From: Tillus elongatus
Taxonomy: Eukaryota; Arthropoda; Insecta; Coleoptera; Cleridae
Direction: 5' to 3'
DNA length: 64,000 bases
Assembly (NCBI GenBank): GCA_964006375.1
Contig: OZ023267.1
Coordinates: 21,945,739 to 22,009,738 of the forward strand
Below the pieces are notes generated by a model. It saw only the letters and a list, made by a program, of their open reading frames with translations. It did not search any database and was not told the origin of the DNA. Both the position numbers and the translations under genes were made by a program. This document shows, in pieces, positions 1 through 64,000 of the stretch (positions are counted from its first letter, which is position 1; every line of letters begins with the position of its first letter).

Positions 1-477
1 TCGTCTAGCAGTAGTGTGACGTTTATTTGTATTCAGAAAAGATGTCGTGTCTTTCTAGTCCCCTTAGCATCTGGCGACCGTCCTATGCCATCAAATAAGG
101 AGCATCATATTTCACTGAGGACTTAAGAATTTCCATTTTAATCTTTGCTGCCCTTATATTTTCTCTAGAATGTTTCTAACTTCATCCTCTTTGAACTACA
201 CTCTCAGAGGCGTTTAATTACAGTAACTTTGATTACCGGCCTTTATAATCCAGCTGTATTCATTTATCAAAGATCTATAGCCAGACATAATGAACTTACA
301 GTCTATATACTATACACACTCACGGCGGTAACCTCTTAAAAGATAAAGTTACTATTTACCAAACAATGCAAACTAATCAAAGACGTGATAGTGGCGAGAA
401 GCTTGTTGATTTTTATGTAACAAATCACCGGCGCTAACAAGATTGGATGATGCGACCATAATAAGCATAAGTACGCT
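1..477. other. Unassigned AT-rich DNA
   Basis: No coding domain, RNA gene or recognisable repeat was found here. The right part (about 300-477) may be an extension of the PLE terminal repeat that follows, because that repeat reads leftward on the minus strand, but I could not match it to another copy in the window. Confidence 0.4.
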
Positions 478-605
478 AAGTGAAGATTGGAACCTGTGAT
501 GAGCACTAATAAGCACACTCGGAGAATCCAAATTACCACAACACATTTAAAAAACCTGACGATCGTTTCATTAATCAAGTTAGCGTCATCAGATGATGAA
601 TAATG
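478..605 (-). mobile_element. PLE terminal repeat carrying a hammerhead motif
   Basis: This stretch shares about 85 bp of closely similar sequence with 46135-46275 (-), 46975-47060 (+), 51360-51450 (-) and 51487-51590 (+). Shared landmarks on the plus strand are CCTGTGATGAGCACTAATAA and ACCACAACACAT. In each fuller copy, a hammerhead-like core lies immediately 5' of this segment on the element's own strand. Penelope-like elements are known to carry hammerhead ribozymes in their terminal repeats, and PLE coding fragments lie nearby (2172-2860). Assignment to PLE is therefore an inference from motif and context. No reverse transcriptase is attached to this copy. Confidence 0.6.
553..605 (-). 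ncRNA. Candidate type I hammerhead ribozyme (HHR-1)
   Basis: On the minus strand the canonical core CTGATGA (592-586) is followed by an imperfect stem II around 585-570. Then come GAAA (569-566) and the palindrome ACGATCGT (566-559), which would be a very short helix III. The NUH cleavage triplet is GUC, with position 17 a C at 558, followed by AGG. One extra base separates the CUGAUGA box from stem II, as in the other copies here. The catalytic core is intact, but stem II has about two mismatches and stem I pairs poorly, so this may be a decaying ribozyme. A self-complementary helix III suggests folding as a dimer. Confidence 0.55.
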
Positions 606-1066
<461 letters not shown>

Positions 1067-1074
1067 TATTTGGA

Positions 1075-2090
1075 AGTTTAAAATGTCTTAACATCTAAGG
1101 TCATTGATACTGTCGGTACATTTTGTTTCGCTAATTAAAGTATCTGTAATCAAATGCTATCAAATAGTGAGGATTCTCTTAAAAACAGAGTAAATTAGCC
1201 ACATTTGGTTCACTCAAGTCAAGAATTTGGGCTAGTGTTTTCACATTTAGGTATTCGAGTCTTGGATTGATATATACTGGACATTCTTGAAGCACATGGT
1301 TAACAGTAATCACTCTGTCACATATTTCACATTGAGGTTGTTGTTGCTGGATAAGTAGGTATAGGGTGAACTTACAATGGCCTATACGAGTTCTTCTAAT
1401 AACGACTTCTTCCCTGCGTGTTAGACTTGGGAGCGTCTTTGGGGTCACTGATGTTTCGATCTTGCAAAGCTTGTTGTCAAGGGATGACCAGTGGGTTTGC
1501 CATTTAGCTTTAGAACTTTGTCTAATATTGGCAATAAGGTTTGAATGGGTTTGTATGGGTATTATTGTGTTTTCTAGTATCGAATTCCGTGAGCATTCGT
1601 CAGCATTTTCATTGCCTACAATACCACTGTGGGAGGGCGTCCAGATCAGTGTGATTGACTTGCCAGCATGATAGAGACCGTGGACGCTTTCTTGTATTTG
1701 AATTACTATAGGGTTTCTTGCATAAAGCGATGCAAGTGAATTAATACAGGTTAAAGAGTCTGTGCACACTAAAGCACTTTTGTATGGGGAGTCGATAAAT
1801 GTGTGGACTGCCCTCTTTATGGCAAATAACTCTGCTGTGTAATTAGGACACTCTCTTTTGATGGGAGATATAACACCGCTCCCTACACCGCGTGTGCTCT
1901 TTGATCCGTCAGTGTACATGATCAGGTCAAATTTATATTTTGATATATTATCCTGAAATAGTCTATTCACACTGTCGGTAGGCAAGGAGTCTGGAACACT
2001 TATATTGGTATTGCTTTTATAAAATAATCTATCAGGAGACTACCCACAGGCAGCGGAGCGAGATTCATACATTTTTTTATTATTACTATA
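1075..2090 (-). mobile_element. I/R1-group LINE, 3' end with RNase H
   Basis: This is the 5'-truncated 3' portion of a non-LTR retrotransposon. It holds the RNase H domain and tail of ORF2 and about 100 bp of 3' untranslated sequence that ends against a (TA)n array. The left flank of the coding part reads on without a stop to about 2040. No target duplication could be identified because the 3' flank is microsatellite. Confidence 0.75.
1179..2040 (-). pseudogene. LINE ORF2 C-terminus: RNase H plus zinc-knuckle tail
   Basis: The translated frame carries a complete type I RNase H active-site set: D in YTDGSKS, E in TAELFAIKRA, D in CTDSL and D in GNENADECSR. RNase H degrades the RNA strand of the RNA-DNA hybrid during target-primed reverse transcription. 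A C-terminal cysteine cluster follows (CEICDR, then HVLQECP), which is the usual ending of I/R1/LOA-type ORF2. The frame is open for 268 codons from the first ATG at 1985, and related sequence continues upstream to about 2040. With no reverse transcriptase attached it is a dead 5'-truncated copy, although its RNase H residues are all preserved. Confidence 0.8.
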
Positions 2091-2095
2091 TTTAG

Positions 2096-2096
<1 letters not shown>

Positions 2097-2171
<75 letters not shown>
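2097..2171. repeat. (TA)n microsatellite 2
   Basis: Pure TA array between the LINE fragment on the left and the PLE fragment on the right. Confidence 0.97.
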
Positions 2172-2174
<3 letters not shown>

Positions 2175-2860
2175 GAAGGCGTTTAGCTGTCCTGTCGTTA
2201 ACGTGGTGATTATTCTCCAAAATATGTCGGGCAACGGAAAATATATTTATAGTACCGTATCTTAATTGTGCTAAATGTTATTTGAATCTAATTCCAATAG
2301 ATCTTTTTGTTTGTCCGACGTATTTAAGGTCACAATCTTTAAAACTTATTTAATAAATTCCCGACATTTTGACGCTATTATCTTTGTCTTTTGGGTTACC
2401 TAGCAAGTTTTTTAAAGTATTTTTTTATCGAAAATGTTAGTTGCAAATAGGTTTTTTTTAACGCTACCTAGGCCGCCCTCGTGAGTAGAGGTTCAAATAG
2501 TAAGCAAAAAAAGTTTTTTTCGCCTTTCTCTCGTTGATTCCGCTAACATTTTCTTTGTTTTCTGCTTGTGAATTCATTCCTCCACTAGGTAATCAATGTA
2601 TTCGTTATATTCGGCCACTTTCTAAATATATTTTAGTTCTTTGGTAAATCTACTCTTCCTTAAAGAAAAATTACTTAACCTGTTTACTAAAAAATTCAGA
2701 CTGGATATTTTTTTGGCGTACGTATGATGTGAGTCATTCGGAATGTAGCTTAGAGTGGTGATTTCCTTTCGATGGACATTGAATTGTAAAGTGTCTTTAT
2801 TTTTGATAGCTAGTACATCTAAAACGGGTAATTTATTATTAGTCTCTTATTCGTGGGTAA
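2172..2860 (-). pseudogene. PLE reverse transcriptase C-terminus plus GIY-YIG nuclease (degenerate)
   Basis: Reading the minus strand from about 2855, one frame gives the PLE thumb-region pattern LPVLDVLAIKNKDTLQF, then VHRKE and SLNFLVNRLSNFSLR. This is the conserved block after the YVDD palm motif in Penelope reverse transcriptases. After stops and frame changes, the end of the fragment reads CDLKYVGQTKRSIGIRFK, a stop, then HLAQLRYG. That is the YIG half of a GIY-YIG endonuclease with its downstream arginine. The nuclease nicks DNA for target-primed reverse transcription. Several stops make it a pseudogene. It is truncated at a (TA)n array. Confidence 0.75.
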
Positions 2861-3217
2861 GTTTTATAGAATAAAATGTATTCTTTAATTTGGCAATAAA
2901 ATCTTCTATTCTGAATATTAAATATATTTTCACGATTAGGAATACCCTTTTGGATAGTTTTCTGTTCTATGAACAATGGTATCAGTTTAATCAGCATCGA
3001 CGTGGCTTTCCAAAAATGCCATAATATATAGGGTGTTTCATTAAGAAAAATGAAGTTTCGTGCAACACACTGTACATTAACACCCTGTATAAATGGAAAT
3101 AATTTTAAAATGTGCACTTGTGGAACATGTCGCTTCGAGAAACCTGCGTTTTAAAATGTAGCCTTAGTGAGGAGCTATCTCCCGTCCTCACACCGATGAA
3201 ACAGCCCTGTATATGGC

Positions 3218-3220
<3 letters not shown>
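2861..3220. other. Spacer with short CAGGGTG-type relic
   Basis: No gene. Around 3031-3092 there is AGGGTGTTTC followed about 50 bp later by CACCCTGTAT. This resembles a tiny internally deleted relative of the mariner-type ends seen in MLE1. Confidence 0.4.

Positions 3221-3279
<59 letters not shown>
3221..3279. repeat. (TA)n microsatellite 3
   Basis: TA array whose last TA directly precedes the CAGGGTG terminus of MLE1. Confidence 0.97.
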
Positions 3280-3282
<3 letters not shown>

Positions 3283-3869
3283 GGTGATTGCTGAGAAGTG
3301 CTCATTAGAAGTTTTTGACCTTCTCATCCGATTTGACAGCTGAAAATTAGGATTTGGCCATTATACGATATTCCCATTCTGATTAAAATAGTTGCACTAC
3401 TCTAGCACTTCCGGTTATACCGGAAGTCGCTACCAACTTCGTTACTTTAAATAAAACACCCTGTATATTTTTGTATTTTCAGAAAGACGATCCAATTTGG
3501 GATAGATTTTATGTAGTACTTTCTGCACCTTGCGTTATTAGTTTCTGAAATATTGGCGATATTTGAAAAATATTTATCACAGCTCTTTTTATAATTTGAT
3601 ATATCCTTGTAAAGTGTAAATCTAGAAAATATATTTTTGAACAACAGACTGCTGGTAACTATGTCTTGCAAAATTATTGGAATGAAAATCTATTTTTTAT
3701 ACAGGGTGTGCCATAATAGTCTGACAAAATATCGAAATTCAAGCGGGTATAACTTGATTTTTTCAAATGGAACACCCTATATATTTCTATTCTAAAGCAT
3801 TTAACAGACATAACTCTGTAACTTTTATTAACTATGTCCTATACCTAAATAGCATAATTTCTGACATAT
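3280..3869 (+). repeat. MLE1 left inverted arm
   Basis: Matches 5775-6365 in reverse complement over about 590 bp. Inside the arm, further CAGGGTG or CACCCTG boundary-like motifs occur at 3457-3463, 3702-3708 and about 3773. All are mirrored in the right arm, so the arm looks assembled from shorter terminal modules. Confidence 0.85.
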
Positions 3870-4017
3870 TGTTAGTTTCTTGAAGTGATATATTTAATAT
3901 CGCAGCAGATAATTTTAATTCCAATGTTTTCATGGCGTTGGATTATCCATTTCTTTTTATATTCATGATGACACGCTGAAAATCTGAGAACAATATTAAA
4001 AAGTCTGGACTCTAAAA

Positions 4018-4255
4018 AGTCTGGACGCAGTAAGTGCGTTATGGTAGTGAATTTTCATAAAAATATTTTAAATAACAAATATGTGTTTTTTAAAAGAAAG
4101 CAAGCATTAAATTTGGTTACCAGTATGACCTATATAGTAGAAACAATATACCATATATCATCAAAATAACTTTATTGTTTGAAAATGTACAAAAATGTTT
4201 CGCACTTAACTTAAAATGTTCCAAAAAAAACTAGTTTCCTGGCCAACGATCCTTA
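4018..4255 (+). repeat. Modular repeat segment M (partial) inside MLE1
   Basis: Begins GTCTGGACGCAGTAAGTGCG and follows the M consensus through the ACCTATATAGTAGAAACAAT region. It stops near CCTGGCCAACGATCC, lacking the right terminus. Confidence 0.75.
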
Positions 4256-4557
4256 TTAAAAACCACCCACCCTTGTGTAATTTGTCCTCCAGAGTCCAAC
4301 GCACTTGTCAGATTCCTCCTAGCTCAAACATTAAGCAAGTTCTGTTAAAAAAAGAACGTCAATTTATTATGGCCTTATCATTGTAAAAATGTTATAGCAG
4401 AACTATTAAAAAGTAACATGACAATCATACACTAACATTGAATGAATTTAATTCTCATTTATAGAGTAAAGTTACGCTAGATTAGATTATATGCAGTGAA
4501 CGGGGAAAAGAAAACAACTTGTGATGGAACCAGAGCTGAAAAATTCAAAGTAATTGT

Positions 4558-5613
4558 TCAATGTGACTTCCGTTTTGGTTCAAACACTCTTGAATGTACT
4601 CCAGCGGTGGTCGTTCTTCGTATCTCCTCTGGATCTAACTCGGTAAAGGCTTGCGTCATGCGTTGGATTAGTTCCTCTTTAGATTGGACATGCACCTCAT
4701 AAACCTTTGACTTTATTATACTCCAGATATAAAAATCACAAGGTGTCAAGTCCGGCGATCTTGCTGGCCAGTGCCGAGGGCCGTTTCTGCCTATCCATCT
4801 GTCATCAAATATAGCATACAACTGATGATAAACACCTATTGTATTGTGCGCTGGAGCCCCGTCCATCTGGTACCAACAATTGAGTGATGAATTTAAAGAC
4901 AGACTCTCCACAAATGGCATCACCACCGTTCTCAGGATCTGAATATACTTCTCAGACGTGAGCGTGCCATCGTAAATATGAAAACACACTCGGTCGTCCA
5001 TTATCATGCAGAAAACATTACAACTGAATCTCTGCTGGAAATTCCTAGTTCGTGTCATATGCATATTTTCAGCTGCCCAGTAATGCTGATTTTTCATATT
5101 TCGCAAACCCTCTCTGCCAAAGTTAGACTCATCAGTCCAGATTATTTTGCTCAAGAATGTAGGATCTTCCTGCACTCGTATCAGTAGGTGTTCGCAATAA
5201 TTTATCCGCATCTCGTAGTCGCTAACACGGAGGTGTTGCACGGGAATAAAAGAGAAATTATGCATTTTGTGCTTCTTTAATATTCGTTGAATGATCCAGT
5301 AAGGCATGTCTAAGTCACTAGACGCATTTCTTATAGAATTTGTTGGCATTGCATGAAAGTATGCAAGAACTGTGACTTGGCATATTTCCTCATCTTCAAG
5401 TTTGCCTCTACAAATTACTGGTCTTGATGTTATACTTCCATACCTTGAAAACTTTGATTCAAGCCTCTTGAACCGGTGTCTGTCCAAAGGTGCCAAATGA
5501 AGAAACTTTTCATTAAATGTACGACATGTTCTTTCAATAATTCTATTGCAGTCACCGTGAATAATGAATATATTCATGATATATTCATTACTGTAGCGTA
5601 TTCTACTTCCCAT
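4558..5613 (-). CDS. DD41D mariner-type transposase (MLE1)
   Basis: The 351-codon open frame starts at ATG 5613 and ends within MLE1, with no internal stop or frameshift. It encodes a cut-and-paste transposase of the IS630/Tc1/mariner superfamily, which would bind the inverted arms and move the element into TA sites. Residues 1-140 hold the helix-turn-helix DNA-binding region, ending with the family pattern HNFSFIPVQHL. The catalytic triad is D161 (WTDESNF), D251 (MDGAPAH) and D293 (ARSPDLTPCDF). There are 41 residues between the last two aspartates, a spacing reported for rosa-type mariner relatives. The conserved WIGR and WPARSPDL blocks are present. All key residues are intact, so activity is plausible but not shown. 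Confidence 0.9.
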   Translation of the reverse strand: MGSRIRYSNEYIMNIFIIHGDCNRIIERTCRTFNEKFLHLAPLDRHRFKRLESKFSRYGSITSRPVICRGKLEDEEICQVTVLAYFHAMPTNSIRNASSDLDMPYWIIQRILKKHKMHNFSFIPVQHLRVSDYEMRINYCEHLLIRVQEDPTFLSKIIWTDESNFGREGLRNMKNQHYWAAENMHMTRTRNFQQRFSCNVFCMIMDDRVCFHIYDGTLTSEKYIQILRTVVMPFVESLSLNSSLNCWYQMDGAPAHNTIGVYHQLYAIFDDRWIGRNGPRHWPARSPDLTPCDFYIWSIIKSKVYEVHVQSKEELIQRMTQAFTELDPEEIRRTTTAGVHSRVFEPKRKSH

Positions 5614-5774
5614 CGCGCCTTTAATAAAAGCAAGTCACTAATTTTACTGCTGTCACTAAATTAAACTATGTGTCAAATTTCAGTTTTCTCGCCTGACATT
5701 GCAACAAAAGCCTCCTATTTCCATAAACGAACTCATGTATAAATTCCAATATAGATTCACCGTTGGAGTGGTGG

Positions 5775-6362
5775 ATATTTCAGAAATTATGCTATTTAGG
5801 TATAGGACATAGTTAATAAAAGTTGCAGAGTTATGTCTGTAAAATGCTTTGGAATAGAAATATAAAGGGTGTTCCATTTGAAAAAATCAAGTTATACCCG
5901 CTTGAATTTCGATATTTTGTCAGGCTATTATCGCACACCCTGTATAAAAATACATTTTCATTCCAATAATTTTGCAAGGCATAGTTACCAGCAATCTGTT
6001 GTCCAAAAAAATATTTTCTAGATTTACACTTTACAAGGATATATCAAATTATAAAAAGAGCTGTGATAGCAAATATTTTTCAAAAATCGCCAATATTTCA
6101 AAAACTAATAACGCTAGGTGAAAAAAGTGCTACATAAAATCTATCCCAAATTGGATCGTCTTTCTGAAAATGCAAAAATATACAGGTGTTTCATTTAAAA
6201 TAACAAAGTTGGTAGCGACTTCCGGTATAACCGGAAGTGCTAGAGTAGTGCAGCTATTTTAATCAGAATGGTAATATCGTATAATGGCCGAACCCAAATT
6301 TTCAGCTGTCAAATCGGATGAGAAGGTCATAAACTTCTAATGAGCATTTCTCAGCAATCACC

Positions 6363-6365
<3 letters not shown>
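5775..6365 (-). repeat. MLE1 right inverted arm
   Basis: Reverse complement of 3280-3869. The inner CACCCTG at 5936-5942 pairs with the inner CAGGGTG at 3702-3708, defining a smaller nested interval (3702-5942) that is also transposon-shaped. Confidence 0.85.

Positions 6366-6450
<85 letters not shown>
6366..6450. repeat. (TA)n microsatellite 4
   Basis: TA array directly after the right end of MLE1. Together with array 3 it looks like one array split by the insertion. Confidence 0.97.
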
Positions 6451-6452
<2 letters not shown>

Positions 6453-7149
6453 AAAAAGAAATATAATGCATGAAACAAGTGTCTCTTAATACAGATATTA
6501 TATCTGAGAATATATGTGACTCTTTTGAATGAGATAAAGTTATTTTGTTTGGAATGTAAGGTAAAATTTAAAATAATTCTAATGTAAATCACCTATAACT
6601 TTCTTGCTTCATTTGGCAGAAGATTTTACACAGATATCATGCCTAACGGCGGAAAACTTTCGTATTGTCACAGAGGAACCTACTTAAAGTCAGATGAGTA
6701 TCAAGATACGAAAATAATTAATTAAATTAATTGAGTAAAGTATTCTGCAAAATGGAAATAGCTCTTGTCATTTCATTTTGTTATCTTTGAATTGAGGACA
6801 TGCTTGGATGTTGCTAATGATTTTCAGTTCATTTACACAGTGTATTTTCCCAAAGATAGGAACGGCAGAGGACGTACTACGCACTACTTAGCGCTATGGC
6901 AGCACAAGCCCTTTGTGCTCAAGATGTCGTGTTTCTGACGTCAGTTGATAAAGTATTCACTCTCACGTCTATAAGTGATAAACGTTAAAATACCTTAGGT
7001 CCCGAGATGCTATTAGCAGTTCATGGCGTTGAAAAGAAATTTGTTATCTACCAACTGTGAATAATTGATTATCTCTTTAAGCAACTGAAAAATCAATTGT
7101 TATTTACACAGATTGGTGCATTCGGATGTCTATTTTAGTGAATTTTTAT
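6451..7149. other. Unassigned spacer
   Basis: No coding domain or repeat recognised in about 700 bp of AT-rich DNA. Confidence 0.4.
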
Positions 7150-7256
7150 TTAAAAAAAATTACTAATAGAGAGGTATCGATGATGAGACTTTGCAAACAT
7201 GTTTTCAAATGTGCGCGAACTAGGACCCCTAGAACACATATCCGGGGTCAGTTTCA

Positions 7257-7258
<2 letters not shown>
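7150..7258 (+). repeat. Modular repeat segment L
   Basis: Matches the L consensus with landmarks GCGCGAACTAGGACCCCTAG and CATATCCGGGGTCAGTTTC, running directly into (TA)n. Its partner segment R is not next to it but appears at 10546, after MLE2 and a PLE pair. Confidence 0.85.

Positions 7259-7349
<91 letters not shown>
7259..7349. repeat. (TA)n microsatellite 5
   Basis: TA array joining segment L to the left end of MLE2. Confidence 0.97.
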
Positions 7350-7352
<3 letters not shown>

Positions 7353-7814
7353 GGTGTCCCTCTAACAATGGGCCAAACCCATATATTCGCATAGAGCATC
7401 AAAAATTAAATAGACTTTCATTAATACGTTTTGTCCGATTGTTGCTTGTTTTCGATATACAGTGTGTTAAATTTGACTTTGAAAAAAATTAAATCGCTCG
7501 TTTTTCTGCTAATTACTGGAATATTGATTTGGAACTTTGTAATAGGGGGTTATCGAGGATGCCGCTTCCAACCGTGATACCTATTTTGAGCTACATCATA
7601 GTTGGCGCCACCTACACTAAACCCGAATGTTTTACAGGGGCATAACTTTTTCGATGATCAACTTTCTGCAAATCTGTTCAGAAAAACTGAAAACTACTAA
7701 TTTTTTGTTCGAAAAAGGTATACTTAGTTGAAACTCATAAAGTGAGTGGTTACCGAGATATTGCGGTTTTAATAATAGTGTGCATTGAAAATCTCTCAAA
7801 TCTGAAATTTTATT
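7350..7814 (+). repeat. MLE2 left inverted arm
   Basis: Reverse complement of 9503-9967, matching through TTGGCGCCACCTACACTAAA and on to the motif ATCTGAAATTTTATT. Confidence 0.88.
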
Positions 7815-7867
7815 AACATTATTATTATCACTAAATTATAAGAAAAAATTGACAATTATCGAACAAT

Positions 7868-8911
7868 TCACTTAATAAGATTCTCAAAATGGCCTCCGCC
7901 TACTTCAATACATTTTTCTAGTCTCAACCCAAAATTTTGCCTCACCTTAAAAAAAGTTTGATAATCGTTTTTCAATATATCACTGGATTCGATTATTCTA
8001 GCCCAAAGTTCATCTCTGGACTTACAAATAGTCTTGTATACTAATTCTTTCAAGTGACCCCAGAGGAAGAAATCTAGAGGATTGAGGTCGGGGCTACGTG
8101 CAGGCCAAGGAAAATCTCCACCTCGACCTATCCATCGGCGCGGATAATTTTGGTTCAGAAATTCTCTGACAGTAAGTCCATAATGGGCAGGTGCCCCGTC
8201 GTAAATGAACCATAATCTCCTGCGCACGTCTAGAGGGACATCTTCCAAGAGAATAGGAAGTTGATCTCTCAAGAAAATTGAATAATTCTCCACATTGAGC
8301 CTTGCAGGAAGTTCTATTGGTCCCAACAACACGTCGCCTAGTATGCCACACCAGACATTAATGGAGAACTCATGTTGAAAATGGTGTTCTCGCGTCAAAT
8401 GAGGATTTCTGCTGTCATATGTGTGAGCATTTTTGAAATTGAAAACTCCTCTTCTTGTGAATGTCGCTTCGTCAGTGAATAGAATGTTGTTGAAGAAAAA
8501 CGGATCGTCATTCTGATACCGACGAATGCGTTCACAAAAATCCAATCTAGATAGAAAATCTAGAGGTAAAAGATTCTGCACTGGTGTGAAGTGGTAAGGA
8601 TGTAACTTTTCTTTTCTGAGAAGTCTACCAATACTTGATTTATTTATTCCAGTTGCTGCAGAGAGGCGTCTTACGCTTGTTTCCGGATCTTCTGCAAGGC
8701 GTACTAATATCTCTTCCTCTTGATGTACAGGACGTCTTGGTCCACCGACTTCCGACTTCGAATTGAAATAACCAGTTTCACCTACGAATACATTAGGACG
8801 AGATGATACGCATCCGTGTAACAAAATGTGTATTTCACGATTTTTCCAACCCTCAGGTGTGAATTTTGTCAAAACTTTCGTTTCAGAAATAATCAATGGC
8901 AGTGAGTGCAT
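7868..8911 (-). CDS. DD41D mariner-type transposase (MLE2)
   Basis: The 347-codon uninterrupted frame starts at ATG 8911. It encodes a Tc1/mariner-superfamily transposase. The N-terminal part shows a helix-turn-helix (residues about 66-100, TSVRRLSAATGINKSSIGRL), followed by the HPYHFTPVQNL linker typical of this group. The catalytic residues are D147 (FTDEATF), D238 (YDGAPAH) and D280 (SPDLNPLDFF), again with 41 residues between the last two. WIGRGG and WPARSPDLNPLDFFLWG are textbook family blocks. It differs strongly from the MLE1 protein, so the two are separate lineages with the same spacing. All active-site residues are present. Confidence 0.92.
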   Translation of the reverse strand: MHSLPLIISETKVLTKFTPEGWKNREIHILLHGCVSSRPNVFVGETGYFNSKSEVGGPRRPVHQEEEILVRLAEDPETSVRRLSAATGINKSSIGRLLRKEKLHPYHFTPVQNLLPLDFLSRLDFCERIRRYQNDDPFFFNNILFTDEATFTRRGVFNFKNAHTYDSRNPHLTREHHFQHEFSINVWCGILGDVLLGPIELPARLNVENYSIFLRDQLPILLEDVPLDVRRRLWFIYDGAPAHYGLTVREFLNQNYPRRWIGRGGDFPWPARSPDLNPLDFFLWGHLKELVYKTICKSRDELWARIIESSDILKNDYQTFFKVRQNFGLRLEKCIEVGGGHFENLIK

Positions 8912-9502
8912 ATTACTTTTTTACATACCTAATTTATCGTATAATCTTCTAAAGGTCTTGTGATCTGGTTGTCTACGACTAGGATATAATTCCAAGTATC
9001 TGCCGGCGGCTCGGTGGCTACGGAAGTTTGATTGCGCATAAACGCAGATCATATCTCTCTTCTCAATATTGCTAAACTCATTATGGCGAGGCATTTCAGA
9101 AATAATAACTACCTACTGCTCTTAATTGAAAAACCATGTGCTTGTAAAATTGACAGATTATGTTTATTGTGTTACGCAAATGACATCCCTATGAAAACGA
9201 AAAACAAAAGATATTTCATCTACTTCATTGACAGTTGTTGACCCGGCCAATCAACTGCTATAGTTATTAGCGCCGTGATATGTCCACAGGAATACATCTT
9301 TTATTTGCCAAAAACATACTTATTCTATGAAATCGAATTAAATCCAGAGAAACTTCCCAATTTTTAGGAATTGATTTATAATTAGAAAATTATGATTAAA
9401 ATACACCGACCTCAATCCTCTAGAATTTTCCATTGGGGTTACTTGAAACAACTGGTACATACACAATAATGTTTGTAACTCCAGAGATGAACGTTGGGCC
9501 AG

Positions 9503-10275
<773 letters not shown>

Positions 10276-10324
10276 AAGCGGTGGACAAAGGTTGGGTTGG
10301 ATTGTCCTAGTTCGATTTATTTAT

Positions 10325-10449
10325 TTCCTTTACCTCTTGAAAGCGGCTCCAAAACAGGAGCCGAAACGTCGAGTTTTAATAAATTCTGGACGTGGTTCAA
10401 CCCGAGAACCAAGTATGTCTCACATTAAAGACCGCGGAAATCTTTCCGA

Positions 10450-10455
<6 letters not shown>
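10325..10455 (+). mobile_element. PLE terminal repeat with vestigial hammerhead
   Basis: Contains a perfect 6-bp stem GGCTCC (10345-10350) and GGAGCC (10357-10362), then GAAA (10363-10366) and the palindrome ACGT followed by C. This is the right half of a hammerhead of the type found in PLE terminal repeats. The left box reads CTTGAAA instead of CTGANGA, so catalysis is unlikely. Confidence 0.6.
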
Positions 10456-10525
<70 letters not shown>

Positions 10526-10545
10526 GTGTGTGTGTGTCTGTGTGT
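10456..10545. repeat. (TA)n then (TG)n microsatellite 7
   Basis: TA array to about 10523, then a short TG-rich stretch. It leads into segment R. Confidence 0.95.
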
Positions 10546-10880
10546 ATCCAACCGATAACTCAAAAAATAATTAACCGATTTGGATGAAACGCGGAAAGTA
10601 CCGTTCCTTTCTTAATGGGCTGGATAGGTTTGTTAGCCAGGAAAATCGGACAAGGTTTTTCAGGAAGATTTGGAGTTTTCTTTCGAAAAAAAAAAAAACA
10701 GTTTTCTCCGAAAATTACAAAGCTATTTCAATGAAATTGTGGATATATTTCTTTGGGAAAGACCTTATACGTAGCAACATTTAACTTTCTAAGTTAATAG
10801 AAAATTGAGTTATTCAAATTTGACGCATTTAATGAAAATTCACTACCATAACGCAATTGCTACGTCCCGAACTTTTTTAG
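10546..10880 (+). repeat. Modular repeat segments R and M-terminus
   Basis: Begins CAACCGATAACTCAAAAAAT, follows R through GGAAAATCGGACAAGG, and ends with the M right terminus (CACTACCATAACGCAATTGC). This is the likely missing partner of segment L at 7150-7258. Confidence 0.78.
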
Positions 10881-11347
10881 TTGGAGGAAATAATTCGTTA
10901 GTTTACCTAAACTATATTTAATCTTTGTTATCAATGTAACAAAAGAGGAGATTGATATTCTTTAGATTTTTCGGAATATGAGAAATTACATCTATTTTTT
11001 TAAAGAATGTTTATGAAAATACGTATGAGCTCCAAACGTCAATATATCTAGAAAAGATCTATCTTCCAAATCTAGAAATAAAATGCCATTACCACGGACA
11101 TTGCAGAAAAAAACAACAAGCACATCTTAAGTCAGCGAAGAAGTCTCTAGCGTATCTACTTAGACATTTGTTGTAAAAACTCTAAAATTATTACTTATAT
11201 AACTAAATTATGGCTTTCTAGCACATAACTGTCGCTCCATATTATCACTTTGTTTTGTTTGGATTGGAAGTAATTACGCCTTGAAGCAGGCATTGACGGT
11301 GTCAGTACCAAATCTGCCACAAATTGTTTTGGACCAAGTAATGATAC
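10881..11347. other. Unassigned spacer
   Basis: No gene or recognisable repeat. Confidence 0.4.
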
Positions 11348-11474
<127 letters not shown>

Positions 11475-11489
11475 CTCTCGTGGCTTGAA

Positions 11490-11910
11490 GAGAGAAAACA
11501 TTAAATGCGTATAAAAGTCCAAAAATACCGTTCAAAACAAAGATTACACTCCATACCTAAAGAAGTCAGGGGTATATTGTCTTACTTGCGGTGACCTTCA
11601 ATGGAACACTGTCTATATAGGATGAACGGAAAGGGCACTGGGTACCAGAGACTCCGAACATCTAAGAAGTAGAAATAATGCTAACAACACCACTTCAGCT
11701 TTTGGCTGCCACCTGAGAGAGAGCGGCCACACCTTTGACAGGGAAAGCAACGCCAGAATCTTTCTTCCATCAAGTTTTGGTATTAAACAAATTGTCTTGG
11801 AAGAAATGGAGATTTACAAATACATAAACGGCTCCTACAGCAATGTTCTCAATGTTTCCAGCACCAGTGCTATGAACTTTTCTTTCATATACAGAAACCT
11901 GATAGAATAA
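11490..11910 (+). pseudogene. PLE GIY-YIG endonuclease domain
   Basis: One plus-strand frame gives SGVYCLTCGDLQWNTVYIG, an in-frame TGA, then TERALGTRDSEHLRSR and FGCHLRESGHTF, finishing at a TAA at 11908-11910. GVY...YIG plus the downstream R and the E/H pattern mark a GIY-YIG nuclease in the C-terminal part of Penelope-like elements. A single stop replaces the residue after YIG (normally Q in YIGQT). Upstream reverse transcriptase is missing, so the copy is 5'-truncated at the (AAT)n array. Confidence 0.8.
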
Positions 11911-11994
11911 TGTTCCAGAATAGTATTCCTACTCATTGATGATTGATTCCGACCATGGAGCTAAGCAAGCTTGTTTCGTTGCTCATGGGTCTTT
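11911..11994. other. Short spacer
   Basis: No feature recognised. Confidence 0.3.
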
Positions 11995-12136
11995 TCTGTC
12001 CTTTTAGTGAATTTTCGTAGAACAAATTCACTAATGGGGAGATCCCGACTTTTGAATTTTGAAAATTTTTTGCAAATGAGCGCGAACTAGGACCCCTAGA
12101 ACCCATATCCGGGGTCAGTTTCAATTTTTATATGTT

Positions 12137-12140
<4 letters not shown>
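11995..12140 (+). repeat. Modular repeat segment L
   Basis: Includes the boundary hairpin-like GTGAATTTTCG...AAATTCAC, then GGGGAGATCCCGACTTTTG and CATATCCGGGGTCAGTTTC, running into (TA)n. Confidence 0.88.

Positions 12141-12229
<89 letters not shown>
12141..12229. repeat. (TA)n microsatellite 8
   Basis: TA core of a complete L-(TA)n-R unit. Confidence 0.97.
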
Positions 12230-12233
<4 letters not shown>

Positions 12234-12660
12234 CACACCGATAACTCAAAAAATAATGGGCCGATTTTGATAAAATTTGGCATGTACGTTTCTTTTGTAA
12301 ATGGCTTGGACAAGTTCGTTAGTCAGAAAAATCGGACGAGGTTTTCTGGGAAAATTTTGAGCTTTCATTCGAATTATCTCAAAAAGTAATAAACCGATTT
12401 TAATAAAATTTGGCATGTACCTTCCTTTTGTAAATTGCTTTAACAAGTTTGTTAGTCAGGAAAATCGGATGAGGTTTTCCGTGAAAATTTTGACTTTTTA
12501 TTCGAAATAAATTTTTATCTCAAAGAATAATGGGCCGATTTTGATAATATTTGACATGTACCTTCCTTTTGTAAATGGCTTTGACAAGTTCGTTAATCAG
12601 AAGAATCGGACGAGGTTTTCCGGAAAAATTTGGCGTTTTCATTTGAAAAAATTTTTTATC
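12230..12660 (+). repeat. Modular repeat segment R in three tandem copies
   Basis: Three consecutive versions of the R unit start near 12241, 12374 and 12515, so the periods are about 133 and 141 bp. Each contains a CTCAAA(A/G)A box, a CCGATTTT box, a TTTGRCATGTACST box and AATCGGAYGAGG. Confidence 0.85.
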
Positions 12661-12784
12661 TTAAAAAATAAAAATCTATGATAACCAAATTTGGTAAGTA
12701 GGTTTACGATATAAAAAGTAAACTATACACCAAAATTTAGATTTCTATGTTACAAGAAAAAAAAGTTATAATAAAATATTTCTA

Positions 12785-12835
12785 TGAAAATTCACTACCA
12801 TAACGCACTTCCTGCGTCCAGACTTTTGCATTAAG
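12785..12835 (+). repeat. Modular repeat segment M, right terminus
   Basis: Contains AAATTCACTACCATAACGCA and CCTGCGTCCAGACTTTT, the right end of the M consensus. Confidence 0.8.
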
Positions 12836-13612
12836 TTATTTGCTTGCTTGTGTCATTTGTCACTTCTGTCACTTGTCGTTTTAGTTTTCGATCGTCCTTC
12901 CAACTGTACAGGTTTTGTTCTTTTAGAAGTACACAGATTCCATTTTGCTGCTGCAATAAAATCAAAAATAAGCGTCGGATATAGTCATCCTCTAGCTGCT
13001 GCAAGTCTGGAGATGCTTCTGATCTCTTACTCAATGTGATCTCCGTCTGGAAATCTGAAGACAATAGATGAAAATTAAAACTTTGACAACGTTCCATACA
13101 GCACATTTTCTGTAATCAAAAAACAGGTATAGTAAGTATTAATTGCTAGATAGGCACCTTTCTTTTAATTTCTTTCTGAATTTCGCTTCTTCAGATGTTC
13201 TTGGGGAGTTCTGCTCAGCTGTGCAGCCTGATTGCCTTTTATGTTTTGTTTGTTGCTTTGCTTTTAACTAGTTGATTAATTTGACTTTTAACTTGTATTT
13301 GACTTCTTCAGAGTGTTATCTTTGTAGGATTCAGTGCCGTTTAAATGTGTAAAAATGCTATGTAGCTCTTGATGCTCTATCAGTTTAGCTGTACATGGCC
13401 GTTAGGGTTTAGTTTTTTGATGTTTTACATTAGCTTTTGTTAGACCTCTATGATTCCTGCACTTGCTGTGTAATGCTTCCATGGATGACATAACCAGAAA
13501 AATAGTTTATGACAACCACATTGTGCATCTAGGTCTTTAACCAAGATGGATCAAATGAGCAGAAACGCGTAGGGTTAACAGTTAAATATACCGTCTGGTA
13601 GAAAGAGCGTAC
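12836..13612. other. Spacer with one hammerhead-like relic
   Basis: No gene. At 13541-13577 (+) there is AAGATG, a GATCA/TGAGC stem with one mismatch, then GAAA with the palindrome ACGCGT and AGGG. This is the PLE hammerhead layout with the CUGANGA box shortened. Confidence 0.4.
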
Positions 13613-14052
13613 TACAGTAGACTCTCGATTGACCGGGAGCTTATCAACCCGAAAGCGGATCAACCGGGATCCCCATTTACATACTTACGATTAAATATTT
13701 TATCACAAGAATAACACAACAAAAGTCCTAACAATTCAAGTATGTACCTTAGTTGCCGACGGCGGTAAGTAGGTAGTTTATATTATCATATTATCTTTTC
13801 AGAGAATTTTGTCGGCTCGTCAAAGCTTTAGATATCCTAGTAGAAGCTATAATCATAACGAGCTATTTCAGGAAAATAATAAATGAGACTCGAGTTTATG
13901 TTACGACCAGGAACCGTCATTGTATTCAATGCATGCAGTTTTAGTGTTAATCACGTTTTAGTAGAAACTGGTGCTTTTAAAGTTTCAGCTTCGGTAATCT
14001 TTTCGTCCAGTAGTCATTTCGGTGCATAAGTGTAACATCGACTGCAATAAAA

Positions 14053-14490
14053 ATGTCTCTTAAGAGAAAACGTGTTGTCCTAGCTATCCAGCAAAAGCTG
14101 TAAATTATAAGAAAATTGAAAATGGGGTCTCAGTAATAAGTTTAATGATTGAGTATGGAGTTGGCAATCAAACTGTGCGTGAGATTGTAAAAAACAAAGA
14201 CAAAATCCTGGAGTTTTTCGCTACATCCGATAGTACGTCTGGTATGTCTAAACGGAAAACTATGAAAACCGCGACGAATGACTAGTTAGACAAGGCCATG
14301 GTTTTATGGTTTAACCGGACATAGTAACGCCTTAAACTACATTGAACAGTTACTCAGTTATTTAGAAAAACAGGAAGTTGGGGCGCATTCCGAAAAGATT
14401 ATGTTGCGCAATTCACGTGCTACCATTCGTCGAAAGGTAGTAAATGATTCAAGGAAACAGACAAGCATACTCTCTTACTTCACTAAATAG
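14053..14490 (+). pseudogene. pogo/Tigger transposase, internally deleted
   Basis: The start MSLKRKRVVLAIQQKL is the N-terminus of a pogo/Tigger transposase, a relative of CENP-B. After a stop and a one-base shift, the helix-turn-helix follows (IENGVSVISLMIEYGVGNQT) and then a second DNA-binding segment up to about 14325. The DDE catalytic domain is missing. The frame resumes with YIEQLLSYLEKQ and ends QTSILSYFTK and a stop at 14488-14490. Q-x-x-I-x-x-Y-F is a PCNA-interacting (PIP) box, and the Drosophila pogo transposase is known to bind PCNA through such a motif. It cannot transpose by itself. Confidence 0.85.
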
Positions 14491-15095
14491 ATACGTGCAG
14501 GCAGATATTTGTTTAAAATGTAATATACGCATCTTAATATGTTTAACTAATTAACATTGTAACACTAAAAACATTACATTTATTTTATTTACTGCTTATG
14601 CTTATTTTATATTCAATAATACACCCCTGTTGAGAATTATGACGTAGAACTCTCCATCACTGTCTACTCACATAGGGTTCCAAGCTCTATGACTGTTGGT
14701 CAACCTGCAGCCTGCAGAAGTAACTAAGCATTGACAGCTTGTTGTCTTATCACAACCTATAAATTGAAATTCCTTCCGTCGAATTATTCCTTTTCTAATT
14801 AAAGTTGTTTAAGCAATTAATCATGGTATACTAAAGAGCTTCAAAATCTTACTCATGGGTGAGTACGTTTGATATCAGTTATTTTCACCTCATTAAATTT
14901 TATTCTTGTAATAACTGCATGGCTAAACATGAGTGTAATTCTTCTGCATGTAACGTGTCTTTAATTAGATGTAAAATAATATTTTAGGCTTTATGTATAA
15001 AGCATTTAATTAGTTAGTTTTTGTAAAGACACTGTTACATTGCGGAGATTTGAATTTGTCTGAGAACAATACTAATCCACATGTTTACATCAGGT

Positions 15096-15240
15096 CTGAG
15101 GAGGCCGGTCAACTTCGAAACAATAATGCAATTAACTCTGAGGAAGGCAGTCGACCTCGAAACAATAATGCAATAAACTCTGAGGAAGGAAGTAAGAAGT
15201 CAACTTCTAAACAATGATGTGATGAACTCTGAGGAACGCA
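15096..15240. repeat. 42-bp minisatellite, about 3.5 units
   Basis: Units start at 15096, 15138 and 15180 (period 42), then at 15229 after a 49-bp unit. Each starts CTGAGGA and includes an AAACAATRATG box. Confidence 0.8.
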
Positions 15241-15928
15241 ATGAACACTCAAAGCTGCACCTGCAATAACGGCAGCAGAAGCACGCAATCTAATGCCCAC
15301 CGTTACAACTGAATCTTCAATGAAGAGGGCAAGGCACAGATTCCAGCTGAGCAAAGATGTATACAGTGCACAACGAAACCAGAAGATAGCAGCATATATA
15401 TCGAAATCTAAGCTAAGTGACACAAAAGTGTGAAAACTAACCATTGCTTCATTTTTCTTACATTATGTTTCATCTTTGTATAACTTTCTCTTCATAAAAT
15501 GCTTCACTTTATCGTAACTCTGTTTCAAAATTAATCTAAATTTACTTTACCTCTGGATTGTGTAAATTTTCAACGTTTATTTATGGTTAACATCTTCTGC
15601 ACATGCAGAAAGACAGCTTAATGCAATATTTGTTTCCTTTAATTGAAATTTAATTAATTTTTTTGCATTCAATTTATTTCATTTATTTTTAAAGTGATAC
15701 TCATTTCTTAATTACAAATTTAATTGTCATATCTTAAACTTTAACATTTTCAAATAAATCTACTTGAACTGACATGTTTGTTCCGACTCCTAGTTGGTGT
15801 AATTTATGTGAGTGATTAACTAGTGCCCAAAGTCGACCTGCTCTCTGAGACTCATGTTAACCAACTACTCGCCGGAGAAGACGAACAAATTATTTAGTTG
15901 GCAATTCATTTTAGTGTCTCTTATGCAT

Positions 15929-15930
<2 letters not shown>

Positions 15931-16015
<85 letters not shown>
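15931..16015. repeat. (TA)n microsatellite 9
   Basis: TA array inside the Tigger element, near its right end. Confidence 0.97.
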
Positions 16016-16017
<2 letters not shown>

Positions 16018-16132
16018 AAAATATGCCATGTAGGATATTGTCGTGTTTTTATAACTGAAAATCGGCGATTTTCGGCTTAACCGGGAAATCGATTAACCAG
16101 AAAAGTATTTTTAGCGGCCATCCCGGAAAATA

Positions 16133-16188
16133 TAGAGTCTACTGTATAAGCGATTTTTTTCTAAAAATTGCTTATACAGTAGACTCTA
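16133..16188. repeat. Inverted Tigger-end hairpin
   Basis: Two 26-bp arms with one mismatch. The left arm is the right end of the Tigger element plus its TA flank. The right arm begins again with the CAGTAGACTCTATA terminus facing the other way. The spacer is about 4 bp. Confidence 0.8.
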
Positions 16189-16199
16189 TAGTTTATGGT

Positions 16200-17425
16200 T
16201 AAACGGTCTATACTTTTTTTTAAACTAATTTTCGTAGGACAAATTTTTTAATGCATTTTTGCATTTTTTATCGAAATATGATGCGTTTATAAGAAAAAAA
16301 TCTTGACGCAGAAAGTGCGTTTTGGTAGCGAATTTTCGGTAAATTTGCAGATTAGCTCCCGAACGCTTTTCAAAAAACTGTTTTCAGAAACCTGCGTAGC
16401 CCCCCCCCTGGATTCACAACCCCAAGAAAAATTTCTGATTCACACCCCCCAAGGAAGTTACGTGACCAGGAGTGAATAGGGGTGCTGGGCGGGGCAGGTA
16501 GTAAAAAGGAAATATAAGCAGAAAATGCGAATAAAACGGGCTTGAAAGTTGTATTTTTCACATCTTGAAGCCATATCCCCCTTAAACCCTGCCTACCCCG
16601 CACAACACCCCTATTCCCCAGATGCCGTAACTTCCTTGGCGGGTATGAATAAGAAATATTTCTTGTGGTTTATGCGACGAGGGTGGTTGTATACACGCGA
16701 GAGGGGAAGGAAAATCCTCACGACAAAGTAGCCACCCCAACCCCCCAACCCCACCGCAAGGCAAAGGGGGAGATGTCTGCTTCGTCGTGGGCATTTCCCC
16801 CCCCCCCTCGTGTGCATACAACCAGCTTCGTTGCATAAACCGCAAGAAAAACTTCTTGTTTATACCCCCCAAGGAAGTTACGCGACCTGGGGGAGAATAG
16901 GGGTGCTGTGCGTGGTAGGCCAGGTTTAGTGGAGATATGGCTTCAAATAGACAGCTTTTGAGCAGTTTTCTTTGCTTTTTCTGCTCATATTTTCTTTTTA
17001 CTACCTACCCCGCCCAGCATCCCTATTCACTCCCAGTCTCGTAACTTCCTTGGGGGGTGTGAACAAGAAATTTGTGTTGTGGTTTGTGCATCCAGGTGGG
17101 GTCCTAGTAATGTTTCCGAAAACAATTTTTTGAAAAGCGTTCGGGAGCTAATCTGCAAATTTACCGAATGTTCATTAAATCCTTCAAATTTCAATAACTC
17201 AATTTGCTATTAACGTAAGCTTTGTTGGTTACGAAACCAACATTTAAGTTTATTTTCGGAAATTTTTTGTATATTTTCAAACCATAAGTAATTTTGATAA
17301 AATATAGCACATTGTTTCTACTACATAGGCTATACCTGTAATCAGATTTATGCCTGCTCGCATTTGCTATTAAAAACATTTTTATGGAAATTCACTTCCA
17401 TAACACATTTTCTGCATCCAGACTT
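16200..17425 (+). repeat. Modular repeat: R end plus M, split by foldback block
   Basis: Begins with the end of R (GGTTAAACGGTCTATAC, then CATTTTTTATCGAAATATGA). M starts at about 16300 with GACGCAGAAAGTGCGTTTTG, is interrupted by the GC-rich block 16335-17168, and resumes to end at CTGCATCCAGACTTG. Confidence 0.8.
16335..17168. repeat. GC-rich quadripartite foldback block
   Basis: The outer ends are long inverted repeats: TTCGGTAAATTTGCAG plus AGCTCCCGAACGCTTTT on the left, mirrored at 17118-17168. Each half is again an inverted repeat around CAAGGAAGTTACG and CGTAACTTCCTTG boxes, which occur four times. An 11-C run sits at 16797-16807. A second copy lies at 58905-60020. No open frame resembles a protein. 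Confidence 0.85.
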
Positions 17426-17615
17426 GTGAAAAATGTTTATATATTTTCAAACAATAAATTTATTTTGATTAAATATGGTACATTGTTTCTACTATATAGG
17501 CAACCAAGTTTGATGCCTGCTTTCATCAAAGAAAGACATTTGCTATTAAAAATATGTTAAAGAAAATTTGCTACCTTTGCTACCATAACACACTTACTGC
17601 GTCCAGAGATATTCA
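17426..17615 (+). repeat. Modular repeat segment M, partial second copy
   Basis: Starts in mid-M (TTTATATATTTTCAAACAAT) and ends with CTACCATAACACACTTACTG, CGTCCAGA. Confidence 0.75.
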
Positions 17616-18479
17616 CAAATTCATTTTAATCATTGTACGTAGAACCTTATGTCTCTCTGCTGAAATGGACAGTTGTCCACGTGCCATCTAGTGAAATTTC
17701 AATATATTTTTAATACTTAACCTTTGCTTAAATGACTTGCAGGTTTTAGTTTATAAAAAATATTATTTCTGTACAAAATTCCACTCAGAACCTTATGAAT
17801 TTATGACCGCGGAAGCAAAGAAAAACATTAGCATTAAATGCGTTCAAATTTTTAGAATTTTTTAAACTAATACCGGAAGAATAAATACATTTCATTTAAA
17901 ATGATGACGTTGATATGGAATAGAGGAACCCAGTCATAAATTTAGAGTGGGGTCAGATGATTTGACAATTTTCAATAATTTTCACTTGCGCATTTCAAAA
18001 AATTAACGTATAGTCATATCTTTTTATTCTACAGTTAAACATTAAGCTACCTGTATTGTTTGAGTGAGCTTATACGCATTATGTGGAGGCCACATATAAT
18101 AGCCTGTTCTTAACTTCAGGGACTCACTAAGCAGTTCACCATTGTTCTGAAGTTTACAAGTGTAACGAAGTTAGTTCGGCCACTGTACTTGGTAAGTCGA
18201 GTTTACAATTATCAAGCAGCCGTAGAATTGTTGCATGCATACTAGAAATTATTCTACCTACGTAGATTCGCTAACTAAGGGTGCAGTTATATTATAGAAT
18301 TAAGCGCACTACTTGTTACCCTTAGTTGCATAAAACATCGTCAAACGCGATCACAGATCGAAGTTACTTGCGTAATTCATAAAAAAAAATACCGGATTTG
18401 CTGTCTATATCCCAAAGGACAATTAGTAAAATTAAAAAACAATTTCGTGAGCTTAGACATGTATGCAGATACAAAAAAA
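17616..18479. other. Unassigned spacer
   Basis: No coding domain or repeat recognised. Confidence 0.4.
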
Positions 18480-19795
18480 TAATGCGGACATAGCGGTTTC
18501 TTGCGTCGTTAAATGCTTGGCGCTTTTCTTGACTGGGATTGTGTAGAAGCGTTTTGTGAGCTTTGACCTTTTCAAGTCTGGCCTTATCACATGATTTAAA
18601 GAACCAGGGCTATTGAGGGGCTAAAAAGGTTTTCTGTGTACGTGTAATAAATAACTCCACGCCAGCTTGGATAGTTTCGGCGATGTTTTGTGAGATATCA
18701 AGGGGCCAGGACGAGAGAAGCAGACAGATGCCCATGAAAATGAGGAAAAGTAATCCCGCATTTCGTCCCAGTTCGCGGATTTGTAGTGCCAAACGATACG
18801 TAGGTATGGTGACTGTGTGACCTCGGGTTGCATTGCGCAGGAAGCAGTGACCATGCCGTCGTCTGAGGGACTGAGGGACCAAGGGAGCGATGACTGATAT
18901 AAAATAGCATTCAGGTTTTGTAATAAGAAGGAGATCCAAGGGATTTGATCTGTGTATTGGGATGCGAGGAAAGTAAGTAGGTTGCTGAACCATATTGGCT
19001 AAAGAATTTCTGACTGCAAAGCCTCCGCTGCTCTCCCTTGTGGATCGGTTTTTGAAGATACTAGCCATTCCTTATTATGGACATTGAAGTCGCCAAGAAG
19101 AGTGACCTCGGAGGAAGGATATTCAGAAATCACATGGTCGCTTCTTTCAGAAAGGTAGTCGAAGAGCTGGACAAAGTTGTTGTCAGAAGGTGACCGGTAC
19201 ATGCAACAGATGAATTTAGTTGAAGTTTCATCCAAAGTATGTCTTTCCTTTCAGCTTCTAAATTAGGGAGTCTGGTGCAGGTTAGATTGCTACGGACGTA
19301 TGCGCACACTCGTCCATTCAATCTAAAGAAAATAAGGAGCTCATACCGCGGGAAATTAAGGTAATTAGTGGCTGTTTTGGCACTGATTTGGGTTTCGGTG
19401 AGGCCTATTAGCTTGGAGGAAATGGTGGACGGAGTTCGGGTTAGAATTTAGGCCACATATTTTCGAGAAGGATATGTTAAATCTTGATGCCGGCGCCCCC
19501 TGTACACCCCTCTTCCAGATATCCGAATGGATGGGTATTTTATCTCCGAAATCTTTGGTACATGATGGAGCGATCATCATTTTTGTTTATAAGGGACACC
19601 GACTCATACACCAGAACCTAAAACGTCCGTTGGGACTTGACCGGCCCCTTGATGTAAGGGGTTGTACCTCCTCGGGCGTGAAAAAATCATTTACTATCAC
19701 GTAAAGGAAAAGTCCACTACCACCGGCTTGACTTCGATTAGTCGCCTCGTGCGACAGGGAGGAGTTACCATGGACCTATTCTTTTAGTTAGTCCC
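18480..19795 (-). mobile_element. CR1/L2/Jockey-type LINE, 5' part
   Basis: Minus-strand copy with 5' untranslated sequence (19580-19795) and the N-terminal part of ORF2. The 3' part (reverse transcriptase) is missing, which is unusual because LINEs normally lose the 5' end. It overlaps in content with 63650-64000, showing that the same family occurs twice. Frameshifts break the frame several times. Confidence 0.78.
18490..19580 (-). pseudogene. LINE ORF2 N-terminus: AP-type endonuclease
   Basis: The minus strand starts with FNISFSKICGLNSNPNSVHH, the usual opening of an apurinic-type endonuclease in Jockey/CR1-type LINEs. It continues with LNGRVCAYVRSNLTC, FICCMYRSP and VTLLGDFNVHNKEWL; GDFNVHN is an endonuclease active-site block. 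A linker follows that ends with YRLALQIRELGRN and SQEKRQAFNDARNRYVR, the basic connector before the reverse transcriptase. Frames change near 19300, 19050 and 18610. The nuclease would nick target DNA. This copy is dead. Confidence 0.75.
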
Positions 19796-19870
19796 CGGAC
19801 CCAATATTGCTCTGGTCATAATTTTTTTCATCACTAACTTATCTTCAACCTTTCTTTCTTCTAAGCTTAT

Positions 19871-19913
19871 CCTTTATTATTTATTGCCGCTATACGGCAA
19901 TAAATAATAAAGG
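19871..19913. repeat. Perfect 19-bp hairpin
   Basis: CCTTTATTATTTATTGCCG (19871-19889) and its exact complement (19895-19913) with a 5-base loop CTATA. It lies at the junction between the LINE 5' region and the next RT fragment. Confidence 0.92.
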
Positions 19914-20130
19914 CATACTTTGAATATGCGCTTAAAGGTAAAAATATGCGTGATTTATATAGGGAATTGAACGGGCTAAATAAGAAAGTTAGGGTTGAGG
20001 TTCTTGATAGCCGGAGAGACGTAGATAAGTTAAGCGACTATTTTGTGAATAGTGTCTCTGTGGTTTCAACAAATGATAATTATAGGAACTATTATCCAGT
20101 ATTAGTATGTCTGCATATAAAATGAAATGA
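19911..20130 (+). pseudogene. LINE fragment: linker before reverse transcriptase
   Basis: One frame reads KAYFEYALKGKNMRDLYREL, then LNKKVRVEVLD and DKLSDYFVNSVS. This is the pattern of the linker between endonuclease and reverse transcriptase in LINE ORF2, where LSDYFVNSV precedes the first RT block. It stops at about 20130, where the RTE element begins. A fragment at 48484-48740 could continue the same type of protein. Confidence 0.6.
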
Positions 20131-21815
20131 AATAAAAAAAGGCAAAACCAAAGCAATGTTTTGCTAGACAGAGATGGCAAAATAATCCCAGACACTGCAG
20201 GGAAGCTGGCAAGATGGAAGGAGTATATCCAGGAACTATTCGACGATGACAGACAACAAGAAATGGTAGAAGAGGGCACAGAAGAAGATTTGGGCCCAAC
20301 AATAACAAAGGAAGAGGTAATGCACGCGGTAAAAATGGCAAAGTATAATAAAGCTCCAGGACCCGACGAAATTCCAGCAGAAATAATTAAACTAATCACA
20401 GAAGATCAAATAGGCACTTTGGTGGAACTATTTAATACAATATACAACACAGGAATCATTCCCCGCGAATGGCTTAGATCGACCTTCATTACATTACCAA
20501 AAAAGGTGAATGCAAAAGAATGTAGTGACCACCGAACCATCAGTCTAATGAGTCACGCTCTCAAAATATTCCTAAAGATAATACACCAGAGAATTTTTAG
20601 GAAATTAGAACAAGATACACAATTTGGCTTCAGAAATGCAATGGGAACAAGAGAATCCTTGTTTGCCTTCAATGTGTTAACTCAAAGATGCATGGACATC
20701 AATCAGCCGATGTATGTCTGTTTCCTTGACTACAACAAAGCATTTGATAGAGTCCGCCACAACCACCTCATTCAGTTACTTAAAAGTAAAAATATAGACA
20801 TGAAAGATATTAGAATAATAAATAATTTATACTACAGCCAGACGGCTAATATTAAGGTGGGCAATGAACTCTCAGAAGAAGTAAAAATACAACGTGGTGT
20901 AAGACAAGAATGTGTACTATCGCCGCTATTATTTAATCTTTACTCGGAAGAAATCATTCAGAGAGCTCTGGAAGCACAACAATAGGAGTAAAGGACAATG
21001 GAATACCCATTAACAATATCCGGTATGCAGACGACACCATACTCATTGCCGAAACAATAGAAATTTTACAGAGCTTAGTAGATCAAGTAGTGACGAGTAG
21101 CGAGGAGAGCCGACTTACCTTAAATATCAAAAAGACCAAATTTATGACCATTACAAAATCAGTTCAGCAACAGGAAAACCTATGGATCAACGGAGAACTA
21201 ATAGAGAAAGTCAGTAAGTACAGGTACCTGGGAACAACCGTCAGTGAAAATAATGAGTACGCTGAAGAAATTAAATCAAGAATTGGACAAGCCAGAACCA
21301 TATTTAACAGAATGAGAAGCGTGTTATGCAGTAGAGATCTTAACTTACAACTTAGAGTCAGAATATTGAGATGCTACGTTTTCTCGGTGTTGCTATATGG
21401 GATGGAATCATGGACGCTAAAGAAAGATATAAGTGATCGACTGGAGGCATTTGAGATGTGGTCATATAGAAGGATATTACCGATAAGTTGGGTAGACATG
21501 GTAACAAATGAGCAGGTACTGGGAAGAATGAGAAAAGAAAAAGAAATATTGGACACAATTAAAATAAGGAAGCTGCAATATCTGGGCCACGTGATGAGAG
21601 GAGAGAAATATGTATTGTTGCAGAATATTATGCAGGGAAAGATACAGGGAAAGAGAAGCAGAGGAAGAAGACGCATTTCCTGGCTAAATAATCTGAGAAA
21701 ATGGTACAACTGTAGTTCCGTTGAGTTGTTCAGAGCTGCAGCATCAAAAGTGAGAATAGCCATGATGATAGCCAACCTTCTAAGAGGAGACGGCACTTGA
21801 AGAAGAAGAATATAA
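20131..21815 (+). mobile_element. RTE-type LINE, 5'-truncated
   Basis: Carries most of the reverse transcriptase and the full C-terminus of ORF2. It has a very short 3' end with an AAGAAGAAGAA tail just after the stop codon. RTE elements typically have short 3' ends with simple repeats. Confidence 0.82.
20161..21800 (+). pseudogene. RTE-type reverse transcriptase with one frameshift
   Basis: The frame from about 20161 holds RT blocks APGPDEIPAEII, FLDYNKAFDRV (first catalytic D) and IQRGVRQECVLSPLLFN. It breaks at about 20975-20985. The second frame continues NIRYADDTILIAE, with the catalytic YADD at 21024-21035, then KYRYLGTTVSE and VLLYGMESWTL. The C-terminal block YRRILPISWVDMVTNEQVL is typical of RTE-type proteins. 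It ends at 21800. Apart from the truncated 5' end and the one-base shift, it is well preserved. The block usually reading GVRQGC reads GVRQEC here. Confidence 0.88.
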
Positions 21816-22443
21816 AATGAAGGTTCTAAAGTCTTGACCCTTTGTTGATTTTTTACGAAAATACGTTAAAATAAAATTTGGGTAAAAGATAAACATCAGC
21901 TGAAATATGCTCTCGAAGATGAAAACACCGCGGTTCTAAAACTTTTAAGACAAGTAAAATACTGACGTATAAAGCAGAGTGCAGAATCTAAATGTTAAAC
22001 GTAAACAAAACTAAAAAACTAAGCAAAGCAACCGGCAAAAAACGACAAATTTTTAAAATTAATTAATGTATATTATAATACATTCTAATTAAAATTTACG
22101 ACTTCTCATTTCGCATGCCTAAAATATGCATCTTAGCGATCACATTGTGTATTCAGAAAGTCATGAAGCCTAAACGATGCGCGCACTCAGTTTTGAATTA
22201 CGCTGCAAACTGTAAATTGCAGCAACCAATTAGAAACTCGTTGGGTGTAGCTATTCATGAGCACGTTTAGTTCTGACGTTGAGTATTCTAAGTTTGTCTA
22301 TTCATAGATGTTATTAATATTCAGTTCCAGATGCCAGTAGTTAAAACGGCTAATGGATTTTACCTTACTGCACTTATTTAACCAATATTCTCGTATATTT
22401 ACTCTAGTTCACATACCTATAACAAGTAGTTAATGTGAAAAAG
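21816..22443. other. Unassigned spacer
   Basis: No gene or repeat recognised. Confidence 0.4.
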
Positions 22444-22742
22444 TGTGGACGCAGCACGTGCGTTATGGAAGTGAATTTTCATAAAAAGTTTTTAATAGGA
22501 AATATGTCTCTCTAATGCAATCAGGTCTCAGTTTGGTTACCGGTAAAACCTATATAGTGGAAACACTGTACCATATTTTATCAAAATAACTAATTGTTTG
22601 AAAATGTACAAAAATTTTCCGAAAATAAACTTTAAACATTTCCTAGCCAACAAACCTTAGGTTAATAGCAAATTGGGTTATTGAAATTTGAATCATATAA
22701 TGAAAATTTGCTACCAAAACGCACTTACTGCATCTAGATTTT
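22444..22742 (-). repeat. Modular repeat segment M, complete
   Basis: About 300 bp with inverted ends of about 35 bp: GGACGCAGCACGTGCGTTAT on the left, complement of AACGCACTTACTGCATC on the right. It reads on the minus strand relative to the attached R and G segments. Confidence 0.85.
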
Positions 22743-22779
22743 TTTCCTAAAAACATGCATAATATTTTAATGAAAAATG

Positions 22780-22985
22780 CAATAAGACCTATAAGGGATG
22801 TTCGAAAAAGAAAATTGTAGGTACAACTACTTATGGAAAATTCTGTGATTGTTAAAATAATTTTATAAGATGCAGCTCAAGACACCCTATAATTAACGTA
22901 TAAAATCTTTTCTCGTATCTTGTATAATGACAATTATATTGATCTTTACCGCAGAAATGCGTCACCCTGTATACCCCATGTAAAC
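22780..22985 (-). repeat. Modular repeat segment G
   Basis: On the minus strand it begins CAGGGTGACGCATTTCTGCG and runs about 200 bp, matching 50422-50600. CAGGGTG suggests a transposon terminus, but no matching opposite end was found. Confidence 0.7.
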
Positions 22986-22989
22986 AGAT

Positions 22990-23822
22990 AAACTGAACTG
23001 AATAAACTGAAACTAAGCCCGGAACTTCGCAGTAATTTGAAAAAAATCAGAAGTCGCGGTCTCCCCATTAACGAATTTAGACAGTTAAACCACAAACTTA
23101 ACTAAAACTACTGCCAAAGCATCAGATAAAGGGTCTATTTGAAATGAATTTTCTGGATGGATTTGACCAAAATAAAGGACATGGACGGTTGAAGCTGAAA
23201 CTTAACGGTTTGTAGAACACTCTTCTGATGACATGTTCTCGACGCGACCCTTATTGGTTTTAGCGTCTTTGCTTAAATGTTGGCAATTTTGACGTTTCGA
23301 ATTGCGCCTTTGACGTTTTGAGTGACAAATTATTTTTTTTTCTTTTGACCTGACCTCGGATATAAGACCCAGGGGGCTTAGTTCACTCTCATTTTCGAAA
23401 ATTTAAAAGTCGCGATTTCATTACATAACATGTATACGTTTCAGGTTCTTTGCCTAAATGTTGGCAATTTTGACGTTCCAAATCGCGACCTTGATGTTTT
23501 GAGGAAAACCAAAATTTTTTTTCTTTAAATCCCTATAAATTTTTGGTATTTTAATTTACAGACCTAAATTTACATGGTTCACATTTTATAATACAAACAT
23601 GCTCACCAAATCTCGTTGCCATTGCTTTGTTACTTTCGGAGATTATATATATTGTATATAACATTTTTTAGAAAGAAAACACAAATTTTCCGGCAAAATC
23701 TAGGCTGATTTTTCTGGCTAACGAACTTATCCAAGCGATTTGCAAAAGGAAGGTACTTACCTAACTTGATCAAAATCGGCGCATTATTTTTTGAGTTATC
23801 GGTGTGATACACACATACACAC

Positions 23823-23825
<3 letters not shown>
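22990..23825 (-). repeat. Modular repeat segment R followed by a second L
   Basis: Minus-strand R starts CACACCGATAACTC at about 23805 and runs through CAAAATTGCCAACATTTAGG to about 23100. An L-like piece (GGGGAGACCGCGACTTC) then leads into G. Confidence 0.75.

Positions 23826-23895
<70 letters not shown>
23826..23895. repeat. (TA)n microsatellite 10
   Basis: TA core of an L-(TA)n-R unit in minus orientation. Confidence 0.97.
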
Positions 23896-23900
<5 letters not shown>

Positions 23901-24010
23901 GAAAATCGAAACTGACCCCGGATATGTGTTGCAGGGAGCCTAATTCGCGTTCATTTAAAGAAATTTTTTCAAAATTCATTCAAGTCGCGATTGGTAAATT
24001 TTTTCAACGA
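23896..24010 (-). repeat. Modular repeat segment L
   Basis: GAAACTGACCCCGGATATG next to (TA)n, then AATTCGCGTTCATTTAAAG and ATTCAAGTCGCGATTGG: the L consensus on the minus strand. Confidence 0.82.
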
Positions 24011-24736
24011 ATTTCACTAAAAAACACTAAACATAGCAAGTGTATTATAGTTACGAATTTCTGTAAAAATATTTACAATAATGGAAAATAGTAAAATAAT
24101 CAGGTTGGGCGATATAGATTTGTTCACGAAAAATTTATTTGCGAAAGTAAAATAAACCATTATATCTATCTGCTATAGCTATAGGGAAACACATACTACG
24201 TCGATGCCCAATTTAGTGACCTACCTGACCAATCCATAAAATATAGGCTGTTCCATTTGAAGAACACAAGTTATGCCACTTAAAGTTAGGTATGTTACAA
24301 CCCAAAATAAATAATCTCTATACAATTATGATAAATTATTCTTTATCTATTTCAAAGAATTGAATGTCGTCTATTGATTTTAAAACGTAAGGCAGCAAAG
24401 CTCAAAACTCGACCCACAGCATACGTTTGAAATAACATAAAGCGGAGCGAAAAAAGGTCGTAATATTTTCGCAAATATCAAAGTTAGCTATAGAGAATGA
24501 TACACAAAATCACACTTAGTTTTTAATCTATATCTAAAAATGTAATAAAAATATAACATTCTATTTAAAGTAACACAGTTGATAGCTATTTTCAGTGTAA
24601 CTGGAAGTTCCACCAAGCTGAGTGTATTTTCTCGATATAGCCTAGAGAATTGCAAGAAAAATTTGTCCGCCGAAGTTTTTTCGGATAGCTCTTACGGTAA
24701 GGGATATATAGAAGAATTACACACTTTAGGGACACT

Positions 24737-24739
<3 letters not shown>
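24011..24739. other. Spacer with degenerate MLE1-like arm
   Basis: No gene. The stretch 24240-24620 resembles parts of the MLE1 arms (GTTCCATTTGAAGAACACAAG; later TATTTAAAGTAACACAGTTG followed by an accession of the GGAAGT block). It is probably an old relative without a transposase. Confidence 0.4.

Positions 24740-24807
<68 letters not shown>
24740..24807. repeat. (TA)n microsatellite 11
   Basis: Pure TA array. Confidence 0.97.
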
Positions 24808-24809
<2 letters not shown>

Positions 24810-25561
24810 TTTGGAATATTGCACTATACTGTAATCACTTTTAAATATACACATTATTTGTTTACTGTACGCTTGGGATTTCTTATTGGTTTGCGTGGAC
24901 TGCAGTTTCATCATCAGCACGCTACTAACTGTTATCGCTTCTGTGTGGTCTACGTCTGAGATTGTAAGTGGCGCCTGCGTCGTGAGCTTCTATTGGTCGG
25001 TTTACTGTGCTCTGATTGGTTGTGCCTTCGGACTGTGTCGTGTGTATCGGTCTCCTGTCTTGATCACTGTGGTTTGAATAGCCAAATTTACACCTTACTT
25101 TGAAATGCTTTACATGTGTGGTTTATATGAGTGTCTTTATATTTTGAGCGTATATGAATTTGTTTTAGGCCTTTTATCTGTTCCACATATACAAAACATC
25201 ATCGATATTTATTTACACGTAGTATGTGAATTTCTCTCTCATTATATTTGTTTTAAACTTTTACCTCTAGATTTCAGATTGATTTCAAGATTTCATTTGC
25301 AATGCTCTCTAGTGTTCTACACAAACCGATTTTATTGGAATCAGTATTCTGCACGATACCACCTTCGATATCCACTTAAATTTCTATCAGATTTTTCACA
25401 GTATTGGCATTTTGTGGCGGTGTTTTGACAATTACCATTTATAAACCTTTAATATTTTAATTAGTGATAAGTGATATTCTAGTTTACTCGTAAGTACCTA
25501 GTTTTAAGTTTTAAGATTTGCGTGTGGTAGCTAATAATTTAAGTTTGATATTGCTAAATAT

Positions 25562-25564
<3 letters not shown>
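24808..25564. other. Unassigned spacer
   Basis: No domain recognised. The minus strand near 24915 has CTGATGATGAAACTGCAG, reminiscent of a PLE terminal repeat but without a stem II. Confidence 0.35.

Positions 25565-25622
<58 letters not shown>
25565..25622. repeat. (TA)n microsatellite 12
   Basis: TA array followed within 20 bp by an M terminus. Confidence 0.97.
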
Positions 25623-25626
<4 letters not shown>

Positions 25627-25636
25627 GCTTTTACAT

Positions 25637-25690
25637 CATTTCTATGAAAATTCGCTACGATAAACGTACTTGCTGCGTACAGGCTTTAAA
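25637..25690 (+). repeat. Modular repeat segment M, right terminus
   Basis: ATTTCTATGAAAATTCGCTA followed by a diverged ACGTACTTGCTGCGT. Confidence 0.65.
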
Positions 25691-26235
25691 AACCTCAACA
25701 CGTAATCGTTTAATTGGTTTACCAAATTTTTTAACCTAATATTTATAAAAAGTAAGTTTGTTGTACGGAAAAGTTATTACTACAATCTAGATATAAAGCT
25801 TTTTGCGGAGAAAGTGGGGTGAGCTTCTTAATTGTGTAGCAGGTATAAAGTAAGTTTTAAACCTGTGGACTGGATTCAGTAACGAGAAAACTTCTTGTTC
25901 AAATTACGGTATTGCCGAGGTCAAGTAAAAATGAAGGTACAACAAAGACTGAATTATATATTGTCTCTAACTTTGGAGATTAAATTGGAGCTGGTTGTAG
26001 AAGTGGTTTTAAGGGAAGCATTTCTTGTAAGATAATCCGATTTGCAGTTGTAAATTCAAGTCAAGCAGCTTATTGTTATCAATCATACTGGTTTTTATAA
26101 TCCTTGGAGGTGAAGCGGTAAAGATATTTTTAGGATTCGTGTCTGAACAGAGCTCCTATGCATTGCATAACGTTTTTCTCTAGATAGACGTGCACTCCGC
26201 ATGCGGTGTTGCTACATACATAATACACTACATTA
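25691..26235. other. Unassigned spacer
   Basis: Nothing recognised before the PLE fragment. Confidence 0.35.
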
Positions 26236-26805
26236 GATAAACCGGGAAAATTAATGAGGCCTATTATTTCGGCGATAGATTCTCCAACATACAATTGGGC
26301 AAAGTGGTTGTCAAACGAGTTTAAAATCCTACCTATTAAACGGAAAAGTTGTTCGGTGCTAAATTCTCTTGATTCTATTGATAAAATTAAAGATGTTAAA
26401 GGTGAGATTTTGATGCCATTTGACGTGGCGTCATTATTTCCTAGTGTACCCACAAAACAAAAGTTGGAGTATTTGGAACAATTGCTAAAATTGAACAATA
26501 TAGGTGAAGACGTCTGCAAAGAATATTTAACTCTAACTAGCCTTTGTATGAAACAAAATATTTTCCAATTTAACAATGAGTTTTTTGAACAAACTGAAGG
26601 CACAGCAATGTGCAACCCATTATCTCCTTTTATTGCAAATCTGTTTAAGAGTAGATTTGAGGCGAATTTAAAAAATAAAAATTGGTATTTCCCTAGAGTT
26701 TGGTTTCGTTATGTCGACGATATTTTTACAGTGTTTGACACAAATATATGTAAGGTTGAAGAATTTACTGAAAAACTAAATAGTAAATTTGATTCAATGT
26801 ACATC
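26236..26805 (+). pseudogene. PLE reverse transcriptase, finger-palm fragment
   Basis: The frame opens with DKPGKLMRPIISAIDSPTYN, the conserved start of the Penelope reverse transcriptase core. It then shows ILMPFDVASLFPSVP (first catalytic D), TEGTAMCNPLSPFIANLF (normally GxxMGxPLSP; here GTAMCNPLSP) and WFRYVDDIFTVF with the catalytic YVDD at 26710-26721. The frame is uninterrupted for nearly 190 codons. It ends where an M segment begins (about 26805), so thumb and GIY-YIG regions are lost. The G-to-C change in the MGxP block suggests loss of function. Confidence 0.85.
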
Positions 26806-26943
26806 AATTTTCCGAAAATAAACTTAAAATGTTCCTGAAAAAACTGGTTCGTGGCCAACGAACGTTAGGTTAATAGCAAATTGAGCTATTGAAATTTGAA
26901 ACTTTAATGGAAATTCGCTACCATAACGCACTTGCTGCGACGA
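26806..26943 (+). repeat. Modular repeat segment M, right half
   Basis: Joined directly to the PLE fragment. Contains AACGAACGTTAGGTTAATAG and CTACCATAACGCACTTGCTG. Confidence 0.82.
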
Positions 26944-27340
26944 GTTAAAATTAAAATCGGTTGCAGAAAAGAACACGCACTTGTGAAGCCACTGGACAAG
27001 TCTACGACTGTATTAAGTATGGATCGGTGTCACTAAGTTAGGGCAACAAATTGATTTAAGTCTTAAAAGTTTTCATCTTGCCCTAATTGGGTTTGCCATA
27101 CAAAAACTTGCTCAAAAGTTCATCGGAATTACATAATCTGTTTAGACAACGGTAAAATGTAATAAGATTAAAAAAAGTAAAGTCACTAACTGAGATTAGA
27201 ACGCGTGTTATAGGAGTCCATTAATAAATCAACACTGCTGCCTTTACCTCTCGGCCATTCTCGACAAGACATATGTATCTACTAACAGGCATATACTCTA
27301 GTATATTATTTTTCCAACGTCTTGATTAGTTACACCATAC
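26944..27340. other. Unassigned spacer
   Basis: No gene or clear repeat. Confidence 0.35.
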
Positions 27341-28020
<680 letters not shown>

Positions 28021-28049
28021 TAAAAAATGAATTTCAAATAACATTCCAC

Positions 28050-28277
28050 GGCTGAGGCGAATAAGCTTTCGATTTCAGGGGGCACCGCATAAACAAAAAT
28101 CACAAGGTGTTGTGTCCGGTGACCGCGGTGGCCAATTTATAGGAGCATCATTCCCTCTTCCAACCCATCGATTTGGGAATTTTTGGTGCAAATGATGTCG
28201 AAATGGTGGAGTAAAATGGAGAGAAGCATCACTGTGCATGAGCCAAATGTCTATGCGTAGATCCATATGTTTTCTCT
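28050..28277 (-). pseudogene. DD41D-like mariner transposase fragment (MLE6)
   Basis: Minus-strand frame reads WLMHSDASLHF, then KFPNRWVGRGN and NWPPRSPDTTPCDFCLCGA. These are the second and third catalytic aspartate regions of a mariner-type transposase related to MLE1 (WVGR and RSPDxTPCDF). The spacing is about 42 residues, one more than in MLE1 and MLE2. The rest of the element has been replaced by the LINE tail that starts at about 28278. Confidence 0.75.
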
Positions 28278-28835
28278 TCCGGGCTCGCAAATACTTTTCA
28301 CCAGCTAATCTCTGTACCTTTTATACCTCACAAATAAGGCCAAACCTCGAATACTGCTTCCACATCTGGGGTGCCGCTGCCGCTTATACACCGGGCTATA
28401 TGTCTCAACGGTGACCCTACCCTCACCCAAAGGCTGCCATCCCTTGCCCACCGACATGCCGTTGGTGAACTCTCTCTCTTTTATAGATATATGGACGGGC
28501 ACTGCTCAGAGGAGCTTTCTTCTATAGTTCCTCAACCTGCTGCCCTCAACAGATCCACCAGGGGAACAGAGCGAATGCACCCTTTTACTGTCCAGGTCAC
28601 CAGACACAGAACATCTTGTTATGCCCGGTCTTTTGTCGCGATGACTTTCAAGTTGTGGAATTCCTTGCCAGCACATATTTTTCCTTCTCTTCCGAACCTC
28701 CAAACTTTCAAGTTCAGAATTAACAAGTTGCCTCTTTTCTGCTTGTCGACACCCAAGGTACGATAGTATTTAGACTGTAGGTCCTCGTGGTGTGTTGTTG
28801 AAATATAAAAAAAATCTATTTTTTCTGACTGTACC
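28278..28835 (+). mobile_element. CR1/L2/Jockey-type LINE 3' end
   Basis: A 5'-truncated copy of the family also present at 61926-64000. The frame from ARKYFSPANL through SQIRPNLEYCFHIWGAAAA (after a frame change) continues to LSLFYRYMDGHCSEELS. It ends with HRTSCYARSF, LWNSLPAHIFPSLPNLQTFK and INKLPL, the standard C-terminus. The stop is at about 28766, followed by 50 bp of 3' sequence and an A-rich tail at 28800-28815. It lies within the mariner fragment MLE6. Confidence 0.85.
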
Positions 28836-29606
28836 GTTACACTAATAGAAATATCATAAGGGATAAGATTTCGTTTAAATTATGAGTTTCCAACAAAGTT
28901 ATACCATAATGTCGCAACAAAAATATCTGAATATTTCAAGAGAAATGCCTAAACACAAGCTTCAGTAAATTATGATAATTAAAAGTGTTGTTACAATATC
29001 TTAGCTACTTCTCCATTCCTTCTTATTCTATCTCTCAAGATTGAAGTAAAATTTTTGCAGCACCGTTAAGAAATAATTAATTTAGGTAGTCACTCCCATT
29101 TTACATTAACACATCTTATAGCAATAATAAATCTCAGACAGATCCAGACTTTCGGATTATAAATGGAATCTTTCCGAGAGAACGTGGAAGAAAAAGAAAA
29201 TTATATTAGCTTGGAACAACTGTATTGCCACATTCTTTGTTTGCCCTGCGACTAAATCATTGAAGTATGATGTGAATGCACTCTTACGTTCACATATATT
29301 TGCCTACCTTTGTTCCTCAGTCTTCGTAACTATTTTAAATCTTACTGCAAAGTAACTCTGTTATGTAGGTTTTGTAGATTTTAGAGACTTTTCATAAACA
29401 AATTTTGGTTTTGAGAAGATTGCGACTGCCAAATTTTGCAACAATTTTTTCAAGTGTTGCACCAAACTTATTTTTTTAAAGGGAACACCCTATATATTAT
29501 GGTATTTTTGGAAAGCCAGGTCGAGGCTGATCAAACTGATATCATATTGGTTTGGGTTATTTTCAACCGTTCTCCAAGTACAGGGAGTTAAATGTAAATA
29601 AATTTC
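28836..29606. other. Unassigned spacer
   Basis: No gene. A short GGGAACACCCTATATATTAT at about 29481 resembles the inner MLE1-type boundary motif. Confidence 0.4.
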
Positions 29607-29650
29607 GGGGCGCAGCAAGTGCGTTATAGTTGCGAATTTCCATAAGAATT
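29607..29650 (+). repeat. Modular repeat segment M, left terminus
   Basis: GGGGCGCAGCAAGTGCGTTA with AGTTGCGAATTTCC; only the first 40 bp are present. Confidence 0.7.
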
Positions 29651-29679
29651 CTACACTATTATTATACGGAATATTAGAA

Positions 29680-29790
29680 GTCAATACTTTAAACTTACAC
29701 AGCCCTTGAAGGTCGATCTCAGAGGTCCTAGTACACGCACATTCGAAGAATTCTTTCGAAAGTGTTACCATCGATATCTCTCTATTATCA
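29680..29790 (-). repeat. Modular repeat segment L, diverged, without (TA)n
   Basis: Minus-strand match to L around GAGATATCGATGG, GTGCGTGTACTAGGACCTCT and AGTTTAAAG. The array side is missing. Confidence 0.5.
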
Positions 29791-29874
29791 AAAAAATTTT
29801 GTGTTATAACTTCTCTTGATAAAAATGCCCGAAACTCAATTTTCTATGAAGCTAAAGAACTAAATTGTGCGTGT

Positions 29875-30668
29875 AAGCCTCTTTAAAAGTTTAAAAGACC
29901 TGTGCACAAACAAATCGATAAAGATATATGCAGATAGCCAAGCTGCAATAAAAGCTCTTGGTTCCTACCGGTGTAATTCAAATACGGTATGGAGTTGTTA
30001 ATCTGCCCTGAACGAATTGGGCAGCTGTAATGAGGTGTCGCTGGTCTGGATACAGGGTTACTCGGACCATGATGGCAACGTTGCGGCCGACGCGCTTGCC
30101 AGGAGTGGTGCCCAGAGTGACTTTGTCGGATCAGAACCGGTGCTGGGAATAACATCTTGCACAGGAAAACGCACCTTAAAGACCTGGACAGAAAGAATGA
30201 CAATCCAATATTGGCAAAATCTGCTAGGATTAGCCCACTCTAAGGCCTTCATAAATGGCCTGTCTGAGTCAAGGGCTAAGAAACTTCTAGAGATGAACAG
30301 ACAACAACTGAGTACTCTAGTCGTCCTGTATACAGGACACTGCCGCTTGCGGCATCACATGCACCGTATTGGGGTCGGTCAGGAGACCGAGTGCCGGCTG
30401 TGTATGGAGAATGACGAGACAGCAGAGCACGTGCTGTGTTCCTGTCCGGCAGCGGGCAGAACTAGACACCTGCTCTTTGGCAAGGTAAAGCTTGCTCCAG
30501 AGGATCTGGATCAACTTTCGCCCACAAAGGTTATCGACCTCTGTAGGAGGCTGGATTTGTTGGGCGAAATATAGACATCAGGCGTGAGCCACAATAGACC
30601 TAATGGTCGCGGTGGAGGGACCGATATGGACCACTCACATTCAAACCTAACCTAAGCCTCTTTAAAAG
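29875..30668 (+). mobile_element. RNase H LINE copy with 15-bp target duplication
   Basis: The insertion 29890-30653 is bracketed by AAGCCTCTTTAAAAG at 29875-29889 and 30654-30668, an exact 15-bp target site duplication. The element is 5'-truncated, in plus orientation, and lacks a poly(A) tail. It ends CATTCAAACCTAACCT. Confidence 0.92.
29892..30574 (+). pseudogene. I/R1-type ORF2 C-terminus: RNase H end and zinc-knuckle
   Basis: The translated region starts in the middle of the RNase H domain (IYADSQAAIKALGSYR with the third acidic residue). After a stop it continues VWIQGYSDHDGNVAADALAR, where the histidine and last D are present (WxxGHxGxxGNExAD pattern, here GYSDHDGNVAAD). It continues with EPVLGITSCTGKRTLKTW and ends with the cysteine cluster CRLCMENDETAEHVLCSCP. 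A frame open from 30017 to 30574 holds most of this. EPVLG is shared with the LINE at 51720-53300, so both are from related families. Confidence 0.85.
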
Positions 30669-31014
30669 AAACTTGTATTACAAATTTCATTAAGGTTAGA
30701 CAAAAGATTTCCAGTAGGAAACTTAATTCATATTTAGAATAGTAAAGTATCTGCCAAATTATAAACGTAGCAGTTATTTTTCCTTATTAATCGCCAGTAT
30801 AATTTCGTTTTAGTCAACCTAATAAAACCAGTTTAATAAAACCAGTTTTTTTAATATCAACAATACCAAAATATCTGCTGAAAATTATAATTTCAGACTC
30901 AAAGATGACAAAGTCATTCAGGTGTTTTACACAAAAATGAGATCTTGTTCAAAGCGTCTGAAATCTGTACACTATTGTTACTCCAAATGCAAAATAAAAC
31001 AAAAATATACATTA
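30669..31014. other. Unassigned spacer
   Basis: No gene or repeat recognised. Confidence 0.35.
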
Positions 31015-31082
31015 ATCGAGCTGGATTCGATCATGCAACCTTCTGAGTGGAAAACCAGCACGGTTCCACTGAGCTATCTTGT
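31012..31082 (-). other. tRNA-like / SINE head candidate
   Basis: The minus strand contains an A-box-like TAGCTCAGTGG and, about 45 bp on, a B-box-like GATCGAATCC, the spacing of an internal RNA polymerase III promoter. The anticodon arm pairs poorly, so a functional tRNA is unlikely. A tRNA-derived SINE head or tRNA pseudogene fits better. Confidence 0.45.
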
Positions 31083-31544
31083 AATACGTCAACTCGTTTT
31101 GTCTACATAATACTTGACACAGGCTTCATGTCCGGGGTAGTAAATGTAAAGTATTAAGTAACAATTAATTACAGAATTGGTAGAATTGCCATTGAAACAT
31201 ATTCAAGGATTGTTTCGGTCTTATATGACGTCTTATGTTTAAGTTTAGAGATAAAGAGACTGTTTTAGAATCATTTTTATAGACTTGATTTGATTTTGTT
31301 TACATTTTTACTATATTATGCACCAGGATAATATATCTATGCTGCGTTGAAACTGTATTTGGGGCCGTTCATAAAGCTACTAACATAGTGTATTTTAACA
31401 ATTAATTAAATCCCCCAGTTAAATAACAATCACTTGGAAATTTTTTAATTTCACGTCGTTTGTCATTTTCTATAATTGCGGCCGAGATTTCATAATTGTT
31501 GTTTTGGGTAGTATATTTTTTGCCTGGTACTTGGTTACCGTTGA
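31083..31544. other. Unassigned spacer
   Basis: No feature recognised. Confidence 0.35.
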
Positions 31545-31554
31545 TGTATGGTTT

Positions 31555-31645
31555 ATACCTCTTGTAGGAATCAATCTACGCGTGACAGTTAACTACCCTG
31601 TCTGTCAGGCATTGGACTTTAACCACTGAGTCGTTTCAACGCATG
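31555..31645 (-). other. tRNA-like candidate (degenerate)
   Basis: Minus strand shows GACTCAGTGGTTAAAG and later TAGATTGATTCC, weak A-box and B-box matches at tRNA-like spacing. Confidence 0.35.
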
Positions 31646-31934
31646 TCTTTGGGATTTTATTTTTAATTTGGAATAAACTCTAAATATTGTGTACCAAATT
31701 AATTAAAATTTACACCTTAGGTTTATTTGCACTGTTTCTAGACACATGTAAAGTCGCATTCCAGTTACCCTGATACTTACAAAAATATAGCCTTTTCATA
31801 AATATTTTTGTACATTTTTGGGGGGGAAATGCCCGTTATACCTGATATAAGAACTCGTCCGCGGTCTTAATACAACGAAGATATGTGCTAATTTTTGTTA
31901 AAATTAGTTGAGTAATTTTTATAAATATAAAAGA
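31646..31934. other. Unassigned spacer
   Basis: Nothing recognised. Confidence 0.3.
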
Positions 31935-32065
31935 TTTTTAACGGATCTTGGTTTTGGGTTCTAGCGACCCAAATTCTCGCTCATCTCAAGAAATTTTTTC
32001 AAAAGCTTTTCATCGTGAATCCTCTATTAGTGAATTTTTCTTAAGGAAAATTCTCTAAAGGTAGT
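31935..32065 (-). repeat. Modular repeat segment L, no (TA)n
   Basis: Minus-strand L: AAAATTCACTAATAGAGGAT, CTTGAGATGAGCGAGAATTT, AGAACCCAAAACC. The array and R are missing. Confidence 0.65.
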
Positions 32066-32189
32066 CTACTTCAAACGTTTGTATTCGTCGACATGTGTGA
32101 AATATTAATATCGGGTTTTTTCATAATAAATGTTTTTTATAGTGTAGATTGCGCTTATGCATGTTAATAATGACAATTAATTTTTAATA

Positions 32190-33395
32190 TACAGGGTATT
32201 TATCTCTTGCCAAATTTGGAAATATATTTTTTTCAAATGCAACACCCTATATATTTTAACTTTGGTAAATGCAAAATTTCATAAGCCTTCTTTGATGCCA
32301 TATTTGGATAAGCTAAAATGAATACGAAAGCAAATACAGCTGTTCAAAATTTTTATTTGTGCATAGTACAATTCTTATTTTATCTGAATAGATGAAAACA
32401 TTAACAAATCAAACATAAAATGAAAAATTTTATGAACATTTATAAAACATGTTCAACAATATTTCCGGCTTCCTGGATGCAACCTCGAAGATGCACAGTT
32501 TTCTTGGACTCTGTTCAACATCGGCGGGTTAATACTTCTAAAAGCTGTTTGTATACGATTTTTGATGCCTTCCTCAGTTGTTGGTAACTCTTGATATTCT
32601 ATATCACCCACCACCACCCACCCTCCTGGGGAAGAAGTGTAATGGGGTAGATCGGGCAATCTTGCTGGCCATCAGATGTTACCTCCTTGACCTATCCATT
32701 GGTTTTCCAGATACCATAGGACCGTTGATGCTGAAAATCAACTTGATGTACTCAAACTCAATTTTTTCCAGCATAATAATGCATATTATGTTTGGTTACT
32801 ACACCGATATTATTAAAAGTTGCTTCGTCACTAACCAGAACAATATTATAAAAAGTTTGGAATTTCTTCAATCTGGTTGGAAAAACTATTCCAAAAACTG
32901 TTTCTGTTTTCTTTATCTTGGCCAGTAAGTGATTCATGAAGACATAGATGATAACAGAGGATCTTCTTATACCCTGAATACCTGCAATTTCTCTTGTACT
33001 TATCTGCGGATTCTCTTCAATCGCGAACAAAACCTGGAATTCTGCATCCTCATTCGTTGTATCATGGTTTTCATAAGATCTTGTTTTGTATTTTGGGCAC
33101 CAATTTTCGCTAGGGTGTGTTCTTATGTTCTTAAGCGCCTCTGGTTTTGGATGTCGGGCTAACGAATATTTTTCCTGTAAATTCGTGACGCCAGCAGACC
33201 GTTTCTATCAGCCTCTCTCAAAGCGTACACTATCTTTACTAATTATTCAACAGTAAAATTAATTTCAGAACGTAGCGTTATGGTACCATAAGAAAGCTTA
33301 TGAAATTCTCCATTCACCAAAGTCAAAATATACAGGATATTGCATTTTTTTTCAGAGCAAATTTTCTTCCAAAATTCAAGCCTGTTCATTTTTAA
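32190..33395 (-). mobile_element. MLE4: dead mariner-type transposon
   Basis: Left terminal region 32191-32286 (CAGGGTATTTATCTC ... AAATTTCATAAGCC) is mirrored by 33293-33385 (GCTTATGAAATTCTCC ... CCAAAATTCAAG). Minus-strand frames inside hold transposase pieces: ISTREIAGIQGIRRSSV (helix-turn-helix), IVLVSDEATFNN (first catalytic D), and WPARLPDLPHY, where the third catalytic aspartate region is mutated. It is internally deleted between about 32720 and 32760. Confidence 0.7.
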
Positions 33396-33539
33396 CAAAT
33401 CAATTAAGTGCCACCTAGATGATATGTGCCTATCAATTTAAAATGATTTGTCAGAACTAGTTATGTCAGTTTGATATTAACAGGATTAGTTACGAATTTC
33501 TAAAATACCTTAAATATGAACTCATAGGGAAATGCGATA

Positions 33540-34262
33540 TCATTTCTGTTTATGGATATCATTTTTGTTTACGGGTTTTGCAATGGAAACTCAGTTCAAG
33601 CAGTTAACGAATATCGACGGCAATTTTCTCACCGAAGGGTCCCCAATAGAAAACATTCTCAACATTGTTGAAGACAATCCAAAGGAGAGCAGGAGGAGGA
33701 TTGCAAATCAACTCAGAATATGACAGAATTCCGTTTTCAATATGCTCAAGAAAAATAGCTTGAAGCTTTTCCATGTCAACATGTTCAACATCTTAAAGAT
33801 GGCGATAACGTTTCAAGGTTACAATTTGGTGAATAGATTTGTCAAAATCCGACAGTAAGTGAATAAATTTTTTTCAGTGATGAAGCGCCATTTACTTGCG
33901 ATGTTATAAATAATTTTCACAATGGCGAGAAGAACACCCCCATTCTAAGTTTAAACGCAATTTTCAGCATTGATTCAGCATAAATATTTGCTTTGGCCTA
34001 ATCAATGATCAGTCAGTGCGGTCGTTTGTGTTGGATAGGCGTCTTACCGGGAAAGGATATTAACAGTTCGTAGAAGATCATTTTGCAGAAATCATGATAG
34101 GGCCCCTCCCGACTTTACTGTGCGGTATTCACTATCACGGAATTGTGTAAACAATAATTTACTTGGATGCTGGATTGGTAGAGGGGTCCAATAAATTGGC
34201 CAGCAGAGTCTCCAGACCTAAACCCACTCAATTATTTTGTTTGGGGGTGGATCGAGGTGGAA
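33540..34262 (+). pseudogene. MLE5: dead mariner-type transposase
   Basis: Plus-strand pieces: ENILNIVEDNPKESRRRIAN followed by QLRI, a stop, then NSVFNMLKKNSLKLFHVN (helix-turn-helix and HPYHVQ-like linker); FFSDEAPFTC with the first catalytic D; and at the end WPAESPDLNPLNYFVWGW, where the third catalytic D is replaced by N. Several stops and shifts interrupt it. The 3' part runs into segment L at about 34262. Confidence 0.7.
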
Positions 34263-34378
34263 AAAAATCACTATTGAGGAGATCCCGACTTTTGAATTTT
34301 GTCAAAGTTTTTCAAATGAACGCGAAATAGGCCCCCTAGAATCCATATCCATGGTCAGTTTCAATTTTTGATTGGTTA

Positions 34379-34384
<6 letters not shown>
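34263..34384 (+). repeat. Modular repeat segment L
   Basis: GAGGAGATCCCGACTTTTGA ... CATATCCATGGTCAGTTTC leading into (TA)n. Confidence 0.85.

Positions 34385-34455
<71 letters not shown>
34385..34455. repeat. (TA)n microsatellite 14
   Basis: TA core of an L-(TA)n-R unit. Confidence 0.97.
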
Positions 34456-34458
<3 letters not shown>

Positions 34459-34550
34459 ACTGACAACTCAAAAAATAATGGGCCGAATTTGATTAAATTT
34501 GGTGAATACCGTCAGTTTTCAAGTGGCTTGGAGCAGTTCGAGCCAGAAAA
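34456..34550 (+). repeat. Modular repeat segment R (short)
   Basis: CACACTGACAACTCAAAAAA ... TTTGGTGAATACC ... then it breaks into the tandem array. Confidence 0.8.
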
Positions 34551-34577
34551 TCTGCCCAGTCCAAATAGATTAAACAT

Positions 34578-34609
<32 letters not shown>

Positions 34610-35040
34610 CATCCGAGCCAGTTCTGAGCTGACTTTTAATGTATCTAATTTCGACCACTTTAATTGTTTGTAAAAAAAGAAATTGGAAACGCAGCAAGTG
34701 CGTTATGGTAGCGAATTTTTATTAAAATCTGCCCAGTCCAAATAGATTAAACAATGCTTTGTTTTATTTAGAAAGTCGGATTCCCTCCGTCCATACCAAT
34801 TCCGAGGTGACCTTTAATGTATCTAATTTCGACAACGTAATTATAATGCATGTCTGTAAGAAAAGAAATTCGCGACGCAGCAAGTGCGTTATGGTAGCAA
34901 ATTTTTATTAAACAAGGCTTTTTTTAAATTAGATAGTCGGATTCCCTGGTCCGTGCAAGTTCTAAGCTGACCTTTAATGTATCGAGTTTCGACCACGTAA
35001 TTATAATGTATGTTTGTAAGAAAAGAAATTCGCGACGCAG
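34551..35040 (+). repeat. Tandem array of a 160-186 bp unit with M termini
   Basis: Each unit combines TCTGCCCAGTCCAAATAGAT, a CGGATTCC block, a CTGACYTTTAATGTATC block, and the M left terminus GCAGCAAGTGCGTTATGG. The shared GCAG of the terminus falls at 34691, 34877 and 35037, so the spacings are 186 and 160. The first two units start 177 bp apart. Confidence 0.88.
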
Positions 35041-35470
35041 CCAGTGCGTTTTGAATGTGAATTTTTTCTTAATGCTTCAAATTTGAATTGCTCAGTTTGC
35101 TATTAACCTATAAGGTTCGTTGGCCGGGTAACTAGTTTTTTCGGGAACATTTTAAGCTTATTTTCGAAACATTTTTGTACATCTTCAAACATAAAATAAT
35201 TTTGATGATATATGGTACATTGTTTCTACTATATAGGTCGTTTGTTGTTGTTCGCGATTATTTTGGCTGGGGATAATTATCCATTAACCCATTGTCCGAG
35301 TTAAAACATATACTGTTCACATCGTAAAGCAAATTATTGTTAATTTATACACTATATAGGTCATACTGGTAAACAAATTTGATGCCTGCTTTCTTTAAAA
35401 AACACATATTTGCTTTTAAAACATTTTTATGAAAATTCACTACCATAACGCACTTTCTGCGTCCAGACTT
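35031..35470 (+). repeat. Modular repeat segment M, complete but interrupted
   Basis: Runs from CGACGCAGCCAGTGCGTTTT to CTTTCTGCGTCCAGAC. It is split by a 112-bp insertion at 35240-35351. Confidence 0.85.
35240..35351. mobile_element. 112-bp insertion with 12-bp target duplication
   Basis: The host M sequence ACTATATAGGTC occurs at 35228-35239 and again at 35352-35363, exactly flanking 112 bp that other M copies lack. The insert starts GTTTGTTGTTG. It has no obvious terminal repeats or tail. It could be a 5'-truncated retroelement tail or an unknown short element. Confidence 0.75.
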
Positions 35471-36570
35471 TTATTTTTATTTTGACTTCTGAATATACCT
35501 CTGAAATACCTCCTATTCCTCTGGAATTACTCTGTATGCCACACTTATTGTGAGGTTCTTTAAATTATTTTTAAGTTAGTTGTATACATTTTAAAATTCT
35601 GAATATATAAGTTGTTTTAAGAAGTGAATTTTCTGTGTTAACCAGAAAGTTATCTCGCACTTGCTGCATGAGAAATTTTTATGTTTTTAAATATACTAAA
35701 GTAACATTATTTCACTGGAAATTTAACAGTTTTTGGCGTAACATCTTTAATGAAGCATCTAAAAATTTCCAAGCGCACACAAACGCAAATTTTCTTCTCA
35801 GCTCTGACAAAATTTATATTCTGTAAAGCCGCATTCCTGGCGAGACCTTAACAATGATCTCCATTAAAATTCAACAACAGTTATTCAGCAAATAACTCCT
35901 GATAATATTATCGTCCACGAAAATTAGCAGGAGCTTATTAAATTTTTCGCCCAGATAATCATTATTCTGTAGAAGTATTAGCTGAAGAATCCTGTATAAT
36001 TAAATTTGGCCAAATAAATCTAGGTAAAGTAGAATAAACAAATTGATTCAAAGGAATAAATAACTGCAATAAGCTAGAGTTCTTGGGGATAATGTCCTGT
36101 AGGAGGTTTGAGACACGATATAGGCGGAACTCTAGCAAATATTCCACGAGCTGTGTTTGCAAGATTCATGGATTCAGAATTAAATTTACTATCTCTTACT
36201 ATTAAGACAACGTCTGATAGTGGATATCAGCAAGCACGACTGAATTTATTGATTTAATTACTTTTACCTGATAAACTCGACGTGTAGCATTGTTAAATGA
36301 TAATATGTAATTAATTTAACCTTTTAAGTGGCGTAGGTCCGGGAAAACTTTTATTCTAGGGTAGCGTGTCTTTTTAGATTTGTACGAATGTTTGTAAAAC
36401 GCTTTTGCGCCTTTTTTTTTGTAAAAAATTGATATAGATAAAATATGGGGTGAAAAATATCTCATTGATCTTTCACAGACCACATATATTTTAAACTTCA
36501 GTAAGATAACAGTCTCCCATCTTCAGGCAAATAAAATAAAAAGTGTCGATCCAATTTTAGTATTGAAAGA
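35471..36570. other. Unassigned spacer (1.1 kb)
   Basis: No domain or repeat recognised. Confidence 0.4.
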
Positions 36571-36716
<146 letters not shown>

Positions 36717-39700
36717 CGCCATCGCCGGTCCCAAGCCCGGGTAAGAAAGAAGCAGGGGGTGGAGTAACAACCACGTTAAAAAACCAGGGTCCATCTGGCA
36801 CGGACGGTAGTACCCTGTAAGCGCCCCTAGCTAGAGTCACAGGTCTGTCTGGCCGGTGGGTGTACTGCTTCCAGCAGTATGCTCACCGCTACTCGTAACG
36901 ACCGTAGACGGTACATACAGCGCCGCCAACTGTTTGCTGTCCTATTTACCCTTTTGTCCTTAACCATATCACCTTACTCCTTCCTTCATCCCTACCTGGG
37001 CCACCAGGGTTAATTGGTGGCAACTCCATATAAATGGAGCAAAATCAAAGCCCCCGAAAAATGCCGCTGCCTGGGGTTTGCCAGGGCATGTCTGATGTCG
37101 GTGCTGGACATGACAGCGTGCGGGCCGTCAGTGGCGGGGTGCTGGTGAGGCGGGCCCCTGTCATGCAAGAAATTACAGCCCAGAATCAACAGCAGGGGAG
37201 CCTAGTAAGACCAAGACCTCCACCCACTGAGGATGCTGCGCAGGAAAATCAGCCAGCGCTCGCTCAGATGGGATTACCAAGAGGGCGCATGAAATGAACT
37301 ATGGATATGAATAAAACCATTATGCGCATTTACTACAAAGTAAGACAACTCAGACAACAGACGACCGGATATAGGCAACAACTGCCCACCGAATTTTTCA
37401 GAATGTACCCACACATACAGGTGATTCAACAGAGAGTAGCGGATCAGCACCGCGTCATACTTAGGAGTAACCTGATTCCACAAAATAGACTGAATACCAT
37501 CAGACAGGAAGTTGATTATGAATTTACTAACATAGCTGTTACGGAAAATAACGAGAGCCTGTTTGATGGTAGTAATCTGTATCCTGTACATACTAAGCAA
37601 GAAGAGCACATCGAGGGTACGCAAGAAAATGAGGAACTCATCCACAAATTGTCCACAGAAATGAATCGTGCAGTCGCGGAGTATGAAGGAACAAATCCTC
37701 CACCAAATCTACCATTACCTAGGCTAAGATCATCTAGAAAGCCGGCAATTATATTGGAACTTTTGAACAGAATAATTTTACCATCGCACCTTCTAGAGAT
37801 CAACACATTGGAGCACATGCATACACTGATTTACTGTGCAGCAACTGCAGCAATTAAAACCTTAGGCATTATTATTTCTGATTGAAGGCCCACTCACAGA
37901 GACTCGCGTCAAAGACTGCCCCGTGGGAAAAAAAGGTTGATAAGTAGAGTGGAAACACTTCAAAAAGAAATTGGACAACTGACGCAATACACTAGGGGAG
38001 TGCAGACAAGAACATTGCAGAAACAAGTAGATGAGATAATAGGCCGAGTTCGACAACACTCAGCACAAGATCCAGTTAACCGCACTGCACAAGAATGTCT
38101 GGACACCTTAAAACATAGGCTTTCTGTATATGCAGAACGGTTGAGGAGATATAAAGCGAGCAATTGTAGGAACTGCGACAATAGAATGTTTGAACGCTCT
38201 GAAAGGACTTTCTACCGTCAGCTTAATTCAGCTAGGAATGCAACCACTGATGCTTTTCCAAAAAAGGAACAAATTGAAGAGTTCTGGCAAGTTCAACTAG
38301 CCACAACAGCCTCCTGCAATATTGACGAAGAACATCGAGCTTGTCAGAGTTATGACCAAATGCATCATGAGCCGTTTACCACAGATGAAGTCTCCGATGT
38401 TATTAAAGCGCTTTATAATTGGAAGGCACCCGGGCCTGATGGCATCCAAAATTTTGGCTGGAGGAATTTGGGTGTACACATCATCTATTGGCGGTGTTAA
38501 TAAATGATATTATACTTAAACCAAAGAATATGCCATTGTTTTTTACACTAGGAGATACGTATCTTCTGCCAAAGGACCAGTATTGTTCTGCGGACCCCAA
38601 CAGATACCGACCAATAACTTGTCTTCCGACCCTATATAAGTTGATCACATGCTGCCTTGAGAAACGCATATATGCGCACTGTGAACGAAACAACATAATT
38701 GCGAGCCAGCAAAAAGGGTGTGCCAAAAGATCTATGGGATGCAAAGAACAGCTAATAATTAATTCGGTTGTGTGCAGTCAAGCTTACAATGGACGAAGAA
38801 ATCTCTTTGTTGCCTACGTGGATTAAAAAAAGGCATTCCACACGAATGGCTTATAAGTGTGCTGAAGATCTATAAGATCGATACATACATCCTGAGGTTC
38901 CTGTAACACACAATGTCTACCTGGAGAACAAAGATTCAGTTACGGATACAAACGGGTGACAACATCGTAACCAGCACGATATCAATCAGAAGAGGCATAT
39001 TTCAAGGCGACTCGCTAAGCCCATTGTGGTTCTGCCTCGCAGTGAATCCACTATCAAACTGCCTGAACTCCACCAGATAGGGCTTCAGTATAAAAAGCAA
39101 TGGCAGGGAGCAAATAAGGCTAAATCATTTGCTTTATGTGGACGATCTTAAGCTGATGGCCTCCACAAAGAACCACCTGGAACAACTCCTTGAAATCGTA
39201 GCAGGATTTTCCAGAGATATTGACATGCAGTTGGGCTTGATAAATGTGGCACCTTATGTGTAGTCAGAGAGAAAATACAACCAGGTGTATATGAAACGCA
39301 GAACGGCCAGCACATTGCCTCGATGGATGTGAACGAGTGTTATAAATACCTGGGAATACAGCAAGCGAGGAAATTAATCCACTGGGTAATGAAGAAAGAT
39401 CTGACAAATGAGTTTACAAAATCAGCAAAGCAGGTGGTGCGATCACATCTTAACAGCAAGAACCTGACTAAAGCTCTGAATAGATATGCATGATCTGCAG
39501 TAAGCTATTTATTTGGGATTGTGGACTGGCGTAAAACGGAAGTCGAAAATCTAAAACGGAAGGTGCGAACACTCTTAACAAAATCTAAAAAGCATCATCC
39601 CCGTAGTGCTATCGAGCGAGTAACCCTACCTAGACACCAAGGTGGAAGGGGAGTGTTGGATATTGGTAAACAGTTGGACCAGCAGATAGTGAACCTGCGT

Positions 39701-40757
39701 ACATACTTCCATCAGCGGGCGCTTACTTCTGAACTACACCGTGTCATATGCGAGGCAGATGATTCAACACCGCCACGATTAAAAGAAAGTGAAATACCAA
39801 GTCACCATCGGAATGTTCAGGACAAGTTGCAATCTTGGATGCAGAAGCCTCTCCATAGAATACATCTGAATGAGACCTCCCATGCACATGTCGACAAACT
39901 GGTGTCGAACTACTGGTTGGTGTCCGGATAGATGTTTCCAGAGACAGAGGGGTTTTTGCTTGCCATACAAGATCAGGTCATCCCAACAAGAAACTACCTG
40001 AAGTATATAGTTGGAGATAATTCGGTCCAAGGCGACAAATGTAGAGTTGGGTGTCAGTCATCAGAGACTATCCAGGACGTCACCGGAGGACGTTAAGCGT
40101 TTGCTGCAACAAAGTATAAAGATAGGTCCGACGCAGTTGCTAAAATACTTCATCAATAACTGGCTCTGAAACTGGGACTTTTAAATCTTAGTAAGGTGCC
40201 CAACTATAGATACACTCCTGAGCCTGTTCTAGAGAACTCTGGATACAGGTTGTACTTGGATCGGACCGTACTCAACAGACCAACGAGTTGCCCACAACAG
40301 GCCTGATAAAATAATAGTGGATAAGTCCTGCCACCAAGTGACGCTGATTGATGTCGCTATTCCAAATACTAATAACATAGACGTAAAGAACAACAAGAAG
40401 ATCATTAAGTACAGAGACCTCAAGATACAACTAAAGAGACACCGGAGGGAAATAGTGTCAGAGTGATTCCAATAGTCATGTCGTCAACTTGTGTGGTTGC
40501 TAAGAATCTTCGAGAGAACGTTAAGAGACTGGGTCTTGAAGAGCACCTTTATAAGGTTGTGCAGAAGGTAGTAAAACTTGCAGCTGTCCACGCCGTGCGG
40601 AGATTCCTGAGAAATATGGATGTGTCTCGTTGTCGGTCAGGGCCCGATAACTTGGAAAGGGTTCCATCTGAGCTCAGTCCCTTTGGTATCTGAGATACCT
40701 GGGATGAGTGAACGTTCCCCTTTTGAGGGAGTCTGAAAGACCTTCAGGTTAAAGTCG

Positions 40758-40758
<1 letters not shown>
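36717..40758 (+). mobile_element. Dong-type (RLE) LINE inserted in (AAT)n
   Basis: About 4.0 kb from CGCCATCGCCGGTCCCAAGC to CTTCAGGTTAAAGTCGAT. It has (AAT)n immediately before and after, so the element sits within a TAA microsatellite. Dong of Bombyx mori was described as inserting into TAA repeats. The coding region carries a central reverse transcriptase and a C-terminal restriction-like endonuclease, the R2/R4/Dong layout. It appears full length but has about ten stops or shifts. Confidence 0.85.
37034..40695 (+). pseudogene. Dong/R4-type ORF: reverse transcriptase plus restriction-like endonuclease
   Basis: The reading path starts with MEQNQSPRKMPLPGVCQG and an N-terminal helical region to 37884. 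A basic segment follows (about 37937-38300). RT blocks are WKAPGPDGIQ, PNRYRPITCLPTLYKL, a degraded YVDxKKAF region at about 38815-38835, FQGDSLSPLWF and LLYVDDLKLM (YVDD at 39135-39146). The thumb and CCHC-like region includes VTLPRHQGGRGVLDI and YHQRAL-type sequence. Near 40295-40365 is HNRPDKIIVDKSC followed by VTLIDVAIPNT, the PD...D endonuclease signature. It would cleave the target so that the 3' end primes reverse transcription. Many in-frame stops show the copy is dead. Confidence 0.85.

Positions 40759-40853
<95 letters not shown>
40759..40853. repeat. (AAT)n microsatellite
   Basis: TAA array between the 3' end of the first Dong copy and a second truncated copy. Confidence 0.97.
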
Positions 40854-41225
40854 GTTTACAAAACGAGTAAAGCAGATGACGCGAGCACAACTCAACAGCA
40901 AGAACCTGACTAAAGCTTTTAATACATATGCATTTGCCTATTGATTTGGGATTGTAAACTGAAGCAAAATAGACATCGCAAATCTACAACGAAAGGTGCG
41001 AATACTCCTAACAAAAGCAAAAGGCATCGCCCCAGTGGCGCGATCGTAACCCTACTTAGACACCAAGGTGGAAGACGAGTGTTGAATATTGGTAAATGAT
41101 TAGACCAGGAGATATTAAACGTACATATTTCCATCAGCGGGCAGTTAGTTCTAAACTACACCATGCCATATGCGAGGCAGATGATTCAACACCGCCACAA
41201 CTTAAAGAAAGTGAAAGTCACCATG
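40854..41225 (+). mobile_element. Second Dong fragment, truncated at both ends
   Basis: Matches 39415-39800 of the first copy: ACTCAACAGCAAGAACCTGA, AAGGTGCGAATACTCCTAAC, CACCAAGGTGGAAGACGAGT, GCCATATGCGAGGCAGATGA. It has its own mutations and deletions and stops at about 41225. Confidence 0.85.
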
Positions 41226-43420
41226 TGTCACGGGTTTTCTTGATAAAAGATAAAAAGCTTGCCCGGCTTTTGGCCCGTCACAATTTAGGGAAAGGGAGGT
41301 TTCGGAAAAATGAAGAAAGAAGGAAAAGGAAATTTAACAAACCACAGGGAAGAGTAAAGGAGAAAGAATAGTGAATGGTTTCACGCTAGCACCGGGAATT
41401 GGGAACTTCAGCGTCGGCAGTTGGTACCAGGCTCAGCAGGTAGGTCACGACTATTTGCCTATTTCTAGTGACAGGTGCAACGTGCACCAGAAACAGATGT
41501 AAAAGAACAGTGTTGGGGGTTAGGAGTTTACAGATTATTCGACACAAAGTATTTTCGGTTAATTATCTGAGTTAAATAAATACAACGACATCAACGGTAA
41601 GTGAAATTTTAATCACTGGAATCACAACACTATAAGTGAGGAATGGTTACATTAATTAACTGTTGTCTTTTTAGGCGGACACTCAGCGATGGTAAAAAGT
41701 GTGTCACTATGTTCGATATAAATGTTAATTTGACTTATTCTAACAAAGATGCAGAGATCCCCCTTACATTCGACTGTTCGAGTTTACACACAAATACAAG
41801 GTTCAAATATTAACTTAAAGGTATGTATAGCGTTGATTGTAGGTGAAAGCAAAACAAACAAACCAAACTTCGTGGACTTATCTGGGTGTACGTCCGTGTC
41901 CTTCAACGTCTTTGGGCCCGCAGGTATGAGTACTGACCCAGTAAAGGCAGAAAACCACCAGACTTCAGCCCCCCGACAGAAAACGCCAGATAGATGAGGT
42001 TTCTTGTTCCACAAAAAATAAACAATTTTCACTGAATAATTAAAGTTATTAATTGTAAAATAACAAAATCCAGCTTCTAGCTGCAGTCAACTTTACTGTT
42101 AACTTACCGGATTATTAACAAAAATATCATTTCCTGTGAATATTCCTCATTTTCCAAAGAACAAAAAAAGTTTTGATAAGAAGTGATAAGAGAGATGTTA
42201 ATATTTCCTTTTAAGTGAGTTTTATTAAATTTCAGAAAATATATCTGGTAGAAAGAGTGAGATAGAAAAACATGGATAGTCAAAAGAGAGAAGGAGACAG
42301 TACATACCTAAGGGCAATTGCTTTTATTAAAAATGTGAACAAAACCTCAAACTTACTTGTTTACTGTTTTGGACTTAAGGTAATTTTTACAACTGAACTT
42401 AGATGAAGAGGATTATTTATTTGTATTAAACTTCAAACTACAACAGAAGTGAAAGCGTAATTGGCGTCTTTCCAAGGTTTTACAAGTGAGCATAACAAAC
42501 AAACTGTTTATATACCAAAACATGCAAACTGTTATCTACAGAGTGTTCACAAGTGAGTATTATGTCCCTATATTTACTATGTTTTTCCACCCCGGAGGTT
42601 AACAAGCTGGTAGAAATGTTAAGAGAGGTTTAGAACCGTCTCACATGGGACTGATCAGGACAACCTGCTTTTTTCGTAACTGAATTATGTATGCATTAAT
42701 AAAATAATAAACAGAATGAAAATTTTCACGATTCTAAAATAACTTGCAGCTAACAGCATTCGCTGTAAAAGTAAAAACCTTCTGGTCTATTTCTACTCTA
42801 TTACGGGTAATGATATAATTTACACTAGTTAATGAGGTAATATAATTTGCTAGGTTATCTAGCATTAAAATGTACGATCGCATAAAGTTAGACATTTAAA
42901 TGGCATGACCTAAGTCTGCAATTAGGGCATTTCATTAACCGAGTCAGTTAAAAGTTACTACCGGACTATAAAATTCAGGCTACTTGACACTTATTTTTAT
43001 ATAAGTGGTCTTTATGAAATTGGTCGTTTTAGAGTTTACCTTCGTCCTGCTCATCTCTTGCAGCAAGCGTCTTTATTTTCTCATCTCTCCCAGAAAATGT
43101 TATTGCGCCATTTCCGCAGTGTATTTAATCCTTAAAAATTTTCTGAGTCTACATTTTAAAAACTTTCCGCCCCATACATTGTAGCAGTCTTTCATAGTTC
43201 CAAATCAAATGCTTATTAGTGACAACAAAATTTTGTTAATTAAATGCTTTGCCAACGCAGTTATCCTTCTCAGTTCTTTACTACCTTTACCATCATTTTC
43301 AATAATACACTAGAGATACGTTAACAGTCAGTCGATAAACTGGTTGGCCGTCTAGCTTAATTTTATTTTTCGCATGCCTGTCTTTGTTAGTTTTGCTGCA
43401 TCACATTGATTTACAGCTTC
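41226..43420. other. Unassigned DNA, with a purine-rich tract
   Basis: No domain recognised in about 2.2 kb. The part beginning TGTCACGGGTTTTCTTG (41226) is followed by a purine-rich stretch (about 41281-41370) and a less AT-rich segment to 41480. This could be a remnant of an LTR-type sequence, but no matching second copy or coding region is present. Confidence 0.35.
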
Positions 43421-43640
43421 AGTGGTTCAGTGGTAAGAGCGTCTGCTTCTGAACCGAAGGATACTGGTTTTTGATTGCCCTTTCACTTTTTTAGTACATA
43501 CTGTAAATTCATCGATTTGCCCTTACTTGGTGAAACCGGTCCGTACTACATACAGACTTGGAGACTACTTCTCTGTCTTCACTGTTGGGTTTCATTTCTG
43601 TAGGTAAAGGGCGTAGCCAGCGCGTAAGCTAATTGGAGCA
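43421..43640 (+). other. tRNA-derived SINE candidate
   Basis: GGTTCAGTGGTAAGAGCGTC matches a tRNA A-box and D-arm. CGAAGGATACTGGTTTTTGAT is a weak B-box region 35-45 bp on. The downstream 150 bp has no coding sense. The anticodon arm is not convincing, so a SINE or tRNA pseudogene is more likely than a tRNA gene. Confidence 0.5.
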
Positions 43641-44089
43641 AGAGGCACTTATGAATCCTAGATGTTCTAGGATGTTATTCAACGTTTCTGTGTTTGACAG
43701 CATTCTCAGACAGATAAAAATTGAATCAATACGAAATCATGACTACTACAAATAAAGATCTGTTGCTATGTTCATGTTTTTTTGATCAAAAAATTCATCA
43801 AATTGAAAATAAAATGAAACACAGATGACGGATGAGGATTTCAAAATGTCTACGTGATGTATGTCAATATTTAACATAAAAATAGAAGTAACACAAAAAT
43901 AGAATATAGCTAGAACTATAATAACTATAAAAACAATTACAACAATAAAATAACTAAACAATAATAGTAATAAAGCAGACTCTATGCAACGAAAGTATCG
44001 ACATCATCAACTCATTATCTTATTACAACTTTTTTGAAAGAATAGTTAAATTTATTTTCTTTGACTTATTTAATTAGGAAGAAGAATAT
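43641..44089. other. Unassigned spacer
   Basis: Nothing recognised. Confidence 0.35.
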
Positions 44090-45560
44090 CCAAGAAAGGT
44101 GAATACATTAAATCAGTTTGCTCATTTAAAACAAGGCAGCTATTGCCGTGTGTGTGCTGTTTGACTTCTATAGCTTAAAAAAATCTAGTTTGCGCTTGTC
44201 ATTACAAAAATGTAGTGGCTGTATGCGGCTATTTACTGTAGGTATATGTTGAGAATCAATAATATGTTTTGAAAATGTAGATTTGTCAGCGTGGTTATTT
44301 CTAAATGCATAAATATATTTTGTGTATCGGGTGTTAACATTTCCAGAAGTTTAACATATGTAGATTGCGTTACAATGTGTACAATCTAATGTATAAACTC
44401 CAGCTTTTTCTTTCGCGTTAAATAGCAAATCACGCGTCGTGTTGTAAGATTTAAAAGCTACCTTTCTATTTGTACAGGTATTTGAAAATTTTGAAATGTT
44501 TTCTGAAATGTTTCCAAAATAAGTTATCGAAACATACCTGTTGTCTTTTTTGTCTCTAATATTTGGATACATTAAATTGATCGCTAATTTGTATTCTTTT
44601 CTCTTGATCATTTTATCTATCATTTTAACAGAGTAGCCATTATTAAATGCTATTTGCTGAATTATTTAAATTTCTTTTTCAAAATTGTTTTGTGACATAG
44701 GTATGGAAAATGCACGATGTATGATAGAATGATAGGCTTTTGTGAAAAAGGGTGACATGAATCGTATGGTATGGTTGTGTCAGTGTAAGTTTTCTATATA
44801 TTGAAAAGTCAAATGAATAATTTTCTACCTTTTAATTCGTTAAGTCTAAAAAGTTTATACAACTGTTAGCTTCTTCTTCTAAAGTAAACTTAATGCTTGT
44901 GTGAAGGTTATTAATAAAAATTCATTTAATTCTGTATAGCTACCTTGGAAACGTGTTAAAATATTATATACGTTAATGGGCAATAAAGACAATATTATAC
45001 GAAAGTTCCGATGTTAAAATTTGGTTTTCTAAGTTTTCCATACATATGTTGGCTAATAAAGATGACAACAAGCTACCCATAGATAGGCCTTGATTATTAT
45101 TAAATTTAAAATAGTTTTGTTTTATACATTCGTTAAAAAGATTCATTGTTTCTTGTCTTTTTATGACATTACGTTCTTTTCTATTAAAACGTTTTCTAAT
45201 AGAGGTAAACATTCTTTATGGGGTATCTTAGAATACATGCTACAAACATCAAACGAGACTAATTTACTATTTGTAGGAATAATTAAGTTATTTATTTTTT
45301 GTGTTAGTTCATAAGAATTTTTAACTGAATATTTTGGAATGTAATTGTATTCTCTAATAAGTGAAACCAGTTTGCTCGCTATCATATGATTAGGTGCATT
45401 AACATAGGTAACAACTGGCCTCATCGGAATATTTGGCTTGTGAGTTTTCAGGTAGCCATACATTTTTGGTGGTTGTGGGGTTTTATATGGCCATAATATA
45501 AATTTTAGTAATGTTTCTATTTTACACTGTGAAACCTTAAGTAATAAAAGAATGTGTTTA
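44090..45560 (-). pseudogene. PLE: reverse transcriptase plus GIY-YIG nuclease, nearly full core
   Basis: The minus strand from about 45550 reads PPKMYGYLKTHKPNIPMRPV, SKLVSLIREYNYIPKYSVK and VSFDVCSMYSKIPHKECL. This is the Penelope reverse transcriptase start with its first catalytic D. After a frame change comes NNQGLSMGSLLSSLLANICM, then a degraded palm region where YVDD should be (NIVFIAH and a stop at 44973). The thumb is scattered over several stops. The frame 44623-44351 ends AGVYTLDCTHCNAIYIC and a stop, with NVNTRYTKYIYAFRNNHADKS after it. This is a GIY-YIG nuclease whose last G is C. The order RT then GIY-YIG is the standard PLE layout. Confidence 0.85.
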
Positions 45561-45829
45561 GAAGAATTTGAAATTACTTTTAACGACAGTTTAATAAACT
45601 TAAAGAAAGATAATAATTTTTGAAATCACTACCCCTATTTATATTTCCTAGACAAAAACAAAAAACAAATTCAATTAGACAATAGTTAGCTTTATATGTC
45701 AGTTTGGCACTTAAAGGTTTTTTTTCATGTTTGTTATTGAATAATTAGTTTAGTAGAACTCACCTTATATATAAGTATTTTAAACTTTTATATTTTTCCC
45801 ATGTAAGTTGTAAACCTTATTTTCTTTCC
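45561..45829. other. Spacer within PLE region
   Basis: No domain. Probably 5' part of the PLE (N-terminal region), too degraded to read. Confidence 0.35.
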
Positions 45830-46037
<208 letters not shown>

Positions 46038-46134
46038 CAACACTCTTTATATTATTAAATTCAAAACTCGTGATTCCCTCTGTAACGAATTTTAGTACGA
46101 AAATTTGCCAAAAAGGAAGTGGATCTTGAATGTG

Positions 46135-46275
46135 GCTTGGACTATGTGAAAAACTGGAACCTGTGATGAGCACTAATAAGTACACTTGGAGAACACCCAA
46201 ATCACCACAACACATATTTCAGAGACCTTACGATCGTTTCGTTGACAAAGTCAACATCTTCAGAGGAAGAAAAAT
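46135..46275 (-). mobile_element. PLE terminal repeat with hammerhead (HHR-2)
   Basis: Same terminal repeat as 478-605, better preserved. It lies upstream (on the minus strand) of the PLE coding region 45560-44090 in the same orientation, as expected for the element's 5' terminal repeat. Confidence 0.72.
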
Positions 46276-46285
46276 TCTAACATAA
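46215..46285 (-). ncRNA. Candidate type I hammerhead ribozyme (HHR-2)
   Basis: On the minus strand CTGAAGA (46263-46257) fits the CUGANGA box. One extra U follows, then a perfect 6-bp stem II GTTGAC-TTT-GTCAAC (46255-46241), GAAA (46240-46237), and the palindromic helix III ACGATCGT (46237-46230). Then come cleavage nucleotide A (GUA triplet) at 46229 and AGG (46228-46226). Stem I can form as CCU/AGG, an internal loop, then CUUU/AAAG. All invariant core bases are present. The extra base and tiny self-complementary helix III fit hammerheads reported from Penelope-like elements, which may act as dimers. Confidence 0.72.
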
Positions 46286-46667
46286 AAAACTAGATCCCGT
46301 ATATTTATATCGCGTCAAGATAAACGAACTAGTCCGAAGTAAAGTTGTCGTCCAAGAACGATCGTTTGTTCATTGCGCAGTGAAACAGGTCGGAGAACTG
46401 CTTTAATCTTTTGGTCGACAAATTTATGACCCTTATCTAATATAGGTATTAAAAGGACCAGAGTTCTTTAAAGAAACGGCACGTTTCTTTTCGATCTAGA
46501 AATTTACTATGTGTATATTGGTTCATGCCGATAAAGACATCTGGTGAGATAAACAACCTAAACTCAACTCATCTCTTTTAAAAATAGAAAACTAAAAACC
46601 AGATGTCTGTCTAACCGTGTTCACTTTAACAAAGGAAAAATAGTTCAACTAAAATACTACATAAAAA
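46286..46667. other. Unassigned spacer
   Basis: Probably still PLE terminal sequence, but without a second copy to confirm it. Confidence 0.35.
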
Positions 46668-46933
46668 CTATATTTATATTGATTTTAATTCTACGTGAAA
46701 ATATTTATATTGACTACATATATACAAAAAACCGAACCGGTATTCAAATCAAGACAAACATAGTGATTAGTATATGTATAAACCGGTCGAGTTATTGACA
46801 CTATATTTATATTGATTTTAATTCTACGTGAAAATATTTATATTGACTTCATATATACAAAAAACCGAACCGGTATTTAAATCAAGACAAACATAGTGAT
46901 TAGTATATGTATAAACCGGTCGAGATATTGACA
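46668..46933. repeat. 133-bp tandem duplication
   Basis: 46668-46800 and 46801-46933 are near-identical, differing at a few bases (GACTACAT/GACTTCAT, ATTCAA/ATTTAA, GTTATT/GATATT). Confidence 0.92.
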
Positions 46934-46974
46934 ATAATTTATTATTCTACCAGCCAAATTAGGAATATTTAAGC

Positions 46975-47060
46975 GGTCAAATGCAACGATCGTAAGGTCT
47001 CTGAAATATGTATTGTGGTGATTTGGGTGTTCTCCAAGTGTACTTATTATGTGGCTTGGA
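46975..47060 (+). mobile_element. PLE terminal repeat, truncated at the ribozyme
   Basis: Starts in the hammerhead helix III (AACGATCGTAAGGTCTCTGA) and follows the terminal repeat to TCCAAGTGTACTTATTA. It is inverted relative to 46135-46275 and lacks the CUGANGA half. Confidence 0.75.
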
Positions 47061-48483
47061 CCTAGATTTGAAAATTTGTATAAAAGTTTTCTAGTCGTAA
47101 TCTCATTAATAAAGCAATTGTTTTCAATGACTAAGGCAATAAAATGAAAATTGAAATTGGTATCTAGCATAAACCAAGGGCCAAATAAAGTATTAAGCCT
47201 TTAATTTACTAATGCGGCATAAATAAAAACTTATGTGTTTCCTCTGACCTGTAATACCCTGGTAAATAATTTGTACCAAAACTCATACATTAGTTAGGGA
47301 TTATTCGTTCTGTCTTTTCAACTTCTATTGAATCTGGCAGTTGGAAAGTTGAAAGCTATAATGTATTCACTACTAGTTGAATTAAAAATTCTCTGGTAAC
47401 CCACATAGAAATTCAAATTCTCAATGTGTTTTTTTTTTCAAGTAAAATATGTCGATTGAATTTTGTAGTATATTATATCACTTTTGCCGTAGGATTTATT
47501 AATTAAAATGCAGTGATCTGTGCAAAACTCTTAAATTTGCATAGTACCCACATCAACATAATTCATAGAAGTTATGGAGAATCAAATAATTCTATTTTAA
47601 ACTCTTGGCAGATATTAAATTTTGCTTATAAGAGGAGGCTTTCAATAGTTTAAAGTCTACAATTTTTTACAAACTCACAAACTCGATTATAAATGAATTA
47701 CTACATGGCACAACCTAAGGTGCGAGTACAAAATACAAAATACAATCTATAGTCGATACATCTATAGTAAACTAAACCCAAATCAAACCCAAATTAAACC
47801 TAAATTAGGGTGTCACATTGTTAATAATAATAATTCCTAGCATAATTATTACACACGTAATGTTTCAGAAGTTAGTAGTATCTACGAAGCACTTAAAGTG
47901 TTTGTATGTGAACATACATACAAAATATAAAACACACGAATACAAAAATATACAAAACAAGCAAAGAATATAGCCACTTAAAATAGAAAAGTAACTTGGA
48001 GTCAACCGTCCTGTGTAAACCAAACCAGTTGACAATAAGATCATCAGCCAATAGAATATAATAGATAACAACAGCAGCATAAATAAACAAAACTGCAAAT
48101 CTTTAAGCATACACAAACCACCCACTCACACAACAAGAATACATATGCAAGCAATTGCAAAACAACACTGTAACACCACAAAAATTAAATCAGAGACCAC
48201 AAGCTAAACCTGGGTAAAGACAAGAGCAACTATCACTGATGTACTCAGTTTATGTTTAGGATCCAAAATTTCAATCGCTTCTTAAATAATATAAGTTAAC
48301 GTGAACTCCCTATTTCGGCCGGAAATTCATCATAAAGTTCTGACCAACATAAACAAAGTTTTTTTTTTGACCAACTGCCTTCCTGCATCTCTTTTTCATG
48401 CAAACTACAATAGAAACACAATTAGTAAAACAGAAGTCACCTGTCTGTAGATTACGAATTCATTCAACGATTATTCATCACTA
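47061..48483. other. Unassigned spacer (1.4 kb)
   Basis: No domain or repeat recognised. Confidence 0.4.
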
Positions 48484-48734
48484 CCTCTCAACAAATGATT
48501 AGTGATATTTATTCGTGTCATACTTCTGATATTGTTTTCGTAGAGTCTGGTGCTTTGTGTACTACGTCTCTGGACCCCGTTCCCGAAAGTGAGGTGTTAA
48601 GCATAATTAAGGGCAAACTTAAAAGTAGCGCCTTCTCGAGATCCTGACGAAGTGTCTGGTATAATAGTCAGGAAGATTTATGAATATATGGTGGCTCCAT
48701 TTACATTTGTAATAAATTGTTCTTTCTTAAAAAA
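48484..48734 (+). pseudogene. LINE reverse transcriptase N-terminal fragment
   Basis: Frames read ESGALCTTSLDPVPESEVLS and IIKGKLKSSAFS, a shift, then PDEVSGIIVRKIYEYMVAPF and TFVINCSF. These are the first RT blocks of a LINE (EVLxIIKxLKSSxSPGPDE and AxPxxxIxNxSF). It stops at segment L at about 48735. It may belong to the same family as 19911-20130. Confidence 0.7.
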
Positions 48735-48847
48735 ACCCATGAATGAGGAGATCCCGACTTTTGCATTTTGAATTTTTTTTTCAAATTACCGCGAACTAGG
48801 CCCCCTAGCACCCATACCCAGGGTCAGTTTCAATTTTTATATGTTTG

Positions 48848-48849
<2 letters not shown>
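48735..48849 (+). repeat. Modular repeat segment L
   Basis: GAGGAGATCCCGACTTTTGC ... CATACCCAGGGTCAGTTTC leading into (TA)n. Confidence 0.85.

Positions 48850-48910
<61 letters not shown>
48850..48910. repeat. (TA)n microsatellite 16
   Basis: TA core of an L-(TA)n-R unit. Confidence 0.97.
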
Positions 48911-48913
<3 letters not shown>

Positions 48914-49360
48914 ACCGATAACTCAAACAATAATGATCCGATTTTGATCAAATTTGGCACATACCTTCATTTTGCAAGTGGCTTGGATAAGTTCGTTAGT
49001 CAGGAAAATTAGCCCAACTTTTTCTGGAAAATTTTGTATTTTCCTTAGAATACAATTTATATCTCCGGAAATAACAAAGTAAGGGCAACCAAATTTAGTA
49101 AGCTGGTTTCTGTAATAAAGTGTATCCTGTGTACCAAAATTCAGATCGCTACCTTAAAAGGAAAAAAGTTAAACGTAAATTAATTTTTAATTAATTAAAT
49201 CTGATTCAAAAAGTTAAAACGTCAAAATTGATTGAGTACGAATGGGAGTGAAAAATAATACAAGAAATGACTAACAAGCTCCTACATATGTGTCTAAGTT
49301 GTCATTTGCGCCGATTTCGTTATAATATGAGCAAAAAATCTATTGTACATCGAAATGGTT
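48911..49360 (+). repeat. Modular repeat segment R (variant)
   Basis: CACACCGATAACTCAAACAA ... GTTCGTTAGTCAGGAAAATT ... ACTAACAAGCTCCTACATAT. The inner part matches 27341-27500 rather than the version at 58225. Confidence 0.82.
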
Positions 49361-49420
49361 TTGTGTAAATTTTTAAATATTGAACCAATTTATTATGGGA
49401 TATAGCTGCTTGTAGACACA

Positions 49421-49515
49421 GGTAGAGCATAGCTCAGTGGCCTAAGTCCCTGTGCATCGGATACCAAATTCAATTGACTCCTGCATAACGAGTTCGAATC
49501 CTAGTTAGTGACTGT
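49421..49515 (+). other. tRNA-like / SINE head candidate
   Basis: CATAGCTCAGTGGCCTAAGT (A-box) and GAGTTCGAATCC (B-box, 49490-49501) lie in the right order, with about 50 bp between them. This is longer than in most tRNAs without an intron. Flanks show no other copy in the window. Confidence 0.5.
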
Positions 49516-49764
49516 AATGTTTTCAATTTTTTTTAGTCTCATTTCACTTTACCGTTATCTATTCAGATTGTTGTTATTCGGATGAATTTTTGGCGAGTTT
49601 TGGTATGAAAAATAATTAGACAAAGAGGAGATGAAAGCTTTAAGACTTAGCTCAATTTGAATAGCATATCTGGTTGCTTGTTCTTGCCCTAACTTGTGAA
49701 ACCGTTCCACATTAAATACAGTCGTAGACTTTTCACGTGGCTTCATAAGTGCTTGTTTTAGTGA
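49516..49764. other. Unassigned spacer
   Basis: Nothing recognised. Confidence 0.3.
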
Positions 49765-49886
49765 ATTTTCTTTAAAAAAATCACTAACGAGAAGATCCCT
49801 ACTTTTTAATTTAGAAAACATTTCTTCAAATGAGCGCGAACTAGCCCCTCTAGAGTCCATATTCAGGGTCAGTTTCAATTCTATAT

Positions 49887-49899
<13 letters not shown>
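49765..49899 (+). repeat. Modular repeat segment L
   Basis: TTTAGTGAATTTTC, then ACTAACGAGAAGATCCC ... GAGCGCGAACTAGC ... AGGGTCAGTTTCAATTC leading into (TA)n. Confidence 0.85.

Positions 49900-49965
<66 letters not shown>
49900..49965. repeat. (TA)n microsatellite 17
   Basis: TA array with a short TACA-rich lead-in. Confidence 0.96.
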
Positions 49966-49968
<3 letters not shown>

Positions 49969-50415
49969 GGTGAACAATTTATCGAAATTTAGGTTGGTAA
50001 GTTTAAAGGCAAAAAATTTAGAGGCATTTAAAGCAAAAAATTGGGGTTTTCCTTAAAACGTAAAAAGTCCCGATTTGAAACGTCAAAATTGACAACATTT
50101 CGGCAAAGAACCTTAAAGAAATACGGATTATGTAAAGAGTGTTCTGCAAACCCTTAAGTTTCAGGTTAAACCATCATTGCCATTCATTTTAATAAAATAT
50201 TTCCAGAAAATTCATTTCAAATAGACACTTTCTCTAATGCTTTGGAAGTAGTTTTAGTTAAATTTATGGTCTAACGGTCTATAATTTTTAGCTAATTTTG
50301 ATAGAAAAAATTCGTTTATGAGGACACCGCGGCTTTTGAATTCTAAAAAGGTTTCATCAAATGAGCGCAAACTAAGCCCCCTAGAATCCATATCCGGGTT
50401 TACTTTCTGTTTACA
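49966..50415 (+). repeat. Modular repeat, end of R joined to a second L
   Basis: GTCAAAATTGACAACATTTC, GAGTGTTCTGCAAACCC and GGTCTAACGGTCTATA belong to R. L follows at about 50316 (GAGGACACCGCGGC, CATATCCGGGTTTAC). Confidence 0.78.
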
Positions 50416-50421
50416 TATATA

Positions 50422-50600
50422 CAGGGTGACGCATTTCTACGGTAAAGCTCAATATAATTGTTATTATGCAAGATAGGAGAAAAAATTGTATACCTTACCT
50501 ATAGGGTGTTTTGAGCTGCATCTTATAAAATTATTTTGACAACTCCAGGATGGCCCATAAGTCGTTGGTGATACCAACTTTTTTTAAACATTCCTTATTG
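50422..50600 (+). repeat. Modular repeat segment G
   Basis: CAGGGTGACGCATTTCTACG ... GGGTGTTTTGAGCTGCATCT ... matches 22780-22985. It follows a short TATATA in both places. Confidence 0.75.
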
Positions 50601-50647
50601 CATTTTTGCGTTTTTCATCGAAATATGATGCATGTTTGTAAAAAAAA

Positions 50648-50962
50648 TCGAGACGCAGTAAGTTCGTTTTAGTAGCGAATTTTCATTAAACGCTTCAAAA
50701 TTCAATAACGCAATTTGCTATTAACCTAAGGTTTGTCAGATAGGAAACGAGTTTTCTCGGAAATGTTTTAAGTTTGGTTTCGGAAAATTTTTGTAGATTT
50801 TCAAAAAGTTATGTTGGTAAAATATGGTACATTTTTTCTATTATATAGGTTATACCGGTGACCAAATTGATTCCTGCTTGCATTAAAGAGACATTTTTTC
50901 TATTAAAAACATTTTAAGAAAATTCACTTCCATAACGCACTTGCTGCGTCCAGACTTTTTCT
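50648..50962 (+). repeat. Modular repeat segment M, complete
   Basis: GAGACGCAGTAAGTTCGTTT at the left end and CTTCCATAACGCACTTGCTG, CGTCCAGAC at the right end. Confidence 0.85.
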
Positions 50963-51359
50963 TCTAGGCTCAAGGCATCAACGCTAATCCCTGTATAGAA
51001 AAAAAGGAAATATAGGAGCGTTGAGAAATTATCGGATTATTTTTCTTTATTCGGTGTTCTCTGAAGTATTTACATGTATTGTTTGCAACAGGTAATTAAA
51101 CAGTCCCAACGTCTTTAAAGTCTAACACACTTCCCTCCCCAATTTTCTCCATAAAAATTTCACTATTAGCTTTCTTAGTGTTTTTGACTGTCATGCACTT
51201 GCTGTGTTTTATGTACTACACCACGCTATTCCACAAATCTTCTAGTGATCTTTGCTAGTTCTTTTATATTTCTGGTGAAAGCACTGATGACCCCTGTCAA
51301 GTAGGGTTCTACTTATATTTATGCCACTGTGCCTTATAGCTTTCTTCAGATTAGAAAAG
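50963..51359. other. Unassigned spacer
   Basis: No gene. Confidence 0.35.
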
Positions 51360-51590
51360 TACACTTGGAGAACCCAGATCACCACAACACATTTTTAAAG
51401 ATCTGACGATTGTTTTACTAACAAAGCGAGCCTCATTAGATGTTGGCAAATACTAATTTAGAATTAGATTAGAATTTTTCATCCTATGATGATGCTAACT
51501 TTGTTAGTCAAATCTTAAAATGTGTGAATTGGGTTCTCCAAATGTACTTCTCAGTGCTTATCACAGGTTCCAATCTCCCCTAAGTGAATA
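51360..51590. mobile_element. Inverted pair of PLE terminal repeats
   Basis: 51360-51450 (-) and 51487-51590 (+) are two copies of the PLE terminal repeat placed back to back. The minus copy has CTAATGA in place of CTGANGA. The plus copy has ATGATGA, an intact GCTAAC-TTT-GTTAGT stem II (about 51497-51511), and CAAA in place of GAAA. Both ribozymes are dead. Confidence 0.7.
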
Positions 51591-51719
51591 TTTAAAGATT
51601 TTCCTGAAGAGAAACATATAATTTAATCTTTGTCAAGATGCTTAGTATTTATTTCGGTATAAATAACTATTAATTATTGTTGCCCTTACACACTAAAACC
51701 GTTTCATTCCAAATACGGA
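51591..51719. other. Short spacer
   Basis: Nothing recognised. Confidence 0.3.
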
Positions 51720-53335
51720 TGTCGAAACTTCTTTGGGGCGTCACTAATGCTTCCTTTCTTCTCTGCAGCTGATTTTCCACACAGTCAGTGTGGGAGCGCA
51801 CGCAGACAGCACTGAAAGTGGTGGAAAGGTGGACGGTTGGCCAAGGGCTCAGAGTGAGCCCCAAGAAAGCAAGCGTCATACCGTTTACGAGGTGGAATAA
51901 GTGAGAGAGACACATTATTCTCACTCTATACGGTAGACATATCTCAATGGCCAAGGAGGTAAAATATCTTGGGGTCGTATTGGACTCTAAGCTAACCTGG
52001 AATGGTCACGTTGAAAAAATACTGCGTAAGGCAGTCATGACCTTAGCCGTCACTAGGCGGCTATATGGAAAAACGTGGGGACTAAGATCTAGAATGGCCC
52101 ACTGGCTGTACACAAGGGTGGTCAGACCATCGATAAACATACGCGGCACTGGTCTGGTGGCCTAAGGTGACACAATTCAGTGCCAAACAAAAACTAGGCA
52201 AGATCCGAAGGATGGCTTGCCTAGGCATTACAGTGGCCAGGACTTCAACCCCAACAGCCGCCATGCAGGTGTTGCTGGATCTTCCCAACCCCCACTTAGT
52301 TATCATGGGGGAGGCCAGGCTAGGACTATACAAACTAGCCTGCAATGGTAGACTGAAGATAAACCAAGGGCGGCCACTGCAAAATTCAGGAGATCGTGAA
52401 GGAGCCTATGCTTGAAATAAGGTCAGACTTCGCGAGCCCGCGATTCTGCAGGGAAAACAATTGTACAGTGGAAATCCCCGAACGCGAGGTATGGCAAGGC
52501 GAGACGCCGGGCTTACCACGAGACGCGCTCGTCTGGTTCACGGACGGATCCGGCGGATAGCGTTGGACGGGGCGGGAGAACAAGAGGAGGGGCTACATCA
52601 ACAAGCGGATCCTCATAGCCACAGACAGCCAGGCATCCCTTAAGGCCCTAAGTAGCCCACGGGTAAACTCCAGGCTGGTAAGTGAGTGCCGAGACGAGAC
52701 AAGCGACCTGGCTGGGCAGAATGAGGCCACCCTCATCTGGGTGCCGGGTCACTCGGGGGTCAAAGGCAATGAAGAAGCTGGCAGTCTTGCGAAGAGAGGG
52801 TCAGCAGAACCATTTATGGGACCAGAACCGGTTCTAGGCGTGACAAAGAGCACTGCCAGGGGAGCCATTAAGTCCTGGGTCAGAAACGAACACAAGGTGT
52901 ACTGGCCAGACTCTCCAGGACTCAGACATGGGAAGTCAGTAATTGACGAACCCAGTTCAATGAGAGCTGTGCAGCTGCTAAATCTTATTATCAGAGGACA
53001 GCTTAGAAACATAACAGGTCTCTTGGGGCGGTTCGAGGGGGATCTCGCATGCAGACTTTGCGGCGAGGGGGAGGAATCAGCCCAGCACATCTTGTACGAG
53101 TGTAGAGCTCGCAAAACACAACTGATCTACCGTCAGTCTAGATCGGAGACAGAGCAATATAAAACTTCACCAATCGCTGTGCAGACTAGTTCCATGCACA
53201 TTAATTTTGGAATGGGTGGAGTAGAAAGACTAAGGGCATGCACAATAAGCCAAAGGCTGCAGTGCTTTCGGGGCGGCAAAGACGCGGACGAGCCCTGAGG
53301 GAGAAAAAAAGTGTGCCTATATTTTTTAAATTACT
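51720..53335 (+). mobile_element. RNase H LINE (I/R1 type), 5'-truncated
   Basis: Plus-strand LINE with RT thumb, RNase H and C-terminal cysteine cluster, broken by several frameshifts. GC content is visibly higher than in the surroundings. It shares the EPVLG block with 29890-30653. No target duplication recognised. Confidence 0.82.
51750..53298 (+). pseudogene. LINE ORF2: RT thumb, RNase H, zinc-knuckle tail
   Basis: Blocks in order: ALKVVERWTVGQGLRVSPKK and SVIPFTRW (RT thumb), AKEVKYLGVVLDSKLTW, TQFSAKQKLGKIRRMACLGI and PTAAMQVLLDLP, then VWFTDGSGG (first RNase H D). The segment that should hold the catalytic E is deleted. Then come ATDSQASLKALSS (third acidic residue), WVPGHSGVKGNEEAGSLAKR (last D replaced by G), EPVLGVTKSTARGAIKSW and CRLCGEGEESAQHILYEC. 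Frames change near 52140, 52390, 52560 and 52620. Enzymatically dead. Confidence 0.85.
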
Positions 53336-53530
53336 TTTTTTATACCTTACATAATAATCAGTATATTGTGCTTTGACATATCATGGTATCTATACATTTA
53401 GCCTGTATTTCAAAAACGTAATGTTGAGTTGGGGTCACACTGACCAATATTTTATATAACTTTTGTATTGGCTCTTTCTGTCTGATGAAGAGAGCTAAAA
53501 ACATGACGGAAATAAAATATTACATAACCA
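53336..53530 (+). mobile_element. PLE-tail-like segment with CTGATGA motif
   Basis: Contains CTGATGA (53482-53488), then AGAGAGCTAAAAACATGACG and GAAATAAAATATTAC. This resembles PLE terminal repeats with a hammerhead, but stem II does not pair well. Confidence 0.4.
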
Positions 53531-54388
53531 AGCTGCACTTGTGATTTTGTTACACATTGTATATTGCTGTGTATAACAAAGTTAGAGCTTATAAAATCCC
53601 ATATCTAAATCTTCTCCGTTCACTGCGGCATGTTTACCACGTTATATGTTTGTGTTTTATCCATATCAACATGAGTCGGTCGGACAGTTTTGCTTGGATC
53701 CATATAAATTATAGGTTAATCAATACAGAGACTGAGATAAATACATAGCTCCATAGCTTGACATTGAGAGATGTCTGGAAATGAGCAAAACGATATAAGT
53801 GGATGCGGAGAGAAACTACCTACACTAAAGGCCGCTCCAAGCCTCAATAAATCCCCTCTATTCGCTAAATTTTTCTTCCTCCATAACGGCAAATTATTTT
53901 AGACCAACGTATGGAAGCTTTTAAAGCTAAACGTGCTGCAATCCGCCTTACATTTATTACACTCTAATTTGATTCTTGAAAATGAGAATGCTACTGCACT
54001 TGCACTTGATTCATATTTTAGTTTTATATGAAATATTAAAAAGTCATGGTCGTAGCATTGTCGTTGCTTAAATTAATTTAAATTTGGTTCTTATATTTAC
54101 CCTACATAACCTTCTGGCTTTTTAATTTAGAAAAAAAATGTAAATATGAATGTTGTAGGCAATTGTCTTCTGAGTTTAATATGTGTTTCAGAAAAAGAAT
54201 GAAACATTGCATTTTTGTAACAGAAACCAAATATTCAGGGTATTTCAGCGAGAGCGCTAGTTAGAAGTTCTGTCCAAAATAAAATTTCAAAATTTATAAT
54301 TAGTATAATTGATTACATTTTCCTTAAACAAAATATTTTTTGGTTATACTACATATTATAAATTATACTACATATTATAATATGTATA
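53531..54388. other. Unassigned spacer
   Basis: No gene or repeat recognised. Confidence 0.4.
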
Positions 54389-54676
54389 TAGGATGGCGCA
54401 TTGAAAACGAAACAGACCAATTTGCGTCCAGGATTTTTTTTTAAGAAACGCTGAAACACGTCAATTTTAATATTGAGGGGGACATGTTTTGACATAAAAC
54501 TCAACTTTGTCACATGAACCCCTTAAGGGTGGTGATAACGATCCTTATATTTTAAATAGGGAACATGGGTCCAGTACTACGGCATTTGAAAACTCTTTCT
54601 TTTCTGAATTCACCACACTAATTTTATTAACTCGTTTAAAAATTATTAACAGTTGAAGATGCAAAAACGCATTTCA

Positions 54677-54772
54677 CTCATTACGATAAGAAATGTGCTA
54701 ATAGTCAATGCTTTGTTAGTTTGTACACAAAAAATTGACTATCAGAATATTTCTTATCGGAATGAGAGAAAT
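54677..54772. repeat. Short inverted repeat inside MLE3
   Basis: About 33-bp arms (CTCATTACGATAAGAAATG ... and its complement near CATT(C)CGATAAG) separated by about 30 bp, with a few mismatches. Confidence 0.65.
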
Positions 54773-54839
54773 GAGGTTTATTATTTCAGTTTATCTGTCG
54801 GTTTGATACTTGATAGTACTACCAAAAATTAATTTCACA

Positions 54840-55920
54840 ATGGTGTATTCTGTAGGAGTTGAAATAATTACTCTTTTTTTAAAAAACGATGACTGTACCA
54901 ACCGTACCGCCAATTTGTTTAATGAACGACATCCGAACAGACATGTTAACAGAAAATACATTTTGGAGTTAGTTGCAAAGTTTCGACAAACTGGTTGAGT
55001 AGCCAACAAAAAACGGGATCCTGAACGTGAATTTCCGGTTAGAAATGAGACTACTGAGATTGAAGTTTTAGGACAAATTGCTGCAGACCCAACTTTGAGC
55101 ACGAGAAAATTTGCCACTGTTTCAAACATCAAAAGAAGAACTATTCAGCGAATATTGAAGCATCATAAATTTCATCCGTATAAAATTCACCTTGTACAAC
55201 AACTGAATGAAGATGATTTTGATCGGCGGCTGGAGTTTTGTGAAGTTATTACTGCACGAATAGCTGATAACGGGAACTTTCTGTTCAATATCTGTTTTTC
55301 AAACGAGTGTACGTTTTTATTAAACTCTACAGTTAATCGCCATAATTGTCGTTATTGGACAGAAGACGAATTTTTCACGAAGTCCATACCCAAACTCCAC
55401 AGAAATTGCATGTCTGAACTGGCATTTTTGGAGACTGTTTAATCGGACCAATTTTTCTTGATGGCAATTTGAGTGGCAAAACGTATTTTAAGTTACTAGA
55501 AGATATTGCTTACCCTCTACTAATTGACATTGTTATAAATGATGGTTGCTATCAAGAAAATCAATTAGTGTTTGAACAAGATGGAGCTCCTCCGCATTTT
55601 TTACACCGTGTTAAGGAGTTTTTGAACAGAGAGTTTCCAGAGCAATGGATTGGACGTATAGGTGCTATTGAGTGCCCCCCTAGATCACCGGATTTAACTC
55701 ATTAAGACTTCTTTCTATGGGGCCATTTAAAGAGTAGAATTTTCGAACAGAACCGGAGTCTCTTGAAGAATTACAACGACGCATTGTTGAAGAATGCTGT
55801 ATAATAACTACACAAATGCTCCAGAATGTCAGAGCTCGTTTTGAACAAAATTTGTACTTTTGTATGGAAGCTGGTGGTCAACAATTTGAACACATACTTA
55901 ACCGAATAAACATTTTTAAA
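54840..55920 (+). pseudogene. DD41D mariner-type transposase (MLE3), broken
   Basis: MVYSVGVEIITLFLKNDDCT begins an N-terminal domain that ends at a stop (54996). It resumes with TIQRILKHHKFHPYKIHLVQ, LEFCEVI and NICFSNECTFL, where the first catalytic D is N. A frame change at about 55440 follows. Then QDGAPPHFLHRVKEFLNR keeps the second D, and WIGRIGAIECPPRSPDLTH ends at a stop just before the third D (DFFLWGHLK follows). The spacing between second and third D is again 41. Two catalytic positions are therefore lost. Confidence 0.88.
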
Positions 55921-56299
55921 CGTTTGGTTTTGTTTTTTAGTTTTTTTTAACGAAAAATTGACTAAAAAGTGCATTTCTTATCACAGTGAATGAAATACGT
56001 TCTTGAAACTCCAACTGTAAATAATTTTTAAACAAGTTGATAAAACTTCCAAAAAAATTGGTGTCCTGAATTCAGAAAAGAAAGATAAAATAAGCTTTCA
56101 AATGATGTAACACTCGAGCCATATTCTCTATTTTAAATATAAGCGTTGTTATCACCACCCTTAAGGGGTTGATGTGACAAAGTTGACTTTTATGTCAAAA
56201 CATGTCCACCTCAATATTAAAATTGACGTATTTCAGCGTTTCTTAAAAAAAATTCTCTGGTCGCAAATCGGTCTGTTTCGTTTTCAATGCGCCATCCTG

Positions 56300-57180
<881 letters not shown>

Positions 57181-58151
57181 ACATAAAAATATTTTTGAAC
57201 ACGCAATATTTTTGAAAGTATTAAAGTAACTGGAATGAGATTTTAAATTTAGCTAGAAATGAAGCAAATAAACCTCTGTAGTGAATTTAAAGTAATTTCG
57301 TTCACAAAATTTTGAGCTTTACCAAAATTAAAAATAAAATCCAAAGACGTGAATTGAAACAACAATGATGTCAGACAAAGACAGAGTAGTCACCTGCCAC
57401 GCGTAGATTGATACATATAAACAAAGTAACCTACGTAAGGCGGGGTCGCCACAACATCCTAATGTGCAACAAACGTTCACACTCGAACTGTGGCGATCCC
57501 ATCCTTATGACCGCCTTCGGGTATATTAGGATGAGCAAATTTATAAAATGTTCAAAAGTATCTCATCTCAAGGTGAAATGGGAAAATAAGGATGCTTTAT
57601 ATCAGCTACTTTAAGTAAAAACTAGATGGGATAGTGTGTTTTGTTTATTCATTATAGTTTGACAGTTCTGTTTTGAAGTTAACTAAGTGATTGTATATTG
57701 CTTTTAAAATTGGACACTAAAGAGTAATAACGTGTTTTGGTTATTTATTGCAGTTTGACGTTCTATTTTGAGGTTGAGTAGTAAATGATTGTCCTTAAAA
57801 TAGATATAACAACTTGTTCCTATATTATGTTTTTAAAATTGGAAACGAAAGAATAACAACCATGATACATAAACGCTTTGTTTATGTATCATGGTTTCAC
57901 AGTTTTGTTTTGAGGTTAAGTAGTAAATGATTATATAATGTTTCTAAAATTGGACCTCAAGTAATACAATTATTAAAGTTAATATTCGTTGATTAAATTG
58001 TCAAGTAGGTAAATTATTCCAATAATGAGTTGACTTCTTGACTTTTATGAATTCAGAAGTAGGAACATTTTGTTTTGTTTCACTTGCTGTGTTAAAAAAC
58101 CATTAAAACGAATCACAGACGAAATCAGGGTTTAGTTCACCGTAAGGAATT

Positions 58152-58153
<2 letters not shown>
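57181..58153. other. Unassigned spacer with two hairpins
   Basis: No gene. It holds the inverted repeat 57437-57517 (GGGGTCGCCACA / TGTGGCGATCCC with outer AAGGCGG / CCGCCTT) and the perfect hairpin at 57860-57894. Confidence 0.4.
57860..57894. repeat. Perfect 15-bp hairpin
   Basis: CCATGATACATAAAC (57860-57874) and its exact complement (57880-57894) with loop GCTTT. Confidence 0.9.

Positions 58154-58224
<71 letters not shown>
58154..58224. repeat. (TA)n microsatellite 19
   Basis: TA array leading into R. Confidence 0.97.
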
Positions 58225-58226
<2 letters not shown>

Positions 58227-58904
58227 CCGATAACTCAAAAAATAATAAACCAACCTTGATCAAATTCGGTGAATACCTTCTTTTTGCAAGTGGCTTGGAT
58301 ACGTTCGTTAGCCACGAAAATCTGACCAGGTTTTCCCGGAAAATGTTGTGTTTCTTGTCTAAAAAAATTCATATCTCCGGAAGTAACAAAGTAAGGGCAA
58401 CCAAATTTGATACGCGTGTTTGTATTATAAAGAGTAACTGTACCAAAATTTAGATCTCTAGCTTTAAAGGCAAAGAAGTTATTGTCAGTTAAAGAAACAA
58501 ATTTTGGAGTTTTTCTCAAAATGTCAAACTCGCAATTTTACGTCAAAATTGGGAATGTTAAGGCAAATAACGTGAAACAAATAGGGATTTTGAAATGAAA
58601 ATGTTACAAGAAGAGTGTTCTGCAGACCCTTAAGTTTCAGATTCAACCGTCACTGTCCTTAATTTTACTAAAATGTTTACAGAAAATTCATTTCAAATAT
58701 ACCCCTTCTCTGATGCTTTGGCTGTCGGTTTAGTTAACTTAATGCTTTCGCTGTAGGTTTAGTGAAGTTTATGGTTTAACGGTCTATAATTGCTAATTTT
58801 CGTAAAACAAATTCGTTAATGCATTTTTGCATTTTTTATCGAAATATGATGCGTTTGTAAGAAAAAAAAACTCTGGACGCAGTAAGAGCGTTTTGCTACG
58901 CGAA
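58225..58904 (+). repeat. Modular repeat segment R and start of M
   Basis: ACCGATAACTCAAAAAATAA ... GTCAAAATTGGGAATGTTAA ... GGTTTAACGGTCTATAATTG ... then ATTTTTTATCGAAATATGAT and the M start TGGACGCAGTAAGAGCGTTT. Confidence 0.85.
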
Positions 58905-60020
58905 TTTTCGGTAAGTTTGCAGTTTAGCTCCCGAACGCTTTACAAAAAAACTGTTTTCAGAAACCTGACTAGGGCCCCCCTGGATCCACAAACCCCAAGA
59001 AAAATTTCTTGTTCATATTCCCTAAGGAAGTTACGGGACCAGGAGTGAGTAGGGGTGTATAATTTTTTTAGCTAATTTTCGTAGAACAAATTCGTTAATA
59101 CATTTTTGCATTTTGTATCGAAATATGATGCATTTGAAAGAAAAAATCTGGAAGCAGTAAGTGCGTTTTGGTAGCGAATTTTCTGTAAGTTTGCAGTTTA
59201 GCTCCTGAACGCTTTTCAAAAAACTGTTTTCAGAAATCTGCCTAGGCCCCTCCCTGGATCCACAAACCCCAAGAAAAAATTCTTGTTCACACCCTCCAAG
59301 GAAGAAGTTACGGGAACAGGAGTTAGTAGGGGTGCTGGGCGGCGTAGGTAGTAAAAAGGAAATATGAACAGAAAATTCGAATAAAATGGGCTTGAAAGCT
59401 GTCTTTTTCACATCTTGAAGCCATATCATCCTTAAATCCTGCCTACCCCGCACAGCACCTCTATCCCCCCACGTGCCGTAACTTCCTTGGCGGGTAGGAA
59501 CATGACATTTTTCTTGTGGTTTATGCAGCTAGGGTGATTTTTCTTGTGGTTTATGCAGCGAGGGTGCCTGTATGCACGCGAGGGGGGAGGAAAATCCCCT
59601 GCTACAAGTCAAACGGGGGGGGGGGGGGGGTCCTGCTTTGTCGTAGGCATTCCCCCCCTCTCGCGTGCATACAACCACCGTCGTTCCATAAACCACAAGA
59701 AAAACTTCTTGTTAATACCCTCCAAGGAAATTACGTGACCTGGGGCAAATAGGGGTGCTGTGCGGGGTAGGCAGGATTTAATGGGGATATGGCTTCAAAT
59801 AGACAGCTACCAAGCAGTTTTCTTCGCATTTTCTGCTCATATTTCCTTTTTACTACCTACCCCGCCCAGGACCCCTATTCACTCCCAGTCCCGCAACTTC
59901 CTTGGGGGGTGTGAACAAGAGATTTTTCTTGTGGTTTGTGCATACAGGTGGGGTCCTAGTAATGTTTCTGAAAACAATTTATTGAAAAGCGTTCGAGGGC
60001 TAATCTGCAAATTTATCGAA
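58905..60020. repeat. GC-rich foldback block, second copy with duplicated left arm
   Basis: The left arm appears first at 58905-59055 (cut at GAGTGAGTAGGGGTG). The R/M lead-in then repeats at 59060-59180, and a full block follows to 60020. It carries a 16-G run at about 59615-59630, opposite in strand to the C-run of the first copy. CAAGGAAGTTACG-type boxes recur as in the first copy. Confidence 0.85.
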
Positions 60021-60275
60021 TTTTCGTTAAATCCTTCAAATTTCAATAACTCAATTTTCTATTAACGTAAGCCTTGTTGGTTAGGAAACCAACATTTAAG
60101 TTTATTTTCGGAAAATTCGTGTATATTTTCAAACCATAATTAATTTTGATAAAATATAGTACATTGTTTCTACTACATAGGCTATACCGGTAACCAGATT
60201 GATGCCTGCTCGCATTTGCTATTAAAAACATTTTTATGGAAATTTACTTCCATAACACACTTGCTGCATCCAGCC
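60021..60275 (+). repeat. Modular repeat segment M, right part
   Basis: Continues after the foldback block to CTTCCATAACACACTTGCTG, CATCCAGCC. Confidence 0.82.
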
Positions 60276-60710
60276 TTTTGTAAAATGTTTATATATTTTC
60301 AAACAATAAAGTTAGTTCGATGAAATATGGTACATTGTTTCTACTATATAGGCAACCAAGTTTCATGCCTGCTTTCATCAAAGAAATACATTTGCTATTA
60401 AAAATATTTAAAAAAATATTCGCTACCATAACGCACTGGCTGCGTCCAGACTTTTTTATGATAACAGAAAGAGAGAAATTCTTCAAATGAGCTTGTGATA
60501 AGACTTCTAAACCCAATCTTCGAAGTCGATTTAGATTAAAACTATTACTTCTAGTAGCCGGATTAATGGTATAAAATTCGTATGAAAATTCACTATTATA
60601 ACGGACTTGCTGCGTCCGGATTTTTTTTCTTGCACAGAATTTTTGTAGAAAAACTGCGTAGATCATGTCTATGAAAATTTGTTACCATAACGCAGACTTT
60701 TTATAGTTAT
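60276..60710 (+). repeat. Stacked partial copies of segment M
   Basis: Right termini of M at about 60418-60452 (GCTACCATAACGCACTGGCT), 60585-60625 (CTATTATAACGGACTTGCTG) and 60675-60700 (GTTACCATAACGCAGAC). Confidence 0.75.
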
Positions 60711-61105
60711 TACCTGATTAATCGTACATTATAACTATTATATTGCCCAATTTGTTCTTCAAGGTACAAATTAGTTTTTAAGCCTTCTCAAGTGATCATT
60801 CTCTGAATAAATAGTCAATGAAAGCATCACAAATTTAAGGCATCCAGAATCAACGAACGACATAATATATCACATGTTTGTAGCTACAGACCTTATAAAG
60901 ATGATAACTGCTTAAGATTTTTTAGGGCTTTACATTCGCTGTAGTAGAAAAATAAGCAACAGAAAACAAACGATATATGATCACATGATGGTACACATCG
61001 TTATGATTCACGTTAGGTATTTGTTTTTTCATATAGATGCTGAACATACTTGTTTCATATTCGTTAAAAATAACAAGCTTTATTTGGAAAAAGCTGTTCT
61101 TGATT

Positions 61106-61109
<4 letters not shown>
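60711..61109. other. Unassigned spacer
   Basis: Nothing recognised. Confidence 0.35.

Positions 61110-61185
<76 letters not shown>
61110..61185. repeat. (TA)n microsatellite 20
   Basis: Pure TA array. Confidence 0.97.
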
Positions 61186-61729
<544 letters not shown>

Positions 61730-61925
61730 TATTTTATACTTATATTTTTGCTCTACCACCATCGGACAGAAAACACAACGCACGTGTAGAGGGTCATTGG
61801 CCATATTTTGACCAATAGGTAACTACTTTATACGTCGTCTTTGACACATGGTTTAAATATAAAATTTATAGGTTATATTTTTCCAGAGCAACTGTTCAGA
61901 ATGTAAGTCTTTTTTATTTCAAGAA

Positions 61926-64000
61926 CGCACCACGAGGGCTTACAGCTTAAATACTACCGTACCGTGGGTGTCAACAAGGAGGAAAGAGGCAACTTGTTAA
62001 TTCTGGACTTGAAGGTTTGGAGGTTCGGAGGAGAAGGCAAAACATGTGCTGGTAAGGAATTCCACAACTTGGAAGTTCTCGAGACAAAATAGCGGACATA
62101 ACAAGATGTTCTATGTCTGGTAACCTGGACAGTAAAAGGGTGCATTCGCTCTATTCCGCTGGTAGATCTGTTATGGGCAGCATGTGGAGGAAATATGGAA
62201 GAAAGCTCCTCTGAGCAGTGCCCGTGCAAATATCTATAAAAGACAGAGAGGTCACCAACTGCACGTCGGTGGGCAAGGGATGGCAGCCTTTGGGTGAGGG
62301 TAGGGTCACCGATAAGACGTATAGCTCTCTTCTGAATGGAGTCTCGGATAGCGAGTGTAGAAGCAGCAGCGGCACCCCAGATGTGGGAGCAGTATTCGAG
62401 GTTTGGTATTATTTGTTAAGTATATAAGGTATAGAGATTATCTGCTGAAAAGTATTTGCGGGCCCGGAAGAGGAAACCTAATTTCTTAGCAGCCGCTTCT
62501 GCAATTGGTGTGACATGTTGGTGCCAATTGAGATTTCGATCCGCAGAAATGCCAACAAGTGAAAAGGACTCATTACTTTGAATAACTTGGTTGTTCATTG
62601 TGATGGGCCTGGGGCTGGTGTATCTCTGATGAGAAAGAAAGCAAGAATGAGATTTGGTGGGGTTGAGTTGTAAAATATTTCTACTTCCCCAGTCTAATAT
62701 TTTTTGAAGGTCCACGGAGACAGAACCCCCCATGAGTCTGCGATCCTCATCTAATTGGGCTTAAAAGACAGGCTTAGAATATTGTAAATTTGAGTCGAGG
62801 GTTTTGTCGTCCACGTAACTGTGAACTGGGGTGGATGTGCTAGAAAGGAGGTCATTGATGTGGAGAAGAAACAAAGTAGGGGCTAAAGCCGAACCTTGAG
62901 AAACTCCTGCATTAATTGGATACAGTTTAGAGGAATGGCCATCAACGACAACAGAAATGCTCCGGCTGGAAAGGAAATTTGCTGTCCAGGTATAGAGGTT
63001 TGGTGGTAGGCCATAGGCCGGTAGTTTATTAAGCAGCGCTGCGTACCAGACCTGGCCGAATGATTTTGATATGTCTAGTAATTCGGTGTTCATATATTTT
63101 TCCATCACTTTAGAGACGAATGAAAGGAGAGAAATGGGCCTGTATTTGCCAGGAAGCTATTTTGATCCATTCTTAAGGACGAGTTCTACTTGATAAGTTG
63201 TCCAGTTACTAGAGAATATGCCTCTATTTTAGGGTCTGAAACAGACGAGTCAGGAGAGGAGCAAGTTCTGGTGCGCATGTTTTGAGATCAATTGCTGGGA
63301 TCTCGTCAAGGCCAGAGGCTTTCCTGGTATTAAGAGAAGAGAGCATTTTTCGTACCTTTTTAGTTTTGAAAATGATATCCGTCATTTTATGCGCGACACT
63401 GGGGACTGTTGGTGGTTGAACATTTGGTGGTGGATTGTGAGCCGAATTGCCAACGAACAACGACGCAAAAAGTTCAGCCTTGCCCAGGGCGGTAGAAACA
63501 ATTTCATCCCCTGAAACAAGAGGTGGGAACGTGCTCTTTCAGAAATTATTCCCAATAAATTTAGCAAGAGTCCAGAAGGGTTTGTTTCCTTTGGAGCTTC
63601 AGAGGACTTTGTTTTTGATGTGGTTATTAAACGAGCTTTTTGCCTCAGAAAGAATGCGGACATAGCGGTTTCTTGCGTCGTTAAATGCGTGACGGTTTTC
63701 TTGACTGGGATTGTGTAGAGGCGTTTTGTGAGCTTTGACCTTTTCAAGTCTGGCCTTGTCACAGGATTTAGAGAACCAGCGCTTTTGAGTAACTGAAGAG
63801 GTTTTCTGTGTACGTGGAATAAATAATGCCATGACACCTTGTATAATTTCGGAGACGTTTTTTAAAGATATCAGATGTGTCAGGATAAGAGAAGCAGACA
63901 GACGCCCATGGAAATGAGGAAAAGTAATCCCGCATTTCGTCCCAGTTCGCGGAGTTGTAGTGCCAAACGATACGTGGATGTGATGACTGTATGACCTCGG
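61926..64000 (-). mobile_element. CR1/L2/Jockey-type LINE, RT and 3' end; runs off window
   Basis: Minus-strand LINE whose 5' part lies beyond 64000. It carries the ORF2 linker, reverse transcriptase and C-terminus and ends with a T-rich (A-rich on its own strand) tail at about 61908-61926. It overlaps in content with 18480-18860 and 28278-28835, so three copies of this family are in the window. Confidence 0.85.
61954..63990 (-). pseudogene. LINE ORF2: linker, reverse transcriptase, C-terminus
   Basis: Blocks on the minus strand: SQENRHAFNDARNRYVRILS (linker), KVRKMLSSLNTRKASGLDEI (first RT block), LLDISKSFGQVWYAALL (catalytic D; the usual AFD reads SFG), VSQGSALAPTLFLLHINDLL and VHSYVDDKTL (catalytic YVDD). 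Then come ILQLNPTKSHSCFLS, FSLVGISADRNLNW and IPNLEYCSHIWGA (after a shift), ending LWNSLPAHVLPSPPNLQTFK and INKLPLSSL. No RNase H follows, consistent with CR1/L2/Jockey-type ORF2. Frames change several times (about 63220, 63110, 62750, 62415). Non-functional as it stands. Confidence 0.85.

What the first reader, a model, noticed from the sequence alone, without database searches (positions are those of the whole stretch)
46215..46285. Near-consensus hammerhead ribozyme in a PLE terminal repeat (HHR-2)
Seen: on the minus strand CTGAAGA, perfect stem II GTTGAC-TTT-GTCAAC, GAAA, palindromic ACGATCGT, then the cleavage nucleotide and AGG able to pair with CCU. Known: Penelope-like elements carry type I hammerheads with very short helix III. 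Inferred: this one may self-cleave, possibly as a dimer since helix III is self-complementary with no loop.
Basis: partly seen in the sequence, partly recalled or inferred. Interest (0 to 1): 0.78.

Follow-up and report, generated by a model that had tools for sequence, protein, structure and literature searches.

The report
Hammerhead ribozyme in Penelope retrotransposon repeat
This is a small RNA motif of the self-cleaving hammerhead type, carried in the terminal repeat of a very abundant Penelope-like retrotransposon in an animal genome; such motifs are already known from this class of element, but the many copies here suggest where the element's RNA starts and that inserted copies were mostly made from RNA the ribozyme had not cut.

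Summary
The motif is real and where stated (minus strand 46266-46226, cleavage expected after 46229). Chance gives 0.09 per shuffled window. Rfam hammerhead models do not report it. The window's own 1.72-Gb genome has 7,632 exact-core matches, reversed control 0; stem II covaries between subfamilies. The carrier is a Penelope-like element (792-codon ORF, RVT_1 and GIY-YIG). The window copy is a 906-bp, 5'-truncated insertion with head-to-head arms, a 31-nt tail on one arm and a 13-bp target-site duplication; the RT fragments beside it are another, distant element. New here: in sampled insertions arm 5' ends cluster about 16 nt upstream of the ribozyme, 31 nt after a TATA box (probable transcription start), with no clear peak at the cleavage site, so inserted arms seem mostly copied from uncut RNA. 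Hammerheads in Penelope pLTRs are already known. Self-cleavage is untested; the energy model favours a competing fold.

The parts
46226..46266 (-). Hammerhead motif, stem I (CCU/AGG) to stem I: core CUGAAGA, 1-nt insert U, 6-bp stem II with UUU loop, GAAA, palindromic ACGAUCGU (helix III), H17 = A at 46229, cleavage expected between 46229 and 46228
   Evidence: sequence read; chance test; 7,632 exact-core matches in the genome; covariation
46143..46173 (-). 31-nt 'tail' at the 3' end of the arm; absent from the opposite arm
   Evidence: E arm ends where the tail begins; the same asymmetry in 14 of 14 family insertions with a flanking repeat of 9 bp or more, among 18 pairs examined
46174..46225 (-). 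Conserved RNA segment between hammerhead and tail; most of the folded family members predict a branched stem structure; probable reverse-transcription start region (inferred)
   Evidence: folding of six sequences; shared by copies A, B, D and partly C, E
46279..46985 (-). pLTR upstream of the hammerhead plus the last few ORF codons of the PLE (5'-truncated copy); contains a 133-bp tandem duplication (46667-46932)
   Evidence: blastn to L012 3836-4541, about 93-94% identity; duplication
46300..46309 (-). TATA-like box TATAAATATA, about 31 nt upstream of the common 5' end of family insertions (46278-46279)
46975..47048 (+). Opposite (head-to-head) arm E: hammerhead 3' half to the tail-less end; lacks CUGANGA and the 5' strand of stem II
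46130..46142 (+). Target-site duplication, left copy ATGTGGCTTGGAC
47049..47061 (+). Target-site duplication, right copy ATGTGGCTTGGAC
466..609 (-). Copy B: hammerhead and tail of a second subfamily (CUGAUGA, GUC triplet; stem II with two mismatches), upstream of which lie PLE RT/EN remains at 2948-2170
51357..51459 (-). Copy C: degraded hammerhead arm without tail (G5 changed)
51465..51583 (+). Copy D: degraded hammerhead arm with tail, head-to-head with C (C3 and G12 changed, helix III deleted)
   Evidence: 3' end counted

Best explanation
A minimal type-I hammerhead ribozyme in the pseudo-LTR of a Penelope-like element (PLE) of a probably arthropod genome. Shown: the motif sits in the pLTR of full-length RT + GIY-YIG elements, matches thousands of genome places, and keeps its base pairs through compensatory changes between subfamilies; the window copy is a head-to-head, 5'-truncated insertion with a TSD. 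Inferred: the head-to-head form comes from priming on both DNA strands; a TATA promoter in the pLTR starts transcription about 16 nt before the ribozyme, so each transcript carries a ribozyme at its very 5' end and another before the 3' tail. Reverse transcription starts in the tail region just downstream of the ribozyme and runs through it to the RNA 5' end, so the templates that were inserted had mostly not been cut. When the ribozyme does fold (by dimerising through the palindromic helix III, or with help from the element's protein, as reported for an anole PLE) it would cut after H17 (GUA here) and could free one element unit from a tandem transcript; that step is inferred from published work and not shown here.
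For: Anatomy; 7,632 genome matches with zero matches of the backward control; 13,817 places for a pattern that does not ask for the 5' half, and 91 of 98 distinct sampled copies alignable without gaps over it (within 7 mismatches in 27). Stem II: 94.0% of cells paired, 4 of 6 pairs with at least one two-sided change; whole structure covariation score 0.236 against 0.147 +/- 0.011 shuffled (0 of 500) and at most 0.077 when slid. Two full-length elements with 792-codon ORF, RVT_1 E 3.6e-13 and 2.1e-13, GIY-YIG E 8e-7 and 9.2e-7, and HHR-to-HHR spacing of about 3,078 bp. TSD and tail asymmetry. 5' ends at -16, head-to-head gap mode 127. Literature: inverted pLTRs, 31-bp tail, TSD (PMC3846280, passages); protein-assisted anole HHR, two RT start sites, both strands primed (PMC11167929, passages and the whole of main-text section 3).
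Against: No Rfam hammerhead call for the window copy or three family loci. A single base is inserted between A9 and stem II. A competing hairpin that buries the CUGANGA box is favoured by the energy model (free -13.2 against hammerhead -4.2 kcal/mol, and free dimer -32.6 against dimer hammerhead -23.2; -16.5 against -8.7 for a longer piece). Two of the other four copies in the window (C, D) have broken cores and E has only half a motif. No clear peak of inserted 5' ends at the cleavage site, so no genomic trace that cleavage is part of the insertion pathway. No activity data.
Confidence: 0.82

Rival explanations
1. Not (or no longer) a ribozyme in this family: the conserved RNA around the hammerhead and tail is kept as a binding and start signal for the element's reverse transcriptase, and the hammerhead shape is a relic.
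For: Most sampled inserted arms run through the hammerhead to an end about 16 nt upstream of it or further; monomer hammerhead fold disfavoured; the anole PLE inserts equally well with a dead ribozyme in vitro (PMC11167929).
Against: Core residues and a cleavable H17 (A, or C in 85% of subfamily II) are kept between subfamilies whose proteins are about 53-58% identical, if the RT/EN remains at 2948-2170 belong with copy B (position only); stem II covaries; the anole PLE ribozyme does cleave with protein.
Confidence: 0.13
2. The selected structure is a pair of hairpins (UCWUC-CUCU-GAWGA followed by stem II), and the resemblance to a hammerhead core is incidental.
For: The first hairpin is 94.4% paired with one two-sided pair (2.5/N7: UA 21, AU 13, GU 1, other 1 of 36) and is in the predicted minimum-energy fold of the window copy. 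The two-hairpin structure scores higher on covariation than the hammerhead (0.345 against 0.236), stem II being common to both.
Against: The covariation of the first hairpin rests on one pair that separates the subfamilies, so probably one event; it does not explain conservation of GAAA, ACGAUCGU, the NUH triplet and stem I CCU/AGG (98.1% paired).
Confidence: 0.04
3. The motif belongs to a non-autonomous animal retrozyme (short tandem repeats making circular RNAs) and not to a PLE.
For: Many copies are short head-to-head insertions without ORF.
Against: Full-length elements with RT and GIY-YIG carry the same pLTR, hammerhead and tail; no tandem array of hammerhead repeats was seen around the window copy (the 133-bp tandem duplication there has no hammerhead).
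Confidence: 0.01

Closest known systems
Hammerhead motifs in Penelope-like elements (Cervera and De la Pena 2014; Lunse, Weinberg and Breaker 2017; papers not held, titles seen only as references in PMC7761336)
   Same: As described in the review passages: minimal type I hammerhead lacking much of helix III, in tandem in pLTRs, which may cleave as dimers
   Different: Here a pyrimidine is inserted between A9 and stem II in nearly all sampled copies; whether published ones have it could not be checked
PAc, Poseidon of Anolis carolinensis (PMC11167929)
   Same: RT + GIY-YIG ORF; cut site 26 nt after an AUG at the start of stem II; reverse transcription starts 111-118 nt into the ORF there, and the tail ends 115 nt after the same AUG here (my count from the window sequence); two RT start sites define the tail; both DNA strands primed there
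   Different: In PAc the main ORF starts in the hammerhead; here that AUG opens only a short uORF in subfamily I and is mostly absent in II and III, and the main ORF starts just after the tail (L012 1469)
Penelope families of Adineta vaga (PMC3846280)
   Same: Head-to-head inverted pLTRs, optional 31-bp tail on one of them, short TSD
   Different: Hammerheads were not in the passages read; TSDs there 8-10 bp, here mostly 10-14 bp
Newt and axolotl type I hammerheads in retrozymes (PMC7229834, passages)
   Same: Weak helix III capped by a palindromic tetraloop, better activity as dimers
   Different: Those lie in short non-autonomous tandem repeats, this one in an autonomous PLE pLTR

Membership tests
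Type I hammerhead ribozyme (PLE minimal variant) | Core CUGANGA and GAAA boxes | tested here: met
   Sequence; in the 91 alignable sampled copies the fixed residues of C3-A9 are kept in 95-98% (N7 is A or U) and G12-A15.1 in 95-100% (these copies were picked by CGATCGTNAGGT and by similarity to family strings)
Type I hammerhead ribozyme (PLE minimal variant) | A9 joined directly to stem II (consensus form, recalled) | tested here: not met
   One inserted U (C in subfamilies II and III) in nearly all sampled copies. An extra core nucleotide is reported for a viroid hammerhead (title only, J Biol Chem 2001, cited in PMC6155905), so I treat it as a variation of the consensus and not as defining; that it sits at the same place there is recalled
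Type I hammerhead ribozyme (PLE minimal variant) | Stem II with covariation | tested here: met
   4 of 6 pairs change on both sides in at least one sequence, two of them in 11-13 of 36
Type I hammerhead ribozyme (PLE minimal variant) | Cleavable NUH triplet followed by stem I | tested here: met
   GUA in I and III, mostly GUC in II; a few sampled copies have GUG; stem I 3 bp
Type I hammerhead ribozyme (PLE minimal variant) | Match to Rfam hammerhead covariance models | tested here: not met
   a detection criterion and not a defining feature
Type I hammerhead ribozyme (PLE minimal variant) | Self-cleavage | not testable with these tools
   needs bench work
Penelope-like element | Single ORF with RT and GIY-YIG endonuclease | tested here: met
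   L012 and L010; 308 homologous proteins, and among the 120 listed those with a species name are insects and one springtail. The window copy itself has only the ORF end
Penelope-like element | pLTRs in direct and inverted arrangement, optional tail, TSD | tested here: met
   L012 layout; 14 of 18 head-to-head pairs with a flanking repeat of 9 bp or more; window pair 13 bp
Animal retrozyme | Short tandem repeats without coding capacity around the hammerhead | tested here: not met

The most novel reading that the evidence does not exclude
In this PLE the ribozyme sits at the extreme 5' end of the transcript and is normally held off by the hairpin that buries its CUGANGA box; insertion uses the uncut RNA, and the ribozyme is switched on (by dimerisation or by the element's protein) only at another stage, for example to cut tandem read-through RNA into units or to remove the capped 5' end. 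The genome's thousands of insertion junctions act as a fossil record of uncut templates.
Probability: 0.2. Interest if true: 0.6.

Novelty: new member of a known kind. Interest (0 to 1): 0.36.

Why it matters
What PLE hammerheads do in the cell is described as still a mystery (PMC7761336, passages). A genome with over ten thousand matching places lets one read, from insertion junctions, which RNA ends were actually reverse transcribed. The sample here points to a transcription start just upstream of the ribozyme and to mostly uncut templates, which agrees with the in vitro anole result and gives precise positions to test.

Tried and rejected
Rfam at gathering score and at E up to 10: no hammerhead match. 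A scan of viral contigs for the motif: 0. Protein search with the neighbouring RT fragment: nothing at E 0.001; solved structures with three RT/EN fragments: nothing convincing, and none for the L012 ORF. First idea that the RT fragments at 44171-45625 are this element's ORF: rejected, 26-33% identity. First idea that A9-U-G is the start codon of the main ORF as in the anole element: rejected, short uORF only.

Idea that cleaved 5' ends leave a peak at the cleavage site (between +34 and +35, C3 = 0): tested three ways, no clear peak. (i) 3 of 51 anchored arms end 3' of C3, at +11, +38 and +45; the +38 one (L089) can also be read as +36. (ii) 6 junctions in the cleavage bin against 5 in an upstream bin (the two other planned bins did not complete). 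(iii) 80 head-to-head pairs with gap 15-45, against 400 with 61-91 and 1,299 with 110-140; among the 50 listed of the 80, gap 22 occurs 9 times (unexplained) and 26-28, the value expected for two cut arms, also 9 times. For the reading that cut RNA is sometimes used: the 50 listed pairs of gap 61-91 show 13 in 75-79 and 12 in 80-84, against 8, 8 and 3 in 62-66, 67-71 and 85-89, and by eye 5 of the 16 pairs whose letters were printed have a short arm ending within 3 nt of the cleavage site (L089 is one of them): a hint, not a peak. The sample is biased because most loci were picked by hammerhead sequence; one search uses an anchor downstream of it but partly the same loci.

Full report
What is there. 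On the minus strand at 46266-46226 lies CCT-CTGAAGA-T-GTTGAC-TTT-GTCAAC-GAAACGATCGT-A-AGG. In hammerhead numbering (recalled) this is stem I (3 bp), C3-A9, one inserted U, a perfect 6-bp stem II, G12-A14, A15.1, a palindrome that can form 2 bp with a GAUC loop or an 8-bp duplex with a second molecule, H17 = A (46229) and 1.1-1.3. A descriptor search finds only this one in the window, with 0.09 expected.

Copies in the window. Blastn of the region against the window and a profile search find four relatives: B (about 609-466, minus), C (51459-51357, minus), D (51465-51583, plus) and E (46975-47048, plus; only the 3' half). A and E, and C and D, are head-to-head with their 3' ends outward. A and E are the two arms of one insertion, 46143-47048, flanked by the perfect 13-bp repeat ATGTGGCTTGGAC (46130-46142 and 47049-47061). 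A carries 31 nt more at its 3' end than E (46173-46143). No clear TSD was found for C/D. B keeps the core but has two stem II mismatches; C and D have changed core residues.

The genome. The window is G000:C6:21945739-22009738 of a 1.72-Gb genome in 30 contigs. The exact core with GTA occurs 3,801 + 3,831 times, the backward control never. A pattern that does not require the 5' half (CGATCGTNAGGT to TGTGTTGTGGT) occurs 6,812 + 7,005 times. Of 98 distinct copies collected from the fetched loci, 91 align without gaps over the hammerhead (within 7 of 27 mismatches to a family string): 61 of subfamily I (CUGAAGA, insert U, GUA), 28 of II (CUGAUGA, insert C, mostly GUC), 2 of III.

Selection on structure. 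In a 36-row alignment the hammerhead pairing is satisfied in 96.2% of cells; stem II has four pairs with a two-sided change; the covariation score is 0.236 against 0.147 +/- 0.011 shuffled and at most 0.077 slid. Relatedness inflates such numbers, but the main double changes (10.2/11.2 UA-CG, 10.4/11.4 GC-AU) separate subfamilies, and 10.3/11.3 UA-AU arose within I (6 of 91 copies). The PLE protein remains upstream of copy B (2948-2170) differ from L012 by 42-47%; that they belong with B is inferred from position. A rival hairpin (2.7-2.3 with A9-G5) also pairs in 94.4% of cells, with one covarying pair; together with stem II it scores 0.345, more than the hammerhead structure, and it is favoured thermodynamically for the window copy.

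The element. L012 and L010 hold 792-codon ORFs with RVT_1 (E 3.6e-13 and 2.1e-13) and GIY-YIG (E 8e-7 and 9.2e-7). L012 reads: inverted arm with hammerhead (442-476, minus), pLTR with hammerhead (1342-1376), ORF from Met 1469 to 3841, pLTR with hammerhead (4420-4454), tail end near 4541. Window 46985-46141 matches L012 3836-4541 at about 93-94%, so the window copy is a PLE insertion truncated at the end of the ORF. The RT fragments at 45478-44246 are a different PLE (26-33%). Homologues of the ORF that carry a species name among the 120 listed are insects plus a springtail, so the host is probably an arthropod (inference).

Insertion structure. Of 18 head-to-head pairs in fetched loci, 14 have direct flanking repeats of 9 bp or more (9-19, mostly 10-14), and in all 14 one arm ends 0-11 nt and the other 31-45 nt past the anchor, that is without and with tail; two more gave only 7-bp matches and two none. 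This is the arrangement reported for Adineta vaga Penelope (PMC3846280, passages), and it fits the anole PLE, which primes on both strands and has two start sites that define the tail (PMC11167929, main-text section 3 read whole).

Where arms begin. Measured from C3 = 0, 39 of 70 arms begin between -20 and -8, with 13 at -16 and 5 at -15; 23 begin further upstream and 8 further downstream (biased set). With an anchor downstream of the ribozyme, 24 of 51 begin between -22 and -8 (9 at -16), 24 further upstream and 3 downstream. A TATA-like box lies about 31 nt before -16 in both families (window 46309-46300). Genome-wide, 1,299 head-to-head pairs have an inter-anchor gap of 110-140, with the mode of the 50 listed at 127 (14 of 50; 29 of 50 in 123-129), as expected if both arms start near -16; 400 have 61-91 and 80 have 15-45. 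I infer that -16 is the transcription start, so the ribozyme is at the 5' end of the RNA. Arms starting at the cleavage site are not prominent (details and the hints to the contrary under tried and rejected), so most inserted arms seem to come from RNA not cut in this ribozyme.

Mechanism. Best supported: a PLE hammerhead whose activity, if any, depends on dimerisation or protein. Published work on the anole PLE found no cleavage without protein and insertion independent of cleavage in vitro; [quoted passage not shown] The competing hairpin offers a physical reason for an off state (inference).

Novelty. Hammerheads in PLE pLTRs are known. I found no paper linking PLE insertion 5' ends to a transcription start next to the hammerhead in the listings of searches, but the two main PLE-hammerhead papers are not held, so this is weak evidence of absence.

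Noticed in passing
window 45478-44246 (minus): Degenerate RT and GIY-YIG pieces of a second, distant PLE lineage (26-33% amino-acid identity to L012), beside which the hammerhead-bearing copy is inserted.
   Followed up: partly
window 2948-2170 (minus) and 609-466 (minus): RT/EN remains of a PLE 53-58% identical to L012, separated from hammerhead copy B by an RNase H ORF (2036-1179) that may be a later LINE insertion.
   Followed up: partly
window 26233-26799 (plus): RT fragment 85% identical in protein to L012, another copy of the same PLE family.
   Followed up: no
genome G000, 80 head-to-head pairs with gap 15-45: An unexplained mode at gap 22 (9 of 50 listed), spread over several contigs.
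   Followed up: no
window 46367-46358 (minus): A second AAACGATCGT about 128 nt upstream of the hammerhead's own in the pLTR, also present in L012; no hammerhead 5' half was seen before it.
   Followed up: no
window 7868-8920 (minus): 350-codon ORF with weak DDE_3 and HTH matches below Pfam's cut-offs, a Tc1-like transposase candidate.
   Followed up: no
L026 297-395: Near-perfect head-to-head hammerhead pair looks like a long hairpin and matches several Rfam miRNA models below their gathering scores; such pairs could give double-stranded RNA if transcribed.
   Followed up: no
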